Below are positions 1 through 64,000 of a stretch of DNA of 64,000 nt, in pieces; position 1 is the first letter of the stretch; each line of letters opens with the position of its first letter. The notes beneath the pieces are model-generated. The model was not told where the DNA came from. It saw only the letters and a program-made list of their open reading frames with translations, and did not search any database. This DNA comes from Desulfoferula mesophila (GTDB taxonomy: Bacteria > Desulfobacterota > Desulfarculia > Desulfarculales > Desulfarculaceae): assembly GCF_037076455.1 (NCBI RefSeq), contig NZ_AP028679.1:2619501-2683500 (forward strand), in the 5' to 3' direction. The position numbers and the translations under genes are program-made.

Positions 1-411
1 GGGGTGTTTTTCGACTACCGGCATTATCTGCCCTTGCTGGAGCGCAAGCCTGGCTCCCTGGACCACGCCCGCCCCCTGGCTGACCTAGATCTGTCTGAGT
101 GCTTTGAGGTCTTGAGGCGGCGGCTGGTGGCCGGGGAAGACATGCCTGGCCAGGGCACCCGTAAATACATAAAGGTCCTACGTTTGCTGGAGGACCACTC
201 CATGGCCAGACTGAAGCGGGCGGTGGAGCAGGCATTGTACGCGGGAGCCTATGCCCCGGAGGCCATTGTCCACCTGCTGGAGCCGCCATCATCAGGGCCC
301 GCGGCCACCTTCCTGCTGGACGGTCGTGAGCACCTGGGCCGAGTGAGCGTGGCCGGGCCCGATATCACAGTCTATGACTCCCTCCTCGCGCAGGGAGGGG
401 CGCTGTCATGA
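1..411 (+). CDS. istA: IS21 transposase IstA, C-terminal part (5' end outside window)
   Basis: This is the last ~136 residues of an IS21-family DDE transposase, identical to the end of the complete copy at 9541-11103. The catalytic DDE core is not in the window. What is visible is the C-terminal domain that follows the core in this family. The stop overlaps the istB start by four bases (ATGA), the usual IS21 istA/istB coupling. Whether the gene is intact upstream cannot be judged. A GTG at 4 gives an open frame but is internal to the gene and is not a real start. Confidence 0.9.
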   Translation, partial: GVFFDYRHYLPLLERKPGSLDHARPLADLDLSECFEVLRRRLVAGEDMPGQGTRKYIKVLRLLEDHSMARLKRAVEQALYAGAYAPEAIVHLLEPPSSGPAATFLLDGREHLGRVSVAGPDITVYDSLLAQGGALS

Positions 412-1184
412 AGGACCAGGACAAACCCACCGTGCTCTTGGAGTACCACCTCAAAAAGCTGAAGCTGCCCACCATTCTCCGGGAATACGCGGCCATGGCC
501 AAGGTCTGCAGCCAAGACCGCTCCGATTACATGACCTACCTGCTGCGCCTGACCGAGCGGGAGCTTCTGGACCGCGAGAAGCGGGCAGCCGAAAGGCGCA
601 TCAAGCAAGCCGCCTTTCCGGTGATCAAGACCATGGACACCTTTGATTTCAAGGCACAGCCCTCCATCAATCAGCAGCTGGTCAGGGAGCTGATGAGGGG
701 CGAGTACATCGCCAAAAAGGAAAACGTGCTCCTGATCGGAAACTCCGGCACCGGCAAGACCCAGCTGGCCAGCGCCATGGCCTTTGCGGCCTGCGCCCAG
801 GGAAGCAAGGTGAAATTCTACAGCGCCACCGCCCTGGTCACAGAGCTCATGGAATGCCGCGAGGAAAGACGTCTGCAACGCCTGCAGAAACAGCTCCAGC
901 GCCTACACCTGCTGGTCATCGATGAACTGGGCTATGTGCCCTTCTCCAAGATAGGCGCTCAAATGCTATTCGAGGTGGTGGGTAGGGCATATGAACAACA
1001 AAGCCTCATGATCACCACCAATCTCCCTTTCCAGCAATGGACGGAGGTCTTCGGCTCCGAAAGACTCACCGGTGCACTGCTGGACAGACTGACCCATAGG
1101 TGCCACATCATCGAGGCCAATGGAGAAAGCTACCGGCTCCGCCAAGCCAAAAGACGATCCCAGGCAAAGCCCAAAACCAACTAA
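408..1184 (+). CDS. istB: IS21 transposition helper ATPase IstB (copy 1)
   Basis: A 258-aa AAA+ ATPase that assembles on DNA and directs IstA to the target. The Walker A loop GNSGTGKT is at about residues 111-118 and Walker B (LLVIDELGY) at about 168-176. The N-terminal helical segment binds the transposase in this family. It overlaps istA by four bases. The residue right after Walker A is Gln119 here but His in the other copy and in the second IS21 type (GKTHLA), so this copy may be impaired; that is inference. Length is normal for the family. Confidence 0.93.
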   Translation: MKDQDKPTVLLEYHLKKLKLPTILREYAAMAKVCSQDRSDYMTYLLRLTERELLDREKRAAERRIKQAAFPVIKTMDTFDFKAQPSINQQLVRELMRGEYIAKKENVLLIGNSGTGKTQLASAMAFAACAQGSKVKFYSATALVTELMECREERRLQRLQKQLQRLHLLVIDELGYVPFSKIGAQMLFEVVGRAYEQQSLMITTNLPFQQWTEVFGSERLTGALLDRLTHRCHIIEANGESYRLRQAKRRSQAKPKTN

Positions 1185-1286
1185 GGCAAGATCATGATTG
1201 ACAGCATGAACAACAGGACTATATCTCTAAAACAAGTGTCACGGTTTTAGACCGCCAACTGTCCCGCACTTACTCCGCCATTCACA

Positions 1287-1673
1287 GTTTTGGTTGTTGC
1301 GGACCGACTACGTGCTCGCCGGCAACTGTCGGACGCCTGGAAGACGATGGTGTGCTGGTCGTGGAGAGTATTTCTTGATTTTCGCCGGTATTTAAAATTC
1401 TAGCATACGTCTCGCGGCGATTGGAAGCATCTGCGGCAAAGTTAACAATGCTGAGGCCAAGGCCCGCTTGCCTCCCGGAGCAACCGCGCGGCGGTATTCC
1501 GATGATCCGGCGCCTTAGGCCCGCCAAGGCGTCCGGCCCAAAATTAATGGATGGAGGCGCAGTTGCGTACCGGCAAAGGGCTTGCCGTATAATCTTGCAT
1601 TAGGTCGGAAGGTGCCGGGCACTGCAGGCCATCACTCGTTTCGGCCGCCGCGGAGGTGAAGGGAAGGCTCTGG
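1287..1673. other. Gene-free interval between IS copy 1 and kup
   Basis: No convincing gene was seen on either strand. The last 90 bases carry a candidate promoter and the kup ribosome-binding site. The start of the interval would hold the right-hand target duplication of the first IS copy, expected to begin GTTTT by analogy with the 5-bp duplication of copy 2; its left partner is outside the window. Confidence 0.5.
1563..1593 (+). promoter_or_regulatory. Candidate sigma-70 promoter of kup
   Basis: A perfect -10 box TATAAT at 1588-1593 follows a weak -35 TTGCGT at 1563-1568 with a 19-bp spacer. It lies about 80 bases upstream of the kup start. The spacer is long, so this is tentative. Confidence 0.35.
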
Positions 1674-3614
1674 ATGCCCGCAGCCAAGCACAATTCGATT
1701 CCAACAGCTCCGGGCTCCCCTCCGCCCACGGAGAAGAGCGGGGCTCCTATCGACAAGCGGCTGGCCGGCCTTTCCCTGGCCGCCCTGGGGGTGGTCTTCG
1801 GGGACATCGCCACCAGCCCCATATACGCCATCAGGGAATGCTTTCACGGCGAATATGGAATCGCGGTCACCCAGGCCAACGTGATGGGCATCCTGTCGTT
1901 GATGTTCTGGTCCCTCATCCTGATCGTGGGTTTCAAATACCTCACCTTCGTTTTTAGGGCGGACAACCATGGAGAAGGGGGCGTCATAGCCCTTACCGCC
2001 CTGATCCGCGGGCCCCAGGGCGCCGATGATACCAGGGAGCGGGCGCCGGTGATCGGCCTGGGACTGTTCGCGGCCTGCCTCCTGTTCGGCGACGGAATGA
2101 TCACCCCCTCCATCTCCGTTTTGAGCGCGGTGGAGGGCATCGGCATAGCCACCCCGATCTTTGATCCCTACGTGATCCCTTGCACCATAGCCATTCTGAT
2201 CGGCCTGTTTGTGATCCAGCGTCACGGGACAGCCCGAGTGGGTGGCCTTTTCGGGCCGGTAATCCTGACCTGGCTTTGTTTTTTGGCGGTAACTGGTGCG
2301 GCGCAGGTGGTGCGGGCCCCGCAGGTGCTGGCCGCCGTTGCGCCTTGGTACGCGGTCAAATTCCTGTTCCTCAACCAGGTTCAGGGATTCGTGGTCTTGG
2401 GCGCGGTCTTCCTGGTGGTCACGGGAACGGAGGCGCTGTACGCCGACATGGGACATTTCGGCACCAGGCCCATTCGCCTGACCTGGTTTTTCCTGGTGCT
2501 GCCCGCCCTGCTGCTGAACTATTTCGGCCAAGGCGCCCTTCTGATGAGCCATCCAGAATTGTCAGCCCACCCCTTTTACGCCATGGTGCCTTCCTGGGCC
2601 ATGATTCCCACCGTGGTCTTGACCGCCCTGGCCACCATCATCGCTTCCCAGGCGGTAATCAGCGGCGCCTTTTCCCTGACCCGTCAAGCCATCCAGCAGG
2701 GATACCTGCCTCGCTTGGAAATCAGCCACACCTCCCCCACTCAGTCCGGCCAGATATACATAGCCCCCATCAACTGGATGCTCATGGTATGCACGGTGGC
2801 CCTGGTAGCCGGTTTTCAATCCTCCAGCAAGCTGGCCGCCGCATACGGAGTGGCCGTGACCTCCACCATGATCATCACCAGCATCCTGTTTTTTGTCGTG
2901 GCGCGCAAACGCTGGCACTGGACTCTGGTCGGGGCCCTATCTTTGAGCAGTCTTTTCCTGCTGGTGGATGTACCCTTCTTTCTTGCCAACCTAAGCAAGA
3001 TTTTGCACGGCGCCTGGTTCCCGATTTTCATCGGGGCCATATTCTTCCTAGTGATGCAAACCTGGGCCAAGGGACGCCGGATCCTAGCCGAACAGTTGCG
3101 CAGGATCATGCCGCCGGTTCATCAATACATCGTGGACATAATCAGCCATCCCCCGCATAAGGTCGAAGGGGACGCGGTCTTTCTGAGCGGAACCCGCAAC
3201 GCGGTGCCGGTGGCCCTGGCCAAAAACGTGCAGCACAACCACGTCACGCACAATCGAACAATCCTGCTGCATTTCAAGGAGGAAGACGTCCCCTGGGTTC
3301 CCAATCGCGAGAAGGTCCAAACCGAAAATTTGGGCGGAGGATTTCATCGCATCACCGCCCGGTACGGGTTCATGGAAGACCCCACCCTGAAAAACGTGCT
3401 TTCCCTGGCCCGAGAGCAAGGCCTGGAGTTAAAGCCGGAAACCACAAGCTTTTTCATTGGGAGGGAAAACCTGGTTTTGGCTGACAAGCCCGCCATGGCC
3501 CGTTGGCGCGCCGTTCTTTTCATCTTTTTGTCCCGCAACGCCGCCAACCCCACTTCGTTTTTCAATCTTCCCCCTGACCGGGTGATAGAGGTGGGCGTAC
3601 GGCTGCTCGTCTGA
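1674..3614 (+). CDS. kup: KUP-family potassium uptake protein
   Basis: Proton-coupled potassium importer of the inner membrane (KUP/HAK/KT family), 646 aa. The family signature GVVFGDIATSPIYA lies near residues 38-51. About 12 hydrophobic helices follow, then a soluble C-terminal domain of ~150 residues. I chose ATG 1674, preceded by GGGAAGG at 1661-1667. A GTG in frame at 1656 would add six residues but overlaps GGAGG at 1652-1656. The gene stands alone. It lies between the two IS21 copies yet reads like a normal chromosomal gene. Confidence 0.94.
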   Translation: MPAAKHNSIPTAPGSPPPTEKSGAPIDKRLAGLSLAALGVVFGDIATSPIYAIRECFHGEYGIAVTQANVMGILSLMFWSLILIVGFKYLTFVFRADNHGEGGVIALTALIRGPQGADDTRERAPVIGLGLFAACLLFGDGMITPSISVLSAVEGIGIATPIFDPYVIPCTIAILIGLFVIQRHGTARVGGLFGPVILTWLCFLAVTGAAQVVRAPQVLAAVAPWYAVKFLFLNQVQGFVVLGAVFLVVTGTEALYADMGHFGTRPIRLTWFFLVLPALLLNYFGQGALLMSHPELSAHPFYAMVPSWAMIPTVVLTALATIIASQAVISGAFSLTRQAIQQGYLPRLEISHTSPTQSGQIYIAPINWMLMVCTVALVAGFQSSSKLAAAYGVAVTSTMIITSILFFVVARKRWHWTLVGALSLSSLFLLVDVPFFLANLSKILHGAWFPIFIGAIFFLVMQTWAKGRRILAEQLRRIMPPVHQYIVDIISHPPHKVEGDAVFLSGTRNAVPVALAKNVQHNHVTHNRTILLHFKEEDVPWVPNREKVQTENLGGGFHRITARYGFMEDPTLKNVLSLAREQGLELKPETTSFFIGRENLVLADKPAMARWRAVLFIFLSRNAANPTSFFNLPPDRVIEVGVRLLV

Positions 3615-3770
3615 AGCTGCCCCGGCCCTTAAATTTGCGGGTCGATTATCGACGCCCCAAAAGCCGCCATGCCGCAGTCCCCTCATAACCGCGGACAGCC
3701 ACGGACCCGCTGAAGGCGGAGGAAAGGATGGAACCTGAGGATTCGCGAAAAAGGCAACTAATGGTCAACG

Positions 3771-3799
3771 AAAAGGGGCTGGCCAACCCGGCCGGCCCC
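3771..3799 (-). terminator. Rho-independent terminator behind the tRNA remnant
   Basis: Read on the minus strand, GGGGCCGGCC (3799-3790) pairs with GGCCAGCCCC (3784-3775) with one G-T pair. It closes a short loop and is followed by TTTT (3774-3771). It lies directly after the 3' end of the tRNA-like fragment, as expected for a tRNA transcription unit. Confidence 0.6.
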
Positions 3800-3808
3800 T
3801 TGATTTTC

Positions 3809-3852
3809 TGCACGCCAGGAGAGACTCGAACCCCCGATCGGTGGCTTATAAG
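3809..3852 (-). pseudogene. tRNA 3'-half fragment (possible attachment-site remnant)
   Basis: Read on the minus strand, the segment fits a tRNA from the anticodon loop onward. It has a loop CTTATAA (anticodon would be TAT), a 3' anticodon stem GCCAC, a variable loop, a T arm with stem GGGGG, loop TTCGAGT and stem CTCTC, then CTGGCGT with discriminator G. The bases 5' of the loop do not pair with GCCAC and no D arm is visible, so the 5' half is missing. tRNA 3' halves are the classic product of integrase-mediated insertion. The T stem uses two G-T pairs, so this could be coincidence. Confidence 0.42.
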
Positions 3853-4043
3853 TTTCAACACATGAATTATTATTCTTGTAAGTTAGTACGGTTGGGGATG
3901 CATATAGGTGCAGATTCACGCACCCGGCAATCTCAATCCGCACCCTATATGCACCCGGCCCAAAGCCGTCGTCTTTTCTGTTTTTGGAAAAATTAAGGGA
4001 GGGATTACAAGAAAAAATCTTTGTAGGGCATCCCTACTTCAAC

Positions 4044-4222
4044 TTGTAGCCGACTACATTCATCCGACCACATGTCCGACGTTTTGCAACTGCAGTTGCA
4101 ATATACCCTGTAACTAGGCATTGACCCCCCATTTTTTACTTGCCCGACTAACGGTTACCGGCCATCCTCACCCTCCCTATCTTGGCTCAAAATCCTAATT
4201 TCTAAATCTGGATTGGTTTAAA
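4044..4222. repeat. Diverged repeat unit R1
   Basis: From 4045 this block aligns without gaps to 9393-9451 joined to 11984 onward, the sequence interrupted by the complete IS21 element. By hand, 42 of the first 57 positions and 62 of 96 counted from the shared CAA match. Shared words include TGTAGCCGA, TTTTGCA and TCTTGG(C/T)TCAAAATC. No coding capacity is evident. Its identity is unknown. Confidence 0.7.
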
Positions 4223-4370
4223 CCAACTTCATTCCCCAACGCTCTGACAACGTACAGGATCAGCCGCAGCCGGCCTAGCCATTTCATCTGTATGCCTGCA
4301 CGGCGATGCGCGACAGGGACTGGCGGGAAGACCTACCATGGGGAAAAGCCCGTTGATGAAACTAGGTAAT

Positions 4371-5612
4371 TCATGGCTCGCCCAAGGAAGTCAAGACGGT
4401 AGCCTCGAACATTTTCCTGCTCACCCACCATGCGGAGAAAGCCGACAACGCCAGGGCAAAGCCAATAGATACCCCGCAAGTCGACCAGGAGAAGACCACC
4501 GGGAGCTTGACCGTCATTCCCCCGGCGGCTGGGTTGTGGGAGGCCACCCCGGCGGGCAGAGGATTCAGGTCCCAAGGCAGGCTGTTGCCGATTCCCAATT
4601 CGCCAACGCCCCAGGCGCTGAGCCAGCCCACCACCACTCCAAGGACCACCCCGCCCAGGCCAAGCAGCATCGACTCGGTCGCCAGGGCCCACACCACCTC
4701 TCGCCTACGCCAGCCAAGGGCCTTCATGATGCCCACTTCGCCGCGTCTCTCAGTCAGGGCGCCCTTTAGCAATCTCAAATAGAGCACCCCGGTGAAGGCC
4801 AGGGCCAGGAACCCCATTAAGCTGGCGAACCTCCCCGAAATCAGGCTGAAGCCCTGCATCATTTTGCCGATGCTGTCGGTCGAGGTCATGACCGCGCCGG
4901 GCAGGATCCGGCCCAGTTCCTTGGCCGCAGCCTCGGCATCCGCCCCCGCCTTGAGCCGCAGGAAAACCAGGTTGCAGGCCTCGTGGGGCAGACCGGCCAG
5001 GGAGCGGGCATCGGCAAGGGAGATGAAGGCATTGCCTACGGCCAAGGCGCCCCCCGCCCGGAGCCGCACGATGCCGCGTATGGTGAAGGAGCGCCCTCCC
5101 AGTGGCCATACATCCCCGATCTTCTTGGCGTGTAATTTAGCGAAGTGCTCCTCCAGGAGCAGGTCTCCCTGGTTGCGCAAAGGGTCTCCCCGGACCAACC
5201 AATCCAGCACCGTGGCCGCGCCCCGGCGGGGCCCCTCTGGGTCGAACCCCAAGGCCACCACAAATCCGGAAGGAGAACGATCCCACAGCAGCAGGGCGGG
5301 GCTGAGCGAACCCACGCTGCGGAGATTTCTGACCCGCTCCACCTGAGCGGGGCTCAGGACGGAGTTTCCGGGCGGCAGGCTTATGCCCGGAGCCGCACCC
5401 GCCTTTCGGGGTGGCCCGGGCTTCTGCACGATAGCATCGCTTTTAAGTTCCGCCAGGGGTTGGCGCACCAGGCTGGCATAACCCTGGGAAAGGGAGATCA
5501 TGGCCACGTACATGGCGATGCCCAGAGCCAGGCCGGCCGCCGCCCCCAAGGAGCGCCCCGGCCTGGCGACGATATCCCGCCAGGCCAGGGGAATAGTGAT
5601 GGAGAGGTTCAT
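4371..5612 (-). CDS. ABC transporter permease, FtsX/MacB type
   Basis: A 413-aa inner-membrane permease. It has one N-terminal helix (about residues 18-40), a large periplasmic MacB-PCD-like domain (about 45-255) and three C-terminal helices with the FtsX signature (KALGWRRREVVWAL near 300). This is the topology of LolC/E-, MacB- and FtsX-type permeases, which move lipoproteins or peptides or transmit force rather than import solutes. The ATG at 5612-5610 overlaps the stop of the preceding gene (ATGA), so the longer frame upstream is not used. It is the last gene of a permease-ATPase-periplasmic protein-permease operon. The substrate is unknown. Confidence 0.88.
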   Translation of the reverse strand: MNLSITIPLAWRDIVARPGRSLGAAAGLALGIAMYVAMISLSQGYASLVRQPLAELKSDAIVQKPGPPRKAGAAPGISLPPGNSVLSPAQVERVRNLRSVGSLSPALLLWDRSPSGFVVALGFDPEGPRRGAATVLDWLVRGDPLRNQGDLLLEEHFAKLHAKKIGDVWPLGGRSFTIRGIVRLRAGGALAVGNAFISLADARSLAGLPHEACNLVFLRLKAGADAEAAAKELGRILPGAVMTSTDSIGKMMQGFSLISGRFASLMGFLALAFTGVLYLRLLKGALTERRGEVGIMKALGWRRREVVWALATESMLLGLGGVVLGVVVGWLSAWGVGELGIGNSLPWDLNPLPAGVASHNPAAGGMTVKLPVVFSWSTCGVSIGFALALSAFSAWWVSRKMFEATVLTSLGEP

Positions 5613-6049
5613 GGTTTTCCTGCCTTGGCGCCCGAAGGGGAGGCCAGGGTGCCCAGCAGGCGGTCCAGGTCCGCGAGGCTCCATTGACCCTGGAACTGGT
5701 AGGGCCCGTAGCCGTTGGGGAAGCCCACGAAGGTCACCTTGCGCCCCTGGACCTGCCAGGTGGAGGAATCATTTATAAAGACAAGCAGGGGGATGTGCCC
5801 CGCCAGGCCTTTCCGGCGCATGAAATCCTGTCCGGAAGCGGTTTCAAAGTCGTGCCAGGAGGCCGAGGCGGCCAAGGAGTGCCGGGCCAGGATTTCCTTG
5901 AGGCTTTTGATAACCGGCTGCATGGGGCCGTGGTTCATGAATAGTACGTCCACCTTGACCACCGGGCGGGCCTGGGCCATTGGAGGCGCGGTCAGGCCCA
6001 ACACCAGGAACAGGCCCAGCGCCATCCACCAGAGCGTCATCTTTTTCAT
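5609..6049 (-). CDS. Secreted thioredoxin-fold-like protein of the ABC operon
   Basis: 146 aa with a clear signal peptide (basic MKK start, hydrophobic core, cleavage after about AQA at residue 27). The mature part begins with a beta strand (VDVLFMNHGPM), and LVFINDSSTW with FVGFP later recall a thioredoxin fold, but there is no CxxC or any cysteine. It overlaps both neighbours (ATPase upstream, permease downstream), so it is co-translated with an ABC exporter. A substrate-delivery or adaptor role in the periplasm is inference. I do not recognise the family. Confidence 0.75.
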   Translation of the reverse strand: MKKMTLWWMALGLFLVLGLTAPPMAQARPVVKVDVLFMNHGPMQPVIKSLKEILARHSLAASASWHDFETASGQDFMRRKGLAGHIPLLVFINDSSTWQVQGRKVTFVGFPNGYGPYQFQGQWSLADLDRLLGTLASPSGAKAGKP

Positions 6050-6711
6050 TGGCTAACCTCCCCATCATGCATGTGCCAGGTTTCATCAGCCCTCGCCGCC
6101 AAGCCCCGGTCGTGAGTGACCATGAGCAAGGCCATGGATTGCTCCAGGTTGAGCTCGAATAGCAGGTCCAGGATCTCGCCCCCGGTCTGGGAATCCAGGT
6201 TGCCGGTGGGCTCGTCGCAGAAGAGCACCCGAGGCCGGTTGACCAGGGCCCGGGCGATGGCCACCCTCTGCCTTTCCCCGCCGGAGAGCTTGGCGGGTAG
6301 ATGTTCGCGCCGCGCCGCCAGCCCCACCTGCGACAAAAGCTCCAAGGCCCGAGCCTGACGCTCCCTTTTAGGCACTCCGGTGGGATAGAGGGGAAAGGCC
6401 ACGTTTTCAAGGGCCGAAAGGGTGGGTATCAAGTAGAAGGCCTGGAAAACGAACCCCACCTTGTGCCGCCGCAATAGGCACAGTTCGTCCTCGCTCAGCG
6501 GGCTCAGGGCTTGTCCGTCTAGAAACACCTCTCCCCGACTCGGCCTCTCGAGGCCGGCCAGCAGGGACAGCAGGGTGCTTTTGCCCGATCCGGAGGGGCC
6601 GAGCAGGGCCACGGTTCTGCCGGCGGGAAGTTGCAGGCTGGCGTTGCGCACCACTTCAAGGCCGTCGAAGTCTTTCCACAATTGCGTGGCAATCAATATG
6701 TCATTAGGCAT
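6046..6711 (-). CDS. ABC transporter ATP-binding protein, LolD/MacB type
   Basis: 221-aa nucleotide-binding subunit. Walker [10 protein letters not shown] is near residue 39, Q loop in [18 protein letters not shown], signature [15 protein letters not shown] near 142, Walker [13 protein letters not shown] near 161, H loop MVTHD near 198. The LD after EPTGN and the overall length are typical of the LolD/MacB/FtsE class. It sits between the two permease genes and overlaps the secreted-protein gene by four bases. It probably energises a heterodimer of the two FtsX-like permeases. Confidence 0.93.
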
Positions 6712-7960
6712 GACTAAGAGCCTCCGATGGTTTCAGTCTGGCGACGGCGCGTACCGCCATCCAGGCCGCCATGCTTCCCAACAAGAGGGTTGCGGCCAGG
6801 GCCAGGAGAAAGTAAACGGGGTCCAAAACCGGTTGCAGGTGAACCTCGCGAAAGAGTTGCGCTCCCCCGCCGGGGAGGAAATGGGGCCGAGGGGAAAGGT
6901 CCCAGGGCAGCGGTATGGGGATGGTGATCCATGAGGCCAGCCAGGCTCCGGCCAGGGCGGCCACTATGCCCGCCAGGCCGCCCGCCAGGGTCTGGACCAG
7001 GGTCTCGGCGGTGAGCTGGCGCAAAATATCGCCCCTTGTCCAGCCCACGGCCTTCATAATCGCCACTTCCGCCTTGCGCTCGCGCAGGTTGGCGGCGGCG
7101 GTGCGCATCACCAGCAAGGCGGTGGCCAGAAGGCTCAAAACCGCCGCCACCAGGCCGAAACGGTCGGTGGCCGCCAGGAGCCCGCCTATGGCCCGTTGAA
7201 AGGACTCTGGCCCGGTCACGGTCACCTTTTTGCCCAGAAAGGCCTTGATGCCATGGGAAACTTGGGGAATTTTATCCCGGACCACCGAGATAAATATCAG
7301 GTTGACATCGGCCTCGCCCAAGTGATGAACCGCGGTGACTCCCGGCGAGGCGGCGGCCAGGGCCCTGGCTTCGGCCAGGGGCATATAGACTTGGGCGGCG
7401 GTCAACTGGCTCAGACGGGAGGAGTCCACCAGGCCGACCACGGTGAACTCCCGGCCATGTAGATCCAACTGGTCGCCGGACTTCAGCTTTAGCTCTCTGG
7501 CATAAGCCGTTTCCAGCACCACCTGCCGGCGGTCGCCCGGTTGCAGGAAGCGTCCCTGGGTCAGCACCTTGCCCAGCAAGGAGAAACCCGCGGGGGCGGC
7601 GGGATCGAAACCGGCCACGATGCGGAAGGTGTCAGGAGCGAAATCCCAAAACAGCAGGGCCGAGCTCACGGAGATCACCCCCGGCAGACGTTTTACCGAC
7701 TGCACTTCGCTCCCGCTTATGGGGGCCAACGAGCAGGGCAGCACCGGCCCCTTCATCTCCTGGGGCACATCGCCCGCCCGCTGCAGGGTGAGGCTGGCCC
7801 CCACGTCATTCAGCGGGGCGCGGAAGGCGGCCTGAAACGCCCCGCTGAGCAGAGTCAATACCAGGAAAAATCCCACCGCCAGGGCGACCAGGGACACGTT
7901 GACCCCGGTTCGCCGCCGGCGAAGCAATAGTTCACGCCATACGTACGCCCATTGAGGCAT
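6704..7960 (-). CDS. ABC transporter permease, FtsX/MacB type
   Basis: 418 aa, paralogous in layout to the permease at 4371-5612: N-terminal helix (about residues 22-42), periplasmic domain, then three helices, with the FtsX signature AIMKAVGWTRGDILRQL near 295-311. I chose ATG 7960-7958 because GGAGAG stands just upstream; a longer frame to 8083 lacks this support. It overlaps the ATPase gene by eight bases, so translation is coupled. It is the first permease of the operon; the Cys/His-rich secreted gene lies 180 bases upstream on the same strand. Confidence 0.88.
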   Translation of the reverse strand: MPQWAYVWRELLLRRRRTGVNVSLVALAVGFFLVLTLLSGAFQAAFRAPLNDVGASLTLQRAGDVPQEMKGPVLPCSLAPISGSEVQSVKRLPGVISVSSALLFWDFAPDTFRIVAGFDPAAPAGFSLLGKVLTQGRFLQPGDRRQVVLETAYARELKLKSGDQLDLHGREFTVVGLVDSSRLSQLTAAQVYMPLAEARALAAASPGVTAVHHLGEADVNLIFISVVRDKIPQVSHGIKAFLGKKVTVTGPESFQRAIGGLLAATDRFGLVAAVLSLLATALLVMRTAAANLRERKAEVAIMKAVGWTRGDILRQLTAETLVQTLAGGLAGIVAALAGAWLASWITIPIPLPWDLSPRPHFLPGGGAQLFREVHLQPVLDPVYFLLALAATLLLGSMAAWMAVRAVARLKPSEALSHA

Positions 7961-8140
7961 GCTGCTCTCCAGCGCCGGGCCGCGCCAAATGACGCGGTAA
8001 ACCCACCGCGGGGTCCCGGCTGTCTTGCGGCCAACGGTCTTACTTGCGTCTATATTCCCCGCGCGACGGGAAGCGTGACGCACTACACCGCGGCCTTATC
8101 GTCTTGAAAGATTGGTCGAGCGACTAGGCGGGTTGGCGAT

Positions 8141-8587
8141 CTAAATCAAAAAGGTGTGGGTTCGCAGCCGAATGGGTACCGGATCGACGCGCTCGCCTCG
8201 ATAGGGCGTGTAACAAGCGGCCGCCGGAGTGGGCTCCAACGAGACGGGCGCCGGCAGTTTGAGGCCGATGGCCGGACCAGGCAGACCCGGCGAGGCAGGC
8301 AACAGGAATTTGGGAGATAGAATGGCCGTCGCCATCCGTCCTTTTTCGTGATGCGAGGCGTACCGACCGACCGCGCCCGTCTGCCCATCCTGGAACGAGG
8401 CATGGTTGCAGCAGGTGTGAGCCGCGCTCTCCTGGACATGGTTTTGCTGGTGATTAAAGAAATGACAAGCTGAGGGGTGGTTGCGCAGGGGGCAATGGGG
8501 GCTGGTCACGTAACATTCGGGCAGGGGGAAAACCACCCACGCCAGCAAGGTCATAATCAAACCCAACTGTTTGACTATCTTTGCCAT
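8141..8587 (-). CDS. Secreted Cys/His-rich small protein
   Basis: 148 aa. An N-terminal signal-like helix (about residues 8-22) is followed by a stretch rich in Cys and His (motifs ECYVTSPHC, SACHFFNH, HTCCNH within residues 24-65) and a Pro-rich tail. The spacing suggests metal binding; short Cys/His-rich secreted proteins occur next to metal-efflux operons, so this may be a metal sensor or chaperone for the downstream ABC operon, which is inference. I see no strong ribosome-binding site before the ATG. TTGACG (8622-8617) and TATAAC (8601-8596) could be a promoter with a short 15-bp spacer. Confidence 0.6.
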   Translation of the reverse strand: MAKIVKQLGLIMTLLAWVVFPLPECYVTSPHCPLRNHPSACHFFNHQQNHVQESAAHTCCNHASFQDGQTGAVGRYASHHEKGRMATAILSPKFLLPASPGLPGPAIGLKLPAPVSLEPTPAAACYTPYRGERVDPVPIRLRTHTFLI

Positions 8588-8875
8588 GGATTATTGTTAT
8601 AACCACCAGGCAGGTTCGTCAAGTGTAGTCTTACAGCTCCATTTGCCATCAAAATGGTAATGATCCTGGTTATGATTTTAGGCCCATCGCGATCAGGGGT
8701 ATGGGTTCGGGAGGCAAAGATCCTTTTGGCAAAGGGCCAGACGGTGGGGCAAGCCAAATCAAAGTAGGCTTTGCAGAGATCTTGAGGGCGATCGATCTTC
8801 CAGTTAAACATGTGACAAGCAGCTTTAACAGTCAAATAGCGCAGTTTGATTAACCAGTTAATTCTTTTTCAATTT

Positions 8876-9223
8876 TTATTGTCTATCCTTACCCGCTCGG
8901 CCCGCCGTTTCCCGATGAGCTTCAGCACCGATCACGCCCTGGCCAACGTCGTTCATCACCTTGGAGGTGATCAGGGTCACGCCCTCCGGGCCCCAGGTGG
9001 CCAGGTCGGTCAAACGGGCGGAGGCCACCGCAGCCAGCTCCTCCACCACCCGGTTAGCCGTGACCTGGGTGCGCTGGGCCCGGGCGTCCCGGCCCGCCTG
9101 AACGACTTTCGCAATGTTGGGTTTTGTTAGGTTCTCGGCCCCGATGAACCTGGCCGCCTTCTCGGAGTAGCCCGCTCGGATCGCCGCGTGGGTGTCAAGA
9201 CATACACCTGATAACCCTCGCAC
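8876..9223 (-). pseudogene. Phage terminase small-subunit remnant (copy A)
   Basis: The minus-strand frame contains ATQAAIRAGYS-type sequence (here HAAIRAGYSEKAARFIGAEN), the helix-turn-helix of the phage terminase small subunit. It is followed by LTKPNIAKVVQAGRDARA and RVVEELAAVASARLTDLATW, all hallmarks of the Terminase_2 family. The N-terminus (KQ.RFV.EYL) is replaced by unrelated sequence and the C-terminus is frameshifted relative to copy B. Packaging-enzyme genes are absent nearby, so this is prophage debris. The element before it (9230-9340) also matches the region upstream of copy B. Confidence 0.75.
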
Positions 9224-9392
9224 TCAGGACGATCATTCGACTACCCCTAACACCTACCCCTCCCCGGCCGGGATCGTCAATCCTGGAATAGAAATTGGCC
9301 CTTGAGTCCCGCAGTTCAGATGCTTTCTGCGGGCTGTCCAGATTAGCTTTTATATCCTCTTATGATTTTGTTAGGCGGGAGTGAATTAAAGG

Positions 9393-9451
9393 TGTAGCCG
9401 ATTACCTTCATTTGACGGCGTGTCCATATTTTTGCATTTGCAGGGGCAAGG
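9393..9451. repeat. Diverged repeat R2, left part (interrupted by IS21)
   Basis: This matches 4045-4104 of R1 without gaps. It ends in CAAGG (9447-9451), which is the left target duplication of the IS21 copy. The remainder of R2 resumes after 11983. Confidence 0.7.
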
Positions 9452-9540
9452 TGTAAATGGCGGTCCAAAAGCGAGACGATTTTAGTGGCGGTTGAAAACC
9501 GTGACACATTGATTCAGTTTTCTTCAGGTGTTTTGGTGCG

Positions 9541-11103
9541 ATGGAGGCCATGGTGGCTTCCAGGCCAGGACTCTCTGGAGGAGCGGAAGGGGTGTACACG
9601 GACATGGATCAATGGGCCCGGATCAGACTTGAGTTGCGCGATGGCCAGGCGAGCAAGCGCGAGTTAATGCGTAGAGAGGGCATCCATTGGGATACCCTGC
9701 AAAAGATTCAGAATTTTCCCGAGCCTCCCGGATACCGGCTCAGCACCCCCCGAGCCAAGCCCAAGCTTGGCCCCTACCTTGAGTTGATCGCCCGGATCAT
9801 AAAAGAGGACAAAAAGGTTCCCAAGAAGCAAAGGCACACGGCCACGCGCATATATCACCGCATCAAGGAGGCGGGTTATCAGGGCAAGTACACCCAGGTA
9901 AAGGAGGCGGTGCGCGCAATCAAGCGCGTGAGCCAGGAGGTGTACATGCCCCTGGTCCATCGTCCCGGCGAGGCGCAGGTGGACTTTGGCTATGCCCTGG
10001 CCAAGGTTTCCGGGGAGCTTCGCAAGATAGCGCTTTTTATCATGGCCTTGCCGTACTCCGATGCCTTTTTCGTGGCGGCCTTCGACAAGGAGTGCAGCGA
10101 GAGCTACTGGGAAGGGCATGCCAGGGCGTTCGAGTTTTTCGGTGGGGTGCCCCACCGGATCAGTTACGACAATAGCAAGGTCCTGGTTTCCAAGATCATA
10201 GGGCCTCATGAGCGCAAGCTGACCGATGGTTTTCTCAAGCTGCAGAGCCATTACCTTTTTCGGGAGCATTTTTGTCGGGTGCGGCGTCCAAACGAGAAGG
10301 GCGTGGTGGAAGGGGTGGTCAAGTACGCCCGGCAGAATTTTTTGGTGCCAGTGCCCCAGGTGAAGGACCTGGCCGAGCTCAATGCCATGCTTTTAAGGCA
10401 GTGCCGCGACGACATGAAGCGCCGTTTGCGTGGCAAGGGCGGTAGCAAGGCCGAGGTTTTGCAGGAAGACCAGACAGCCTTTGTCCCCCTGCCTCCCTCC
10501 CGCTTCGATGCCTGCCGCAAACAGCCTACCCGGGCCAATTCATTGTCCCTGGTCCGCTTCGACGACAATGACTACTCGGTGCCGGTGGCTTGTGCCCACC
10601 ATGAAATTGTGGCCAAGGGCTATGTGGATCGGGTGGTGCTCTGCCACCATGACGTGGTGGTGGCCCGCCACTCCCGATCCTGGGGCAAGGAAGGGGTGTT
10701 TTTCGACTACCGGCATTATCTGCCCTTGCTGGAGCGCAAGCCTGGCTCCCTGGACCACGCCCGCCCCCTGGCTGACCTAGATCTGTCTGAGTGCTTTGAG
10801 GTCTTGAGGCGGCGGCTGGTGGCCGGGGAAGACATGCCTGGCCAGGGCACCCGTAAATACATAAAGGTCCTACGTTTGCTGGAGGACCACTCCATGGCCA
10901 GACTGAAGCGGGCGGTGGAGCAGGCATTGTACGCGGGAGCCTATGCCCCGGAGGCCATTGTCCACCTGCTGGAGCCGCCATCATCAGGGCCCGCGGCCAC
11001 CTTCCTGCTGGACGGTCGTGAGCACCTGGGCCGAGTGAGCGTGGCCGGGCCCGATATCACAGTCTATGACTCCCTCCTCGCGCAGGGAGGGGCGCTGTCA
11101 TGA
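9541..11103 (+). CDS. istA: IS21 transposase IstA
   Basis: Up to 520 aa, complete DDE transposase. The N-terminal helix-turn-helix (SKRELMRREGIHWDTLQKI) binds the element ends. The catalytic core starts at PGEAQVDFGYALAKV (first Asp, about residue 150). The second Asp is in GGVPHRISYDNSKV (about 223) and the Glu in RRPNEKGVVEGVVKYAR (about 257-265). A C-terminal beta-rich domain follows. The start is uncertain: ATG 9541 or ATG 9604 (beginning MDQWARIRLELRDG), the latter closer to usual IstA N-termini. It ends with a four-base overlap on istB. Confidence 0.95.
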   Translation: MEAMVASRPGLSGGAEGVYTDMDQWARIRLELRDGQASKRELMRREGIHWDTLQKIQNFPEPPGYRLSTPRAKPKLGPYLELIARIIKEDKKVPKKQRHTATRIYHRIKEAGYQGKYTQVKEAVRAIKRVSQEVYMPLVHRPGEAQVDFGYALAKVSGELRKIALFIMALPYSDAFFVAAFDKECSESYWEGHARAFEFFGGVPHRISYDNSKVLVSKIIGPHERKLTDGFLKLQSHYLFREHFCRVRRPNEKGVVEGVVKYARQNFLVPVPQVKDLAELNAMLLRQCRDDMKRRLRGKGGSKAEVLQEDQTAFVPLPPSRFDACRKQPTRANSLSLVRFDDNDYSVPVACAHHEIVAKGYVDRVVLCHHDVVVARHSRSWGKEGVFFDYRHYLPLLERKPGSLDHARPLADLDLSECFEVLRRRLVAGEDMPGQGTRKYIKVLRLLEDHSMARLKRAVEQALYAGAYAPEAIVHLLEPPSSGPAATFLLDGREHLGRVSVAGPDITVYDSLLAQGGALS

Positions 11104-11876
11104 AGGACCAGGACAAACCCACCGTGCTCTTGGAGTACCACCTCAAAAAGCTGAAGCTGCCCACCATTCTCCGGGAATACGCGGCCATGGCCAAGGTCTG
11201 CAGCCAAGACCGCTCCGATTACATGACCTACCTGCTGCGCCTGACCGAGCGGGAGCTTCTGGACCGCGAGAAGCGGGCAGCCGAAAGGCGCATCAAGCAA
11301 GCCGCCTTTCCGGTGATCAAGACCATGGACACCTTTGATTTCAAGGCACAGCCCTCCATCAATCAGCAGTTGGTCAGGGAGCTGATGAGGGGCGAGTACA
11401 TCGCCAAAAAGGAAAACGTGCTCCTGATCGGAAACTCCGGCACCGGCAAGACCCACCTGGCCAGCGCCATGGCCTTTGCGGCCTGCGCCCAGGGAAGCAA
11501 GGTGAAATTCTACAGCGCCACCGCCCTGGTCACAGAGCTCATGGAATGCCGCGAGGAAAGACGTCTGCAACGCCTGCAGAAACAGCTCCAGCGCCTACAC
11601 CTGCTGGTCATCGATGAACTGGGCTATGTGCCCTTCTCCAAGATAGGCGCTCAAATGCTATTCGAGGTGGTGGGTAGGGCATATGAACAACAAAGCCTCA
11701 TGATCACCACCAATCTCCCTTTCCAGCAATGGACGGAGGTCTTCGGCTCCGAAAGACTCACCGGTGCACTGCTGGACAGACTGACCCATAGGTGCCACAT
11801 CATCGAGGCCAATGGAGAAAGCTACCGGCTCCGCCAAGCCAAAAGACGATCCCAGGCAAAGCCCAAAACCAACTAA
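11100..11876 (+). CDS. istB: IS21 transposition helper ATPase IstB (copy 2)
   Basis: 258 aa, identical to copy 1 except His119 after the Walker A loop (GTGKTHLA), the residue usual in IstB and DnaC-like ATPases. Walker B (VIDELGY) and sensor region (MITTNLPFQQW) are intact. As the fully conserved version in an element with intact ends and target duplication, it is probably functional. Overlap ATGA with istA. Confidence 0.95.
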   Translation: MKDQDKPTVLLEYHLKKLKLPTILREYAAMAKVCSQDRSDYMTYLLRLTERELLDREKRAAERRIKQAAFPVIKTMDTFDFKAQPSINQQLVRELMRGEYIAKKENVLLIGNSGTGKTHLASAMAFAACAQGSKVKFYSATALVTELMECREERRLQRLQKQLQRLHLLVIDELGYVPFSKIGAQMLFEVVGRAYEQQSLMITTNLPFQQWTEVFGSERLTGALLDRLTHRCHIIEANGESYRLRQAKRRSQAKPKTN

Positions 11877-11978
11877 GGCAAGATCATGATTGACAGCATG
11901 AACAACAGGACTATATCTCTAAAACAAGTGTCACGGTTTTAGACCGCCAACTGTCCCGCACTTACTCCGCCATTCACA

Positions 11979-12127
11979 CAAGGTTCACCGGAAATGAGCA
12001 CTGGCTGCCCCCTATCTGCTTGGCCAAATACCGCTACTTGTCCTTCATCAACCTCCATCTCTTGGTTCAAAATCATAACCTAAAACCTGGACCGCTTTAT
12101 TGGAGGCAGGTCAATCGGGGGCAAGCT
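11979..12127. repeat. Diverged repeat R2, right part
   Basis: It starts with the right CAAGG duplication (11979-11983) and continues the alignment to R1 (4102 onward), including TCTTGGTTCAAAATC at 12059-12073. Similarity fades after about 12098. The YcaO gene ends at 12128. Confidence 0.65.
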
Positions 12128-13999
12128 TTAAATGTTGCTTAAACCCTTGCGGGGCAGGCATTGAACTCGAGCTTCGGCCAAAATTGTTTGAAGCGACTGC
12201 CCGAACTCCTGCTGCGAAATTGGCCGGTAGGCTTTTTGGAGCCTACCTCTTAGCTCCAGGAAACGTTTGGGATAGCAGAACCTGCGGCATGGACAGCCGG
12301 CACAGGCAGAAAGGCTTATGCAGCGGGGCAAGGGTATCCCTTTCCATGCCCGTCCCTCGGCCTCTGGTGGGTCGCGAAAGTAAAGACTGGCGTACTCGCC
12401 GGCCAGCAGGCGCTTTATTTGCGCTCCAAAGTGGCCTAGGCCATGGGTAGCTTCAAGCAGTTGCGAGATGATGGAGATATCCACCCCTTCCAGCTTAAGG
12501 GAGCAATAATCCCCAAGCAGGTCGCATAGCGCTATCACCTTCTCGTCGGCAGATTCCTGCGGGGCTTGACGCAGGAGTTGCAAGGCGTCTTCCCATCGGC
12601 CCGTGTGGATAAAAAGAAAGGACATGAAAAGCCGTGGGGGAAACCAAAGGTCGTCCAATGGGGCGTGCATGAGGCTTTTGCTCAGCTGATCCTCGAAGCT
12701 TTTGGAGTAAATATCCCCCCGTACAGCGCGAGGGGCCAAGATTTCAGCTATTCTTTCGAGCCCGTCCCTGTTTTCGTCCCTTTCTTCAGACAGACGATAA
12801 ATCAGGGATAAGAGCTCATTCGTCTCATGAAAATGAAAAAAACAGTCGGCTGTGGTCAACGGCCGCGGGGCGGACATTTCACCAATAATTACATGATGGC
12901 TGGGGAAGCCCAGAAAAGAAAAGTCGCGGGCATAGAGCGCGTGACCCATCTCCTTGAGACGGTTGATCAGGAAAGCCAGATAGGCGTGATTGGACTGCCC
13001 TGGCGGGGCAAAGGCCTTGCGGAACGGGGCAGGCGGGGCATCTCGCAACAGGTACGGTAGAGTCGCATGGATGTTGTCGAACAACGCCAGGGGTAGATCC
13101 CGGCCCTTGCTCCAGCTTGAATAACGGTGGGGCAGCTCGCGACGTCCCTGATAAAGTTCAGTGATACAGCGTTCCAGGGCTATCTCGAATACCGGGTCGC
13201 AGCCGTAGTCCAAGCCAAAGCGGTCTCGTTCATGGTCAATGAGAATAACCGCCAGTACGGGAATTTTCCCATCCAGGGTGCAGTCCTTGACGATGATCTC
13301 CAGCCCAGCCCTGCGCAGGTCCTCCAGCATGGCCAACATGCCGGGTGAACCTATGGGCAGTTGTTTCAGGGGGATGGTTGGCATGGCCTGGACCCGGGCC
13401 TGGACCAGTAGTCGGAGCGGGTAGCGCTCCATCACTTCGCAGATTCCCTGAGTCAAGGCCTCTCCGGCTGTGTTTCCTGCGGCCATCCCTGTGGATGTGC
13501 AATTCAATAGCATTAGGCGGTAAGGCAGCAATCGCTCCCTTCCGGCGAAAACGTCCCAATAGGGAAGACAATCCAGGGTATCGCAGGAAAGGGCCGAGGG
13601 ACTTTCGATCAACTCGGCCATGAGTCCCGGCGTTTCTCGCCACAATTCCGCCACCTGCACCGGCTTGGTGTCGTGGAAAAAATCCGGCCCTGAAAACATC
13701 ATCCCCAAACGCGTAGTGCGCATGGAGTGCACGCATTGCAGCCGTTCCATGAACTCGCCAAAGGCGCTGGCCAGGGCTAGTTCCGGGGTGACGCCCTTCC
13801 CATTGGCCGTGTAAATGGGTAACCCTGGGTCCGCTATCAATAGGGAGTGACACCTGGGCTGGGGATGGTAGCGGGAACACGGCTTCAGGTCTTGGAAGCC
13901 AAGATTTTCTAGAATTCCCCTTATTCGCGCAACTGTGCCCTCTGGGGAATAATCCTTATGATGATGAAATTCAGGCTCAGGAAGTACTTGTGCCATCAC
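12128..13999 (-). CDS. YcaO-domain protein with Cys-rich C-terminus (RiPP-type modification enzyme)
   Basis: Up to 623 aa. YcaO enzymes use ATP to activate peptide or protein backbone amides, making azolines, amidines or thioamides. Visible YcaO motifs: NGKGVTPELALASAFGEFMER at about 66-86 (Glu82, Glu85) and TSTGMAAGNTAGEAL followed by CEVMER (about 168-192). A helical TPR-like part (FIHTGRWEDALQLLRQAP) recalls the C-terminal half of E. coli YcaO. Five cysteines at about 560, 566, 569, 571 and 575 could bind metal. The PxPxP tail of azoline-forming YcaOs is absent. The start is GTG 13999 or ATG 13996, with AAGG close by. It is the last gene of the RiPP locus. Confidence 0.9.
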   Translation of the reverse strand: MMAQVLPEPEFHHHKDYSPEGTVARIRGILENLGFQDLKPCSRYHPQPRCHSLLIADPGLPIYTANGKGVTPELALASAFGEFMERLQCVHSMRTTRLGMMFSGPDFFHDTKPVQVAELWRETPGLMAELIESPSALSCDTLDCLPYWDVFAGRERLLPYRLMLLNCTSTGMAAGNTAGEALTQGICEVMERYPLRLLVQARVQAMPTIPLKQLPIGSPGMLAMLEDLRRAGLEIIVKDCTLDGKIPVLAVILIDHERDRFGLDYGCDPVFEIALERCITELYQGRRELPHRYSSWSKGRDLPLALFDNIHATLPYLLRDAPPAPFRKAFAPPGQSNHAYLAFLINRLKEMGHALYARDFSFLGFPSHHVIIGEMSAPRPLTTADCFFHFHETNELLSLIYRLSEERDENRDGLERIAEILAPRAVRGDIYSKSFEDQLSKSLMHAPLDDLWFPPRLFMSFLFIHTGRWEDALQLLRQAPQESADEKVIALCDLLGDYCSLKLEGVDISIISQLLEATHGLGHFGAQIKRLLAGEYASLYFRDPPEAEGRAWKGIPLPRCISLSACAGCPCRRFCYPKRFLELRGRLQKAYRPISQQEFGQSLQTILAEARVQCLPRKGLSNI

Positions 14000-14234
14000 C
14001 TTGTTACTGGCGCAGGTTTTGGTTTTTCCGGCGGACTCGACACTTTGGCGCTTAGGGACGGGTGGCTTCTTTGGCCACGGGAGGATATGCCTTGCGGGAT
14101 TGCCTCTCTGGGACGCCGCCTCTTGGGCCCTCTCACATCCACTAGGTGTTTAGGTATCAATGTTCAGCCATGCGGGTCGCCACGGCAACCCAGGCCACGC
14201 ATATAGGGCCGGGTGGATTATTGGGAGCGCGTAG
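14000..14234. other. Spacer between the precursor gene and the YcaO gene
   Basis: I see no convincing gene or terminator in these 235 bases. A minus-strand GTG-initiated frame of about 50 codons ends just at the YcaO start, but its sequence (Arg/Pro/Lys-rich, no family resemblance) and lack of a ribosome-binding site argue against it. The gap may allow a separate YcaO promoter or a processed transcript. Confidence 0.4.
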
Positions 14235-14483
14235 CTACGCACAAAGCCCAAATTTAGTAAACGTGGCCCTTTTCTCCAATTCCTCAGCCGTGAGAGGAGT
14301 GTCCTGGTCCAGATAAGGCAGGACAATATGGCGAACCGAGGCGGTGTCTTCCAGGACCTTTAGTTCCACGCCAGCCGGCGGTGCGGCGCCCTTTTCCTCC
14401 AACACGGCACGGGGGTCGGCTATGAACCGGGCCTTGAGTTCGGCATCAGCAAAGATATCCGCAAATAGGCTATTCAGGTCCAT
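14235..14483 (-). CDS. RiPP precursor peptide with NHLP-type leader
   Basis: 82 aa. Residues 13-56 match the nitrile-hydratase-alpha-like leader (NHLP) family: ELKARFIADPRAVLEEKG, then GVELKVLEDTASVRHIVLP. Such leaders are recognised and removed during RiPP maturation. The candidate core is the last ~26 residues (from YLDQDTPL to TKFGLCA), with four Thr and a single Cys two residues from the end. There is no double-glycine site. ATG 14483-14481 is chosen because TAGGAG stands seven bases upstream; the longer frame to 14534 has no such site. Transcribed after the M50/PqqD gene and before YcaO. Confidence 0.85.
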   Translation of the reverse strand: MDLNSLFADIFADAELKARFIADPRAVLEEKGAAPPAGVELKVLEDTASVRHIVLPYLDQDTPLTAEELEKRATFTKFGLCA

Positions 14484-14541
14484 GGTAATACTCCTAACCG
14501 ATAGAGGCTTATTTGTTTTGGTCAGGTTTTCCATACGAATG

Positions 14542-16194
14542 CTAGCACTTTATAAGGATTTCGTGCAATCGCCTCTTGACATAACAGTTGTGACCGGCCT
14601 GAAAGATTTTTTGCGCAATAGTGGCCACAAGTAGGACAACACCAAACCAGAACCAATAGCGATGTACCTGGTAAAAGGGGTTATAGGATAGCTTCCAGGC
14701 CAGCAGTCCCAACAATCCCAGCCCAAACAGTGGTGAGATAACTCCATATCCAACCAGCGTCATCCGCTGCACTTTGCTCAACGGTTTTTCCCAATGCATT
14801 GGGCGCCTGCGCAGCACATTCATGAGATAAGTCTGAGAGTCGCTTTTGAGCCTGGGCAACCCGGTAAAATCGGCGAGGATGTAATATCCGTCCAGTTTCA
14901 GCACCGGCAACAGGTTGAACACGGCCAAGAACATGGAGATCATGGCCAAAGCTCCGCAAAAGTGGCCGGCCCCAGTGGCTCCAATTCGGACGAGGGCTAG
15001 CTCCATCCAGGCCAATACGCAGGCCATGACCAGGTTGGACATGGGCCCGGCAAAGGAGACCGCCATGCGCCGCCATTTATCCGCAAAACCCCAAGAGGCG
15101 CTGGTATCGCAGTAGGCCATAATGCACCCGTAGTAGACCATGAAGCCAAAGCAACCCACCGTGCCCCCATTGCGCTGGCAGGTCAGGGCGTGGGATAGCT
15201 CGTGGATCACAACGATCAAACCCAGGCAAAGGTAAAAGGCCAACAGGCCCCAGAAGGAGAGCCAACCCAACACCTTGATGGGATTTTCAAAAACATGATG
15301 GTACTCGTCGAGATTAAAATTGAAGATGATTAGAGAAACCACCACGAAGGAGACCCAGAACGGCAACATGGATCGGCCATAGAGCCAGCCTAAGGACCGG
15401 CCCAGCCATGCCATGCGTTCGGAACTGTTGCGTATTGGCAGGTCCAGCGTGAGTAGGTGGTTCAGGCGGCGCCACCAAGTACTTTTCGCCTCTTCTCGGA
15501 AAAGACGCTGGCCCAGGACGATCATCCCCGCTTTGTACAATTGCTCCACCAAGCCTCCGAGCTGCCTTGGCTGAAACAAACCGAACCGGCTCACGAGTTC
15601 TCGGTAAATATCCCGCAAGGAGGTATTGCCGTCCATGGCCTGGACCGCGGCCATGCCCATGGGCGGGAGGCGAAGGATTTGTTCGGCCTTTTCCCGGGAG
15701 AGCACTCCCGAGCCGTCCGGAGCCGAAGAAACAACAACCCCTTTGGCCACGCCAGGGCGCAAGTTAAGAAAGTACAGCTCCCCGATCCGCCCTTCGGCCC
15801 GGGTGAACTGTGCAAGCCTAAGGAAGACCCGACCGGACTCCTCGTGCCAGAGGACCCTGTCTGCTCCTTGCACGGCCTGGGCGAGGGCGGCCGGTGTTAA
15901 TTCACCACCGTTTTGAAGCGATATGTGTTTGGGAAATTCAATGGTTACTGCTAAACAAAAATCATAGGGCTCAAAAAGGAAAGAGGCACTTTGTTTATCG
16001 AAAGACTTCGTTTCCTCGATTGCGTGGGCCACGGCGAGCACCGCACCCTTGAGATTTTCCTCTAGGGGCCCACCAATACCGCAACAACCAGACCAAAAGC
16101 TCAGTACCTTCTCGAGTTTGCCGTAATCAATACGCCCCAGTGGAAATTCAATCTTCCTCTCCCTGGGTTGTGCTTGGAGGTTCGCATTACGCAT
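14542..16194 (-). CDS. M50-family membrane metalloprotease with PqqD-like domain
   Basis: 550 aa from ATG 16194 (TTG 16230 would add 12). Residue numbers here count from the TTG. Residues ~25-165 loosely resemble an RsbW-like ATPase fold. Residues ~178-242 (ILRLPPMGMAAVQAMDGNTS, LVEQLYKAGMIVL) match a PqqD-like RiPP recognition element. The rest is a multi-helix protease with zinc motif HELSH at 343-347 and a second ligand region VLKLDGYYILAD near 440-452. PqqD-like domains bind leader peptides, so this fusion could be the leader peptidase or exporter for the adjacent precursor; that role is inference. No strong ribosome-binding site is visible at either start. Confidence 0.85.
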   Translation of the reverse strand: MRNANLQAQPRERKIEFPLGRIDYGKLEKVLSFWSGCCGIGGPLEENLKGAVLAVAHAIEETKSFDKQSASFLFEPYDFCLAVTIEFPKHISLQNGGELTPAALAQAVQGADRVLWHEESGRVFLRLAQFTRAEGRIGELYFLNLRPGVAKGVVVSSAPDGSGVLSREKAEQILRLPPMGMAAVQAMDGNTSLRDIYRELVSRFGLFQPRQLGGLVEQLYKAGMIVLGQRLFREEAKSTWWRRLNHLLTLDLPIRNSSERMAWLGRSLGWLYGRSMLPFWVSFVVVSLIIFNFNLDEYHHVFENPIKVLGWLSFWGLLAFYLCLGLIVVIHELSHALTCQRNGGTVGCFGFMVYYGCIMAYCDTSASWGFADKWRRMAVSFAGPMSNLVMACVLAWMELALVRIGATGAGHFCGALAMISMFLAVFNLLPVLKLDGYYILADFTGLPRLKSDSQTYLMNVLRRRPMHWEKPLSKVQRMTLVGYGVISPLFGLGLLGLLAWKLSYNPFYQVHRYWFWFGVVLLVATIAQKIFQAGHNCYVKRRLHEILIKC

Positions 16195-16226
16195 AACTAA
16201 ATGCGGCCCCGTTTTGCATGAAGGCG

Positions 16227-16460
16227 TCAAATTTCGTTCAAGATAGTGAGGTCTTCCCGTTGCACTAATATGCCAAGAGTCCTCAAACTAGCTGATCTGC
16301 TCCCGATCAATTTATCATGTTCTAGGGTTAATTCTTGTTCATTTTGATCTCCCCCAAATTCTGCAACAAGGGAAGGGCAGCATGATAGTCCCATCGCAAT
16401 GAGGTGTAGGGGGCGCGAGGCCACAAATCTGGACCAAGTCATGGCTAGGGGGTGCTTCAT
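16227..16460 (-). CDS. Small ORF upstream of the M50 gene (uncertain)
   Basis: 77 codons ending in a TGA that overlaps the TTG alternative start of the M50 gene. It includes a Cys pair (GLSCCPSLVAEFGG at about 24-37) and a polar C-terminal half. No ribosome-binding site precedes the ATG and I recognise no family. It could be a second precursor, an N-terminal exon-like relic, or a chance frame. Listed only because of its position at the head of the locus. Confidence 0.3.
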   Translation of the reverse strand: MKHPLAMTWSRFVASRPLHLIAMGLSCCPSLVAEFGGDQNEQELTLEHDKLIGSRSASLRTLGILVQREDLTILNEI

Positions 16461-16551
16461 ATGGGTTGTGCAAGCTAAGCACTCACTTTCTGGACAGGAC
16501 TTTGGGTAGTGCTAAGATGAGATGAGTGTGGTCATCCCCCCGCTTTGGGAC

Positions 16552-16594
16552 AATGGTCTTGGGTACTTAGAGACCATTAAAGGGAGGGTTGACC
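16552..16594 (+). ncRNA. Possible IS110 bridge-RNA stem-loop
   Basis: A perfect 8-bp stem with an 11-base loop lies in the leader of the transposase gene. IS110-group elements encode a bridge (seek) RNA in this region whose loops carry copies of donor and target sequence. TTGGGTA at 16559-16565 (last stem base plus start of the loop) also occurs at 16502-16508, next to the left junction. The match is short; full RNA boundaries are not determined. Confidence 0.3.
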
Positions 16595-17629
16595 ATGATT
16601 TATGTTGGCATGGACATTCACAAGAAGACCACGACTTTTTGCGCTTTGGATCAGGAGGGCAAAGTCATCCACCGGGGTACGGTTCCCAGCGGTGAAACTG
16701 GATGGCTTGATGCAATCCATCGTTGGCCCAAAGACGAAATAGCGGTTGCTCTTGAAACTGGCTCCATGACCTGGTGGGTGGTGGATGTGTTGCGTGAGGC
16801 TGGAATTGAGCCCATCGTGGTCGACGCCCGTCAATTCAAAATGATCGCCGACAGTAAGAAGAAGAGCGACCGCCACGATGCCCGGGCCCTTGCCGATGGG
16901 CTGCGAGGTGGCTTGGCTGAGCGAATCGCGGTCAATGTGCCTAGAGAAAAAGCACGTCGGGCCCGCTCTTTGATGCAGACTCGGCAGCAAATTCTCAAGC
17001 AGCGCAATATGACGGTAAACGCAGTAAAGGCCATGCTGCGTTCGGTTGGGGTGGAGATGAAAAAGGCCCAATGGCCCAAGGATAGCCACTGGGAAAAAGT
17101 CCTTGATAATCCGGCGGTGCCCATTTGGATGAAGCCATTCCTGATCACCCAACGCAGCATCTGGGACCACTTGGAGCAGCAAAGGCAGGAGTTTGATGCC
17201 TTGGTCCATGAGGAGTTGAGCTGTTGGCCTGAGGCGCAACTGCTTCTGGAGATGCCCGGTTTCGGCCCCATCGTCACCCTGGGCATTCTCAGCGGCATAG
17301 ATGACATAAAGCGTTTCAGGCGCTCAAATCAGCTGGCCAGTTATGCCGGTCTGATCCCCTCGTCCCGTGACAGCGGAGCGGTGCAACGCCGGGGAGGGAT
17401 AACCCGCCAGGGACGAAGTCTGATGCGCTATTTCGCGGTGCAGGCCGCCTGGGCGGCCATGCGCAGTAAGAATCTCACGATCCCTTTGCGTAAATGGTCC
17501 CGCAGGCTGATTGTGAAGCGGGGAAAGAAGGTGGCTGCAGTTGCCTTGGCCAGAAGACTTCTAGTCCTGGCCCACAAGCTATTGACCACCGGAGAAGTTT
17601 ATAACTCCAAATACCCAGTCGTGGCCTGA
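16595..17629 (+). CDS. IS110-family transposase (DEDD recombinase)
   Basis: 344 aa. The RuvC-like DEDD domain begins at once (IYVGMDIHKKTT, first Asp); Glu is in VALETGS near 56 and the Asp pair in SDRHDARALAD near 94. The C-terminal transposase_20 domain contains LEMPGFGPIVTLGILSGI and the serine-bearing stretch LASYAGLIPSSRDSG. Length is normal. ATG 16595 follows GGAGG at 16584-16588 by six bases; TTG 16589 would add two residues. The frame is intact, so the element may be active. Confidence 0.93.
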   Translation: MIYVGMDIHKKTTTFCALDQEGKVIHRGTVPSGETGWLDAIHRWPKDEIAVALETGSMTWWVVDVLREAGIEPIVVDARQFKMIADSKKKSDRHDARALADGLRGGLAERIAVNVPREKARRARSLMQTRQQILKQRNMTVNAVKAMLRSVGVEMKKAQWPKDSHWEKVLDNPAVPIWMKPFLITQRSIWDHLEQQRQEFDALVHEELSCWPEAQLLLEMPGFGPIVTLGILSGIDDIKRFRRSNQLASYAGLIPSSRDSGAVQRRGGITRQGRSLMRYFAVQAAWAAMRSKNLTIPLRKWSRRLIVKRGKKVAAVALARRLLVLAHKLLTTGEVYNSKYPVVA

Positions 17630-17733
17630 GCAAAAAGGAGATTGTTGGCCTAAAAAAAGCGAACGCGCTATTCGAGGATTGGCGTCGAACCTGAAATACT
17701 TGCTTGTGGCCGGGACCACGTTGCTAAGATGAG

Positions 17734-17944
17734 GGGCGCCAATTCTCGATCCACATCCATGCGCCGGGTCTTAACTGAGCGCGAAGAGAAGCTTGAAAGC
17801 GCGATCGCCCTTAAACTGGCTTTGTCCGGAAAAAAGGAAAAGGCCTATTGATAAATTTTGCCCTTGACCAGAATGACCACACTCAGAGAAGAAAGGTTCA
17901 CAGGCTAATTGGATAGCCCGTTCGATCTTGTAACCCCTCCCTCA
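17734..17944. other. Interval between IS110 and prophage debris
   Basis: Only a 30-codon plus-strand frame (17759-17851, ending KLALSGKKEKAY) is present. It is probably the end of a broken gene since it lacks a ribosome-binding site. Nothing else was recognised. Confidence 0.35.
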
Positions 17945-18180
17945 ATTTTTTTCTAGCCTTGCCCGCTTGGCCCGCCGTTCCTCGATGAGCTTCAGGGCCT
18001 CCTCGATGGAGTTGTTGACGTTGCCCTCGACATCGGCAACGATCACGCCGGTATGCTTGGCCAGCAGCTCAGATGTGAGCAGGGTGATGTAGCCAGCTCC
18101 TCCACCACCCGGTCAGCCGTGCCCTGGGTGGCCAGGACATGCACCTGGAAGCTGTTGCAGGCAGGGCAGTTCATTCGTTT
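17945..18180 (-). pseudogene. Prophage debris related to the terminase remnant (copy B)
   Basis: Read on the minus strand the segment encodes TADRVVEELA, the same words as copy A. It then continues as YITLLTSELLAKHTGVIVAD and a Glu/Arg-rich helical tail ending at a TGA near 17947. Nucleotide similarity to 8880-9330 continues on both sides (ATGAGCTTCAG, GATCACGCC, CCACCACCCGGT(T/C)AGCCGTG). The middle of the terminase gene is deleted. It lies directly downstream of the Cys-rich phage-type gene. Confidence 0.6.
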
Positions 18181-18184
18181 ACCC

Positions 18185-18562
18185 CTACCCCAACCCCTCG
18201 CCGTTCAGGATTGTCGATTCTGTGGGACAAATCGGCCCGCGAGTCCCGAAGAAAAATTCTTCTGGCGGCCTGCCACCGACCCCCTTCCGCCGGGGATTGG
18301 TGCCTTTTCTGAATCCATGCAGGCAACAGTCCTCATCGTAGAGCATGTGGCCGTTGCATCGAGCCACGCTGGATGGCGAGCCGGCGCAGCTTAAACAAAA
18401 TTTATTGATCTCTAGCAGGGCCCTGTTTTTGACCCCGTCCGGCAGCCTGTTAAGGCGGTACACATGGAGTTGACAATCCACGGAGGTGCACTCCCTAACC
18501 AGGACGTGACTGCCGCACATACAATAGAGGCACTGTTCTCTGATGGCTTTGCGGGGGGTCAT
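18185..18562 (-). CDS. Cys-rich phage-type zinc-binding protein
   Basis: 125 aa with a duplicated cysteine pattern. The first module has Cys at 11, 14, 16, 25 and 30 (QCLYCMCG, RECTSVDC). The second begins near residue 57 (FCLSCAGSPSSVARC, DEDCCLHGFRKGTNPRRKG). The second module resembles small prophage proteins of deltaproteobacteria whose motifs read KAIR.KCL.C and CP..DCPLYPYR. AAAGGAG stands seven bases before the ATG, so translation is plausible. Its position upstream of terminase debris fits a late phage region. Function unknown; structural zinc is inference. Confidence 0.7.
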   Translation of the reverse strand: MTPRKAIREQCLYCMCGSHVLVRECTSVDCQLHVYRLNRLPDGVKNRALLEINKFCLSCAGSPSSVARCNGHMLYDEDCCLHGFRKGTNPRRKGVGGRPPEEFFFGTRGPICPTESTILNGEGLG

Positions 18563-18801
18563 ATCAATTCTCCTTTAAGGCAGTGTTAATTAAGTTCCGT
18601 GTGGTGTTCGTCGGGCAGCCGCCGAATAACAGCACCTGTCCAGCGTCGCCCATCCAGTGCAGTCACACTCCTGAACCTGAAACCTGATGTGAATCGGCAT
18701 GCAAAAATGACCCAGTTTTGTTAGTAATCGGCGTCCAAAATTGACCCACCCTCAGCCAGGGGTCACCCTTCGTTGTTTGGCGAAGGGAGGTACCCGAGGA
18801 G

Positions 18802-20310
18802 ATGCTGACGGTGGAAACAATCGGCAAGATCAGGCTGAAGCACAGGCAGGGTAAGTCCATCCGGTCCATATCCCGGGAGCTGCGGCTCTCTCGTAATACG
18901 GTCCGCAAGGTACTGCGCGGAGACGAGACCGAGTTTAGCTACCAGCGCGGTCACCAGCCCTACCCCAAGCTGGGGGAATACATTAAAGATTTGGAAGGCT
19001 TTCTGGCGGAGGACCAGAAGCTTCCCCAGAAGCGGCGGCGCTCGGCCCAGGTGCTTTTTGAGGATCTGGTGGTGCTGGGCTACGAGGGTGGCTACGACAG
19101 CGTGCGGCGCTACGTGGGCCGGTGGCGGGATGAGCACAAGAGGCTGGCCGCGCCGGTTTTCATACCACTGAGCTTTGGGCCGGGACAGGCGTTTCAGTTT
19201 GATTGGAGCGAGGACCAGGCCGAGTTGGATGGAGTGACGGTAAAGGTCAATTTGGCCCAGATCCGGCTTTGCCACAGCCGTCTGTTTCTGGTCCAGGCCT
19301 ATCCCCGCCAAAGCCAGGAGATGCTCTTTGACGCCCACCGGCGGGGCTTCGCCTTTTTCGGCGGGGTCTGCTCCCAGGGCATCTACGACAATCCCAAGAC
19401 CATGGTGAGCAAAATCAAGCGGGGCAAAAAACGAGTGTTTCATCCTCGCTTCATCCAGCTTTGCTCTCACTATCTCTATGAGCCGGTGTTTTGCACCCCC
19501 GGCGCGGCCTGGGAGAAAGGTCAGGTGGAAAACCAGGTGGGTCTGGTGCGCCGCCGCTTTTTCACTCCCCGGCCCAAGGCCAAGGATCTTGCCGAGCTTA
19601 ACCGCTGGCTACGGGACCAATGTGTGGCCTGGGCCATGGGCCGCAGGCACCCCAGCATTCCCGGCAAGACGGTTTGGGAGGTTTTTGAGCAGGAGCGGGA
19701 GCACCTGATCAAGGTGGGGCGTCCCTTTGACGGCTACTCAGAGGAAAACACCAGGGTGTCCAGCTACGGCCTGGTGAGCTTTGACCGCAATCGCTACAGC
19801 GTGGAGTGCACCCAGGTGGGCAAGACGGTGCAGATCAAAGCCTATGCCGATCACGTCGTCATAGTGAGCCAGGGCCAGGTGGTGGGCCGTCACCAGCGGA
19901 ACTTTGGCCGGGACAAGATGATCTTCGATCCCTGGCACTATCTGACGGTGCTGGAGAGAAAGCCGGGCGCCCTGCGCAATGGTGCCCCCTTTATGGACTG
20001 GGAGCTGCCCCGCCCCCTGGAAAGGGTGAAATCTTATCTGAAAAGGTTTTCCGATTGGGACCGTCAGTTTGTGTCCATTCTGGCCGCGGTGCCCAGTCAT
20101 GGCCTGGAAGCGGTGGCCGCAGCCTGCCGGGAGGCCTTGGTCCAGAAGGCAGTGAGCCAGGAGATCATCCTAAACATCCTGCATCGGTCCCAGGACCAGG
20201 ATGACCATCCCCGCCTGGAGCTTCCCGGCCATCTGATCCTCAAGCACGAGCCGGTGGCCGATTGTGGCCGGTACGACCTCCTGCGCCTGGAGGCCCGCCA
20301 TGACGCGTGA
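18802..20310 (+). CDS. istA: IS21 transposase IstA (second type)
   Basis: 502 aa. The N-terminal helix-turn-helix is at about residues 12-38 ([20 protein letters not shown]). The DDE core has [11 protein letters not shown] (first Asp near 135), [16 protein letters not shown] (second Asp near 196) and [11 protein letters not shown] (Glu near 240). A C-terminal domain with [19 protein letters not shown] follows. ATG 18802 comes after GGGAGG and GGAG sites at about 18785-18800. It overlaps istB by 11 bases. Full length and uninterrupted. Confidence 0.95.
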
Positions 20311-21028
20311 GGATGTGATGCAGGCCATGAAGCGGCTGAGACTCAATGGCATGCAGTCCATCTATCCCGAGCTGCTGCCCGAGGGGATCAAGAACCGCTG
20401 GGGACCGGAGAGGATTTTGCTGGAGCTTTTGCAGGCCGAGGAGGCCGAAAGGCGCCTGCGCTCCATCCGCTACCGTCTCTCCCAAGCCAAATTTCCCATG
20501 GGCAAGGACCTGGACAGCTTCGATTTTAAAGACTCACCGGTGAATGAAGAGCACATCCGCCACCTTTACCAGGGCAGTTTCGTGAGCGACCGCCGTAATC
20601 TGATCTTCATCGGAGGCACCGGTAGCGGCAAGACCCACTTGGCCATCGCCATCGCCCGCCAGGCGGTCAAGGAGTGCTGCAAGGGGCGTTTCTATAACCT
20701 GGTGGACCTGGCCAATGACCTGGAGAGGGAAAAGCTGGAAGGCCAGGGCGGGAGGCTGGCCGACAAGCTGGCCCGCATGGACCTGGTGGTGCTGGACGAA
20801 CTGGGCTATCTGCCCTTTTCCAAGAACGGCGGCCAGCTCATCTTCCACTTGGTGTCCAAGCTCTACGAGCGGACCTCCATCATCATCACCACCAATCTGG
20901 CCTTTGGGGAATGGACCCAGGTCTTCCACAGCGCCAAGATGACCACCGCCCTCTTGGATCGCCTGACCCATCACTGCGACATCATCGAAACCGGAAACGA
21001 AAGCTGGAGGCTCAAGAGCAGGTCCTGA
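20300..21028 (+). CDS. istB: IS21 helper ATPase IstB (second type)
   Basis: 242-aa AAA+ ATPase. Walker [12 protein letters not shown] is near residue 103, Walker [13 protein letters not shown] near 160, sensor region [15 protein letters not shown] 20300 is chosen because GGAGG at 20287-20291 stands eight bases upstream; the GTG at 20264 lies well inside istA. It keeps the usual His after the Walker A lysine-threonine. Confidence 0.95.
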
Positions 21029-21250
21029 CCAGGGACCACAAACACAAAAGCCCCCAACGGGGGCCAAACTACCACGCAGAGAGGTGGGTCAATTTTCAAC
21101 GCCTACCCCGGGTCAGTTTTCAATGCCGATTGACACCTGACCCCTCCCCCAAAAGGCAGGACGAGTAAAAACGTCATTTACGGCACGGAGTTTGCTAGTT
21201 TGAACCAAGCAGGGTGGCATTTCGTTTCCCTTGGAACTAAGGGAGTTGAC

Positions 21251-22674
<1,424 letters not shown>

Positions 22675-22678
<4 letters not shown>

Positions 22679-24021
22679 AGGCCCGCATAGCCGTTATAGA
22701 CGACGAGCCCATTGTCTGCCGGCGATTGCAGCGCGCCCTGCTAAAAGAGGGCTATGAGGTCGAGTGCTTTGGGGAGGGAAGCTCTTTCCTCCAGCGCCTG
22801 CCAACCCATCCGTTTGATATCGTTTTCACCGACCTGCGCATGCCCGGCATCGACGGGTTGGAGGTGTTGCGCCAGGCCCGAAGCCTCAAGCCGGGCTGTG
22901 AAGTGATCGTGTTCACCGGCCACGGGTCCATGGACACCGCCATCCAGGCGATCAAGCAGGGCGCCTATTACTACGTCGCCAAGCCCTTCCAACTACAGGA
23001 AATCACCCACCTGGCCGACAGCGCCCTGGAGAAGATCAAGCTCAAGGAGGAGAACCGGCGACTCAAGAAAGAGGTGGAGCGCCAAAGCAGCTTCCAGCGT
23101 TTCATCGGGGCCAGCCCGGCCATGCGCGAGCTCTACTCGATGATCCAGAAGGTGGCCCTGGTGGAATGCAACGTGCTCATCGAGGGCGAGAGCGGCACGG
23201 GCAAGCAACTGGCGGCGCGGGCCATCCACGACCTGAGCCCCCGCGCGGAACGTCCCTTTGTGGCCTTCAACTGCGGCGGCTTCAGCGAGGACCTGATCGC
23301 CAACGAGCTGTTCGGTCATGAACGGGGATCGTACACGGGCGCCTCGGCCACCAAGATCGGCTTGCTGGAGTCCGCCGCCCACGGCACGGTCTTTCTGGAC
23401 GAGGTCGGCGAAATGCCGCTGTCCATGCAGGTCAAGCTGCTGCACGTCCTGCAGGACAAACGCATCATGCGGGTGGGCGGAACCAAGCCCATCAGTCTGG
23501 ACATTCGCATAATTTCGGCCACCAACCGCGACATGAAAAACGCCGTGGCCGAAGGCATGGTGCGCGAGGACCTCTTTTATCGCCTCAACGTGGTCACCCT
23601 GCGCCTGCCCCGCTTGAGCGAGCGCCGGGAGGACATCCCCCTGCTGGCGGCGCATTTCAGCCAGCGCTACAGCCAGGCCTGCGGCAAGGCCGAGCCCCGC
23701 ATATCCGCCGAGGCCATGGAACTGCTGATGAGTTACAGCTTTCCCGGCAACGTGCGGGAGTTGGAGAATATTATCGAAAGGGCCGTGGCCCTGTGTGACA
23801 ACCGGATCGTGCGGGTGGCCGACCTGCCGCCGGACCTGCGCGATTTGGAATTCCGCACCTATGAGGGCGAGGAGTTGCAATCCCTGGAAGAGATCGAGCG
23901 CCGCCACATCGCCAAGGTGATCACCAAAACCGGCAACAACAAAGGGCTGGCCTGCGAAATCTTGGGAATGCCCCGCACCACCCTCTGGCGCAAGCTGAAA
24001 AAGTTCGGCCTGGAAGATTGA
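22675..24021 (+). CDS. Sigma-54-dependent response regulator (NtrC family)
   Basis: 448 aa. Receiver domain at residues 1-120 (DDEP near 9-12; phospho-acceptor Asp in FTDLRMPG near 53). AAA+ domain about 140-370 with Walker A GESGTGKQ and Walker B TVFLDEVGEM. C-terminal Fis-type helix-turn-helix (NNKGLACEILGMPRTTLWRKL). The loop that touches sigma-54 reads GSYTGA instead of GAFTGA, unusual but keeping the key Thr and Gly. GTG start overlaps the kinase stop by four bases. The operon 220 bases downstream has a sigma-54 promoter and is the likely target. Confidence 0.93.
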
Positions 24022-24035
24022 GCGCTTGTTCTTTT

Positions 24036-24126
24036 CAAAATGAAACAAACACCCCAGCCCTCCTAGATGATTAATCTGAATATAAACCAGTAGTTTTCTC
24101 CGATACACCCCGCCGGTTTCATTTTG
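24036..24126. promoter_or_regulatory. Candidate enhancer sites: 11-bp inverted repeat
   Basis: CAAAATGAAAC (24036-24046) and its exact reverse complement GTTTCATTTTG (24116-24126) flank 69 bases between the regulator gene and the sigma-54 promoter. The near half is ~70 bases upstream of the -24 element, a normal enhancer distance. Binding by the adjacent regulator is inference. Confidence 0.45.
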
Positions 24127-24192
24127 GAACGCGGTCAGGCCCCCTCCCCTGATATCTCACAAAATATACCATAAAAACAATATGTTGCGCTT

Positions 24193-24208
24193 TGGTCTGC
24201 TTCTTGCT
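24193..24208 (+). promoter_or_regulatory. Sigma-54 promoter of the USP/TauE operon
   Basis: TGGTCTGCTTCTTGCT has GG (24194-24195) and GC (24206-24207) separated by exactly ten bases, as required for -24/-12 elements (consensus TGGCAC-N5-TTGCW). It lies 32 bases before the first start codon and 171 bases after an NtrC-type regulator gene. Confidence 0.72.
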
Positions 24209-24239
24209 CAATGGTGTTGCAACCTGCAGGGAGAGGGTC

Positions 24240-24665
24240 ATGGAGCGGATACTGGTAGGTATCGATGCGCAAGAGAGCGATCTCGCTCCGGGCATCCACG
24301 CCGTGAACCTGGCCAAGCGAATACAGGCCAAGATCTACATCTTACTGGTAAAACGTCCCAACTCCCAGGGCGAGGCCCCAGGGGAGCGCAACCTGATCGC
24401 CCGCTTGGAGCAGCTCATCGACCAGGCCCGCTCCGAGGGACTCGGCCTGGAGTATTTCGTCAGTGAAGGACTTTTGGAGAACGAGGCGCTGCGTTTCATT
24501 CAGCAGAACGCGATCACCCTCCTGGTGGTCGGCCAGCCCAAGGACGGCGGCGAGCCGGCCATGAAGCAGTTCCGCAGAAATCTGGAGAACATTCGCCTGC
24601 GGGTGGATTGCCACATAGAGGTGGTCCAGCAGCGCGAGGCTAGCGTGGTTACGGAAAGGAAGTAA
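24240..24665 (+). CDS. Universal stress protein, single domain
   Basis: 141 aa. It opens with the USP beta strand MERILVGIDAQES and continues with a helix, then IYILLVKRP and LLVVGQPKDGG, the alpha/beta pattern of the USP fold (Rossmann-like, often ATP-binding and stress-linked). The usual G-2x-G-9x-G(S/T) nucleotide loop is not evident, so it may not bind ATP. ATG 24240 follows GGGAGAGG directly. First gene of a seven-gene same-strand operon. Confidence 0.8.
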   Translation: MERILVGIDAQESDLAPGIHAVNLAKRIQAKIYILLVKRPNSQGEAPGERNLIARLEQLIDQARSEGLGLEYFVSEGLLENEALRFIQQNAITLLVVGQPKDGGEPAMKQFRRNLENIRLRVDCHIEVVQQREASVVTERK

Positions 24666-24667
24666 AC

Positions 24668-25597
24668 ATGCCTTGGCACCTGTATCTGCCCATCGCGGGA
24701 AACAGCGTAAACGTAGTGATGGTTTTCGCCATGGGCGGGCTGGTGGGCCTGCTCTCGGGCTTGTTCGGGGTGGGGGGAGGCTTTTTGATGACCCCCTTGC
24801 TCATCATGGTGGGCATCCCGCCCACGGTGGCGGCGGCCTCGGACTCCAACCAGATCGTGGGCGCCTCCACCTCGGGAACCCTGGCCCATTACCGCCTTGG
24901 CAACGTGGACTTCAAGATGGGCATCCTGCTCTTGGTGGGCGGCACCCTGGGCGGGGTGCTGGGGGTGCAGGTCATCAAGATACTGCGCGCCACGGGTAAC
25001 GCCGACTTCCTGATCAAGATCACCTACGTGTTGATGCTGGGCTTCGTGGGCGGCTACATGATGCTGGAGACCATCCAGAACCTGCGCCGCTCCAAGGCGG
25101 TGGCGGCCGAGGCAAGCCCCAAGCGCGAATCGCGCTACGCCCAGCTGATGCAGCGCCTGCCTCTGCAAATGAACTTCGAGAAATCGGGCATCGAACTCTC
25201 CATGATCCTGCCGGTGGTGCTGGGAGTCTTCGTGGGGGTGCTGGCCGCGATCATGGGGGTGGGCGGCGGCTTCATCATGGTGCCGGTGATGGTCTATCTG
25301 CTACGCATGCCCATGCACGTGGTGGTGGGCACCAGCCTGTTCCAGATCCTGTTCACCTGCGTGGTGGTGACGATCATGCAGGCCCGCACCAACCACACCG
25401 TGGACTTCGTGTTGGCCCTGATCCTGCTCGTCGGCTCCACCCTGGGGGCCCAGGTCGGGGCCAAGCTCAGCCGAAAACTGCAAGGGGAGCAGCTCAAGCT
25501 GATCCTGGCCTGCGTGGTCCTTTTGGTTATGGGCAAGATGCTCCTGGACCTGCTGCTGCATCCGGCCTTCCTCTTGAGCTACGTGGGAGGTCACTAA
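24668..25597 (+). CDS. TauE/SafE-family sulfite/sulfonate exporter
   Basis: 309 aa, about eight membrane helices. The duplicated TauE motif appears as GLLSGLFGVGGGFLMTPLLIM (about residues 19-39) and LAAIMGVGGGFIMVPVMVYL (about 195-215). TauE/SafE proteins export small organic or sulfur anions such as sulfite or sulfoacetate, plausible for a sulfur-metabolising host. GGAAAGGAAG precedes the ATG. It is two bases downstream of the USP gene and one base upstream of the TIGR02186-like gene. Confidence 0.9.
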   Translation: MPWHLYLPIAGNSVNVVMVFAMGGLVGLLSGLFGVGGGFLMTPLLIMVGIPPTVAAASDSNQIVGASTSGTLAHYRLGNVDFKMGILLLVGGTLGGVLGVQVIKILRATGNADFLIKITYVLMLGFVGGYMMLETIQNLRRSKAVAAEASPKRESRYAQLMQRLPLQMNFEKSGIELSMILPVVLGVFVGVLAAIMGVGGGFIMVPVMVYLLRMPMHVVVGTSLFQILFTCVVVTIMQARTNHTVDFVLALILLVGSTLGAQVGAKLSRKLQGEQLKLILACVVLLVMGKMLLDLLLHPAFLLSYVGGH

Positions 25598-25598
25598 A

Positions 25599-26357
25599 AT
25601 GCGCGCCGCTCGCCTGACGATCCTGGGTCTGCTCGGGTTGCTGCTCCTGGCGGCCGTGCCCGCCGGCGCGGCCCCGCCCGCGCTCAGCGTTTCCCTGCAG
25701 CCTTCCCAGGTAGACATCAACACCTTCTTTGACGGCGCGCGCCTGCGGGTGGATGGCCAGGCTCCGGCCGGCAGCCAGGTGGCCGTGATCCTGTTCAGCG
25801 CGCCCAGCGATATGGACTTCCGCATCAAAAGCCGCTTGTGGGGCTTCCTGTGGATGAACCGGGAGGAGGTGGCCTTCCACGGAGCCCCCTCGGTTTACCT
25901 TTATCAGGGCTCCGGCGGCTCGCCCGATGATTTCAAACTGGGCCTGGACCACCTGCAAGCCATGGTGCGCATCAAGGACGGCCATTCCGATCCGGCCGAG
26001 CTGTTCAAGGAGCTGGTTAGAATCAAGCAAAGCGAGGGGCTCTACAACCTCTCCCCCCAGGGGGTGAGCCTGGGCTCGGAGCAAAACGGCTTGCAACCAT
26101 TTTCATGCGCCTTTGAACTCCCCGCCCGCTTACCCCAGGGCACCTACCAGGTGCAAGCCTTTGCGCGCGACTCCCAGGGCCAAATCACCTCCGGCCCGGC
26201 CCAGCCGGTGAAAGCCCAGGAGGTGGGCTTCCCGGCCCTGTTGTCCTCCCTGGCCTACAACTACGGCCTGCTCTACGGAGTTCTGGCGGCTCTGCTGGCC
26301 TTGGTGGGAGGGCTGGTCACTTCCATTTTGTTCAAGGGAGGCGGCGGGGCCCATTAG
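25599..26357 (+). CDS. TIGR02186-like membrane-anchored periplasmic protein
   Basis: 252 aa. Signal peptide at residues 1-27 (cleavage near GAA), a beta-rich periplasmic domain, and a C-terminal transmembrane helix (about 222-246). RIKSRLWGFLWMNREEVAFHGAPSVYLY matches my memory of family TIGR02186 (K.R..GIWVN....F..VPSFY), conserved beside TauE-type exporters. It may assist the exporter in the periplasm; mechanism unknown. It starts one base after tauE. Confidence 0.75.
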   Translation: MRAARLTILGLLGLLLLAAVPAGAAPPALSVSLQPSQVDINTFFDGARLRVDGQAPAGSQVAVILFSAPSDMDFRIKSRLWGFLWMNREEVAFHGAPSVYLYQGSGGSPDDFKLGLDHLQAMVRIKDGHSDPAELFKELVRIKQSEGLYNLSPQGVSLGSEQNGLQPFSCAFELPARLPQGTYQVQAFARDSQGQITSGPAQPVKAQEVGFPALLSSLAYNYGLLYGVLAALLALVGGLVTSILFKGGGGAH

Positions 26358-26378
26358 GGTCCCGATCGGGGAGAGCGG

Positions 26379-28958
26379 ATGAGCTGGCTGGTCAACATAC
26401 TAGACCGCCTGAACAAGGCCAAAGGACAGGCGCGCCAGGCGCGGGTGCCCTTTGCCGTCACCTTCGAGGGGTTCCAGAAAATACTGGAGCTCAACAACGA
26501 GGTGTTGGAGCTCATGGCCGACATGGGCGATAAGATGGGGGGGCATTTTATCTTTGACCGCCAGTACATCATTTCTTCCGCCCAGACGGCCAAGGAACTG
26601 GTGCAGCAGATCATCATGGAGATGAACAAGATCGCGCCCCGCAAGTACCTGGGCCTCTATGAATCCTTCCAAGCCATCGCCGACCAGATCGACGCCGATC
26701 TGGCGGGCCGCCTGCTGATCCCCCAGACCCCCTACGTGATCCCCATGGCCAAGGTGGGCTCCGACGCGCTGGAGGCGGTGGGCAACAAGAACGCCAGGCT
26801 GGCCGAGGTGGGCCGGGTGCTGGGCGTGCCCACCCCGCCGGGCTTCACCGTCACCACCCGGGCCTTTGGCGACTTCATGGAGCACGCCGGCCTGCGGCGG
26901 CGGTTGCAGCCCTGGCTGGAGCGCTGGCGCTCGGGTGAGATCACCAGCCGCCAAGCCGCCGAGGCCCTGCGCCCCCTGGTGATGGAGGCGGAGCTTCCCC
27001 CCGGCCTGGAACGGGACATGCGCCTGGCGGCCCAGCGATTGCTCGGCGAAGCCCCGGGCGGGGTTAAGACCTTTGCCGTGCGCAGCAGCGCCTCCGGCGA
27101 GGACGGCGACCTTTCCTTCGCCGGCCAATTCCGCTCCCTATTGGGAGTGGAGCCCGACCAACTGGCCGAGGCCTACCGGGAGGTGGTGGCCAGCGGCTAC
27201 AGCGCCCGGGCCCTGGAGTACAGCCAGCGCTGGAACGCCGCCGAGGACCTGACGGCCATGGCCGTGGGCTGCGAGCTCATGGTGGACGCCCAGGCCGCCG
27301 GCGTGCTCTACACCCTGGACCCCCAGCACCCGGAAAAGGACTACATGTTGATCTCGGCCGGCTATGGCCTGGGCGAGCCGGTGGTAGGGGGGCGTACCGC
27401 GGCGGACCAATACCGGGTCAGCCGCCAACCGCCTCATCAGGTGCTGGGCCTGGACGTGGTACGCAAGCACCAGCGCCTACAGGCCCAGCCGGGCGGGGGC
27501 ATCGCCGTGCGGCCGGTGGAGGCGGCGCTGGAGTCGGCCCCGGCCCTCAACACGGATCAAATGGCGCGCCTGGCCGAGATGGCCCACCACATCGAAAACT
27601 ATTTCAAGACCCCCCAGGACATCGAGTGGGCCCTGGATGGCCGGGGCGAATTCGTGATCTTGCAGGTGCGGCCCCTGAACCTCAAGTCCCAGGTGACCCA
27701 GCTGGTCTGCAACATCGCCGAGGTGCTCAAAGAGCGTCCGGTGCTGTTCAGTGGGCGGGGGGCGGTGGCCCAGCGGGGCATAGGCACCGGGCCGGTCTAC
27801 CTGGTGGAGCGCGACGAAGACCTGGACGAGTTTCCCGACGGGGCCATCCTGGTGACCCGCTTCACCTCGCCCCGCCTGGGTCGGGTCATGGGGCGGGCCC
27901 ATGGGGTGATCACCGACGTGGGCACGCCCACCGGGCACCTGGCCACCATCGCCCGGGAGTTTCGCGTGCCCACCATAGTCAACACGGGCGTGGCCACCCA
28001 CATTCTCAGGCCCGGAATGGAGGTGACCATCGACGCGGAGCAGAACGTGGTCTACGAGGGCACGGTGAAGGAGCTGTGCTACTTCCAGTTCACCGAGGAC
28101 ATGTTCGAGGAATCCCAGGAGTTCCGCCAGCTGCGCCGGGTGCTCCGGCGCATCGCGCCCTTGAACCTGGTGGACCCCCAGGACAAGGATTTCACCCCCC
28201 GCGGCTGCAAGACCCTGCACGACATAACCCGTTTTGTCCATGAAAAGGCGGTGGAAGAGATAACCAACATCGACCAGCACTACCACCCGGGAGCCACGGC
28301 CAAGAACCTGAAGATAGACCTGCCCCTGGGCCTTACCATCATCGACATCGGCGGCGGGCTGGACGCGCCGGAGCAGGCGCGCCAGGTAACCGTGGAGCAG
28401 ATCACCTCCCGGCCCGGCCGGGCTCTCTTGGAGGGCATGGCCGAGCCGGGCTTGTGGAGCACCCAGCCCATGTCCGTGGACTTGGGCAGCTTCATGTCCA
28501 GCGTCACCCGCACCTTTGCCAACTCCCTCACCTCCCCCCGCGAGGTGGGCCAGAACCTGGCGGTGGTTTCCCGAGAATACCTCAATCTCAATCTGCGCCT
28601 GGGCTACCACTTCAACATTATCGACGCCTACATCGCCGACGAGATCAGCGCCAACTACATCTACTTCCGCTTCCTGGGTGGAGTTACCGATCTTACCCGC
28701 CGCACCCGCCGGGCCAAGCTACTAGCCGAGGTGCTGGCTCACGACGACTTCCGTACCGAGGTGCGCGGCGATCTGGTGGTGGGACGCATCAAAAAGCTGC
28801 CCGCCGAGGTGATGATCGAAAAAATGCGTCTGCTGGGTCGCCTGGTTTCCTACAGCCGCCAACTGGACGTGAAGATGCAAAACGATGCTCAGATAGATCA
28901 GTACCTAGATGAATTTTTCAAGTTTAACGACGGCCCCGAGTTGGCCGTCAAATCCTGA
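26379..28958 (+). CDS. PEP/pyruvate-binding dikinase-like protein without PEP barrel
   Basis: 859 aa. An N-terminal helical extension (1-115) is followed by a PPDK/PEP-synthase ATP-grasp domain (about 125-440: GNKNARLAEVGR, VPTPPGFTVTT, VRSSASGEDGDLSFAGQF). A phospho-His swivelling domain holds catalytic His520 in TPTGHLATIAREF. The C-terminal ~280 residues are not the PEP/pyruvate TIM barrel of true dikinases. It could therefore phosphorylate itself and pass the group to another acceptor, which is inference. Co-transcribed with stress proteins, an exporter and a receiver protein. Confidence 0.85.
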   Translation: MSWLVNILDRLNKAKGQARQARVPFAVTFEGFQKILELNNEVLELMADMGDKMGGHFIFDRQYIISSAQTAKELVQQIIMEMNKIAPRKYLGLYESFQAIADQIDADLAGRLLIPQTPYVIPMAKVGSDALEAVGNKNARLAEVGRVLGVPTPPGFTVTTRAFGDFMEHAGLRRRLQPWLERWRSGEITSRQAAEALRPLVMEAELPPGLERDMRLAAQRLLGEAPGGVKTFAVRSSASGEDGDLSFAGQFRSLLGVEPDQLAEAYREVVASGYSARALEYSQRWNAAEDLTAMAVGCELMVDAQAAGVLYTLDPQHPEKDYMLISAGYGLGEPVVGGRTAADQYRVSRQPPHQVLGLDVVRKHQRLQAQPGGGIAVRPVEAALESAPALNTDQMARLAEMAHHIENYFKTPQDIEWALDGRGEFVILQVRPLNLKSQVTQLVCNIAEVLKERPVLFSGRGAVAQRGIGTGPVYLVERDEDLDEFPDGAILVTRFTSPRLGRVMGRAHGVITDVGTPTGHLATIAREFRVPTIVNTGVATHILRPGMEVTIDAEQNVVYEGTVKELCYFQFTEDMFEESQEFRQLRRVLRRIAPLNLVDPQDKDFTPRGCKTLHDITRFVHEKAVEEITNIDQHYHPGATAKNLKIDLPLGLTIIDIGGGLDAPEQARQVTVEQITSRPGRALLEGMAEPGLWSTQPMSVDLGSFMSSVTRTFANSLTSPREVGQNLAVVSREYLNLNLRLGYHFNIIDAYIADEISANYIYFRFLGGVTDLTRRTRRAKLLAEVLAHDDFRTEVRGDLVVGRIKKLPAEVMIEKMRLLGRLVSYSRQLDVKMQNDAQIDQYLDEFFKFNDGPELAVKS

Positions 28959-28971
28959 AGGGAGCGGAGTC

Positions 28972-29361
28972 ATGAGCGGAGAAGCAAAAACACAGGTTCT
29001 CATCCTGGATGATGAACCCATCGTCTGCCGACGTCTCCAGCCCAACCTGGAGAAGAGCGGCTACGAGGTGGAAACCTTCATCCGCAGCGATGAGGCCCTG
29101 GCGAGGGTGCGCCAAAAGCACTTCGACGTGGTGATAACCGACATCAAAATGGAAGGCCTGGACGGCCTGGGCTTCCTGGAGCAGGTCAAAAAAATATCGC
29201 CGGGCACCGAGGTCATCGTCATCACCGGATTCGCCACCATGGATACCGCCAAAAAATCTTTCCAGGGAGGGGTGTTCGACTTCGTAGCCAAGCCTTTCTC
29301 CCTGAGTGAAATACAGGGCATCGTCCGCAAGGCCGAGCAAAAGGCCTTGCAAAACAGCTAA
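28972..29361 (+). CDS. Stand-alone response-regulator receiver
   Basis: 129 aa, receiver domain only. Acidic pair DDE at about 12-14, phospho-acceptor Asp in VVITDIKM near 57, Thr in VITGFA and Lys in VAKPF near 107. It resembles the receiver of the NtrC-type regulator upstream (both contain DDEPIVCRRLQ), so the two may share a kinase or derive from duplication. ATG 28972 follows GGGAGCGGAG. No output domain; it may act on the dikinase-like protein or as a phosphate sink. Confidence 0.9.
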   Translation: MSGEAKTQVLILDDEPIVCRRLQPNLEKSGYEVETFIRSDEALARVRQKHFDVVITDIKMEGLDGLGFLEQVKKISPGTEVIVITGFATMDTAKKSFQGGVFDFVAKPFSLSEIQGIVRKAEQKALQNS

Positions 29362-29400
29362 GCCCCGGCCGGGCGGCGCTATCCATGGGATGAACTAGCC

Positions 29401-30192
29401 ATGCCTAATATTCTCGTATCCATCGCGGCGGACCTCCCCAGCAGCATCGCGTTGCGCTATGCCTGCAGACTGGCCGACCTCATCCATTCCAGGGTGCAGG
29501 TTCTCCATATCAAAGAGCCCGACGAAGCCGGGCCGGCGGTGGGCTCCGGCTGGGCCCGCCTCACCTGGCAGAAGGAATTGTTGGAGCAGGCCCGGCAGGA
29601 GATAACCCAGCTTTTGCGCGACGACCTGGCCCACTGCGCCACCAAGGACGCGCCCATCGTGGCGGTGGGCGACCGCGAAAGCCATGTGCTGGCCGAGCTG
29701 GGCCGAGCTCCCTACGACCTGCTGGTCGAGGGCCTGCCCGCTCCGCCCAGCCAGAGCCTTCTGCACCGCGTCCTGCATTCGGAGAGCTTGCAAAAAATCC
29801 ATTGCCCGGTGCTGTTGGCCTTGACCATGGCTCCTCTTGAGCGGGTCTTGATCTGCCTGGACCACGGAGAGCCGAGCCAAGTCGAATGCTTTGAAAGGCT
29901 CATGCAAGGAACCAACCTCGGCGTGGACCTGGTGGCCATACGCTTCCCGGAAGCGGCGGAGACGACCGGCGACGAGCTGCTGCGGCAACGCCTGGATCAG
30001 GCCAGGGAAAGTCTGCGCGGCGCCGGGTTCGACGCGGGCCAAAGCACCGTTGTGGACGGGCGGCCCGACAGCATGGCCTCCCTGGCCAATGACTACGGTT
30101 TGCTGGTTGTTCCCAAGGTGCACGACAGCCAGCGAGAACATCCTTGGGTCGCCTTGTTGGGTAATACCTCCACCAGCATGCTGCTGTGCTGA
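29401..30192 (+). CDS. Universal stress protein, tandem domains
   Basis: 263 aa with two USP-like halves: residues 1-140 (MPNILVSIAADLPSS, LAELGRAPYDLLVEG, CPVLLAL) and 145-263 (ERVLICLDHGEP, YGLLVVPK). Duplicate-domain USPs form internal dimers. No clear nucleotide loop. Located in the operon behind the receiver gene and before another tandem USP. Confidence 0.78.
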   Translation: MPNILVSIAADLPSSIALRYACRLADLIHSRVQVLHIKEPDEAGPAVGSGWARLTWQKELLEQARQEITQLLRDDLAHCATKDAPIVAVGDRESHVLAELGRAPYDLLVEGLPAPPSQSLLHRVLHSESLQKIHCPVLLALTMAPLERVLICLDHGEPSQVECFERLMQGTNLGVDLVAIRFPEAAETTGDELLRQRLDQARESLRGAGFDAGQSTVVDGRPDSMASLANDYGLLVVPKVHDSQREHPWVALLGNTSTSMLLC

Positions 30193-30225
30193 GCGGTCAT
30201 CACCCACATTGAAAAGGAGAGGGAG

Positions 30226-31110
30226 ATGAAAATATTACTGGCAGTGGACGAGGGGCGTCACAGCAGCTATGCGGCCACCCAGACCTCCAAGCTGGCCTTG
30301 AACGCCTGGGCCGACGTGACCATCTTGGGTAACTGCAACGAGGACGGCGGCAAGAGCCCGGAGGCGACGGGCGCTTTGCCACCGGCCTGCGGCAGCCTTA
30401 TGGAAAGCATGCAGGTATACCGGCAAATATTTCTGAAGGAGGGACCTCCCGAGGACAACCCTTACCTGGCCCAAAAGGAGGCCCTGGAGTGGCTGCCGGT
30501 GGACAAGGGGGCCTGGGAGGAGTTCAAGGTTTTGCGGGGAGCCCGCAAAAACCTACGGTTGCGCCTGCGCAAAGGCGACGCCGGCCAGGTGCTGGAGGAG
30601 GACGCGGTCGAGGACTACGACCTCATCGTGCTGGGTTATGGCCCGCATGGTGAAAGCCTGCCCGGCGCCTCGCGGGACGGCATGCAAAAAATCATCGAGA
30701 ACGCCCGGGCCTCCGTGCTCCTGGTAAAGCAGGACCTGGAAATCCATAACCTGGTGGTGTGCCTGGACAACCACGAGGTGCCCCAGAGGTCCTTGGAATT
30801 GATCAACCTGATCGCCACCATCCATGGAGCCGCCCTGCACCTTTACGGGGTGACCAGGGAAGGCTGGATCGAAATCGAGGTCGACAAAAAACTCTACAAC
30901 CTGCACCGTTACTTCGCCTCAAACCAGACCCAGGTACGCACTAGCTTCAAGGATCATGCCGAGTTGTTGCCTCAGTTCGCGGGCGAGGCCAAGCCGGACC
31001 TGCTGGTCCTCTGGCGGGGCAAGCAGTCCATCCTGCGGACCTTGTTCCCCAAGAAATGGCTGGGCGACCTGGTGGGTAAAAGCCAGTCCTCGGTGTTGGT
31101 CTTGCGCTAG
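30226..31110 (+). CDS. Universal stress protein, tandem domains
   Basis: 294 aa. The first USP half begins MKILLAVDEGRHSSYAA and contains YDLIVLGYGPHGESLPG and ASVLLVKQ. The second starts near residue 180 (HNLVVCLDNHEVPQRS) and ends with SSVLVLR. GGAGAGGGAG precedes the ATG. Last gene of the sigma-54 operon. The opening strand fits nucleotide-binding USPs better than its neighbours do. Confidence 0.8.
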   Translation: MKILLAVDEGRHSSYAATQTSKLALNAWADVTILGNCNEDGGKSPEATGALPPACGSLMESMQVYRQIFLKEGPPEDNPYLAQKEALEWLPVDKGAWEEFKVLRGARKNLRLRLRKGDAGQVLEEDAVEDYDLIVLGYGPHGESLPGASRDGMQKIIENARASVLLVKQDLEIHNLVVCLDNHEVPQRSLELINLIATIHGAALHLYGVTREGWIEIEVDKKLYNLHRYFASNQTQVRTSFKDHAELLPQFAGEAKPDLLVLWRGKQSILRTLFPKKWLGDLVGKSQSSVLVLR

Positions 31111-31164
31111 GAGAACCGCCCGGGGAGCGGAACGCGAAGCTAGGCCTGGTCTCCGCCTTGACGG

Positions 31165-31440
31165 CTACCGATAGAGCGAGCGCCTAAAGGCCAGCATCGT
31201 CTGGCCCAGATAGTCATTTTTGTGGGTTATCAAGCCATAGGTGCGAATCTCGTCGAGATCGCGCAGTTGGTGCATGTTGAGGCGCTGACAGTCGTATTGG
31301 TTGAGCGTGTACACATCCATGACCGACACACCCATGCCCATGGCCACGTAACTTTTGATGTGCTCGAAGTGGGTCAATGGTTTACGCCCGGCACCATTTA
31401 ATAGGCTGCCGAACGTGAACCATACATCTACTAATTCGGG
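31165..31440 (-). pseudogene. LysR-family regulator, C-terminal fragment
   Basis: The frame encodes the end of a LysR effector-binding domain: HFEHIKSYVAMGMGVSVMD, then YGLITHKNDYLGQTMLAFRR. The frame stays open to about 31467, where a stop appears, and there is no helix-turn-helix half. It is a remnant of a CysB-like regulator, cut at a rearrangement point. Confidence 0.65.
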
Positions 31441-31521
31441 TCCCGGTGTCGCCTCAATCGCAAGGTTTGATCGCTAACCGCTCTTTTCACTCCACCGCCT
31501 TGCCTCACGCGCCATGCGGCC

Positions 31522-32283
31522 TCAGGCCAGATCCTCCAGGGCCAGGTCTATCTCTTCTTGCAGCAGCCCCCGGGCCGTCCCGGCGGCCTCTCGCAGCGCC
31601 CGCGCCGCCGCGTCTCCGCCGATGCGCCCCAGGGCCCAGGCGCACATGGCCCGCACCCGCTCGTCCTGGTTTTCATCCAAGGCCCGCGTCAGGTCCGCCA
31701 CGTAGGCGCGGCTTTCATCCAGGGCCTTGAGGAGATAGGTGAACATGGTGGGCACTCCCGGGAACCAGGTGACCCGGTGGCGGGCGATGGCCGCCAGCGC
31801 CTCCTCGGTTTTGAAGCTTTCCATCACCACCACGCCGCCTCCGGAGCTGAAAGCGCCCATGAAGGGGCTGGCGATGCAAAAGACGTGCACCATGGGCAGG
31901 GCGGCCAAGGTGACGTCCTCGGCCCGCAGACCGTAGTTCTGGGCCACGTTGGGTCCGCCAAAGGTAAGGTTGCGATGGGTGAGCATCACCCCCTTGGGCT
32001 TGCCGGTGGTGCCCGAGGTGTAAAAGGTCAGTACGGGCTCATCCGGGTCCAACTCCGGCGGCCGCCAGGCTTCCGGCGCCTGGGGGCAGGCTCGGTCCAG
32101 GGCCTGCTCCAGGCTTTGCCCGCCTTGCCGGGTGAGGACGGTTCGCACCTGAATGGCGCCGGGCTCGATCTCCTCCAGCCGGGGCGTCCAATCCTGATGC
32201 GCCAAAACCATGCACGCGCCCGAGTCGCCCAGAATGTGCGCGATTTCCCGGCTGGTGTAGACGGGGTTGACGGGCACCACCAC
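31522..32283 (-). pseudogene. AMP-binding acyl-CoA ligase fragment fused to a HEAT-repeat tail
   Basis: 253 codons. Residues 1-187 are the middle of a long-chain acyl-CoA synthetase (NPVYTSREIAHILGDSGA, then the P loop YTSGTTGKPKGVMLTHRN at 89-105). The N-terminal ~100 residues and the whole C-terminal AMP-binding half are missing. From about 190 on the protein is a HEAT-like repeat (DENQDERVRAMCAWALGRIG) from another gene. Coding similarity breaks off at 32284. The in-frame junction suggests a deletion joined two genes; whether the product is made is unknown. Confidence 0.75.
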
Positions 32284-32477
32284 ATGGATTTTGTTTTTTT
32301 ATCTTATGAAACGTCAGTCGGCAGGCTATGCCCGCCCCTAACTCCATGCAATCTCAAAGCCTGGCCAGAAGAATGCCATACGGCCTCGCCGCCCTTCCTG
32401 CCGTCGAGTAGACCTGCAACTTATCGGTTAAATGGAGTTCAATGGTCTCGTACGGCACATCCTGAAGCAGCCCCTCA

Positions 32478-32515
32478 CAGCCTTGCCCTTGGTTCGAGTC
32501 CGACCCGATCAGCCA
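32478..32515 (+). pseudogene. tRNA 3'-end fragment ending in CCA
   Basis: Stem CTTGG, loop TTCGAGT and stem CCGAC form a T arm (four of five pairs), followed by CCGATCA, discriminator G and an encoded CCA. The matching 5' acceptor strand TGATCGG and the D and anticodon arms are not found in the 75 bases upstream. The terminator directly downstream supports a true tRNA end. A likely integration scar. Confidence 0.5.
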
Positions 32516-32526
32516 AGAGATTCCAA

Positions 32527-32556
32527 GGCTCAGGCTATTTGGCCTGGGCCCTTTTT
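32527..32556 (+). terminator. Rho-independent terminator after the tRNA fragment
   Basis: GGCTCAGGC (32527-32535) pairs with GCCTGGGCC (32542-32550) around a six-base loop and is followed by five T (32552-32556). Confidence 0.7.
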
Positions 32557-32737
32557 GGGCCAGGATGCATAGGAGAAACGCCAGGATCGCTGAATCCGAG
32601 GGCTTCTCTCGCGTCTCTTGCTAATCCAACACGACCTCGAGTCATTGAGCGCGACAAACCGGGTTGATTTATTTACCCTGCTATTTCATATTGAAGGGCA
32701 ATTTGACTGGAGTCTCCACCCGCCCCCCGAGGTCGCC

Positions 32738-34456
32738 ATGCGCCGCGCGCTGATTATATTTTCGATCGTCCTGGCGTTGCTGCTTGGCCTCGCCTTGGTT
32801 TGGGGTAGAGGGCCGCGTGAACTGCATCCGCCCACCGAGGTGAGCGTTTTACAGGATCACGCCGGCGAAATGGGCATAGCCCAGGCGTCCTCCGCCCAGA
32901 CCGCCACCGCCTATAGAACCTTACACGCCAACCGCATGTCCTTTGGCTTTTGCCGCTACCCCCTCTGGGTGCGCATACCTCTGGAGCAAGCCCCCGCCAC
33001 CGGGAAATGGGTGCTGGAAGTGAGCGCTCCCTGGATGGACCGCATCGATCTGTATCTGCCCAAGCCCTCCGGCGGTTGGCTAAGGGAGTCCACCGGGCTG
33101 TCCCAGCCCCTGGCCGACAACCGTCAGGGGGTCTTTGCCCTCAAGGCCCCGGCGGACACCCCCCGCGCCGGCTATGCCTATCTGCGTCTGCAATCCCTGC
33201 TCTCCCTGAACACCGAGTTGCGCATCTGGAACGAGACAGACTTTGAGATAAACAACGCCACCGACACCTTTTTCTATGGCTTGCTCTACGGAATCATCGG
33301 GGGCATGGTGTTGCTCAACCTGATGATATTGATCACCACCCGAGACCAAGCCTACTTTTGGTACGTGGCGTACCTGATCAGCATTCTCTTCCACCAGACG
33401 TGCCTACAGGGCCAGATCCTTTTCCTGCCCACCTTCGTCTGGCATTTGGCGCCCGCTATCAGCCTGACCCTCGCCTCCATGGTCCTTTTCTTTGGCGCTG
33501 GCTTCTGCCGCTCCTTCCTAAACTTGCGAAAGAACGCCCCCTTTGCCGGATACCTGGTAAACGGTTTTCAGGTGATCGCCCTGATATTGCTGGGGATGAG
33601 CCTGGGGGGAATGATTTGGTGGGGAACCTGGCTGGCGCACAGCCTGGCCCTGCTCGGCCCCATAATCGGAATCTACGCCGGTATCGTGGTGTTGTACCGG
33701 GGCTTCCGTCCCGCCCGTTTCTACCTGGCGGCCTGGATAGTGCTCCTGTTGGGCTCCATGGCTTGGGGCGCCTGGAGCATGGGGGTGGAATTTTTGGTGC
33801 CCCTGCCCAGGTCGCTGCTCACCATCGCCGCCACCCTGGAGAGCGTGCTTTTATCCATCGCCCTGGCCGACCGCGTGGCTCTCATGCAGCGCGAACGCAA
33901 GGCTTTGGCCCAGCGAGAACGCCGCTACCGTCAGTTGAGCACCGTCGACGAGCTCACCGGTTTGTACAATGCACGCTATTTTAAAAGCAAGATGGCCAGC
34001 GAAATCAATCACGCCCACACCATGGGCCAGCCCCTGGGATTGGTTATTTTGGATGTGGACGACTTCAAGCGCTTCAACGACAGTTTCGGCCACGCCGAGG
34101 GTGACCGGGTCCTGGCCGAATTGGGCCGCCTAATGCGCGATTCGGTACGCCCTCTGGATTCCCCGTGCCGTTACGGCGGCGACGAATTCGCCATCTTGCT
34201 GCCGGGCGCCGACAGCTTGGAGGTTAGCAAAATCTGCCAACGCATCCGGCACGCCTTGGCTCAGTGCCTTTTCCTGCCGGAAGGCGACTCACGCGAGATG
34301 GTCACCGCCAGCCTGGGCACCGCCCAGCTCCATCAGGACGACGACGCCGAATCATTGCTCAAACGGGCGGACGCCGCCCTGTACCAGGCCAAACACAGAG
34401 GAAAAAACCAAATCGTGGAGTCCCAGGCCCCGGAGACGGAGGCCCTGCCGGCCTGA
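32738..34456 (+). CDS. Diguanylate cyclase with 7TMR-DISM sensor
   Basis: 572 aa. A signal-like helix (4-22) precedes a periplasmic DISM-type beta-sandwich (about 40-180). Seven membrane helices follow (about 190-385), then a short linker and a C-terminal GGDEF domain with active site RYGGDEFAILLP. It should make cyclic di-GMP in response to a periplasmic ligand. No RxxD inhibitory site is obvious just before GGDEF. ATG 32738 is chosen since the hydrophobic helix follows at once and GAGG is upstream; the longer TTG frame from 32618 is unlikely. It stands alone. Confidence 0.9.
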   Translation: MRRALIIFSIVLALLLGLALVWGRGPRELHPPTEVSVLQDHAGEMGIAQASSAQTATAYRTLHANRMSFGFCRYPLWVRIPLEQAPATGKWVLEVSAPWMDRIDLYLPKPSGGWLRESTGLSQPLADNRQGVFALKAPADTPRAGYAYLRLQSLLSLNTELRIWNETDFEINNATDTFFYGLLYGIIGGMVLLNLMILITTRDQAYFWYVAYLISILFHQTCLQGQILFLPTFVWHLAPAISLTLASMVLFFGAGFCRSFLNLRKNAPFAGYLVNGFQVIALILLGMSLGGMIWWGTWLAHSLALLGPIIGIYAGIVVLYRGFRPARFYLAAWIVLLLGSMAWGAWSMGVEFLVPLPRSLLTIAATLESVLLSIALADRVALMQRERKALAQRERRYRQLSTVDELTGLYNARYFKSKMASEINHAHTMGQPLGLVILDVDDFKRFNDSFGHAEGDRVLAELGRLMRDSVRPLDSPCRYGGDEFAILLPGADSLEVSKICQRIRHALAQCLFLPEGDSREMVTASLGTAQLHQDDDAESLLKRADAALYQAKHRGKNQIVESQAPETEALPA

Positions 34457-34573
34457 TCCGCTCCGCAGAGGCATCGGCAGGGACCGCGCCGCAGGCTAGC
34501 CGTGAGAAGTCACAGTCCAAAGTGGTGAGGGGGGGCTGCTCTGGTAATATCCAAAAGCACGTTTTCAGGGAAC

Positions 34574-34600
34574 CCAAGCCACGCTTGGCCGGTGGCTTGG
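34574..34600. other. Perfect 9-bp hairpin downstream of the cyclase gene
   Basis: CCAAGCCAC (34574-34582) and GTGGCTTGG (34592-34600) are exact complements around a nine-base loop. No T run follows, so it is not a classic terminator. It may stabilise the cyclase mRNA or act in the leader of the next gene. The rest of 34457-34747 shows no gene. Confidence 0.4.
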
Positions 34601-34747
34601 CCTCGGTGAATATAAAAGCAAGCGATTGACGCGACATATCAGCTACGTTTGGTCTACGCCGTTTCAATTGCCTCCAGCACTACCCAACGTTCTGGCCCTT
34701 TTGGCCCGGACCAGCACGGCCCGGACCCTACCCTTGTGATTGTAAAC

Positions 34748-35578
34748 ATGCCATTTTTATCCACCAGCCAATTCTGGCAACTGAAAATCAGCCAACCTCC
34801 CGTTCACGACTTGGTTCTGGCCGGCAGCTCACGCGTCTTCCTGGCGGTGTCGCCGCGCCACATGGCCCGGGTCATGCCCGGGCGCAGCATCTACAACTTC
34901 GGTTTCGTGGCCTGCTCATTGGATAGCGCCTACTTGGAACACGCCTCCCGTTTGCTGGATCCGGGAAGCGATGCCCCCAGTATGGTGTTGTGCGTGAGCC
35001 CGCAAGGCTTTATGCGCCGCACCAGGACAAATGAAAACTTTGGTTATCTGTACTGGTCGTCCCAACCAACACCCAACCATCGCTTGCTTTTAAAGCAAAT
35101 CGCCCGCGACAACCTTTGGGGCATCGCCTTGGCTCGCTCCGCCGGCAGGAACATTTCGCGCCTCCTGCGCCGCGAAGCCCTGGGCGGTTACTGCTGCAAC
35201 GGCTGGGAGGCATCCTTGGCTCGACGGCGCGATCCTGACGATTATGCCCACAGGTATGAACAGGTCTATAAACGCCAGGCCATTGACTTGGACATGGTGG
35301 AAGAGTTTTTGGACTCCGTGCAAAGTCTTCAGCGCAGGGGTATCTCGGTCTTTGGATTTCGGCCTCCCGGCGAGGCGAGCATGCGCCGCGTGGAGGACCT
35401 TAGAAGCGGAGTGGATTTCGCGGAATTGGCCAGGCGTTTTGACTCGGCCGGCGGCACCTGGCTGGCCGTGGATGAGACCCGCTTCCCCACTTATGACGGG
35501 GTGCACATGGGCTACAAGTCGGCCAGGCGCTTTTCGCGGCACTTGGCCCGCCTCATCGCCGAGGCCGAAAGGTCTTAG
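34748..35578 (+). CDS. SGNH-hydrolase-like protein
   Basis: 276 aa from ATG 34748 (a TTG at 34649 would add 33 residues). LVLAGSSRVFLAVSP near the N-terminus has the GSS pattern of block I in SGNH/GDSL folds, and DGVHMGYKSARRFSRHL near the end fits the block V Asp-x-x-His pair. Members of this branch (DltD/AlgX-like) often act on cell-surface polysaccharide acylation. No signal helix is seen, so the N-terminus may be lost or the start wrong. No strong ribosome-binding site. Convergent with the next gene, overlapping it by four bases. Confidence 0.6.
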   Translation: MPFLSTSQFWQLKISQPPVHDLVLAGSSRVFLAVSPRHMARVMPGRSIYNFGFVACSLDSAYLEHASRLLDPGSDAPSMVLCVSPQGFMRRTRTNENFGYLYWSSQPTPNHRLLLKQIARDNLWGIALARSAGRNISRLLRREALGGYCCNGWEASLARRRDPDDYAHRYEQVYKRQAIDLDMVEEFLDSVQSLQRRGISVFGFRPPGEASMRRVEDLRSGVDFAELARRFDSAGGTWLAVDETRFPTYDGVHMGYKSARRFSRHLARLIAEAERS

Positions 35579-36762
35579 TGACGCACCATCAGGGCCCGCA
35601 CCGCCTCGTCCAGGCCGTCCAGGGTCAGGGGGAACATGGGGAAGACCTTGGCGACGGTGGCGATGGTGGGGTGCCTCCATGCCCGTTCTGGCATGGGGTT
35701 GAGCCACACGCAATAGCGGAAATGGTCGGCGATGCGCTGCAGCCAATCCAGCCCGGCAATCTCGTTGTGGTAGTAGTAGTCGATGGCCCCGCCCACGCTC
35801 ACCAGCTCCGAAGGGGCCATGAAGGCGTCCCCCACAATTATCACCTTGTAGTCGGCCCCCAGGTTGCGGATCAGGTTGCCGGTGGGCTCGCTGTCGGAGG
35901 TGTAGATGTCGGTGAAGATGTCCTGGTAGATGCAGTTGTGGAAGTAGTAGGACTTCAGGTCACGGAAGTGGGTCATCTGGTGGGCCGCGGAAAACAGGCG
36001 GTCCACCAAACGGGCGTAGGGGTTCATGGAGCCGCCGGAGTCCATGAGCAACAGCACCCGCACCTTGTTCTTGCGCTCCCTGGTGAAGACCAACTCGATC
36101 TCGCCCGCCTCCTTGCAGGTCTTGTCGATGGTGGCCTCGATGTCCAGGAAGTCTTCCGGCCCCTCCTTGGCGAATTGCCTGAGCTTCTTTAGAGCCATCT
36201 TCACCTGGCGCACGTCCAGGGTCACGTCGGTGCGGTAGTTCTTGAAGCGCCGCGCCGCGGCGATCTGCACCGCCCGGCCTCCGCCGCCCGGCCCGCCGAT
36301 GCGGATGCCCCCGGGGTTGGCCCCGGAGTGGCCAAAGGGGCTGGTGCCCCCGGTGCCGATCCAGCGCCCTCCCCCGTCGTGGCGTTCGTCCTGCTCCTGC
36401 AGGCGCTTTTCCAGCTCCTTGAGCAACTCCTCCAGATCCATCTGCCGTATCTTGGCCAGCTCCTCCTCGGGCAGCTCCAAGCGGTTCAGGGGATCGGCCA
36501 GCCAGTCCAGAATCTCCTGGCGGATGTCGTCGGGCAGCTCGGCATCCTTGAACACGTGGGCAAAGGCCTGGTCGTATTGATCGTAAAAGGCCTCGGACTT
36601 GATGAGGATGGCCCGGGCCAGATTATAGAAATCCACCAGGCTGCCCTGGGCGTGGCCCTTGTCCAGGGCCTCCATCAGGGTCATCCACTCGGTGACCGAC
36701 ACCGGCACCTTGAGGGCGCGCAATGAGTAAAACAGGTTCAGGAACATCGCTTTGGCGCACAT
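35575..36762 (-). CDS. CoxE-like von Willebrand factor A protein
   Basis: 395 aa. The N-terminal helical part (1-140) is typical of CoxE-like proteins. A Gly-rich linker (about 140-165) and a VWA domain (about 235-395) follow, with metal-site motif LLLMDSGGSMNPY. The Ser/Gly changes leave a DxGxS-type site. These proteins work with MoxR AAA+ ATPases in cofactor insertion or complex assembly. A MoxR gene lies at 38840-39706 on the same strand, separated by a foreign AT-rich gene and tag, so an ancestral moxR-coxE pair was probably split. The start may be ATG 36747. Confidence 0.88.
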   Translation of the reverse strand: MCAKAMFLNLFYSLRALKVPVSVTEWMTLMEALDKGHAQGSLVDFYNLARAILIKSEAFYDQYDQAFAHVFKDAELPDDIRQEILDWLADPLNRLELPEEELAKIRQMDLEELLKELEKRLQEQDERHDGGGRWIGTGGTSPFGHSGANPGGIRIGGPGGGGRAVQIAAARRFKNYRTDVTLDVRQVKMALKKLRQFAKEGPEDFLDIEATIDKTCKEAGEIELVFTRERKNKVRVLLLMDSGGSMNPYARLVDRLFSAAHQMTHFRDLKSYYFHNCIYQDIFTDIYTSDSEPTGNLIRNLGADYKVIIVGDAFMAPSELVSVGGAIDYYYHNEIAGLDWLQRIADHFRYCVWLNPMPERAWRHPTIATVAKVFPMFPLTLDGLDEAVRALMVRH

Positions 36763-36781
36763 CCAGATAATTAAGAGATTG

Positions 36782-36816
36782 TTTCGTTAAACATACCATA
36801 TTTGGTAAAAATCGAA
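36782..36816. promoter_or_regulatory. Palindromic site upstream of the CoxE-like gene
   Basis: TACCATATTTGGTA (36794-36807) has perfect 5-bp arms around TATT. An outer pair TTTCG (36782-36786) and CGAAA (36812-36816) adds symmetry. It lies 20-55 bases before the minus-strand start and at the edge of the AT-rich insertion. Candidate operator. Confidence 0.35.
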
Positions 36817-36861
36817 ACATCTGCGATTATTATTATACAACTGTATAGACACGACCTAAAT

Positions 36862-36907
36862 CCAAATAAATTATGATACTTGACAAATTTCCAAATGGAT
36901 ATGATAC
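36862..36907 (+). promoter_or_regulatory. Promoter with direct repeats before the AT-rich gene
   Basis: A perfect -35 TTGACA (36880-36885) and a -10 TGATAC (36902-36907) are separated by 16 bp. CCAAATAAATTATGATAC (36862-36879) and CCAAATGGATATGATAC (36891-36907) form a direct repeat covering the promoter, so a regulator could bind both copies. Confidence 0.5.
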
Positions 36908-36947
36908 CCTTTGCAATATACCTCTAAGGTAAGGTAGGGGGATAATT

Positions 36948-38192
36948 ATGTATATTCATGTCAGGGCTAACCTGCCAGCCTTGGTCCTTTCTCTTGTCCT
37001 CATTATTCTACCCGCCAACGCCAAAGCAGACAGCAACCACAAGATTGCCTTTTTAAGTCAGGGAGCGTTTTTAATTACCGTCAAAAACAGCGAGCAGGAT
37101 CGATTTCCAGTTATCGGATATTTACCCGTTGGTACGATTTGTATTTATGATTTGTCGAAAACATTTCAGCTGGAACATGCCGACAGCGAGCGGATTGAAG
37201 ACTATATCTTTATAAATTCTTACGAAGGACCTTCCGGTTACGTATTAAGAAGAATACTTGTAGATGTCAAGGGTAAGGTCCTTATACCGGTAACCAACAG
37301 GCCCGTCCCAATTTTCAGCTTAGAATCAACAGCTACCAACAAGCAAAAAATATGTGACGTGCACAGCACCGATGGAGTATACCCCACGGTTACCCAGACG
37401 GAAGACCCAACGTTTTTTATTGTAAATGTTCCTAAAGAACTATCAAAAACCAGCAGTGCCCTCGCAGGCAAAATATCTAAAAAGAGAATAAAAGATGGCG
37501 ATATCATGCTGTTATCTGAGGACGCGCCCTCAATTCATCTGCTTAAATTCAAAGATCCAACCATCGATGAAAACCAGGAAGATTTCTTTATGCGTCTCGC
37601 CTCTAAATTACAAAACAAACTCAACGGTGAATTTGATAAGAATAAAATACAAGCGTTCCTGGTTGGCTTGGATAGGATTAAATGTAGCCTCAGCATAGGC
37701 TCTGAAGCCAGCATGGGATTTAAAGTGTTCGGCGCCGGTTTAGGATTGAACGTCAGGGCAAACATGAAAAATGATAACATGTTTATAGAAATGTCTGAAA
37801 TTGCGCTTTGCCCTGGCGATCAAGATTGCCTGCGATTTACATCCTTAAAAATGGTCACATGCCTTGATAACAATCCCTATAAATTGACTCACTTGTCCCT
37901 GCAGGATACGAATCTGACGCACCATCCAATAACTTTATGGGCCAACGACTTAAAGCAGCTAGACTTGGACATCAACCCTTCTTGCAAAGGCCAGAGGGCC
38001 ACACGTTGCATGGTTCAGATAACTGGATACAAAGACTATATTAAAGTTTATAGTTATCTAGAGGAGCAACTCGAATGCAACCCGGAATATTCCCGTAGTT
38101 GGAGCAATCAAGAAAAGAAAGCTTTATTACACATGCTCCTTAACCAAATCTGTTACTGCCCGCCATCGCGTTTGCGAAAAATTGAAAACTAA
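36948..38192 (+). CDS. Secreted protein of unknown function, AT-rich foreign gene
   Basis: 414 aa. Signal peptide at residues 1-28 (hydrophobic core, cleavage near NAKA). The mature protein is rich in Lys, Asn, Ile and Asp and has about ten scattered cysteines, suggesting disulfides in the periplasm; I recognise no domain. An SH3-like first part is possible (GAFLITVKNSEQ, VIGYLPVGTICIYD). Base and codon use (many AT-ending codons) differ sharply from the GC-rich neighbours, indicating recent transfer. AAGGTAGGGGG stands just before the ATG and a good promoter further up, so it is likely expressed. Confidence 0.75.
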   Translation: MYIHVRANLPALVLSLVLIILPANAKADSNHKIAFLSQGAFLITVKNSEQDRFPVIGYLPVGTICIYDLSKTFQLEHADSERIEDYIFINSYEGPSGYVLRRILVDVKGKVLIPVTNRPVPIFSLESTATNKQKICDVHSTDGVYPTVTQTEDPTFFIVNVPKELSKTSSALAGKISKKRIKDGDIMLLSEDAPSIHLLKFKDPTIDENQEDFFMRLASKLQNKLNGEFDKNKIQAFLVGLDRIKCSLSIGSEASMGFKVFGAGLGLNVRANMKNDNMFIEMSEIALCPGDQDCLRFTSLKMVTCLDNNPYKLTHLSLQDTNLTHHPITLWANDLKQLDLDINPSCKGQRATRCMVQITGYKDYIKVYSYLEEQLECNPEYSRSWSNQEKKALLHMLLNQICYCPPSRLRKIEN

Positions 38193-38223
38193 TTTCACCA
38201 TTACCAGCTAACTTACATGGTGT

Positions 38224-38838
38224 TTAGCCTGGGGCTGGGTTGCTGCCGCTTTGGCCATGAGCCGTGCGCAACTCGCTGTGCCGGAAGCAGCTCACCAGGT
38301 GATCGTTGATCAGTCCCACCGCCTGCATGTAGGAGTAGATGGTCACCGGCCCCACGAAGCCCATGCCCCGCTTCTTGAGGTCCTTGCTGAGCGCCCGCGC
38401 GGTCTCGTCCTGGGTGGGCACGTCCTTAAGCTCAGCGCAGGCGTGCTGCACCGGTTGGCCCTCCACCCAGCCCCATAGGTAGCGGTCAAAGGAGCCGAAC
38501 TCCTTTTGCAGTTCCAAGACCACCCGGGCGTTCTTTACGGCCGCCTCGATCTTGCGCCGGTTGCGGATGATGCCCGCGTCGTTCATCAACTCCGCGACCT
38601 TGTCCGGGCCGTAGGCCGCCACCTTGCGCGGGTCGAAGCCGTCAAAGGCGGCCCGGAAGTTTTCCCGCTTCTTCAGGATGGTCAACCAGCTCAGCCCGGC
38701 GATGAAGGCTTCCAGCAGGAGCATCTCGAACAAGCGCCGGTCGTCGTGCAGGGGGACGCCCCATTCGCGGTCGTGATAATCCCGGTACAGGGGATCGTCG
38801 CCGCACCAGGGGCAGCGGGTCAGTTGGGCGGGGGCCAC
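38224..38838 (-). CDS. tag: 3-methyladenine DNA glycosylase I
   Basis: 204 aa. Base-excision repair enzyme that removes 3-methyladenine. The N-terminal RCPWCGDDPLYRDYHDREWG holds the Cys and His zinc ligands and the YHDxEWG motif; FEMLLLEAFIAGLSWLTIL and FVGPVTIYSYMQAVGLINDH follow, with the C-terminal Cys/His pair. The start is a GTG two bases downstream of the moxR stop; RCPWC begins at residue 8. Probably read through from moxR. Confidence 0.95.
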   Translation of the reverse strand: MAPAQLTRCPWCGDDPLYRDYHDREWGVPLHDDRRLFEMLLLEAFIAGLSWLTILKKRENFRAAFDGFDPRKVAAYGPDKVAELMNDAGIIRNRRKIEAAVKNARVVLELQKEFGSFDRYLWGWVEGQPVQHACAELKDVPTQDETARALSKDLKKRGMGFVGPVTIYSYMQAVGLINDHLVSCFRHSELRTAHGQSGSNPAPG

Positions 38839-38839
38839 C

Positions 38840-39706
38840 CTAGAACCGGCCGCGCAGGCCCATGCGGTTCACCGTCCCCCCGGCCCGGCTCAGGGCCGCG
38901 TCCAAGACCTCCAGGTCCTGCTCCTTTTTGATCAGAGCCCCGGCGAACGGCAGTTCCTTGGCCACCTGGCCCGGGTCCATGCCCCCGGCCACCAGGGCCT
39001 GGATCCAGTCCAAGAGCTCGCTGGTGGAGGGCTTCTTGCGGAAGCCCTCGATCTGGCGCAGCCAGTAGAAGCGCTTGAGCACCTCTTTCAGGAGTTTCTC
39101 GGCCAGCTCGGGGAAGTGCACCCCCACGATGCGGCGCATCAGCTCCTCCTCCGGGAACTCGATGTAGTGGAACACGCAGCGGCGCAAAAAGGCGTCGGGC
39201 AGCTCCTTCTCCGAGTTGGAGGTGATGACCACGATGGGCCGGGTGGCCGCGCTGACGGTCTCGTCGGTCTCGGGGATGTGGAAGCTCATCTCGTCCAGCT
39301 CGTTGAGCAGGTCGTTGGGGAACTCGATGTCCGCCTTGTCGACCTCGTCGATGAGTAGCACCACGTCCTGGGACTGGGAAAAGGCCCGGCCCAATTGGCC
39401 CAGATGGATGTAGTTCTTGATGTCGCTGACGTCGCCGGTGCCGAAGCGCGAGTCGTTGAGGCGCTGCACCGTGTCGTAGACATAAAGCCCGTCCTTGGCC
39501 TTGGTGGTGGATTTGACGTTCCACACGATAAGCTTCTTGCCCAGGCCCCGGGCGATGTTGTGGGCCAACAGGGTCTTGCCGGTGCCCGGCTCGCCCTTGA
39601 CCAGCAAGGGCCGCCCCAGGGCGATGGAAACGTTGACCACGTCCTTTAGTTCCGGTGAAACGATATATTTGTCGGTACCGGTGAAACGATCGAAGTCGGC
39701 GGACAT
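38840..39706 (-). CDS. MoxR-family AAA+ ATPase
   Basis: 288 aa. Chaperone-like ATPase that partners with VWA proteins. Walker A GEPGTGKTLLA near 38-48, Walker B VVLLIDEVDKAD near 114-125, sensor 1 ITSNSEKELPDAFLRRC near 167-183. Its natural partner is the CoxE-like VWA protein at 35575-36762. The promoter region (39789-39820) is shared, in divergent orientation, with the symporter operon. Confidence 0.92.
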   Translation of the reverse strand: MSADFDRFTGTDKYIVSPELKDVVNVSIALGRPLLVKGEPGTGKTLLAHNIARGLGKKLIVWNVKSTTKAKDGLYVYDTVQRLNDSRFGTGDVSDIKNYIHLGQLGRAFSQSQDVVLLIDEVDKADIEFPNDLLNELDEMSFHIPETDETVSAATRPIVVITSNSEKELPDAFLRRCVFHYIEFPEEELMRRIVGVHFPELAEKLLKEVLKRFYWLRQIEGFRKKPSTSELLDWIQALVAGGMDPGQVAKELPFAGALIKKEQDLEVLDAALSRAGGTVNRMGLRGRF

Positions 39707-39788
39707 CTGGACTCCTTGTCCTGGGCGCGGGCGGTTGGCGATGGGGGCGTTTCCCGAGGCCCGGTAGCGGGGAAACTACCGCAAGTAG

Positions 39789-39820
39789 CTACAATGTAAC
39801 ACGTTTGGAGCCATAATCAA
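39789..39820 (-). promoter_or_regulatory. Divergent promoter and operator, moxR side
   Basis: On the minus strand TTGATT (39820-39815) and TACATT (39798-39793) are spaced by 16 bp. The -10 box is inside the dyad-like CTACAATGTAA (39789-39799), whose inverted partner lies at the symporter promoter. Confidence 0.45.
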
Positions 39821-39867
39821 GGGGCAGGCCCCCCGGTGTTGCATCCGTGGGGGCGGCGCCTTGCACC

Positions 39868-39912
39868 TTGACTTTGCGCCGCCCGCCTTCGTATAGTGTG
39901 ACTACATTGTAG
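39868..39912 (+). promoter_or_regulatory. Promoter and operator of the symporter operon
   Basis: TTGACT (39868-39873) and TATAGT (39892-39897) are spaced by 18 bp. CTACATTGTAG (39902-39912), a perfect dyad around one base, covers the expected transcription start. AGCTACAATGTA at 39787-39798 and TACATTGTAGCT at 39903-39914 are exact inverted copies. Confidence 0.6.
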
Positions 39913-40019
39913 CTGTTCGCGGGCCGCCCCATCACCCGCCGGGCCCAAAAAAACCCGGAGCTAGCCCGCGGCCGCCATTCCGGGGGGCTTCCCTCCCCCC
40001 GCCGAGCCGGAGGAATTCT

Positions 40020-40184
40020 GTGCTAGGCATCGCAAGTCCCGAACTGGCCCTGGCCTACGTGTTGTGCATAGCCGCATCGGTGCTGTGCATCATCTACGGC
40101 ATCGTCAAATGGAACGACAGCGGGCCCCTGAGCGAGGAGCTCAGGGATCTGGACCAATGGGCCCCCGAGAGCGAGGACAAGTAG
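40020..40184 (+). CDS. Small accessory protein of the sodium:solute symporter
   Basis: 54 aa, starting at GTG 40020 with GGAGGAA eight bases upstream. One membrane helix (about residues 8-29, LALAYVLCIAASVLCIIYGI) is followed by VKWND and an acidic tail (LSEELRDLDQWAPESED). This matches the small accessory proteins found before SSS-family transporters in sulfate reducers. It is 57 bases upstream of the symporter gene in the same operon. Confidence 0.8.
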   Translation: MLGIASPELALAYVLCIAASVLCIIYGIVKWNDSGPLSEELRDLDQWAPESEDK

Positions 40185-40241
40185 TCCCGGCCGCGCCGCC
40201 GGATCCGCAAGGCGCCTTATTCTAGCTGGCGAGGAGGCAGA

Positions 40242-41840
40242 ATGACCGTCAAGATCATTTTGGCGTTGGTGTACCTGGCCGTGGTCTTCTACCTTGGTTA
40301 CAAGGGGTGGCGCGAAACCCGCCAGGCCAGCGACTATATGCTGGCCGGACGCCAAATGAATCCCTACGTGATGGCCATGAGCTACGGGGCCACCTTCATC
40401 TCCACCTCGGCCATCATCGGTTTCGGTGGAGCGGCGGCCCTGTTCGGCTTTCCCCTGCTGTGGCTCACCTTCCTAAACATCTTCGTGGGCATCTTCATCG
40501 CCATGGTGTTTTTCGGCAAGCGCACCCGGCGCATGGGGGTGGCCCTGGATTCGCACACCTTTCCCGAGCTTTTGGGCCAGCGCTACCAGTCGCGCTTCAT
40601 CCAGGGCTTTTCCGGGGCGGTGATCTTCCTGTTCATCCCGGTATACGCCGCGGCGGTGCTCATCGGCATCAGCCGCATGCTGGAGGTCAGCCTGGGCATC
40701 AACTACTACGTGGTGCTCCTGGGCTTCGTGGCCATCCTGGCGGTCTACGTTATAACCGGCGGTCTCAAGGCGGTGATGTACACCGACGCCTTCCAGGGCA
40801 GCCTGATGGTGGTGATGATGCTGATCCTGATCATCTTCACCTACTCCACCCTGGGCGGGGTAACCGAGGCCCACCAAGCCCTGACCGACCTGGCTCCCCA
40901 GATGCCCGCCAACCTCAAGGCCGGGGGCATGCTGGGCTGGACCCAGGGAGCCACGCCTTTCAGCCCCCTGTGGCTGGTGATCTACACCACCATCATCTAC
41001 GGCGTGGGCATCGGAGTCCTGGCCCAGCCCCAGTTGGCGGTGCGCTACATGACCGTGGCCAGCGACCGCCAGCTCAACCGGGCAGTGCTCTACGGAGGCA
41101 TCTTCATCGTGCTGATGACCGGGGTGGCCTTTGTGGTGGGCGCGCTCAGCAACGTGGTGTTCTTCCGCGACCTGGGCAAGATTTCGGTGGCCGTGGCCGG
41201 AGGCAACATCGACAAGATCATTCCCCTCTACGTCACCAAGGTCATGCCCGACTGGTTCGAGATTCTCTTTTTGTTGGCCATGCTGGCCGCGGCCATGAGC
41301 ACCCTGTCCAGCCAGTTCCACGTGGGCGGCACCAGCCTGGGCCGCGACTTTTACGAAAAGGGCATGTCCTCCGGCGGGCGCGGCGAGTTGGGCATGACCC
41401 GCCTGGGAGTGGGCATAACCATCCTGGTCACCCTGGTGTGGGGCCTGCTGCTGCCGCCCTCCATCATCGCCCTGGCCACCGCCTTTTTCTTCGGCCTGTG
41501 CGCGGCCAGCTTTTTGCCCGCCTATCTGTTGGGCCTGTACTGGAAGGGCATGACCCGCCTGGGGGCGGTGGTCTCCATCGTGGGCGGCTTTGCCACCAGC
41601 TTCTTCTTCCTTTTGTTCGTGCACACCAAGGAGTCGGCGGCCATCGGCCTGTGCAAGAGCGTGTTCGGGGTGGACAGCTTGGCCCAAAACGCGGTGCAAG
41701 GCTCGGGCTGGTGGCTGTTGCAGTTCACCGACCCCAACATCATCGCCCTGCCCGTTTCCCTGGTCCTGGCGGTGGTGGTCAGCCTGGTCTCCCCCAAGAT
41801 GGACCAGAGACACTTGCAGCTATGCTGGCGCAACCTCTAA
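40242..41840 (+). CDS. Sodium:solute symporter (SSS family)
   Basis: 532 aa, about 13 membrane helices. The SSS hallmarks are YMLAGRQMNPYVMAMSYGAT with FISTSAIIGFGG near residues 29-60 (sodium-site helix 1) and AAAMSTLSSQFHVGGTSLGRDFY near 345-368. The closest class by eye is the organic-acid (acetate/pantothenate-like) symporters; the substrate is not certain. SD-like GAGGAGGCAG precedes the ATG. Paired with the 54-aa accessory protein. Confidence 0.93.
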   Translation: MTVKIILALVYLAVVFYLGYKGWRETRQASDYMLAGRQMNPYVMAMSYGATFISTSAIIGFGGAAALFGFPLLWLTFLNIFVGIFIAMVFFGKRTRRMGVALDSHTFPELLGQRYQSRFIQGFSGAVIFLFIPVYAAAVLIGISRMLEVSLGINYYVVLLGFVAILAVYVITGGLKAVMYTDAFQGSLMVVMMLILIIFTYSTLGGVTEAHQALTDLAPQMPANLKAGGMLGWTQGATPFSPLWLVIYTTIIYGVGIGVLAQPQLAVRYMTVASDRQLNRAVLYGGIFIVLMTGVAFVVGALSNVVFFRDLGKISVAVAGGNIDKIIPLYVTKVMPDWFEILFLLAMLAAAMSTLSSQFHVGGTSLGRDFYEKGMSSGGRGELGMTRLGVGITILVTLVWGLLLPPSIIALATAFFFGLCAASFLPAYLLGLYWKGMTRLGAVVSIVGGFATSFFFLLFVHTKESAAIGLCKSVFGVDSLAQNAVQGSGWWLLQFTDPNIIALPVSLVLAVVVSLVSPKMDQRHLQLCWRNL

Positions 41841-41916
41841 AATGACTCAGACGCATCACCGGCCGCCGGCGATCCGCCGTCCGGCCGTCCTCTTAAACCC
41901 CCGGGAGTGATATTCC

Positions 41917-42753
41917 ATGATTGCCCATAACAGCTTACCCGGTGGCAGCTCAGGCAGGGGAAGGAGTTCGCGCTGGCCGTGGCTCTTGGCCCTGCTGGTT
42001 ATCGTGGCCGCCGTTGCGGCGCTGTGGACTTATTGGGGCGAGTCCCCCAGCCAGCAGGCCCAACAGGAAAAGCCCTCCTCCACCGCCGCCCCCCAAGCCC
42101 CCACGGAGCAACAGGCCAGGGTTCCCGCCCCCAGCCCGCAGGGCGACACCGTCAAAGTGGACGGCAGCCAACAAAGCATGCAAGAGGAGCGCAAAAAGCC
42201 CTTCGGCCTGGACAAGTCCGTGGACGCGGTGGCCCGCAGCGACGAGAAGATTCAGGTGGGGGACCAAAAGATCCCCGTGGAAGAGCTGGAACGCAAGATG
42301 GTGGTGGAGCAACGGGGCGAGGTGCGCGAAAAATCCCTGCAAGGCGGCAAGATCAGCGCCTGGGGGGTGCACATAGTGCGCCCCGGCGACAATTTGTGGC
42401 ACATCCACTACCAACTGCTGCGCGAATACCTGGCCGGCCGGGGGATGGAGCTGCCGCCGCGCTCCGACCAGCCCATAGCCACCGGCCAGTCCACCGGGGT
42501 GGGCAAGATACTCAAGTTCGCCGAGCACATGGTGGGCGTGTACAACCTGCGCACCGGCCGGATGACCAGGGACATCAACTTGCTGGAGCCCGGCCAAAAG
42601 GTGGTGGTGTTCAACCTCAGCGAGATATTCGCCCAACTGGACCAGGTGGATCCCACTGAGCTCAACGGGGTGATGTACGACGGCCGGGTGCTGTTCTTTC
42701 CCAAGCCCACAAAGGCCAAATCTCCCAGCCCAAGCCCGCCGGGGACCAAATAG
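41917..42753 (+). CDS. Membrane-anchored LysM-like protein
   Basis: 278 aa. Short cytoplasmic N-terminus, one membrane helix (about 20-42), then a Gln/Pro/Ala-rich linker (about 45-110). A region with HIVRPGDNLWHIHYQLLREY (near 150) resembles the start of a LysM domain, and LLEPGQKVVVFNLSEIF fits its end but with a long insertion. A peptidoglycan-associated role is inference. GGGAGTG precedes the ATG. Three bases before the deacetylase gene, so probably co-translated. Confidence 0.65.
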   Translation: MIAHNSLPGGSSGRGRSSRWPWLLALLVIVAAVAALWTYWGESPSQQAQQEKPSSTAAPQAPTEQQARVPAPSPQGDTVKVDGSQQSMQEERKKPFGLDKSVDAVARSDEKIQVGDQKIPVEELERKMVVEQRGEVREKSLQGGKISAWGVHIVRPGDNLWHIHYQLLREYLAGRGMELPPRSDQPIATGQSTGVGKILKFAEHMVGVYNLRTGRMTRDINLLEPGQKVVVFNLSEIFAQLDQVDPTELNGVMYDGRVLFFPKPTKAKSPSPSPPGTK

Positions 42754-42755
42754 CC

Positions 42756-43790
42756 ATGGCGGTGGGGGTGGTGCGTGATCCGATTTTCCGGGAGCATGAC
42801 ACCGGCCCCTACCACTGCGAGGTGGCTGAACGCCTGGTGGCCATAGACGAGGCCATCGCCCACTGGGAAGGCCGCGAGGCCCTGGCGATGCTGCCCCTGC
42901 GCGCGGCCACCGAGGAAGAGCTGGGCCGGGCGCACCACGGCAGCCATCTGCGCCGGGTGGCGGGCACCGCCGGGCGCAGCACCAGCCTGGACCCGGACAC
43001 GGTGTGCTCGCCGCGCTCCTGCGAGGTGGCCCTGTTGGCCGCGGGGAGCCTTATCGACCTGTGCGACGCGGCCCTGGCCGGCGAGGTGGAGCACGGCTTC
43101 GCCCTGGTGCGGCCGCCGGGCCACCACGCCACGGCCACCCGGGCCATGGGCTTTTGCCTGTTCAACAACGTGGCGGTCGCCGCCGCCCACCTCATGCTCA
43201 AGCGGGGCCTCAGCCGCATCCTGGTGGTGGACTGGGACGTGCACCACGGCAACGGCACCGAGGACATCTTCTACCCCGAATCGCGGGTGCTCTATTTTTC
43301 CACCCACCAATCGCCCCTGTACCCCGGCACCGGTCAGGTGGGCGCGGTGGGCCAGGGCTCGGCCAAGGGCTACACCATCAACGTCCCCCTGCCTCCCGGC
43401 CGGGGCGACCTGGAGGTGCTCCAGGCCTTTGATCGCCTGCTGGTGCCCGTGGCCCAACGCTTCAAGCCCCAGTTCATCCTGGTTTCCGCCGGTTTCGACG
43501 CCCACCACGAAGACCCCCTGGGCAGCATGACCCTCACCGCCGCCGGTTTCGCGGCCCTTACCCAGCGTCTCACCGAACTCAGCCAGGAGTTCTGCCCCGG
43601 CCGGGTGGTGGCCTCCCTGGAGGGCGGCTACAACCAGGCGGCATTGGCCCGCTCGGTGGTGGCGGTGCTGGACGCCCTGGCCGGCGGGCGCCGGGAAGAG
43701 GCGCTCATCGCCCAGGCGGCGCAAACCGACCCGGTAATCTGGGTGCAGCAGGCCCGCGAGGCGGCCAAGCACTACTGGAAGCTGCCCTAA
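42756..43790 (+). CDS. Histone-deacetylase-family amidohydrolase
   Basis: 344 aa. Zinc hydrolase of the arginase/deacetylase fold acting on acetylated amines (acetylpolyamines or similar in bacteria). Motifs: LVRPPGHHA near 124 (catalytic His pair), VVDWDVHHGNGT near 161 (zinc Asp and His), LVSAGFDAHHEDPLG near 246 (zinc Asp), and SLEGGYN near 288. The Tyr of the EGGY loop is present. Length is normal. Confidence 0.93.
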   Translation: MAVGVVRDPIFREHDTGPYHCEVAERLVAIDEAIAHWEGREALAMLPLRAATEEELGRAHHGSHLRRVAGTAGRSTSLDPDTVCSPRSCEVALLAAGSLIDLCDAALAGEVEHGFALVRPPGHHATATRAMGFCLFNNVAVAAAHLMLKRGLSRILVVDWDVHHGNGTEDIFYPESRVLYFSTHQSPLYPGTGQVGAVGQGSAKGYTINVPLPPGRGDLEVLQAFDRLLVPVAQRFKPQFILVSAGFDAHHEDPLGSMTLTAAGFAALTQRLTELSQEFCPGRVVASLEGGYNQAALARSVVAVLDALAGGRREEALIAQAAQTDPVIWVQQAREAAKHYWKLP

Positions 43791-43895
43791 AACGCCGTCC
43801 CGCTCCGGCCTTGGGCCCGCAAAGGCCACCCCCTCCTTGTCCCCAAAGCCCCAGCGTGATAAACAATCAGCAAGTCCATTTCTGGGAGACAGGTA

Positions 43896-44180
43896 ATGAA
43901 AATCAGTACGTCCGAGGTGGCCCACGTGGCCGCCCTAGCCCGGCTCAGACTGAGCGAGGAGATGAGCGCCAAGCTCACCGAACAGCTCAACGACATCCTC
44001 ACGGCCATGGACAAGCTGGCCGAGCTGGACACCAGCGGGGTGCCCTCCACCAACCACGCCCTGGAGCTCAGCGGGGCCATGCGCCCGGACCAGGCCAGAG
44101 AAAGCCTGGACCATGAGCGGGCCTTGGCCAACGCCCCGGACAGCGACGGCCAGAGCTTCATCGTGCCCAAGGTCATATAG
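43896..44180 (+). CDS. gatC: Asp/Glu-tRNA amidotransferase subunit C
   Basis: 94 aa. Small belt subunit that wraps GatA and GatB. It begins [21 protein letters not shown], the family signature, and ends with VPKVI. GGGAGACAGG precedes the ATG. gatA follows ten bases downstream; gatB is not in the window. Confidence 0.95.
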
Positions 44181-44190
44181 GGAGGTCGTG

Positions 44191-45651
<1,461 letters not shown>

Positions 45652-45662
45652 GGTTCCCGGCC

Positions 45663-46358
45663 ATGCCGCCCCTGGACAGCCGAGCGTTCTACGAGCGGGT
45701 GGCCGGGGTCTACGATCAGAGTTACGCCTATCCCAAGGGCCTGGGCCCCCGCCAGGCCCTGTGGCTGGCCCGCCTCTTCGCCCCCTGCCCGGTGTTGGAC
45801 CTGGGCTGCGGCACCGGGCGCATGCTGGGCCCCCTGGCCAGGGCCGGTTTCCGCCCCGTGGGCCTGGACTGCTCCCCGTCCATGCTGGAGCGGGCCCAGC
45901 GCAAAACCGTCGCCCCCCTCATCCAGGCCGACGCCCGCCGGGGCCTGCCCCTGCTCGACGCCTCCCTGAACCTGATCATCAGCCTGCACGCCACCCTGAT
46001 TCATTTCGCCGGGCCGGGCGAGCTGGAAGCCCTACTAGAGGAGACGCGGCGGGTGCTGGCCCCGGGCGGGGCCCTGGTGGCCGAGCTGCCCCATCCGGCC
46101 ACCTATCCGGCCGAGCCGGTCCCCGGCGCCTGGCGGCAATACCAGCCGGGCATGTTGTGCCGCCATGCCGGAGCGGCCTTGGAGGAACTGCGCCTGGAAG
46201 AGCAAGACGGCCTGAGCACCCTGATCCGGGTGATCCGGCTAGGCGATCTGAAAAAGCTGTTTACAGGATGGCGGCGGGTGGAGGTGCACCCCGGTTTTGG
46301 GGGTGGGCGTTTCCGGCCCGATCGGGGTGAGGTAATGGTGGTGGTGGCCTGGGTTTAG
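45663..46358 (+). CDS. Class I SAM-dependent methyltransferase
   Basis: 231 aa. SAM-binding motif I VLDLGCGTGRMLGPLA near residue 42, motif II region PVGLDCSPSMLERA, and a post-motif stretch HATLIHFAGPGELEALLEE. The fold is a Methyltransf_11/25 type; the substrate is unknown. Twelve bases after gatA, so possibly the operon's last gene; it overlaps the convergent NtrC-type gene by four bases. Confidence 0.88.
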   Translation: MPPLDSRAFYERVAGVYDQSYAYPKGLGPRQALWLARLFAPCPVLDLGCGTGRMLGPLARAGFRPVGLDCSPSMLERAQRKTVAPLIQADARRGLPLLDASLNLIISLHATLIHFAGPGELEALLEETRRVLAPGGALVAELPHPATYPAEPVPGAWRQYQPGMLCRHAGAALEELRLEEQDGLSTLIRVIRLGDLKKLFTGWRRVEVHPGFGGGRFRPDRGEVMVVVAWV

Positions 46359-47701
46359 CCTATCTCGTACTTCTTGAGCTTGTAGGCCAGATTGGATTTG
46401 GTGAGCCCCAGGGCCTCGGCCGCGTGGGCCGCCACCCCCCCGGCTTCTTTCAGCGCCCGCACGATCATGCGCCGCTCCAGATCCTCCACCGCGTCGTTGA
46501 TGCTCATGTTCTGCGGCAACTCGGTGGAGGCCGCGGACCGTTCCTCGGGCCTGATTTCCAGGGGCAGGTCGGCCGGAGTTATGCTGTCGCCGGCCAGGAT
46601 CACCGCCCGCTCGATGGCGTTTTCCAACTCGCGTACGTTGCCCGGCCAGGCGTGCCTGTAGATCAGCTCCATGGCCTGCCTGTCCACCTGGGGAGCGGAA
46701 CGCCCCACCTCGGCAGCGTATTTCTTCACGAAATGGGCCACCAAAACGGGCAGGTCCTCCCGCCGCTGCGACAGGGGGGGCACCTCAATGCGCACCACGT
46801 TGAGACGGTAAAAAAGATCCTCGCGGAAGTGGCCCTCCTCAACCGCCTGGGCCAGGTCGCGGTTGGTGGCGGCCACTATGCGCACGTCCACGCTGATGGG
46901 CTGGTTACCCCCCACCCGCTCGAAGGTGCGTTCCTGCAACACCCTGAGCAGCTTGACCTGCAAGGAGGGGCTCATTTCCCCCACCTCGTCCAAAAACAGG
47001 GTGCCCCCGTGGGCCATCTCGAAGCGGCCCTTGCGGCGGCCGGCGGCTCCGGTAAAGGCCCCCTTCTCGTGGCCGAACAGCTCGCTCTCCAGCAGAGTCT
47101 CGGTGAGGGCCATGCAGTTGACCGCCACGAAAGGCTCCTCGGCCCGGGGCGAGCGGGTGTGGATGGCCCGGGCGATCAGCTCCTTGCCGGTGCCGCTCTC
47201 GCCGGTCAACAGCACCGTGGCCCGGGTGGCGGCCACCTTGTCGATGAGCGCGTAGACCTGGCGCATCACCTTGCTGTCACCGATGATCTCGCCGTAGCCC
47301 TGGAGCTCCTCCTTGAGCAGCCGGTTCTGGGTCAGCAGGCGGCGCATCTTCAGCGCCTTTTCCACCGTGAGCAAGAGCTCGGTGTTCTCAAAGGGCTTGG
47401 AGATATAGTCGCTGGCCCCGGACTTCATGGCCTCCACCGCGTTTTCCACAGTGCCGTAGGCGGTCATCACGATGATGGGGATTTCGTTGAAATTGGCCCG
47501 CAGGCGTTGGATGAGCTCCACCCCGGTCATCTGGGGCATGCGCATGTCGGTGATGACCAGGTCGGGCTCCTCCTCGGCGGCCAAAGCCAATGCCTGGTTG
47601 CCGCCCTGGGCTGTGACCACCTCGTAACCGCTGTCGGCCAGAAGCGCCTGCAAAACCACCAGGTAGTTTTTTTCGTCGTCTACTATGAGGATGCGTTCCA
47701 C
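46355..47701 (-). CDS. Sigma-54-dependent response regulator (NtrC family)
   Basis: 448 aa. Receiver (DDEK near 8-11; phospho-acceptor Asp in VITDMRMP near 52), AAA+ domain with GESGTGKELIARAIH, canonical GAFTGA (HEKGAFTGAAGRRKG), Walker B GGTLFLDEVGEM, and a C-terminal Fis-type helix-turn-helix (AAHAAEALGLTKSNLAYKL). Downstream of the kinase gene by 22 bases on the same strand, forming a two-component system. No target promoter identified. Confidence 0.95.
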   Translation of the reverse strand: MERILIVDDEKNYLVVLQALLADSGYEVVTAQGGNQALALAAEEEPDLVITDMRMPQMTGVELIQRLRANFNEIPIIVMTAYGTVENAVEAMKSGASDYISKPFENTELLLTVEKALKMRRLLTQNRLLKEELQGYGEIIGDSKVMRQVYALIDKVAATRATVLLTGESGTGKELIARAIHTRSPRAEEPFVAVNCMALTETLLESELFGHEKGAFTGAAGRRKGRFEMAHGGTLFLDEVGEMSPSLQVKLLRVLQERTFERVGGNQPISVDVRIVAATNRDLAQAVEEGHFREDLFYRLNVVRIEVPPLSQRREDLPVLVAHFVKKYAAEVGRSAPQVDRQAMELIYRHAWPGNVRELENAIERAVILAGDSITPADLPLEIRPEERSAASTELPQNMSINDAVEDLERRMIVRALKEAGGVAAHAAEALGLTKSNLAYKLKKYEIG

Positions 47702-47723
47702 GCCGTTAGCCTTTGGTTACCGC

Positions 47724-49175
47724 CTAGTGGGCGGTGGCCTGGGGCAGGAGCACCACCACCTTGGCCCCGCCCTCCGCGGTGTTGTCCAGCTCCACCAAGC
47801 CTCGGTGGCTGGCCACGATATTGCTCACGATGGAAAGGCCCAGCCCGGTCCCTTTTTCCTTGGTGGTGAAAAAGGGGTCCAGCAGGCTGCCCTTGGCCCC
47901 CAGATCGAAACCGGGGCCGGTGTCGCTCACGCTGATCTGCACGTAGTCCCTCTCGCCCCGCTCCACCTTTTCGGTGGACACCCGCATCAACCCGCCGCCC
48001 TCCATGGCTTGTAAGGCGTTGTTGAAGATGTTGAGGAAGGCGCGGTACAAGAGGTCCTTGTCGCCCAGCACCAGGGCGGGCACCCGGGGAAAACGGGTCT
48101 CGACGCGCACTCCCAGGCGATGGGCCTCCGGCGCCAGGAACCTGAGGTTGCGCTCCAAGACCTCCTCGATCTTCAGGGCCTCCAGGTGGGGTTTTTGGGG
48201 CCGGGCGAAATCCAAAAACTCGGTGACAATCTGGTTGAGGCGGCTGCTCTCCTCCACGATGACCCCGGCCAGGGGTTTGCTCACCTCGTCCACCCGGCTG
48301 CCCAACAGCTCCGCGGTGGAGCGCACGATGCCCAGGGGGTTTCTGATCTCATGGGCCACGCCGGCCACCATGCGTCCCAGGGAGGCCAGGCGCTCGGCCT
48401 GGTTGAGCTGCTCCTCCAGGCGGGCCTGCAGCGCCGCCCGCCGGGCCATGATGCGTTGCCCGCGGATGACGATGGAGCGCAGGATCACGAACAGCACGGC
48501 CATCATCACCAGCATGGTGGCCAGGATCAACAGCTGGTTGATCCACACCTCCCGGAACTCCTGGGACAAGTCCAGGGTGATCTCGAAAACCGCCCGGGGC
48601 GGGCCCAGCTCGGCGGTGCGCCGGCGCTCGTCGCGCAGGGGGATGAAGGTCTTGAGCACCCGCTGCTCCCCGCCCGCCTGGAAAAAATCGGGCGGCGGTT
48701 CGATCACGCTGGTGGGCTTGCCGGACAGCGCCCCCTGAAAGGCCTTGCTCTCGTCGCTCACCCGGCCGATGTAGTCGGCCTGGGTGCTGTAGATGATGTT
48801 GCCCTCCAGGTCCAGGATGTTGACCTTGAGAACGTGCAGGGAGTGGATGGTGTTCTTGACCACCGCGTCCAACAGGGCGAACTGCTCGGGCTGGCCCACG
48901 TTGATGCCCCCGTGCTCGGTGAGCGAGGGCACCACGAAACGGGTCATCACCTGATGGTTGAGGTTTTCGGCCAACAGCAGGGCGTACTGCTCCCGCTTGC
49001 TCAGAAACAGCTCCGAGGCCCGGCGGCTGACTGCCGTGGAGATGAGCAGGCTGAACAACAGAATGATGATCAAGCTGGTCACCGAGAAATACTTGACCAG
49101 CTTGAAAGGCTTGGCAGCCTCGCTTTGGCTGAACTCCCCCGGTGGGGGCAGCGTGGCGGCGGCGTCAGAGCTCAA
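47724..49175 (-). CDS. Membrane sensor histidine kinase
   Basis: 483 aa. TM1 near residues 30-48 (LIIILLFSLLISTAVS), periplasmic domain to about 205, TM2 near 210-232 (MLVMMAVLFVILRSIVI). A coiled segment precedes HisKA with SLGRMVAGVAHEIRNPLGIVR and an HATPase domain (NIFNNALQAM, DTGPGFD, GTGLGLSIVSNIV). TTG start with AGGAG six bases upstream. Pairs with the NtrC-type regulator. Confidence 0.93.
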   Translation of the reverse strand: MSSDAAATLPPPGEFSQSEAAKPFKLVKYFSVTSLIIILLFSLLISTAVSRRASELFLSKREQYALLLAENLNHQVMTRFVVPSLTEHGGINVGQPEQFALLDAVVKNTIHSLHVLKVNILDLEGNIIYSTQADYIGRVSDESKAFQGALSGKPTSVIEPPPDFFQAGGEQRVLKTFIPLRDERRRTAELGPPRAVFEITLDLSQEFREVWINQLLILATMLVMMAVLFVILRSIVIRGQRIMARRAALQARLEEQLNQAERLASLGRMVAGVAHEIRNPLGIVRSTAELLGSRVDEVSKPLAGVIVEESSRLNQIVTEFLDFARPQKPHLEALKIEEVLERNLRFLAPEAHRLGVRVETRFPRVPALVLGDKDLLYRAFLNIFNNALQAMEGGGLMRVSTEKVERGERDYVQISVSDTGPGFDLGAKGSLLDPFFTTKEKGTGLGLSIVSNIVASHRGLVELDNTAEGGAKVVVLLPQATAH

Positions 49176-49184
49176 GCCGTTCTC

Positions 49185-50585
49185 CTAAATCAGGTATTGG
49201 TCGCCGGCATCCAGGGAGCGCATCTGCTTGGCCTCGGCCTCGAACCCCTTGCGCCCCATCAAGCCGTATGACAGCTTCTTGCTGAGCTCCACCCCCGGCT
49301 GATCCAAGGGATTGATGTTCAACAGCCCGCCGGTCATCACCGTGGCCAGCTCCAGCAAATAAATGACCTCGCCCAACACCTCGGGGCCGATGGCGGGAAG
49401 GCGCAGGCTGTAGCTGGGCCTGCCCTGGCTGGCCAGGGCCGCGGCGGTGGCCCGCGCCTCCGCCTGCACCAACTCGGCCAGGGAGCGGCCGCCCAGATAG
49501 GACAAGGCGTCGATGCGGGGATAAAGGTCGGGTATGGACAGATCGCGGCCGTAGTTGCCCAGGGTGAGGAACATGATCAGCTTGTCCTGGGGCCCCTCCA
49601 TGTAGAGCTGGAGTTGGCTGTGCTGATCCGTGGCCCCCACGGCGGCCACCGGGGTCTGGCCCAGGTTGACCGTGGAGCCGTCCAGGGACTGGGCCTTGCC
49701 CAGCGACTCGGCCCAAAGCTGGGCAAACCACTGGGCCAGACCGAACAGGTCGGTGGCATAGGGCATCATCACCAGCACGTTGCGCCCCCGCTGGTAAAAC
49801 CCGTAGTTGAGGGCGGCCAGCATGTAGGCCGGGTTCTTCTCCAACTCCGGGCTGGCGCAGGCCTCGGCCATGGCTCCGGCCCCGGCGAGCAGGGCCTGGA
49901 TGTCGTGGCCGGCGCAGGCCAGGGGCAAAAGGCCCACCGGGCTGAGCACCGAATAGCGGCCGCCCACGTTGGGGGGCACGCTCAGGATGGGCACCGGCTC
50001 CTCCTTGGCGATGAGTCGCAGGTTGCCCTTGGCCGGGTCGGTGATGAACACCAGGCGGCGCAGGGTTTCCTCCTTGCCCAGGCGGCGCTCCAGAAGCTCC
50101 TTGACCACCAGGAACTGGCTCATGGTCTCGGCGGTGGAGCCGCTCTTGCTTATCACCGCAAAGGCGGTGCGCTCCAGGTCAACCCGGTCCAGCAGGGACC
50201 CGAAAAAGCGGGGGTCGCTGTTGTCGGCCACGAACAGGCGCATGCCGCCCGGGCCGGCGGGTTGAGCGTAGCGCAGGGCTCCCTTGAGGGCCATGTCCAC
50301 GGCGGTGGCGCCCAGGGCGCTGCCTCCGATGCCCAGCACCACCAGATCGTCGGCGATGGAGCTAAGGCGGGCCGCCTCCTCCAGGATGGTCTCCAGCAAC
50401 TGCGCGGGCTGGTCCGGCAGGTCCATGAAACCGAGGTCGCCGGCTTGGCGCTGCTCGCCGAGCCGCTGGTGCACCTGAGCCACCTTGGCCGAGAGATCGA
50501 CCAATTCCTTGTCGGCGATCCCTTGGGCCCCAATTACTTTACCGAGGCAATAGGCATAATCGAGCTTTACCCCGCGTTTGGCCAT
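49185..50585 (-). CDS. pgi: Glucose-6-phosphate isomerase
   Basis: 466 aa. Interconverts glucose 6-phosphate and fructose 6-phosphate. Sugar-phosphate-binding VVLGIGGSALGATAVD near 83-98 and FAVISKSGSTAETMSQF near 137-153, with a C-terminal QPGVELSKKLSYGLMGRKG containing the catalytic Lys. The length fits the shorter bacterial type. A good sigma-70 promoter lies at 50669-50697. It ends nine bases before the kinase gene. Confidence 0.95.
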   Translation of the reverse strand: MAKRGVKLDYAYCLGKVIGAQGIADKELVDLSAKVAQVHQRLGEQRQAGDLGFMDLPDQPAQLLETILEEAARLSSIADDLVVLGIGGSALGATAVDMALKGALRYAQPAGPGGMRLFVADNSDPRFFGSLLDRVDLERTAFAVISKSGSTAETMSQFLVVKELLERRLGKEETLRRLVFITDPAKGNLRLIAKEEPVPILSVPPNVGGRYSVLSPVGLLPLACAGHDIQALLAGAGAMAEACASPELEKNPAYMLAALNYGFYQRGRNVLVMMPYATDLFGLAQWFAQLWAESLGKAQSLDGSTVNLGQTPVAAVGATDQHSQLQLYMEGPQDKLIMFLTLGNYGRDLSIPDLYPRIDALSYLGGRSLAELVQAEARATAAALASQGRPSYSLRLPAIGPEVLGEVIYLLELATVMTGGLLNINPLDQPGVELSKKLSYGLMGRKGFEAEAKQMRSLDAGDQYLI

Positions 50586-50668
50586 AACCGCTTTTCCTTT
50601 CGGGCTGGTTCCCGGCCACCACCGGTGGCGGGCCCTGAGCCGTTTGTAGCTGATTACTGGTCGGTTTG

Positions 50669-50697
50669 ATTATACGTTGCCGGGCGGGTCGTCTCAA
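50669..50697 (-). promoter_or_regulatory. Sigma-70 promoter of pgi
   Basis: On the minus strand TTGAGA (50697-50692), 17-bp spacer, perfect TATAAT (50674-50669). The start codon of pgi is about 80 bases further. Confidence 0.65.
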
Positions 50698-50720
50698 GGC
50701 CAAGGACAACGCCAATAAAT

Positions 50721-50749
50721 TTGACAAAAAATTCCAAAAGAGTTATTTA
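50721..50749 (+). promoter_or_regulatory. Sigma-70 promoter of the small gene at 50801
   Basis: Perfect TTGACA (50721-50726), 17-bp spacer, TATTTA (50744-50749). It points away from the pgi promoter. Confidence 0.5.
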
Positions 50750-50800
50750 GTGAAGAGAAATTCATTATGTTTTGACGGTTTGGATGTAGCCAATCTTACC

Positions 50801-51058
50801 ATGGAGGTAAGTGTGCGGGAGATGCTTGATCATCTGGCGGATCAGATCCTGGATCTGGACGCCGAGGAACTCAACGAACTTCTGCCCGAAATGCAGCACC
50901 GCATGGAAAACTGTGATAATTCTCAAGAATGGGAGCGTTCGGTTATCACTTTTTTCCTGATCAACGCGGTGCGTTTCAAATGTACCCTGGCCAGCAAGCA
51001 CGCCAGGAAAAACTGTCCTCAAGTGGATGAGCACCCCAAGCTCAGGCTGGTCAAGTAG
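50801..51058 (+). CDS. Small conserved-looking protein of unknown function
   Basis: 85 aa from ATG 50801; GTG 50813 (81 aa) is better placed five bases after GGAGG at 50803-50807. Acidic helical first half (LADQILDLDAEELNELLPEM) and a basic second half with two cysteines. No family is recognised. It has its own promoter and is convergent with rarA, overlapping it by eight bases. Confidence 0.6.
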   Translation: MEVSVREMLDHLADQILDLDAEELNELLPEMQHRMENCDNSQEWERSVITFFLINAVRFKCTLASKHARKNCPQVDEHPKLRLVK

Positions 51059-52412
51059 ACTGATCCTTCTTCCCATCATTGGCCAGGCGGGCTTTGGCCT
51101 GTCTGAGCCGCTCCAAACGTTCGGCTAAAAATTTTTCCCGGCCCCTCTGGCTGGGCCGGTAATAGCGCCGGCCCCGCAGACGTTCGGGCAAAAATTCCTG
51201 GGCCACCACTGCGTCCCGGAAGTCGTGGGGATACTGGTAGTCCTTGCCGTAGCCCAGATTTTTCATCAGCTTGGTGGAGGGGTTGCGGATATGCAGGGGC
51301 ACTTCCAGGGGGCCCAGCTCCCGGGCGTCCTTTTTGGCCGCTTCAAAGGCCGTGTAAACCGCGTTGGTCTTGGGCGCCAGGGCCAGATACACCACCGCCT
51401 GGGCGATGGGCAACTCTCCCTCGGGCGATCCCATGAGGTCGTAGGCCCTGAGGGCGGCCATGACCTGGTTCAGGGCGTAGGGATCGGCCAGACCCACGTC
51501 CTCGCAGGCGAAGTTACTCAGGCGGCGCAGGATGTAGTGGGGGCTCTCCCCGGCGGAGAGCATCCTGGCCAGCCAATACAGGGCCGCGTCCGGGTCCGAG
51601 CCCCGCAGGGACTTGTGCAGGGCGCTGATGAGGTTGAAGTGCTCCTCCCCGGCCTTGTCGTAGCGCAGGGCCTTTTGGCCCACCGCCTCTTCGGCCTGGG
51701 TCAGATCGATGAGCTTGCCCCCGCCCTTGCCCAGGGGAGCCGCCGCCGCGGCCACCTCCAGGGCCACCAGCAAACGCCGGGCGTCGCCAAAGGCGGCGTT
51801 TACCAGATGCTCCGCCGCCTCGGGGGTAAGCTCCACCCCCAGGCCGCCCAGGCCCCGTTCCGGGTCGTGCAGGGCCCGCTCTAGAATGGGCATCAATTCA
51901 TCCGGCCCCAGGGAGTGCAGCACCATGACCCTTAGCCGGGAAAGCAGCGCCGGGATGATCTCGAAACTGGGGTTTTCGGTGGTGGCCCCCAACAGGGTGA
52001 TCACCCCGGATTCCACGTGGGGCAAAAAGGCGTCCTGCTGGGCCTTGTTGAAGCGGTGGATCTCGTCCACGAACAGCACGGTGCGTTGGCCGCTTTTTAG
52101 CATTTGGCGGGACTCTTCCACCACCCGGCGCACCTCGGCCACTCCCGAGAGCACCGCCGAGAACTCCACGAAGCGGTAATCCCAGGAGCGGGCCAGGATA
52201 CGGGCCAGGGTGGTCTTGCCCGTGCCCGGCGGGCCCCAGAAGATCAGCGAGGCGGAGCGCCCAGGCCCCATGAGCTTGGTAAGGGGTTTGTCCGGGCCCA
52301 GCAGGTGCTCCTGGCCCGAGTACTCCTCCAGGTTGCGGGGCCGCATGCGCTCGGCCAGGGGCGCGGCCGCGCTTTGGCCCTGGGCCGGGCCGGCCTCTTC
52401 GAACAGACTCAA
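51051..52412 (-). CDS. rarA: Replication-associated recombination ATPase RarA/MgsA
   Basis: 453 aa. Clamp-loader-like AAA+ ATPase acting at stalled forks. N-terminal [21 protein letters not shown], Walker [16 protein letters not shown] near 60, Walker [18 protein letters not shown] near 110, arginine-finger region [13 protein letters not shown]. The C-terminal tetramerisation domain ends with [12 protein letters not shown]-type sequence. TTG 52412 is chosen because GAGGAGGG stands just upstream and the codon overlaps the patatin gene stop (TTGA). Confidence 0.95.
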
Positions 52413-53338
52413 GACGCCCTCCTCGCGCCGTGGCCCAGGGCCCGGCGCCACCAAGGCACCTGGGGCCGCAAACAGGCCTCGATCCGCTCCCAGGCCAGCT
52501 CGGCGGCCTTGACCCCCTGCTCCATGATCCAGGCGGCCCGGCCGAATTCCGACCAGTGCACGTCCTCCAGGGCCGGGCGCAACACCAACTCGGCCTGAGC
52601 GCAGAGCAACTCGGCCAGGTGATATCCCTGAATCTCGGTGGCCCTGAGGTAATATTCCAACGACTGCCCCGGCAGATCACCTATGGCGACCTCCCGCTCC
52701 ACGTTGACCGCCAGAACCGGGCCGGGGGCCATGGCGCGGGCCACCGGGGTGGGCACCAGGCAGGAGGCCCCGCCGTCCACCAGGTGACGACCGTCTATGC
52801 GCACCGGAGCGGCCACCCCCGGCACGGCGCAACTGGCCCGCAGGGCTCGACGCATGTCACCGGTTCGCAATACCACCGCCTCGCCGGTCTTGATGTCCGT
52901 GGCCACTGCGGCGAAGGGAATGTAGGTGTCTTCCAGGCGCACCAGGGGCACGAAAAACTCCACCATCTGGCGGAAAAACTCGCCGCCCAGCAGGGAATCG
53001 TCCAGAAAAAACGACTTCATCAAAAGGCCCTGGCAATAAAGGCGGGCCAGCTTGTCGGTCAGGCCCAGACAGGCCTGATCGCCCTCCCCGTGCAAGGCCT
53101 TGAGGCGAGGATGCCGGGCCAGGGGGCTGGCCGCGAACTCCATGACCCGCTGGCGCATCTCCTCATAGGTGAAGCCCAAGGCCAAACCCGCCCCGGCTAC
53201 CGCGCCGGAGCTGGTGCCGGCCACCCCCTTGATGGGCACGCCGCGCTCCAAAAGCACATGGAACACCCCCACGTGGGCAAAGCCCCTAGCCCCGCCGCCG
53301 CCCAGGGCCAGAGTGAAGCCTGTGTTTGAGCGTTCCAT
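52409..53338 (-). CDS. Patatin-like phospholipase (RssA-like)
   Basis: 309 aa. Serine lipase fold: oxyanion loop [16 protein letters not shown] near 8-23, nucleophile elbow GTSSG near 40-44, catalytic Asp in LVDGGAS near 187. These proteins deacylate membrane lipids. ATG 53338 is chosen because the patatin fold starts at once; a longer frame to 53401 adds 21 residues without homology. Translationally coupled to rarA downstream. Confidence 0.9.
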
Positions 53339-53366
53339 AAAAAAATGATACCCCGCAATTAATCGC

Positions 53367-53395
53367 TTTACAGCCAGTAGGTGTTTAGCTATATT
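53367..53395 (+). promoter_or_regulatory. Sigma-70 promoter of rpsU
   Basis: TTTACA (53367-53372), 17-bp spacer, TATATT (53390-53395). A small hairpin TCCGCC/GGCGGA follows in the leader before the rpsU start. Confidence 0.55.
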
Positions 53396-53460
53396 TACCA
53401 ACTGCTTCCGCCGACAGGAGGCGGAGGGCCGCTGGAACTAAACTTATGTTATAGAGGGTG

Positions 53461-53673
53461 GTGATTACCGTGCAAGTCCATGTAGTGGACAACAATGTAG
53501 AGAAGGCCATCAAGGTTCTCAAGCGCAAGCTTACCAAGGAGGGCGTTTTCCGCCAGTTGAAGGAAAAACGCTGGCATGAAAAGCCCTCGGACATGCGCCG
53601 TCGCAAAGAGCGTCAGGCGCGCCGCCGCTTGCGCCGCCAGATGGCCCGGGCACGCGCGCGCACGACGCGCTAA
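53461..53673 (+). CDS. rpsU: 30S ribosomal protein S21
   Basis: 70 aa, basic. VDNNVEKAIKVLKRKLTKEG, then EKRWHEKPSDMRRRKERQARRR, is the standard S21 pattern. GTG starts at 53458, 53461 and 53470 are all in frame; GAGGG lies at 53454-53458, and GTG 53461 was chosen only provisionally. Stands alone, divergent from the patatin gene. Confidence 0.93.
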   Translation: MITVQVHVVDNNVEKAIKVLKRKLTKEGVFRQLKEKRWHEKPSDMRRRKERQARRRLRRQMARARARTTR

Positions 53674-53683
53674 GGCCCACACG

Positions 53684-53726
53684 CATGACACAGGCGGCCG
53701 CTCCTTGGGGCGGCCGCTTAGTCATG
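53684..53726 (+). terminator. Long hairpin after rpsU
   Basis: Two nested stems, CATGAC/GTCATG (53684-53689 with 53721-53726) and a 10-bp GC-rich stem built on GCGGCCGC (53692-53701 with 53710-53719). There is no T run, so it may end transcription weakly or protect the mRNA end. Confidence 0.45.
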
Positions 53727-53870
53727 CCCGCACTCTAGCGCCCGATGGGCGTCTGTCCCATACTACCGGCTAACAATCACAGGTAGCCCCCCACTGCAAT
53801 CAGATCCATGCCCAGGAGGTCGCCCCCGGCCGGTCTAGGATGAGCCGCCGCCGGAGGCGGCCGCGTCTAG

Positions 53871-54539
53871 TTACAGGCTGCTGAGGCGCTCCCAGGCGAA
53901 CCAGGCGAAGTAGAGCGCGAAGAGCACCAGGAACCCGGCGCAGCAACCCACCAGCCAGCGGTAGGCGTGGTCGTTGATGAAGCGCCGCCCCTTGGCCACC
54001 AACAAGGCCACGAACCAGAACCAGGCCAGGTCCGAGCTGATGTGCCCCAAATAGAACACCCCCAGGCCCCAGCGCCCCAAGGGGGTCTCCAGGGCCATGG
54101 TGGTCAGCGACAGCCCCACCGTGGCCCACCACAGCGACCAGTAGGGGTTGGCCAGGCTCAGGAGAAAGCCGTCGCGCACCGGCCCGGCGGCCCGCATGTC
54201 TCCCGGCTCCACGCTCAGCGTGAGGCTGGGCAGGGAACGGAACATGCCCCAGGCCAGCCACAGCAGGATCAACGCCCCGATCCCGCCGATTGCCCCGGCC
54301 ACCCCGGAGCGGGTGAGCAGGGGCCCCAGGCCCAGCACCAGGGCGATGAGCAGGGCGGCCTCCAGGATGGCGTGGCCCAACACCACCAGGGGCCCGGCCT
54401 TCATCCCCTGGCGCGCCGCGTGGCTCACCGTGGAGGCCAGCACCGGGCCGGGCATCACCGCGCCGGACAGGCCGATGACGAACGAAGTGAACAAGAGTCC
54501 CCAGGCACCCAGGGTGCCGGGATCGGGCAGTGCGTTCAT
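53871..54539 (-). CDS. LysE-family exporter
   Basis: 222 aa, six predicted helices. GLSGAVMPGPVLASTVSHAARQG near 23-45 is the LysE/RhtB signature (MPGP.....). Exports amino acids or related small amines; the substrate is unknown. Nine bases after the small zinc-ribbon gene on the same strand. Confidence 0.88.
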   Translation of the reverse strand: MNALPDPGTLGAWGLLFTSFVIGLSGAVMPGPVLASTVSHAARQGMKAGPLVVLGHAILEAALLIALVLGLGPLLTRSGVAGAIGGIGALILLWLAWGMFRSLPSLTLSVEPGDMRAAGPVRDGFLLSLANPYWSLWWATVGLSLTTMALETPLGRWGLGVFYLGHISSDLAWFWFVALLVAKGRRFINDHAYRWLVGCCAGFLVLFALYFAWFAWERLSSL

Positions 54540-54548
54540 GCGGGTTAC

Positions 54549-54767
54549 CTAGAAGTATTTGCAGCCCGGCAAATGGAATTTGGCATAGCCGATGATGGGG
54601 CAGTCGCAATCGGGCATGGCCGGGGCGCAGTCGGTCCACTGCCCCCCGCCGCCCTGCTCTCCGGCCTTGCCCTGCCCCTGGCGGCACATGGGGCAAGGCC
54701 CCTCCTCTTCCACCGGCTGCCCGCACACCGGGCAGTGGTGGGTGAATATGCCTATGGGGCCGCTCAC
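54549..54767 (-). CDS. Small zinc-ribbon protein
   Basis: 72 aa. The first half carries HHCPVCGQ and PCPMCRQ (two CxxC knuckles), a Gly/Gln-rich linker follows, then CAPAMPDCDCPIIGYAKFHLPGC with further cysteines. Structural zinc is likely. The ATG overlaps the aminopeptidase stop (ATGA). Function unknown. Confidence 0.7.
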   Translation of the reverse strand: MSGPIGIFTHHCPVCGQPVEEEGPCPMCRQGQGKAGEQGGGGQWTDCAPAMPDCDCPIIGYAKFHLPGCKYF

Positions 54768-56212
54768 GGCATGCAGCCCGTGCGGCCCTTGAGCACCGGG
54801 GCCTCGTAAAAGGCCTGGTAGGCCTTGAGCGAGCTGTAGATGTCGGCCTTGGCGCTGATCTCGAAGGGCGAGTGCATGGCCAGCATGGCCGGGCCCACGT
54901 CGATGATGTCCATGCCGTAGACGGCCATGTGCTTGGCGATGGTGCCGCCGCCGCCCTCGTCAACCTTGCCCATGCCCGCCGCCTGCCAGGTCACCCCGGC
55001 CTCGTCCCAAACCTTGCGCAGCCAGGCCACGTATTCGGCGTCGGCATCGCTGGCCCCGTACTTGCCACCGTGGCCGGTGTACTTGGTCAGGCACACCCCG
55101 TAGCCGATAAACGCGGCGTTGCGCTTCTCGTGCACCTCGGGGTAGTCGGGGTCGTAGGCCGCGTTGACGTCGGCGCTGAGCATCTGGCTGGCGGCCAGGG
55201 AGCCCATCACCTGGCGGTAGGAGGCACTCTCGCCGGCGGCCTCCAGCAGGGAGGCGGCCAGGTGCTCCAAAAAGCGGCTCTGGGCCCCGGTTGCCCCTTC
55301 GGAGCCGATCTCCTCCTTGTCCAGGAACACCGCCACCGAGGTCAGCGCCGGGTTCTTGAGGACCAGGATGGCCTCCAGGGCGGCAAAGGCGCTGGAGCGG
55401 TCGTCCTGGCCATAGGCCCCCACCAGGGCCCGGTCCAGGCCCACGTCGCGGGCCTTGCCCGCCGGCACCAGCTCCAGCTCGGCGCTGATCAGATCGGCCT
55501 CGGTGATGCCGTAGCTGTCGTTGAGCAGCTTTAGTACCCCCAGCTTGGCCTTTTCCTTGCCGCCCTCGGCGTCCAGAGGCAAAGAGCCGATAAGCAGGTT
55601 CATGCGCTCGGCCTCTATGGCATCCCCCAGCTTTTTCTGCTCCTGGCCCCGGCGGCTCAGGTGGGGCAGGAGGTCCAGCACGGTGAACACCGGATCGTTC
55701 GGTTCGTCGCCTAGGTGCACCTCGACCTTTTTGCCGTCCCTGGTGCACACCACCCCGTGGATGGCCAGGGGCCGGGACATCCAATGATACTTTTTGATGC
55801 CGCCGTAATAGTGGGTCTTTAAAAACACCAGTTCCTGGTCCTCGTAGAGCGGCTGCATCTTCAGGTCCAGGCGGGGCGCGTCGATGTGGGCCCCCAGCAG
55901 GCGCATGCCCTTGGCCGGAGAGTGCTTGCCCAACACCGCCAGGGCCACCACCTTGCCCTTGTAGTCAAAGTACAGGCGTTTGGCCTTGGTCCCCGGCTTG
56001 AAGGGCTTGAAGCTCTTGGCCTTGGCCCGGCTCACGATGGTGTCCACGGCCATGCGTTCGGTCTTGGCCTGGTCCAAAAACTCCTTGTAGCTCTCGCCCA
56101 GCTCCATGATCTGCTTGCGTTGGGCCGGCTTGGCCTGGTCCCACACGCTTTTCTTGGCTATGGTGAGCTTCTCGCTCAGGTCCTTGCACTGTTTCTTCGT
56201 CAGCTTGGCCAT
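54764..56212 (-). CDS. M18-family aminopeptidase
   Basis: 482 aa. Dinuclear zinc aminopeptidase that removes N-terminal residues. Metal-site motifs GAHIDAPRLDLKMQPLYED (near 107), FLDKEEIGSEGATGAQSRF (near 297) and DVNAAYDPDYPE region, with HGGKYGASDADAEYVAW near 405. The usual length for M18 is ~450-480 aa. Clustered with the zinc-ribbon and LysE genes. Confidence 0.92.
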   Translation of the reverse strand: MAKLTKKQCKDLSEKLTIAKKSVWDQAKPAQRKQIMELGESYKEFLDQAKTERMAVDTIVSRAKAKSFKPFKPGTKAKRLYFDYKGKVVALAVLGKHSPAKGMRLLGAHIDAPRLDLKMQPLYEDQELVFLKTHYYGGIKKYHWMSRPLAIHGVVCTRDGKKVEVHLGDEPNDPVFTVLDLLPHLSRRGQEQKKLGDAIEAERMNLLIGSLPLDAEGGKEKAKLGVLKLLNDSYGITEADLISAELELVPAGKARDVGLDRALVGAYGQDDRSSAFAALEAILVLKNPALTSVAVFLDKEEIGSEGATGAQSRFLEHLAASLLEAAGESASYRQVMGSLAASQMLSADVNAAYDPDYPEVHEKRNAAFIGYGVCLTKYTGHGGKYGASDADAEYVAWLRKVWDEAGVTWQAAGMGKVDEGGGGTIAKHMAVYGMDIIDVGPAMLAMHSPFEISAKADIYSSLKAYQAFYEAPVLKGRTGCMP

Positions 56213-56296
56213 GACCGCTCCAGCCGTTTTGATTTAAGTGCCCTTGTCCAGGGCGCGAGGTTTAATTCTAATGCGCCGGGGCAGCGGCGTAAACCT

Positions 56297-57055
56297 TTAT
56301 GCCCCGGCCGACCCTTCCGGCGCCTGGCGGGCCAGCAGAAAAAACTCCTGATTGCCCTTGGGGCCCAGGATGGGACTGGCCGCGCTGCCCAGCACCGTCA
56401 GGCCCAGGCCGCCCAGGCATTCGGCCACCTTGTCCACCGCCGCCTGGCGCTGAACAGGATCGCTCACCACGCCTCCCGCGCCCACCGCCTCGCGCCCCGC
56501 CTCGAACTGGGGCTTGACCATGGGCAGCAACCAGCCCCCCGGCCCCAGGCGGGGGATCAGGGGGGGCAGTACTAAGGTAAGGCTGATAAAGGAAACGTCC
56601 ACCACGATAAGCCCGAATGGACCCGGCGCCATTTCCGGCGGCAGGTTGCGGGCGTTGGTGCGCTCGTGCAGGGTGACCCGGGGATCTTGCCGAAGCTTCC
56701 AGGCCAACTGGCCGTAGCCCACGTCCACGCAGGTGACCGCGGCCGCGCCGCGTTGCAGCAGGCAGTCGGTGAACCCCCCGGTGCTGGCCCCCACGTCCAG
56801 GCAGGTGAGCCCCCTCACCTCCAGGCCGAAGTGGTCCAGCGCCCCGGCCAGCTTGACCCCGCCCCGGGAGACGTAGGGGTGCTCCGGCCCCTCCACCGTG
56901 ATGTCTGCTTGTTGGGGAATTTGTTGGCCCGCCTTGGCCGCCGGTTGGCCCGCCACCTTGACCAAACCGGCCAGGATCATGGCCTGGGCCTTGGCCCGGC
57001 TGGGGGCCAGGCCCCGAGCCACCAACTCCTGATCCAGACGCCGCCCCTTGCCCAC
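56297..57055 (-). CDS. tlyA: TlyA-type rRNA 2'-O-methyltransferase
   Basis: 252 aa. N-terminal S4 RNA-binding domain (RRLDQELVARGLAPSRAKAQ) and FtsJ-like methyltransferase domain (VSRGGVKLAGALDHF, SAM motif CLDVGASTGGFTDCLLQRGA, VVDVSFISLTLVLP). Acts on rRNA cytidines. It follows dxs by four bases on the same strand, a common arrangement. Confidence 0.94.
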   Translation of the reverse strand: MGKGRRLDQELVARGLAPSRAKAQAMILAGLVKVAGQPAAKAGQQIPQQADITVEGPEHPYVSRGGVKLAGALDHFGLEVRGLTCLDVGASTGGFTDCLLQRGAAAVTCVDVGYGQLAWKLRQDPRVTLHERTNARNLPPEMAPGPFGLIVVDVSFISLTLVLPPLIPRLGPGGWLLPMVKPQFEAGREAVGAGGVVSDPVQRQAAVDKVAECLGGLGLTVLGSAASPILGPKGNQEFFLLARQAPEGSAGA

Positions 57056-57059
57056 CCGC

Positions 57060-58949
57060 CTAATCCAAAAGTCGGCGGGCGGCCTCGGCCACCGCCTGGG
57101 CGTCCACTCCGTAAAGGTGGCGCAACTGGGCCTGGCTGCCGTGCTCCACGAAGGTGTCGTTCAAGGCCACCACCCGGACCTTGATCCCGGTGAGCCCCCG
57201 CCTGGCCAAAAGCTCCAGCACCGCCGAGCCGAAGCCTCCGTTGGCCTCGTTTTCCTCCACGGTGACCAGCCGGCCGCAGGTGTGGGCCACCTCGCAGATC
57301 AGCTCCTCGTCCAGGGGCTTGACAAAGCGGGCGTTGACCACCGCCGCCTCCACCCCCTCCTGGGCCAGGCTTTCCGCCGCCTGGGCACAGGCCTCCACCC
57401 CCACGCCGATGCCAATGAGAGCCACGTCCTTGCCCGGACGGCGCATCTCGCCCTTGCCCCAGGGCAGGATGCGCAGCGGCTCGTCGTGGGCCACCCCCAC
57501 CCCCTTGCCCCTGGGATAGCGCAGGGCCACCGGGCCGTCGTGCTCCAGGGCGGTGTAGAGCATGTGCCGAAGCTCGTTTTCGTCGGCCGGGCTCATGAGC
57601 GACAGGTTGGGCACGCAGCGCAGGAAGCTCAAATCCAGCAGCCCTTGGTGGGTGGCCCCGTCCTCGCCCACGATGCCCCCCCGGTCCAAGGCCAGCACCA
57701 CCGGCAGGTTGGTAAGGCACACGTCGTGCACGATCTGGTCAAAGGCCCGCTGCATGAAGGTGGAGTAAATGGCTACCACCGGATGGAAGCCCTGCACCGC
57801 CAGGCCGGCGGCAAAGGTCACGGCGTGCTGCTCGGCGATGCCCACGTCCACGAAGCGCTCGGGAAACTCCTCGGCAAAAGGCGCCAGCCCGGTTCCCTCG
57901 GGCATTGCCGCGGTGATGGCCATGACCTCGGGCCGCCGGCGGGCCAACTCCAGCATGGTCTGGCCGAACACCTCGGTGTAGCTCTGGGGCGGCGGCGGAG
58001 CGGCGGGATCGCGGCGGGGCGGCCGGGCCCCCACCCCGTGATAGTGGGAGGGGTTGGCCTCGGCCGGGGCGTAGCCCCTGCCCTTGGTGGTGATCACGTG
58101 CACCAGTTGGGGGCCTTGCAGGGGCTTGACGTATTTGAGCGTCTCGATGAGCCGCTCCAGGTTGTGGCCGTCGATGGGCCCCACGTAGTTGAACTTGAGG
58201 GCCTCGAAGAGCATGCCCGGAGTGTAGAAAGCCTTGAAGGACTCCTCCGAGCGCCGGGCGATGTTCAAAAGATCCTCGCCCATGGAGCCCAGGGCCTTGA
58301 GGCGCCGCTCCATGGATTTGCGGAAGGTCTGATAGGCCTTGCCCGACAGGGCCCTGGACATGAACTTGCTCAGGGCCCCTACGTTGGGGGCGATGGACAT
58401 GCCGTTGTCGTTGAAGACCACGATTAGGTCCTCGTCCAGGTCGCCGGCCTGGTTCATGCCCTCGAAGGCCATGCCCGCGGTAAAGGAGCCGTCGCCGATG
58501 ACCGCCACCACCTTGCCGGGCCCCTTTTTTAGGCGCTCGCCCACGGCCAGGCCCAGGGCGGCGGAGATGCTGGTGCTTGAGTGGCCGGTGTCAAAGGCGT
58601 CGTGGGGGCTCTCGGAGCGCTTGGGAAAGCCGGAGATGCCACCCAACTGGCGCAGGGTGTCAAAGCGATCGCGCCGCCCGGTGAGCAGCTTGTGGGCATA
58701 GGTCTGGTGGCCCACGTCCCACACGATCTTGTCCACGGGCGTGTCGAACACGTAGTGCAAGGCTAGGGTCAGCTCCACCACCCCCAGGCTGGGGGCCAGG
58801 TGGCCGCCCACCTTTTCCACCGAGTCGATAATGCGTTGGCGCAACTCTTCGGCCAGATCCTCCAGTTGACGCAGGTTCAGATCCTGCAGGTCGTCCGGCG
58901 AGTCGATCTGGTCCAAGAGGGAAACCGGCGGTTGGTTAGCGGCGCACAC
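57060..58949 (-). CDS. dxs: 1-deoxy-D-xylulose-5-phosphate synthase
   Basis: 629 aa. First enzyme of the MEP isoprenoid pathway (thiamine diphosphate). HDAFDTGHSSTSISAALGLA near 112, ThDP/Mg motif VIGDGSFTAGMAFEGMNQAG with FNDNGMSI near 150-185, and DVGIAEQHAVTFAAGLA near 367. GTG 58949 is eight bases after AAGGA; the very long upstream frame runs through ispA in another frame and is not real. Next to ispA, as in many deltaproteobacteria. Confidence 0.96.
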   Translation of the reverse strand: MCAANQPPVSLLDQIDSPDDLQDLNLRQLEDLAEELRQRIIDSVEKVGGHLAPSLGVVELTLALHYVFDTPVDKIVWDVGHQTYAHKLLTGRRDRFDTLRQLGGISGFPKRSESPHDAFDTGHSSTSISAALGLAVGERLKKGPGKVVAVIGDGSFTAGMAFEGMNQAGDLDEDLIVVFNDNGMSIAPNVGALSKFMSRALSGKAYQTFRKSMERRLKALGSMGEDLLNIARRSEESFKAFYTPGMLFEALKFNYVGPIDGHNLERLIETLKYVKPLQGPQLVHVITTKGRGYAPAEANPSHYHGVGARPPRRDPAAPPPPQSYTEVFGQTMLELARRRPEVMAITAAMPEGTGLAPFAEEFPERFVDVGIAEQHAVTFAAGLAVQGFHPVVAIYSTFMQRAFDQIVHDVCLTNLPVVLALDRGGIVGEDGATHQGLLDLSFLRCVPNLSLMSPADENELRHMLYTALEHDGPVALRYPRGKGVGVAHDEPLRILPWGKGEMRRPGKDVALIGIGVGVEACAQAAESLAQEGVEAAVVNARFVKPLDEELICEVAHTCGRLVTVEENEANGGFGSAVLELLARRGLTGIKVRVVALNDTFVEHGSQAQLRHLYGVDAQAVAEAARRLLD

Positions 58950-58960
58950 AGTCTCGTTCC

Positions 58961-59848
58961 TTAGTGGGTGCGGGCCATGATGTAGCGGGCCAACTCGGCC
59001 AGCGGAGCGGCGGCCGGGCCCAGGCCCTCGGCAATGGCCGCGGCCTGGTCCACCAACTCCTGCCCCATCTTGCGGGCCTGGGCCACTCCCACCACGGCGG
59101 GATAGGTCATCTTGCCCCGGGCCAGGTCCGCGCCCACCTTTTTGCCCAGGGCGTTGAAATCTCCTTCCAGGTCCAGCAGGTCGTCGGCGATCTGGAAGGC
59201 CAGGCCGACGCGTCGGCCGTAACGCACCAGTTGACGCACCTGCTCCGGGTCGCCCCCGGCCAGGATGGCCCCGGATTGCACGCTGGCGGTGATGAGCGCC
59301 CCGGTCTTCATGGCGTGCATGTATTGCACGATGGCCAGGTCCGGCTTGAGGTTCTCGCTGGCCAAATCCACCGCCTGACCGCCCACCATGCCCACATAAC
59401 CGGCGGCCTTCATCACCACCTGGGAGGCTTCCAGCACCCGGCAGGGGTCCAGGCCATCGGTCTGGGCGGGGTCGCTTAAGAGCACCATGGCCTGGGTCAG
59501 CAGGCCGTCCCCGGCCAGCACGGCCAGGCCCTCGCCGTAGACCATGTGGCTGGTGGGCACTCCCCGGCGAAACTCGTCGTCGTCCATGGCCGGCAGGTCG
59601 TCGTGGATCAGGGAGTAGGTATGCACCATCTCCATGGCGCAGGCGCAGAACATGACCCGCTCCGGGTCGCCGCCCACCGCCTCGGCCCCGGCCAGGCACA
59701 GGATGGGCCGTAGACGCTTGCCCCCGGCGAATAGGCTGTAGCGCATGGCCTCCAAAACGCGCCCGCCCGCCTCCTGGGCGGGCAGTAGGCGATCCAGAGC
59801 CGCGTCCACCATCTCCCGGCGGCGGCTCAGATAGGCCTTGAGCTCCAC
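58961..59848 (-). CDS. ispA: Farnesyl/geranyl diphosphate synthase
   Basis: 295 aa prenyl transferase. First aspartate-rich motif LIHDDLPAMDDDEFRRG near 80-96, second AFQIADDLLDLEGD near 220-233, and the KxxxL/GKRLRP substrate site GGKRLRPILCL near 43. Uses the products of the MEP pathway begun by dxs just downstream. It ends 12 bases before dxs. Confidence 0.95.
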   Translation of the reverse strand: MELKAYLSRRREMVDAALDRLLPAQEAGGRVLEAMRYSLFAGGKRLRPILCLAGAEAVGGDPERVMFCACAMEMVHTYSLIHDDLPAMDDDEFRRGVPTSHMVYGEGLAVLAGDGLLTQAMVLLSDPAQTDGLDPCRVLEASQVVMKAAGYVGMVGGQAVDLASENLKPDLAIVQYMHAMKTGALITASVQSGAILAGGDPEQVRQLVRYGRRVGLAFQIADDLLDLEGDFNALGKKVGADLARGKMTYPAVVGVAQARKMGQELVDQAAAIAEGLGPAAAPLAELARYIMARTH

Positions 59849-59851
59849 CCC

Positions 59852-60103
59852 CTACTCCTCGTCGTCGCCGTCAAAGGGGGTTTCCACCAGGGCGCCCTCG
59901 TTGTTCTTGAGCAGCAGGGCCACCTTTTTCTCGGCCTCGTCCAGGCGCTGGTCGCAGGCGGCGGCCAGCTTGACCCCCTCCTCGAAAAGGGCCAGGGACT
60001 GCTCCAGCTCCAACTCGTCGTCCTCCAGGCGCTCCACGATCTCTTCCAGGCGCTGCAAGGACTCCTCGAAGCCGGGCTCTTTTTTGGCTTTGGCCATGCT
60101 CAC
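59852..60103 (-). CDS. xseB: Exodeoxyribonuclease VII small subunit
   Basis: 83 aa. FEESLQRLEEIVERLEDDELELEQSLALFEEGVKL is the family core (residues ~14-48). Works with XseA, encoded upstream in the same operon. It overlaps the M23 peptidase gene by four bases and precedes ispA by three. Confidence 0.95.
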   Translation of the reverse strand: MSMAKAKKEPGFEESLQRLEEIVERLEDDELELEQSLALFEEGVKLAAACDQRLDEAEKKVALLLKNNEGALVETPFDGDDEE

Positions 60104-60969
60104 TCTCCCAAACGCTGGGCCAACACCTGGCTCAGGGCCACCCAGTCCTGGGGGTCCACCCGTGCTCCGGCCAGCTTGACCCCGAAATCCAAATGCGGGC
60201 CGGTGACCCGGCCGGTTGACCCAACTTTACCTATAACTTGGCCCTTTTTCACCTTTTGCCCCGTTTTGACCAGGGCTTGGGACAGGTGCAGATAGCGGGT
60301 TATCAGGCCCTGGCCATGGTCGATGAGCACGGTGTTGCCGCTGAAATAGGCGTCGATGACCAGGGCCACCGTGCCGTCGGCCGCGGCGGGCACCGGAGTG
60401 CCGTCGGCCCCGCGCAGGTCTATGCCTCCGTGGGGGCTCTTTTCCTTGCCGTTGACAAAGCTGCGGCGGCCGAACAGGCTGACCACCTGGCTGTCCAGAG
60501 GCATCATGAAGGCCGAGCGCCACAGGGGCTGGGGGGTGAAGGAGCCGAACACCGCCAGCATCTGTTCGCGCTCGCGGCGGTAACGCTTCAGGGTCTCGGG
60601 GCTGAGCCTCGTGTACTTGGAGTTCACCTTGATCCGGCGGGCGCCCCGGTCGCGCAGGTAAAGCTTAATCTTGGCGGCGGCCACCTGCTTGCCGTCCACC
60701 TTGGCCCGCACCACCGCCGCTCCGGTCTTGTCCTGCAGGTCCGGGGCCACCGCGCCGTACCAGCAGCCGTCCGTGCCCTTGGCCAGGGCGGTTTCCCGGC
60801 CGTTGAGCTCCGCCCGCACCTGGGCGGGCGTCCCCTCCAGGCACAGGCGCACCAGGGCCGGTTGACCCAGGGCCAGTTTGGCGGGCTCCACCTGCAGGCT
60901 GGCCGCCCAGACGGGCGCGGCGCTCAGCAGCAAAAGTACGCAAAGCAATATGGGCCGTAGCCGCCTCAA
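60100..60969 (-). CDS. M23-family (LytM-like) peptidoglycan peptidase, atypical zinc site
   Basis: 289 aa. Signal peptide 1-22, beta-rich N-terminal part (about 25-110), then a LytM domain (about 160-289) with SPHGGIDLRG (first zinc His and Asp) and LIDHGQGLITRYLHLS. The last motif reads GPHLDFGV where GPHLHFGV is usual, replacing a zinc His by Asp. It may be a weak enzyme or a non-catalytic activator like EnvC. Encoded between xseA and xseB with four-base overlaps on both sides. Confidence 0.88.
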   Translation of the reverse strand: MRRLRPILLCVLLLLSAAPVWAASLQVEPAKLALGQPALVRLCLEGTPAQVRAELNGRETALAKGTDGCWYGAVAPDLQDKTGAAVVRAKVDGKQVAAAKIKLYLRDRGARRIKVNSKYTRLSPETLKRYRREREQMLAVFGSFTPQPLWRSAFMMPLDSQVVSLFGRRSFVNGKEKSPHGGIDLRGADGTPVPAAADGTVALVIDAYFSGNTVLIDHGQGLITRYLHLSQALVKTGQKVKKGQVIGKVGSTGRVTGPHLDFGVKLAGARVDPQDWVALSQVLAQRLGE

Positions 60970-62312
60970 TCTTCTATCTCCTCCACTTTGGCCCGCAGCG
61001 CGCCCTGGGCCAGGCGCACCCGAATTTTCTTTCCTCGCGCGCTGTCCTGGGCCCGGCGCAGCAGGCGGCCCTCATTGTCGCTGACCAAGGCGAAGCCCCG
61101 GCCCAGCACGGCCAGCGGGCCCAGGGCCCGCAAGCGGGCCTCCAAAGTACGCACCCTGGCCCGCCGTTGGTTAATACCCAGCGCCCCGGCCGAGGCCAAA
61201 CGCCGGGCCAGCTCGCGCTGGCGCCCGGCGGCCAGGGCCAGGCGGCGCTCCGGCCGGGCGCTCAGGGCCCGCTCCCGCAAGCGGCCCACCTGACGGGCCC
61301 GCCTGTGCAGGCCCCCGCTCAGGGCGTGGCCGGCGCGGGAAAGCAGGTCGTCCACCCTGAGGCGCTTGTCGGACAAGCGGCGGCGGGGGTCGCCCAGGGC
61401 GCGGGCCAGGGAGCGCACCCGCCCCTGCCGCTCGCGCACCAGGCGGGCGCCGCCCCGGGCCAGGCGTCCGGACAGGGCCCGCAGCCGGCGGGTAAGCTCG
61501 TCGCGGTTGGCCACCAGCAGCTCGGCCGCGGCCGAGGGGGTGGGCGCGCGCAGGTCCGCCACCAGGTCGCTGATGCTCACGTCGATCTCGTGGCCCACCG
61601 CCGACACCACCGGTATGGGGCAGGCGGCGATGGCCCGGGCCAGGGCCTCGTCGTTGAAGGCCCACAAATCCTCGGGCGAGCCGCCGCCCCGGGTGAGCAC
61701 GATCACCTGGGGCCAGCCCCAGGCGGCCAGATCGGCCAGGGCCTCCACCATCTGGGGCGCGGCGGAATCGCCCTGCACCCGCACGGGATAGATGGCCACG
61801 GCCACCTTCTGGTCGCGGCGGTGCAGCACGTTCAAGAAATCGCGGATGGCCGCCCCGGTGGGGCTGGTGACCACCGCCACCCGGGCGGGCAGCTCGGGCA
61901 GCTCCTGCTTGCGCTCCGGATCGAAAAGCCCCTCGGCCTCCAGGCGCTTGCGCAGCTGCTCAAAGGCCAGGGCCAGGGCTCCGGCGCCCCGCGGCTCCAC
62001 CGCGTCCACCACCAGTTGCACCTCGCCCCGGGCCTGGTACACGCTCACCCGTCCCTGGCAGAGCACCTGCAAACCCTCTTCCAGGGCGAAGCGCAGCAAG
62101 GAGGCCTGGTGCTTGAACAGCACCGCCCGAAGGGTGGCGTCACGGTCCTTGAGGGCGAAATACATGTGGCCGCTGGGCGGGGTACGCAGGCCGCTGATCT
62201 CGCCTTCCACCCACACAAAATCAAAGGTCTGCTCGGTCAGGCGCTTGAGGCGCCCCACCAGTTCGCTGACCGTAAGGATTTCGCGCCGGGTAAAAAGCTC
62301 CAGGGGTTCCAC
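60966..62312 (-). CDS. xseA: Exodeoxyribonuclease VII large subunit
   Basis: 448 aa. N-terminal OB fold (TVSELVGRLKRLTEQTF, VWVEGEISGLRTPPSGHMYF), catalytic region with GAAIRDFLNVLHRRD, VLTRGGGSPEDLWAFNDEALARAI and SAVGHEIDVSISDLVADLRAPTPSAAAE, then an Arg-rich coiled C-terminus. GTG 62312 follows GGGAG by seven bases; the longer frame to 62393 lacks homology. Confidence 0.95.
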   Translation of the reverse strand: MEPLELFTRREILTVSELVGRLKRLTEQTFDFVWVEGEISGLRTPPSGHMYFALKDRDATLRAVLFKHQASLLRFALEEGLQVLCQGRVSVYQARGEVQLVVDAVEPRGAGALALAFEQLRKRLEAEGLFDPERKQELPELPARVAVVTSPTGAAIRDFLNVLHRRDQKVAVAIYPVRVQGDSAAPQMVEALADLAAWGWPQVIVLTRGGGSPEDLWAFNDEALARAIAACPIPVVSAVGHEIDVSISDLVADLRAPTPSAAAELLVANRDELTRRLRALSGRLARGGARLVRERQGRVRSLARALGDPRRRLSDKRLRVDDLLSRAGHALSGGLHRRARQVGRLRERALSARPERRLALAAGRQRELARRLASAGALGINQRRARVRTLEARLRALGPLAVLGRGFALVSDNEGRLLRRAQDSARGKKIRVRLAQGALRAKVEEIED

Positions 62313-62399
62313 GGCATTGCTCCCGTCAATGCGTCGGGCCCCCGGCGGGGGGCCCTGATACCTCAAGTTATCACACGCTCCGGGGAGCCACAAGGCGGC

Positions 62400-63371
62400 C
62401 TAGCGGATGGCCGGCAGGGAGTCGAGCCACTTGCGCGCCTGCTTCGCCTGGTCGCAACCTTGCTCCTCGCAGCCGGGGTCCGCGTCCAGGGTGCCCTGAG
62501 GCCAGGCCCCTCCGGCCAGGACCTGGTTCAGTTCCTGGGCGCTCTGGGCCATGGCGGTGAGCAGGCCGCGCTGGTCCTGGGGCAAGGGCCAGCGGGCGGT
62601 GAGCACCCCGCGGGCGTCCAGGTCCTGGTCCCGCCAGGTGAGCCAGGCCACGTACAGGGGCCGCGCGCTGTGGCCCAACACCCAACCCAGGGCGTTGCCC
62701 GCCCAGCGCCCCGGACGCTCCAGGCGGCCGGAGAGCCAAAAAACATAGGGCAGCTGGCGCACCTGCTTTTGATGGGCCAGCATGGCCTGCTCCAAGACCG
62801 AGCGCGGCACCAAGCGACCGTACACCGTGGCCACGGCCCGCTGCCACAGGCCTAACCCCGCTCGCCAGTCCAGGGGCGCCTCCCATAGCCACGCGCCCTG
62901 GGGGCGGGCCAGCAGCCAGCAGTCCAGGCCCCACTCGAACTGTTTGTGGGCCAGCATGTGCTCGGAGTACGGGCCCTGGGTGAAAGCGTTGACCAGGTCG
63001 CGGTGGGCCCTGAGGTCCAAAAGGGCGTGGGAGAGCCAGCCCAGGGCAAAGGCCTGCTCGCCGGAATTGCGGGCCAGGGCCAGCATGGCCCGGGTCAATT
63101 GCCAGGGCCGCAGCAGGTGGACCGCATAGGCCAGGTTGCTCTCGCCGCCGGGATAGTAACCCGCGTCATGGGCGATGGCCCCGGCCAGGAACCCCGGCCA
63201 CAGGCGCTTAGCCTGGCTGGGGTCGAGGCCCAGGCGGGTGGACAGGGAGGGCCACAGCGCCCGGCAGAAGGTGAAGTGGCTGAACGGCCCCACCGCCTCG
63301 GCCGGGGCGGCCGGGGCCAAAAAAGCCGCCAAGAGCAGCAGACCAACCAGGCTACGGCCGGTCCAGGACAA
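62400..63371 (-). CDS. Zinc-dependent phospholipase C-like secreted protein
   Basis: 323 aa from TTG 63371, with GGAGG seven bases upstream; it overlaps the methyltransferase gene by 20 bases. Signal peptide to about residue 25 (LLLLAAFLAPAAPAEA). FLAGAIAHDAGYYP and FALGWLSHALLDLRAHRDLVN carry the His/Asp ligands of the zinc-dependent PLC-like family. The C-terminal part has a Cys pair (CEEQGC). Substrate unknown. Weak similarity outside the His motifs. Confidence 0.7.
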   Translation of the reverse strand: MSWTGRSLVGLLLLAAFLAPAAPAEAVGPFSHFTFCRALWPSLSTRLGLDPSQAKRLWPGFLAGAIAHDAGYYPGGESNLAYAVHLLRPWQLTRAMLALARNSGEQAFALGWLSHALLDLRAHRDLVNAFTQGPYSEHMLAHKQFEWGLDCWLLARPQGAWLWEAPLDWRAGLGLWQRAVATVYGRLVPRSVLEQAMLAHQKQVRQLPYVFWLSGRLERPGRWAGNALGWVLGHSARPLYVAWLTWRDQDLDARGVLTARWPLPQDQRGLLTAMAQSAQELNQVLAGGAWPQGTLDADPGCEEQGCDQAKQARKWLDSLPAIR

Positions 63372-64000
63372 GAAGCGCCTCCGTGTGCCCGGTGTGGGGG
63401 AACATGTCCACCACGGCCAGGCTCTGCATGGCGTAGCCCGCCTCCAAGAGCACCGCCGCGTCGCGGGCCAGGGCCGCCGGGTGGCAGGAGATGTAGATGA
63501 TTCGCTTGGGGGCCAGGGCGGCCAGGGCGGGCATGACTCCCTTGGCGCCGCTGCGTGGCGGGTCCAGCAGGGCCATGGCGAAGCCGCGTTTCTGGGCAAC
63601 CAGTTTGGCGGTGGCGGTGGCCGCCTCGCCTGCCATCAGCTCCACCTTGGCGGCCAGGCCCTCGCGCCGGGCCAGGGCCTTGGCGCTGGCGTAGCTTTCC
63701 GGGTCGCCTTCCACGGCCAGCACCGCCCGGCCGTCGTGGGCCAACGGCAGGGTGAAGTTGCCCCCGCCCGCGTACAACTCCAGCGCCCCGCCCTCCGAGG
63801 CTCCGGCCGCCGCCCGGCGCACCAGGCCGATCAGCTCGCGGTTGGCCCCGAAGTTGGCCTGAACGAACTCGCCGGGATAGGCGCTCAGGGTGAGGCCCTC
63901 TTCGCGCCAGTAGTCCACCCCGTTTTCCGCAGTGCGCTCCCAGGGCTCCACCCGGCCCGCCTGCTCCAAACGGGTGGCCGCGGCCCCGGCCCCCCGGCAG
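63352..64000 (-). CDS. RlmD/TrmA-type tRNA/rRNA uracil-5 methyltransferase (5' end outside window)
   Basis: The C-terminal ~215 residues of a SAM-dependent RNA m5U methyltransferase. SAM motif ELYAGGGNFTLPLAHDG, then MALLDPPRSGAKG and YISCHPAALARDAAVLLEAGY, where SCHP holds the catalytic Cys (usually SCNP). The frame remains open to the window edge; an apparent TTG start at 63969 is internal. The N-terminal TRAM domain would lie outside. Confidence 0.88.
   Translation of the reverse strand, partial: CRGAGAAATRLEQAGRVEPWERTAENGVDYWREEGLTLSAYPGEFVQANFGANRELIGLVRRAAAGASEGGALELYAGGGNFTLPLAHDGRAVLAVEGDPESYASAKALARREGLAAKVELMAGEAATATAKLVAQKRGFAMALLDPPRSGAKGVMPALAALAPKRIIYISCHPAALARDAAVLLEAGYAMQSLAVVDMFPHTGHTEALLVLDRP

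Follow-up and report, generated by a model that had tools for sequence, protein, structure and literature searches.

An NHLP-like precursor, an E. coli-type YcaO enzyme and a membrane protease form a probable compact RiPP locus in Desulfoferula mesophila

The window analysed here is a stretch of 64,000 nucleotides of Desulfoferula mesophila (contig NZ_AP028679.1, positions 2,619,501 to 2,683,500), whose genome consists of one contig of 4,479,191 bases. On its minus strand lie three neighbouring open reading frames, all of them intact, which in order of transcription encode an M50 intramembrane metalloprotease, a precursor peptide with a leader of the NHLP type, the only one in this genome, and a YcaO enzyme (Table 1). 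The protease and precursor ORFs are separated by 7 nt, the precursor and YcaO genes by 235 nt. The initial annotation had read these genes as a RiPP locus, and their open frames, their family matches and the recurrence of the set in a metagenome-assembled genome (MAG) of the same genus (G010) confirmed that the grouping is real. The segment 16231-16460, which had been counted with the protease, is an ORF of its own (77 aa) that matched no family.

Family matches also confirmed the IS21 and IS110 elements on either side. Together with a second IS21 nearby, these elements seem to belong to an island rich in IS copies and lower in GC, and not to act as functional borders (GC 0.52-0.58 at the locus vs mostly 0.60 or above around it in the window). 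No inverted repeats were found around the locus edges, no Rfam family matched, and the 235-nt gap between the precursor and YcaO genes gave no sign of RNA structure (z-score 0.47). A 125-aa Cys-rich ORF with no significant family match lies between the IS elements (18185-18562, minus strand).

Table 1. Features of the three-gene locus and its surroundings, in window coordinates.
Feature	Position	Strand	Basis or remark
YcaO enzyme, 623 aa	12128..13999	-	start GTG 13999 or ATG 13996; PF02624 180 bits
YcaO C-terminal four-Cys motif, C560-x5-C566-x2-C569-x5-C575	12275..12322	-	
NHLP precursor, likely CDS of 82 aa	14235..14483	-	ORF opens at 14534; TIGR03793; family alignment
L(X)4L motif LTAEEL at the leader end of the precursor	14277..14294	-	sequence
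Putative core TFTKFGLCA, one Cys, no preceding Gly-Gly	14238..14264	-	boundary inferred from alignment
M50 intramembrane metalloprotease, 550 aa	14542..16194	-	ATG 16194; TTG 16230 possible
RsbW/SpoIIAB-like (GHKL fold) N-terminal domain of the protease	15790..16155	-	Foldseek; HATPase_c_2 in the G010 orthologue
PqqD-like (possible RRE) domain of the protease, weak	15511..15693	-	TIGR03859 12.3 bits; alignment
HExxH zinc motif HELSH of the M50 domain	15190..15204	-	H, E, H invariant in nine homologues
IS21 element (IstA, IstB)	9541..11876	+	Mu-transpos_C_2, IstB_IS21
IS110 transposase	16589..17629	+	PF02371, PF01548
Second IS21 near the locus	18802-21028		

The precursor matched TIGR03793 with 47.3 bits (E 1.3e-12), slightly under the cut-off of 50.9, and its G010 orthologue scored 57.3 bits, over this cut-off, so that the NHLP-type leader originally proposed stands. 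Translation likely starts at the internal ATG at 14483, which has TAGGAG 7 nt upstream. Since a Gly-Gly motif and a linked ABC system are hallmarks of NHLPs according to Haft et al. 2010 (PMC2887384), and no Gly-Gly precedes the core in the window or in the other aligned Desulfarculaceae peptides, we call the precursor NHLP-like rather than a canonical TIGR03793 member. Most of these aligned leaders end in an E-R-(L/M)-A-A type stretch, directly followed by short, mostly Cys-containing cores, and the cores of both three-gene sets (...TFTKFGLCA in the window, ...SVWASICCVD in G010) have Cys near the C-terminus; a Bacillota precursor in locus L050 has Gly-Gly. The core Cys is the sole Cys of the window peptide, the metal-binding Cys motif of nitrile hydratase being lost. 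The initial annotation had considered that the peptide might prove to be the end of a nitrile hydratase gene; this was rejected because the ORF stands alone and the NHase_alpha match (31.9 bits) is confined to the end of the profile.

The YcaO enzyme turned out to be of a type that had gone unnoticed. Its best score against curated families was with NF040716, the E. coli YcaO model (153 bits, cut-off 700), and in a tree of 19 YcaO domains it grouped with the G010 enzyme and four Bacillota proteins (95/93); this group joined E. coli YcaO (EcYcaO; 100/99), and RRE-YcaOs, methanogen YcaOs and the second YcaO of the same genome fell outside it. The nucleotide-site motifs (ExxER, ExxER, RxxxExxQ) are conserved. 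Four C-terminal Cys are invariant in the six enzymes of the group, hereafter Cys4-YcaOs, which span two phyla; the motif is missing from EcYcaO and from the PqqD-YcaOs examined. Its C-x2-C-x5-C spacing resembles that of SPASM-type iron-sulfur motifs, and it is a candidate metal or Fe-S site (the AF2 model of the enzyme, pLDDT 64, is too weak for the geometry of the four Cys). Identity to EcYcaO is only 27%, and chemistry can therefore not be transferred from one enzyme to the other.

Work published in 2026 showed that EcYcaO thioamidates ribosomal protein uL16 independently of TfuA and depends on the tertiary fold of this substrate (PMC13063428). According to Rice et al. 2026 (PMC13063428), YcaOs that modify uL16 are acidic, and EcYcaO-group members lacking this acidity occur in RiPP-like loci; a general connection of the lineage with RiPPs is thus already on record. 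The window enzyme belongs to the EcYcaO clade and lacks the high acidity of the uL16-modifying enzymes: its pI of 6.3 (5.8 for the G010 enzyme), vs 4.4 for EcYcaO, argues against uL16 as its substrate. A search of the genome gave no TfuA match, so the locus does not classify as a TfuA-type thioamitide pathway.

Alternatively, the YcaO could be a stand-alone cyclodehydratase that turns the core Cys into a thiazoline or thiazole, and the locus a stripped-down azole (TOMM/LAP) pathway. This is possible but on balance unlikely. A Cys near the C-terminus of both three-gene cores would suit it, as would the azolines that MprC makes on NHLP cores (PMC12455567) and the relatives within the family that have RRE/YcaO fusions and a SagB dehydrogenase alongside NHLPs. 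However, the window YcaO lies outside the SagD/TOMM branch and scored 53.7 bits against TIGR03604, with a cut-off of 219, neither an RRE/E1 partner nor a dehydrogenase gene was seen in the locus, and the ORFs around the YcaO gene include no partner gene; on these grounds we rejected its assignment to the TOMM/LAP cyclodehydratases.

The second YcaO of this genome, which has a TPR C-terminus, directly adjoins a gene resembling the sulfur carrier DsrC (L045, 822-1139 and 1264-3003; about 1,285,300-1,287,500 in G000:C1). Related proteins were present in 44 of the 118 phylum genomes sampled, with a DsrC-like gene within about 1.5 kb in six of 30 loci (upstream in four Desulfarculaceae, downstream in two others). 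This neighbour provides a lead on sulfur delivery to YcaO enzymes.

The protease carries an M50 domain (PF02163, 53.6 bits) with a conserved HELSH motif and a conserved C-terminal motif of the Asp-Gly type, LDGYY. Its best curated family was the daptide protease MpaP (NF041824, 139.7 bits), over the PqqD-like and M50 regions; with a cut-off of 300 and no daptide enzymes seen nearby, daptide protease membership was rejected, and membership of the epipeptide and pearlin pathways was considered and set aside. Of the membrane metalloprotease with a PqqD-like domain described in the initial annotation, the M50 part was thus upheld while the PqqD-like part stayed weak. PqqD was detected in homologues only, below its cut-off, and the segment aligns to the PqqD regions of PqqD-M50-HlyD proteins that are themselves below it; profile-profile comparison with RRE-YcaO N-termini, based on very shallow alignments, gave no support, a PDB profile search of the region returned nothing relevant, and the AF2 model has low confidence here.

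Upstream of this region the protease has a divergent N-terminal domain, initially missed, which resembles the anti-sigma factors RsbW and SpoIIAB. The G010 orthologue matched HATPase_c_2 with 29.8 bits, over the cut-off, and a Foldseek search with the domain model had its best PDB hits in RsbW (6m36; TM by target up to 0.75, prob 1.00, E 0.005-0.03), UsfX and SpoIIAB (over all three, TM of about 0.6-0.75 and E from 0.004 upward). Since a PDB profile search with the domain alone reached RsbW only at E 0.67, we base the assignment on the HATPase_c_2 match and the Foldseek result. The AF2 model of the whole protein (pLDDT 51 overall, mostly 62-85 in the N-terminal domain) is too weak for judging membrane topology. 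M50 matches outside the family in the phylum sample align from the PqqD-like region onward, without the RsbW-like domain, and the plasmid M50 matches, including annotated MpaP proteins, also have none.

That an M50 protease replaces the usual peptidase-transporter (PCAT), as proposed at the outset, gained support. A Peptidase_C39 search of the complete genome gave no match, none of the loci read showed an ABC peptidase transporter, and the aligned NHLPs of the family have no Gly-Gly before the core; several relatives carry C39 proteins somewhere in their genomes, among them G010, where it lies away from the locus. M50 proteases have an established role in RiPP release, as in EpeP, TglG and TmoG (PMC10885120). 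The RsbW-like domain allows a different role, that of a regulatory site-2 protease sensing the peptide, with the domain as a sigma-factor switch, rather than a leader peptidase. M50 proteases often control anti-sigma factors, and the resemblance to RsbW/SpoIIAB fits such a role. Yet the nearest curated families are proteases that mature daptides and epipeptides, the locus shows no gene for a sigma or anti-sigma factor, and the genome has no other, C39-type leader peptidase, all of which makes regulation improbable as the main task of this protein.

Recurrence in other genomes was consistent with a functional unit. NHLPs were present in seven of the 21 genomes of the order, and the long RsbW-like/PqqD-like/M50 protease occurred in all seven of these vs one of the 14 others (Fisher p 6.9e-5, a value that ignores relatedness among genomes and is therefore a description more than a test), so that protease genes never found with an NHLP, which would have spoken against the initial annotation, are not what we see. 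The single exception (G003, 71% complete) has the protease on a short contig, with no NHLP seen. The three-gene set that the initial annotation had suggested looking for elsewhere was found in G010 (L041; L048 = JANQFN010000418.1), in the order NHLP-YcaO-M50 and with an apparent degenerate second NHLP. Because the set recurs in another order within the genus and NHLP and protease occur together, we consider the association more than chance. The full set was carried by these two genomes only among those searched, and the same two are the only ones of the order with a Cys4-YcaO. Plasmid searches gave no close three-gene relatives, a phylum sample of 395 genomes yielded at E < 1e-50 only the Cys4-YcaO of this genome, and a Bacillota-wide sample of 348 genomes no further one at E < 1e-30.

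The wider family offers several variations. In the Desulfarculaceae loci L036 and L037 an NHLP and the same type of protease are accompanied by RRE-YcaO, SagB and radical SAM genes. L035 (6697-10620) combines a GrrM/OscB-type radical SAM enzyme (TIGR04261, over cut-off) with an RsbW-like/M50 protease and an NHLP that has hardly any core (...ERLAAVI). The large NHLP locus in L040 (4009-17312) has an RRE-YcaO along with one SagB-like and four radical SAM-like ORFs, as judged by eye; its two precursors end in QCCSCSG and QCCCCCTP, its protease is of the type found in the other loci, and no PCAT was noticed. Among the Bacillota, a MAG (G407, contig C3; L050/L097) groups a pair of Cys4-YcaOs with three NHLPs (GG being present in one or more of these), a Nif11 precursor and a Clo7bot-like radical SAM enzyme in a region of about 15 kb, and two Clostridia genomes (L049, L051) have solitary Cys4-YcaOs with no obvious precursor or protease nearby.

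The locus might also be a decaying island, gene remnants between IS elements whose product is no longer made. The flanking IS21 and IS110, the lower GC, the divergent N-terminal domain of the protease and the apparent degenerate second NHLP of G010 point that way, but the three ORFs are intact and the catalytic motifs conserved although the YcaO has only 41% identity to its G010 relative, and decay is accordingly a poor explanation. A housekeeping uL16 thioamidation enzyme lying beside the NHLP and M50 genes by chance, as the EcYcaO clade and the top-scoring E. coli model could suggest, is very improbable given the non-acidic pI, the four-Cys motif that EcYcaO lacks and the sporadic occurrence in two genomes of the order, both times beside NHLP and M50.

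Most likely, then, the three neighbouring genes make one small modified peptide, and we regard it as probable that they do so as a compact RiPP pathway in which the YcaO modifies a leader-delivered core and the M50 protease removes the leader. The leader is expected to adopt the fold of other NHLPs and to present its short C-terminal core, whose backbone amide the YcaO would activate with ATP. NHLP leaders are folded, and the RRE of MprC recognises helix 1 and L(X)4L in them; L(X)4L is required in MprE7, and SrpI, which is without an RRE, relies mainly on this motif (PMC12455567). The window leader keeps L(X)4L, and no RRE is recognisable in the YcaO or fused to it, nor is a partner found next to it, which suggests that its recognition of the folded leader is probably direct, in the manner of EcYcaO with folded uL16. 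The RsbW-like/PqqD-like/M50 protease would bind the leader and cleave it at the membrane in place of a PCAT, the cleavage site and export of the product being likewise presumed.

As to the product, we tentatively lean towards a thioamide. The sulfate reducers of the Desulfarculaceae are likely to live in sulfide-rich habitats, which would favour thioamidation; a thiazoline at the core Cys is nearly as likely and is a serious contender. A more specific and rather doubtful proposal is a TfuA-independent thioamidated RiPP, in which the RRE-less YcaO of the E. coli lineage would read the folded NHLP leader, its four-Cys site (zinc or Fe-S, possibly involved in sulfur delivery) would put sulfur into the core, and the membrane protease would release the product under control of the anti-sigma-factor-like domain.

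The initial annotation had seen here a possible undescribed RiPP class, which is not established. M50 proteases have precedents in the epipeptide, pearlin and daptide pathways. The interest of the locus lies partly elsewhere than first supposed, in the type of YcaO and the architecture of the protease. We found no description of this gene set in the open-access literature, and the pairing of an E. coli-type YcaO with a membrane protease in place of a cutting exporter appears undescribed. The need for a folded substrate sets EcYcaO-type enzymes apart from most YcaOs, and the source of sulfur for EcYcaO is a question posed by Rice et al. (2026; PMC13063428). A small operon apparently pairing an EcYcaO-type enzyme with its own short substrate is a simple two-gene test system that could address both. 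Moreover, the locus makes a clear genomic case for an intramembrane protease taking over from the peptidase-transporter that NHLP pathways use, and the RsbW-like/PqqD-like/M50 architecture tracks with NHLPs across the Desulfarculaceae.

Compared with known systems, the window YcaO shares with E. coli YcaO its clade, the nucleotide-site motifs, a C-terminal helical region and the lack of TfuA, and differs from it in sequence, pI and its four-Cys C-terminus and in adjoining a peptide gene and a protease gene. NHLP/TOMM azole pathways (PMC2887384; PMC12455567) likewise have an L(X)4L leader, a short Cys-containing core and a YcaO enzyme, whereas the window locus has no RRE/E1-fused cyclodehydratase, dehydrogenase, Gly-Gly site or peptidase transporter. 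The daptide protease MpaP represents the curated family closest to the window protease, which scores below its cut-off, carries the extra RsbW-like domain and has no daptide enzymes seen nearby. Epipeptide and pearlin proteases (EpeP/YydH, TglG, TmoG; PMC10885120) are also membrane M50s that release RiPPs without a PCAT, in pathways that have other modifying enzymes and neither an NHLP nor an E. coli-type YcaO. The other Desulfarculaceae loci L035, L036, L037 and L040 share the Gly-Gly-less NHLP and the RsbW-like/PqqD-like/M50 protease and combine them with radical SAM enzymes, or with an RRE-YcaO and SagB, in place of the Cys4-YcaO.
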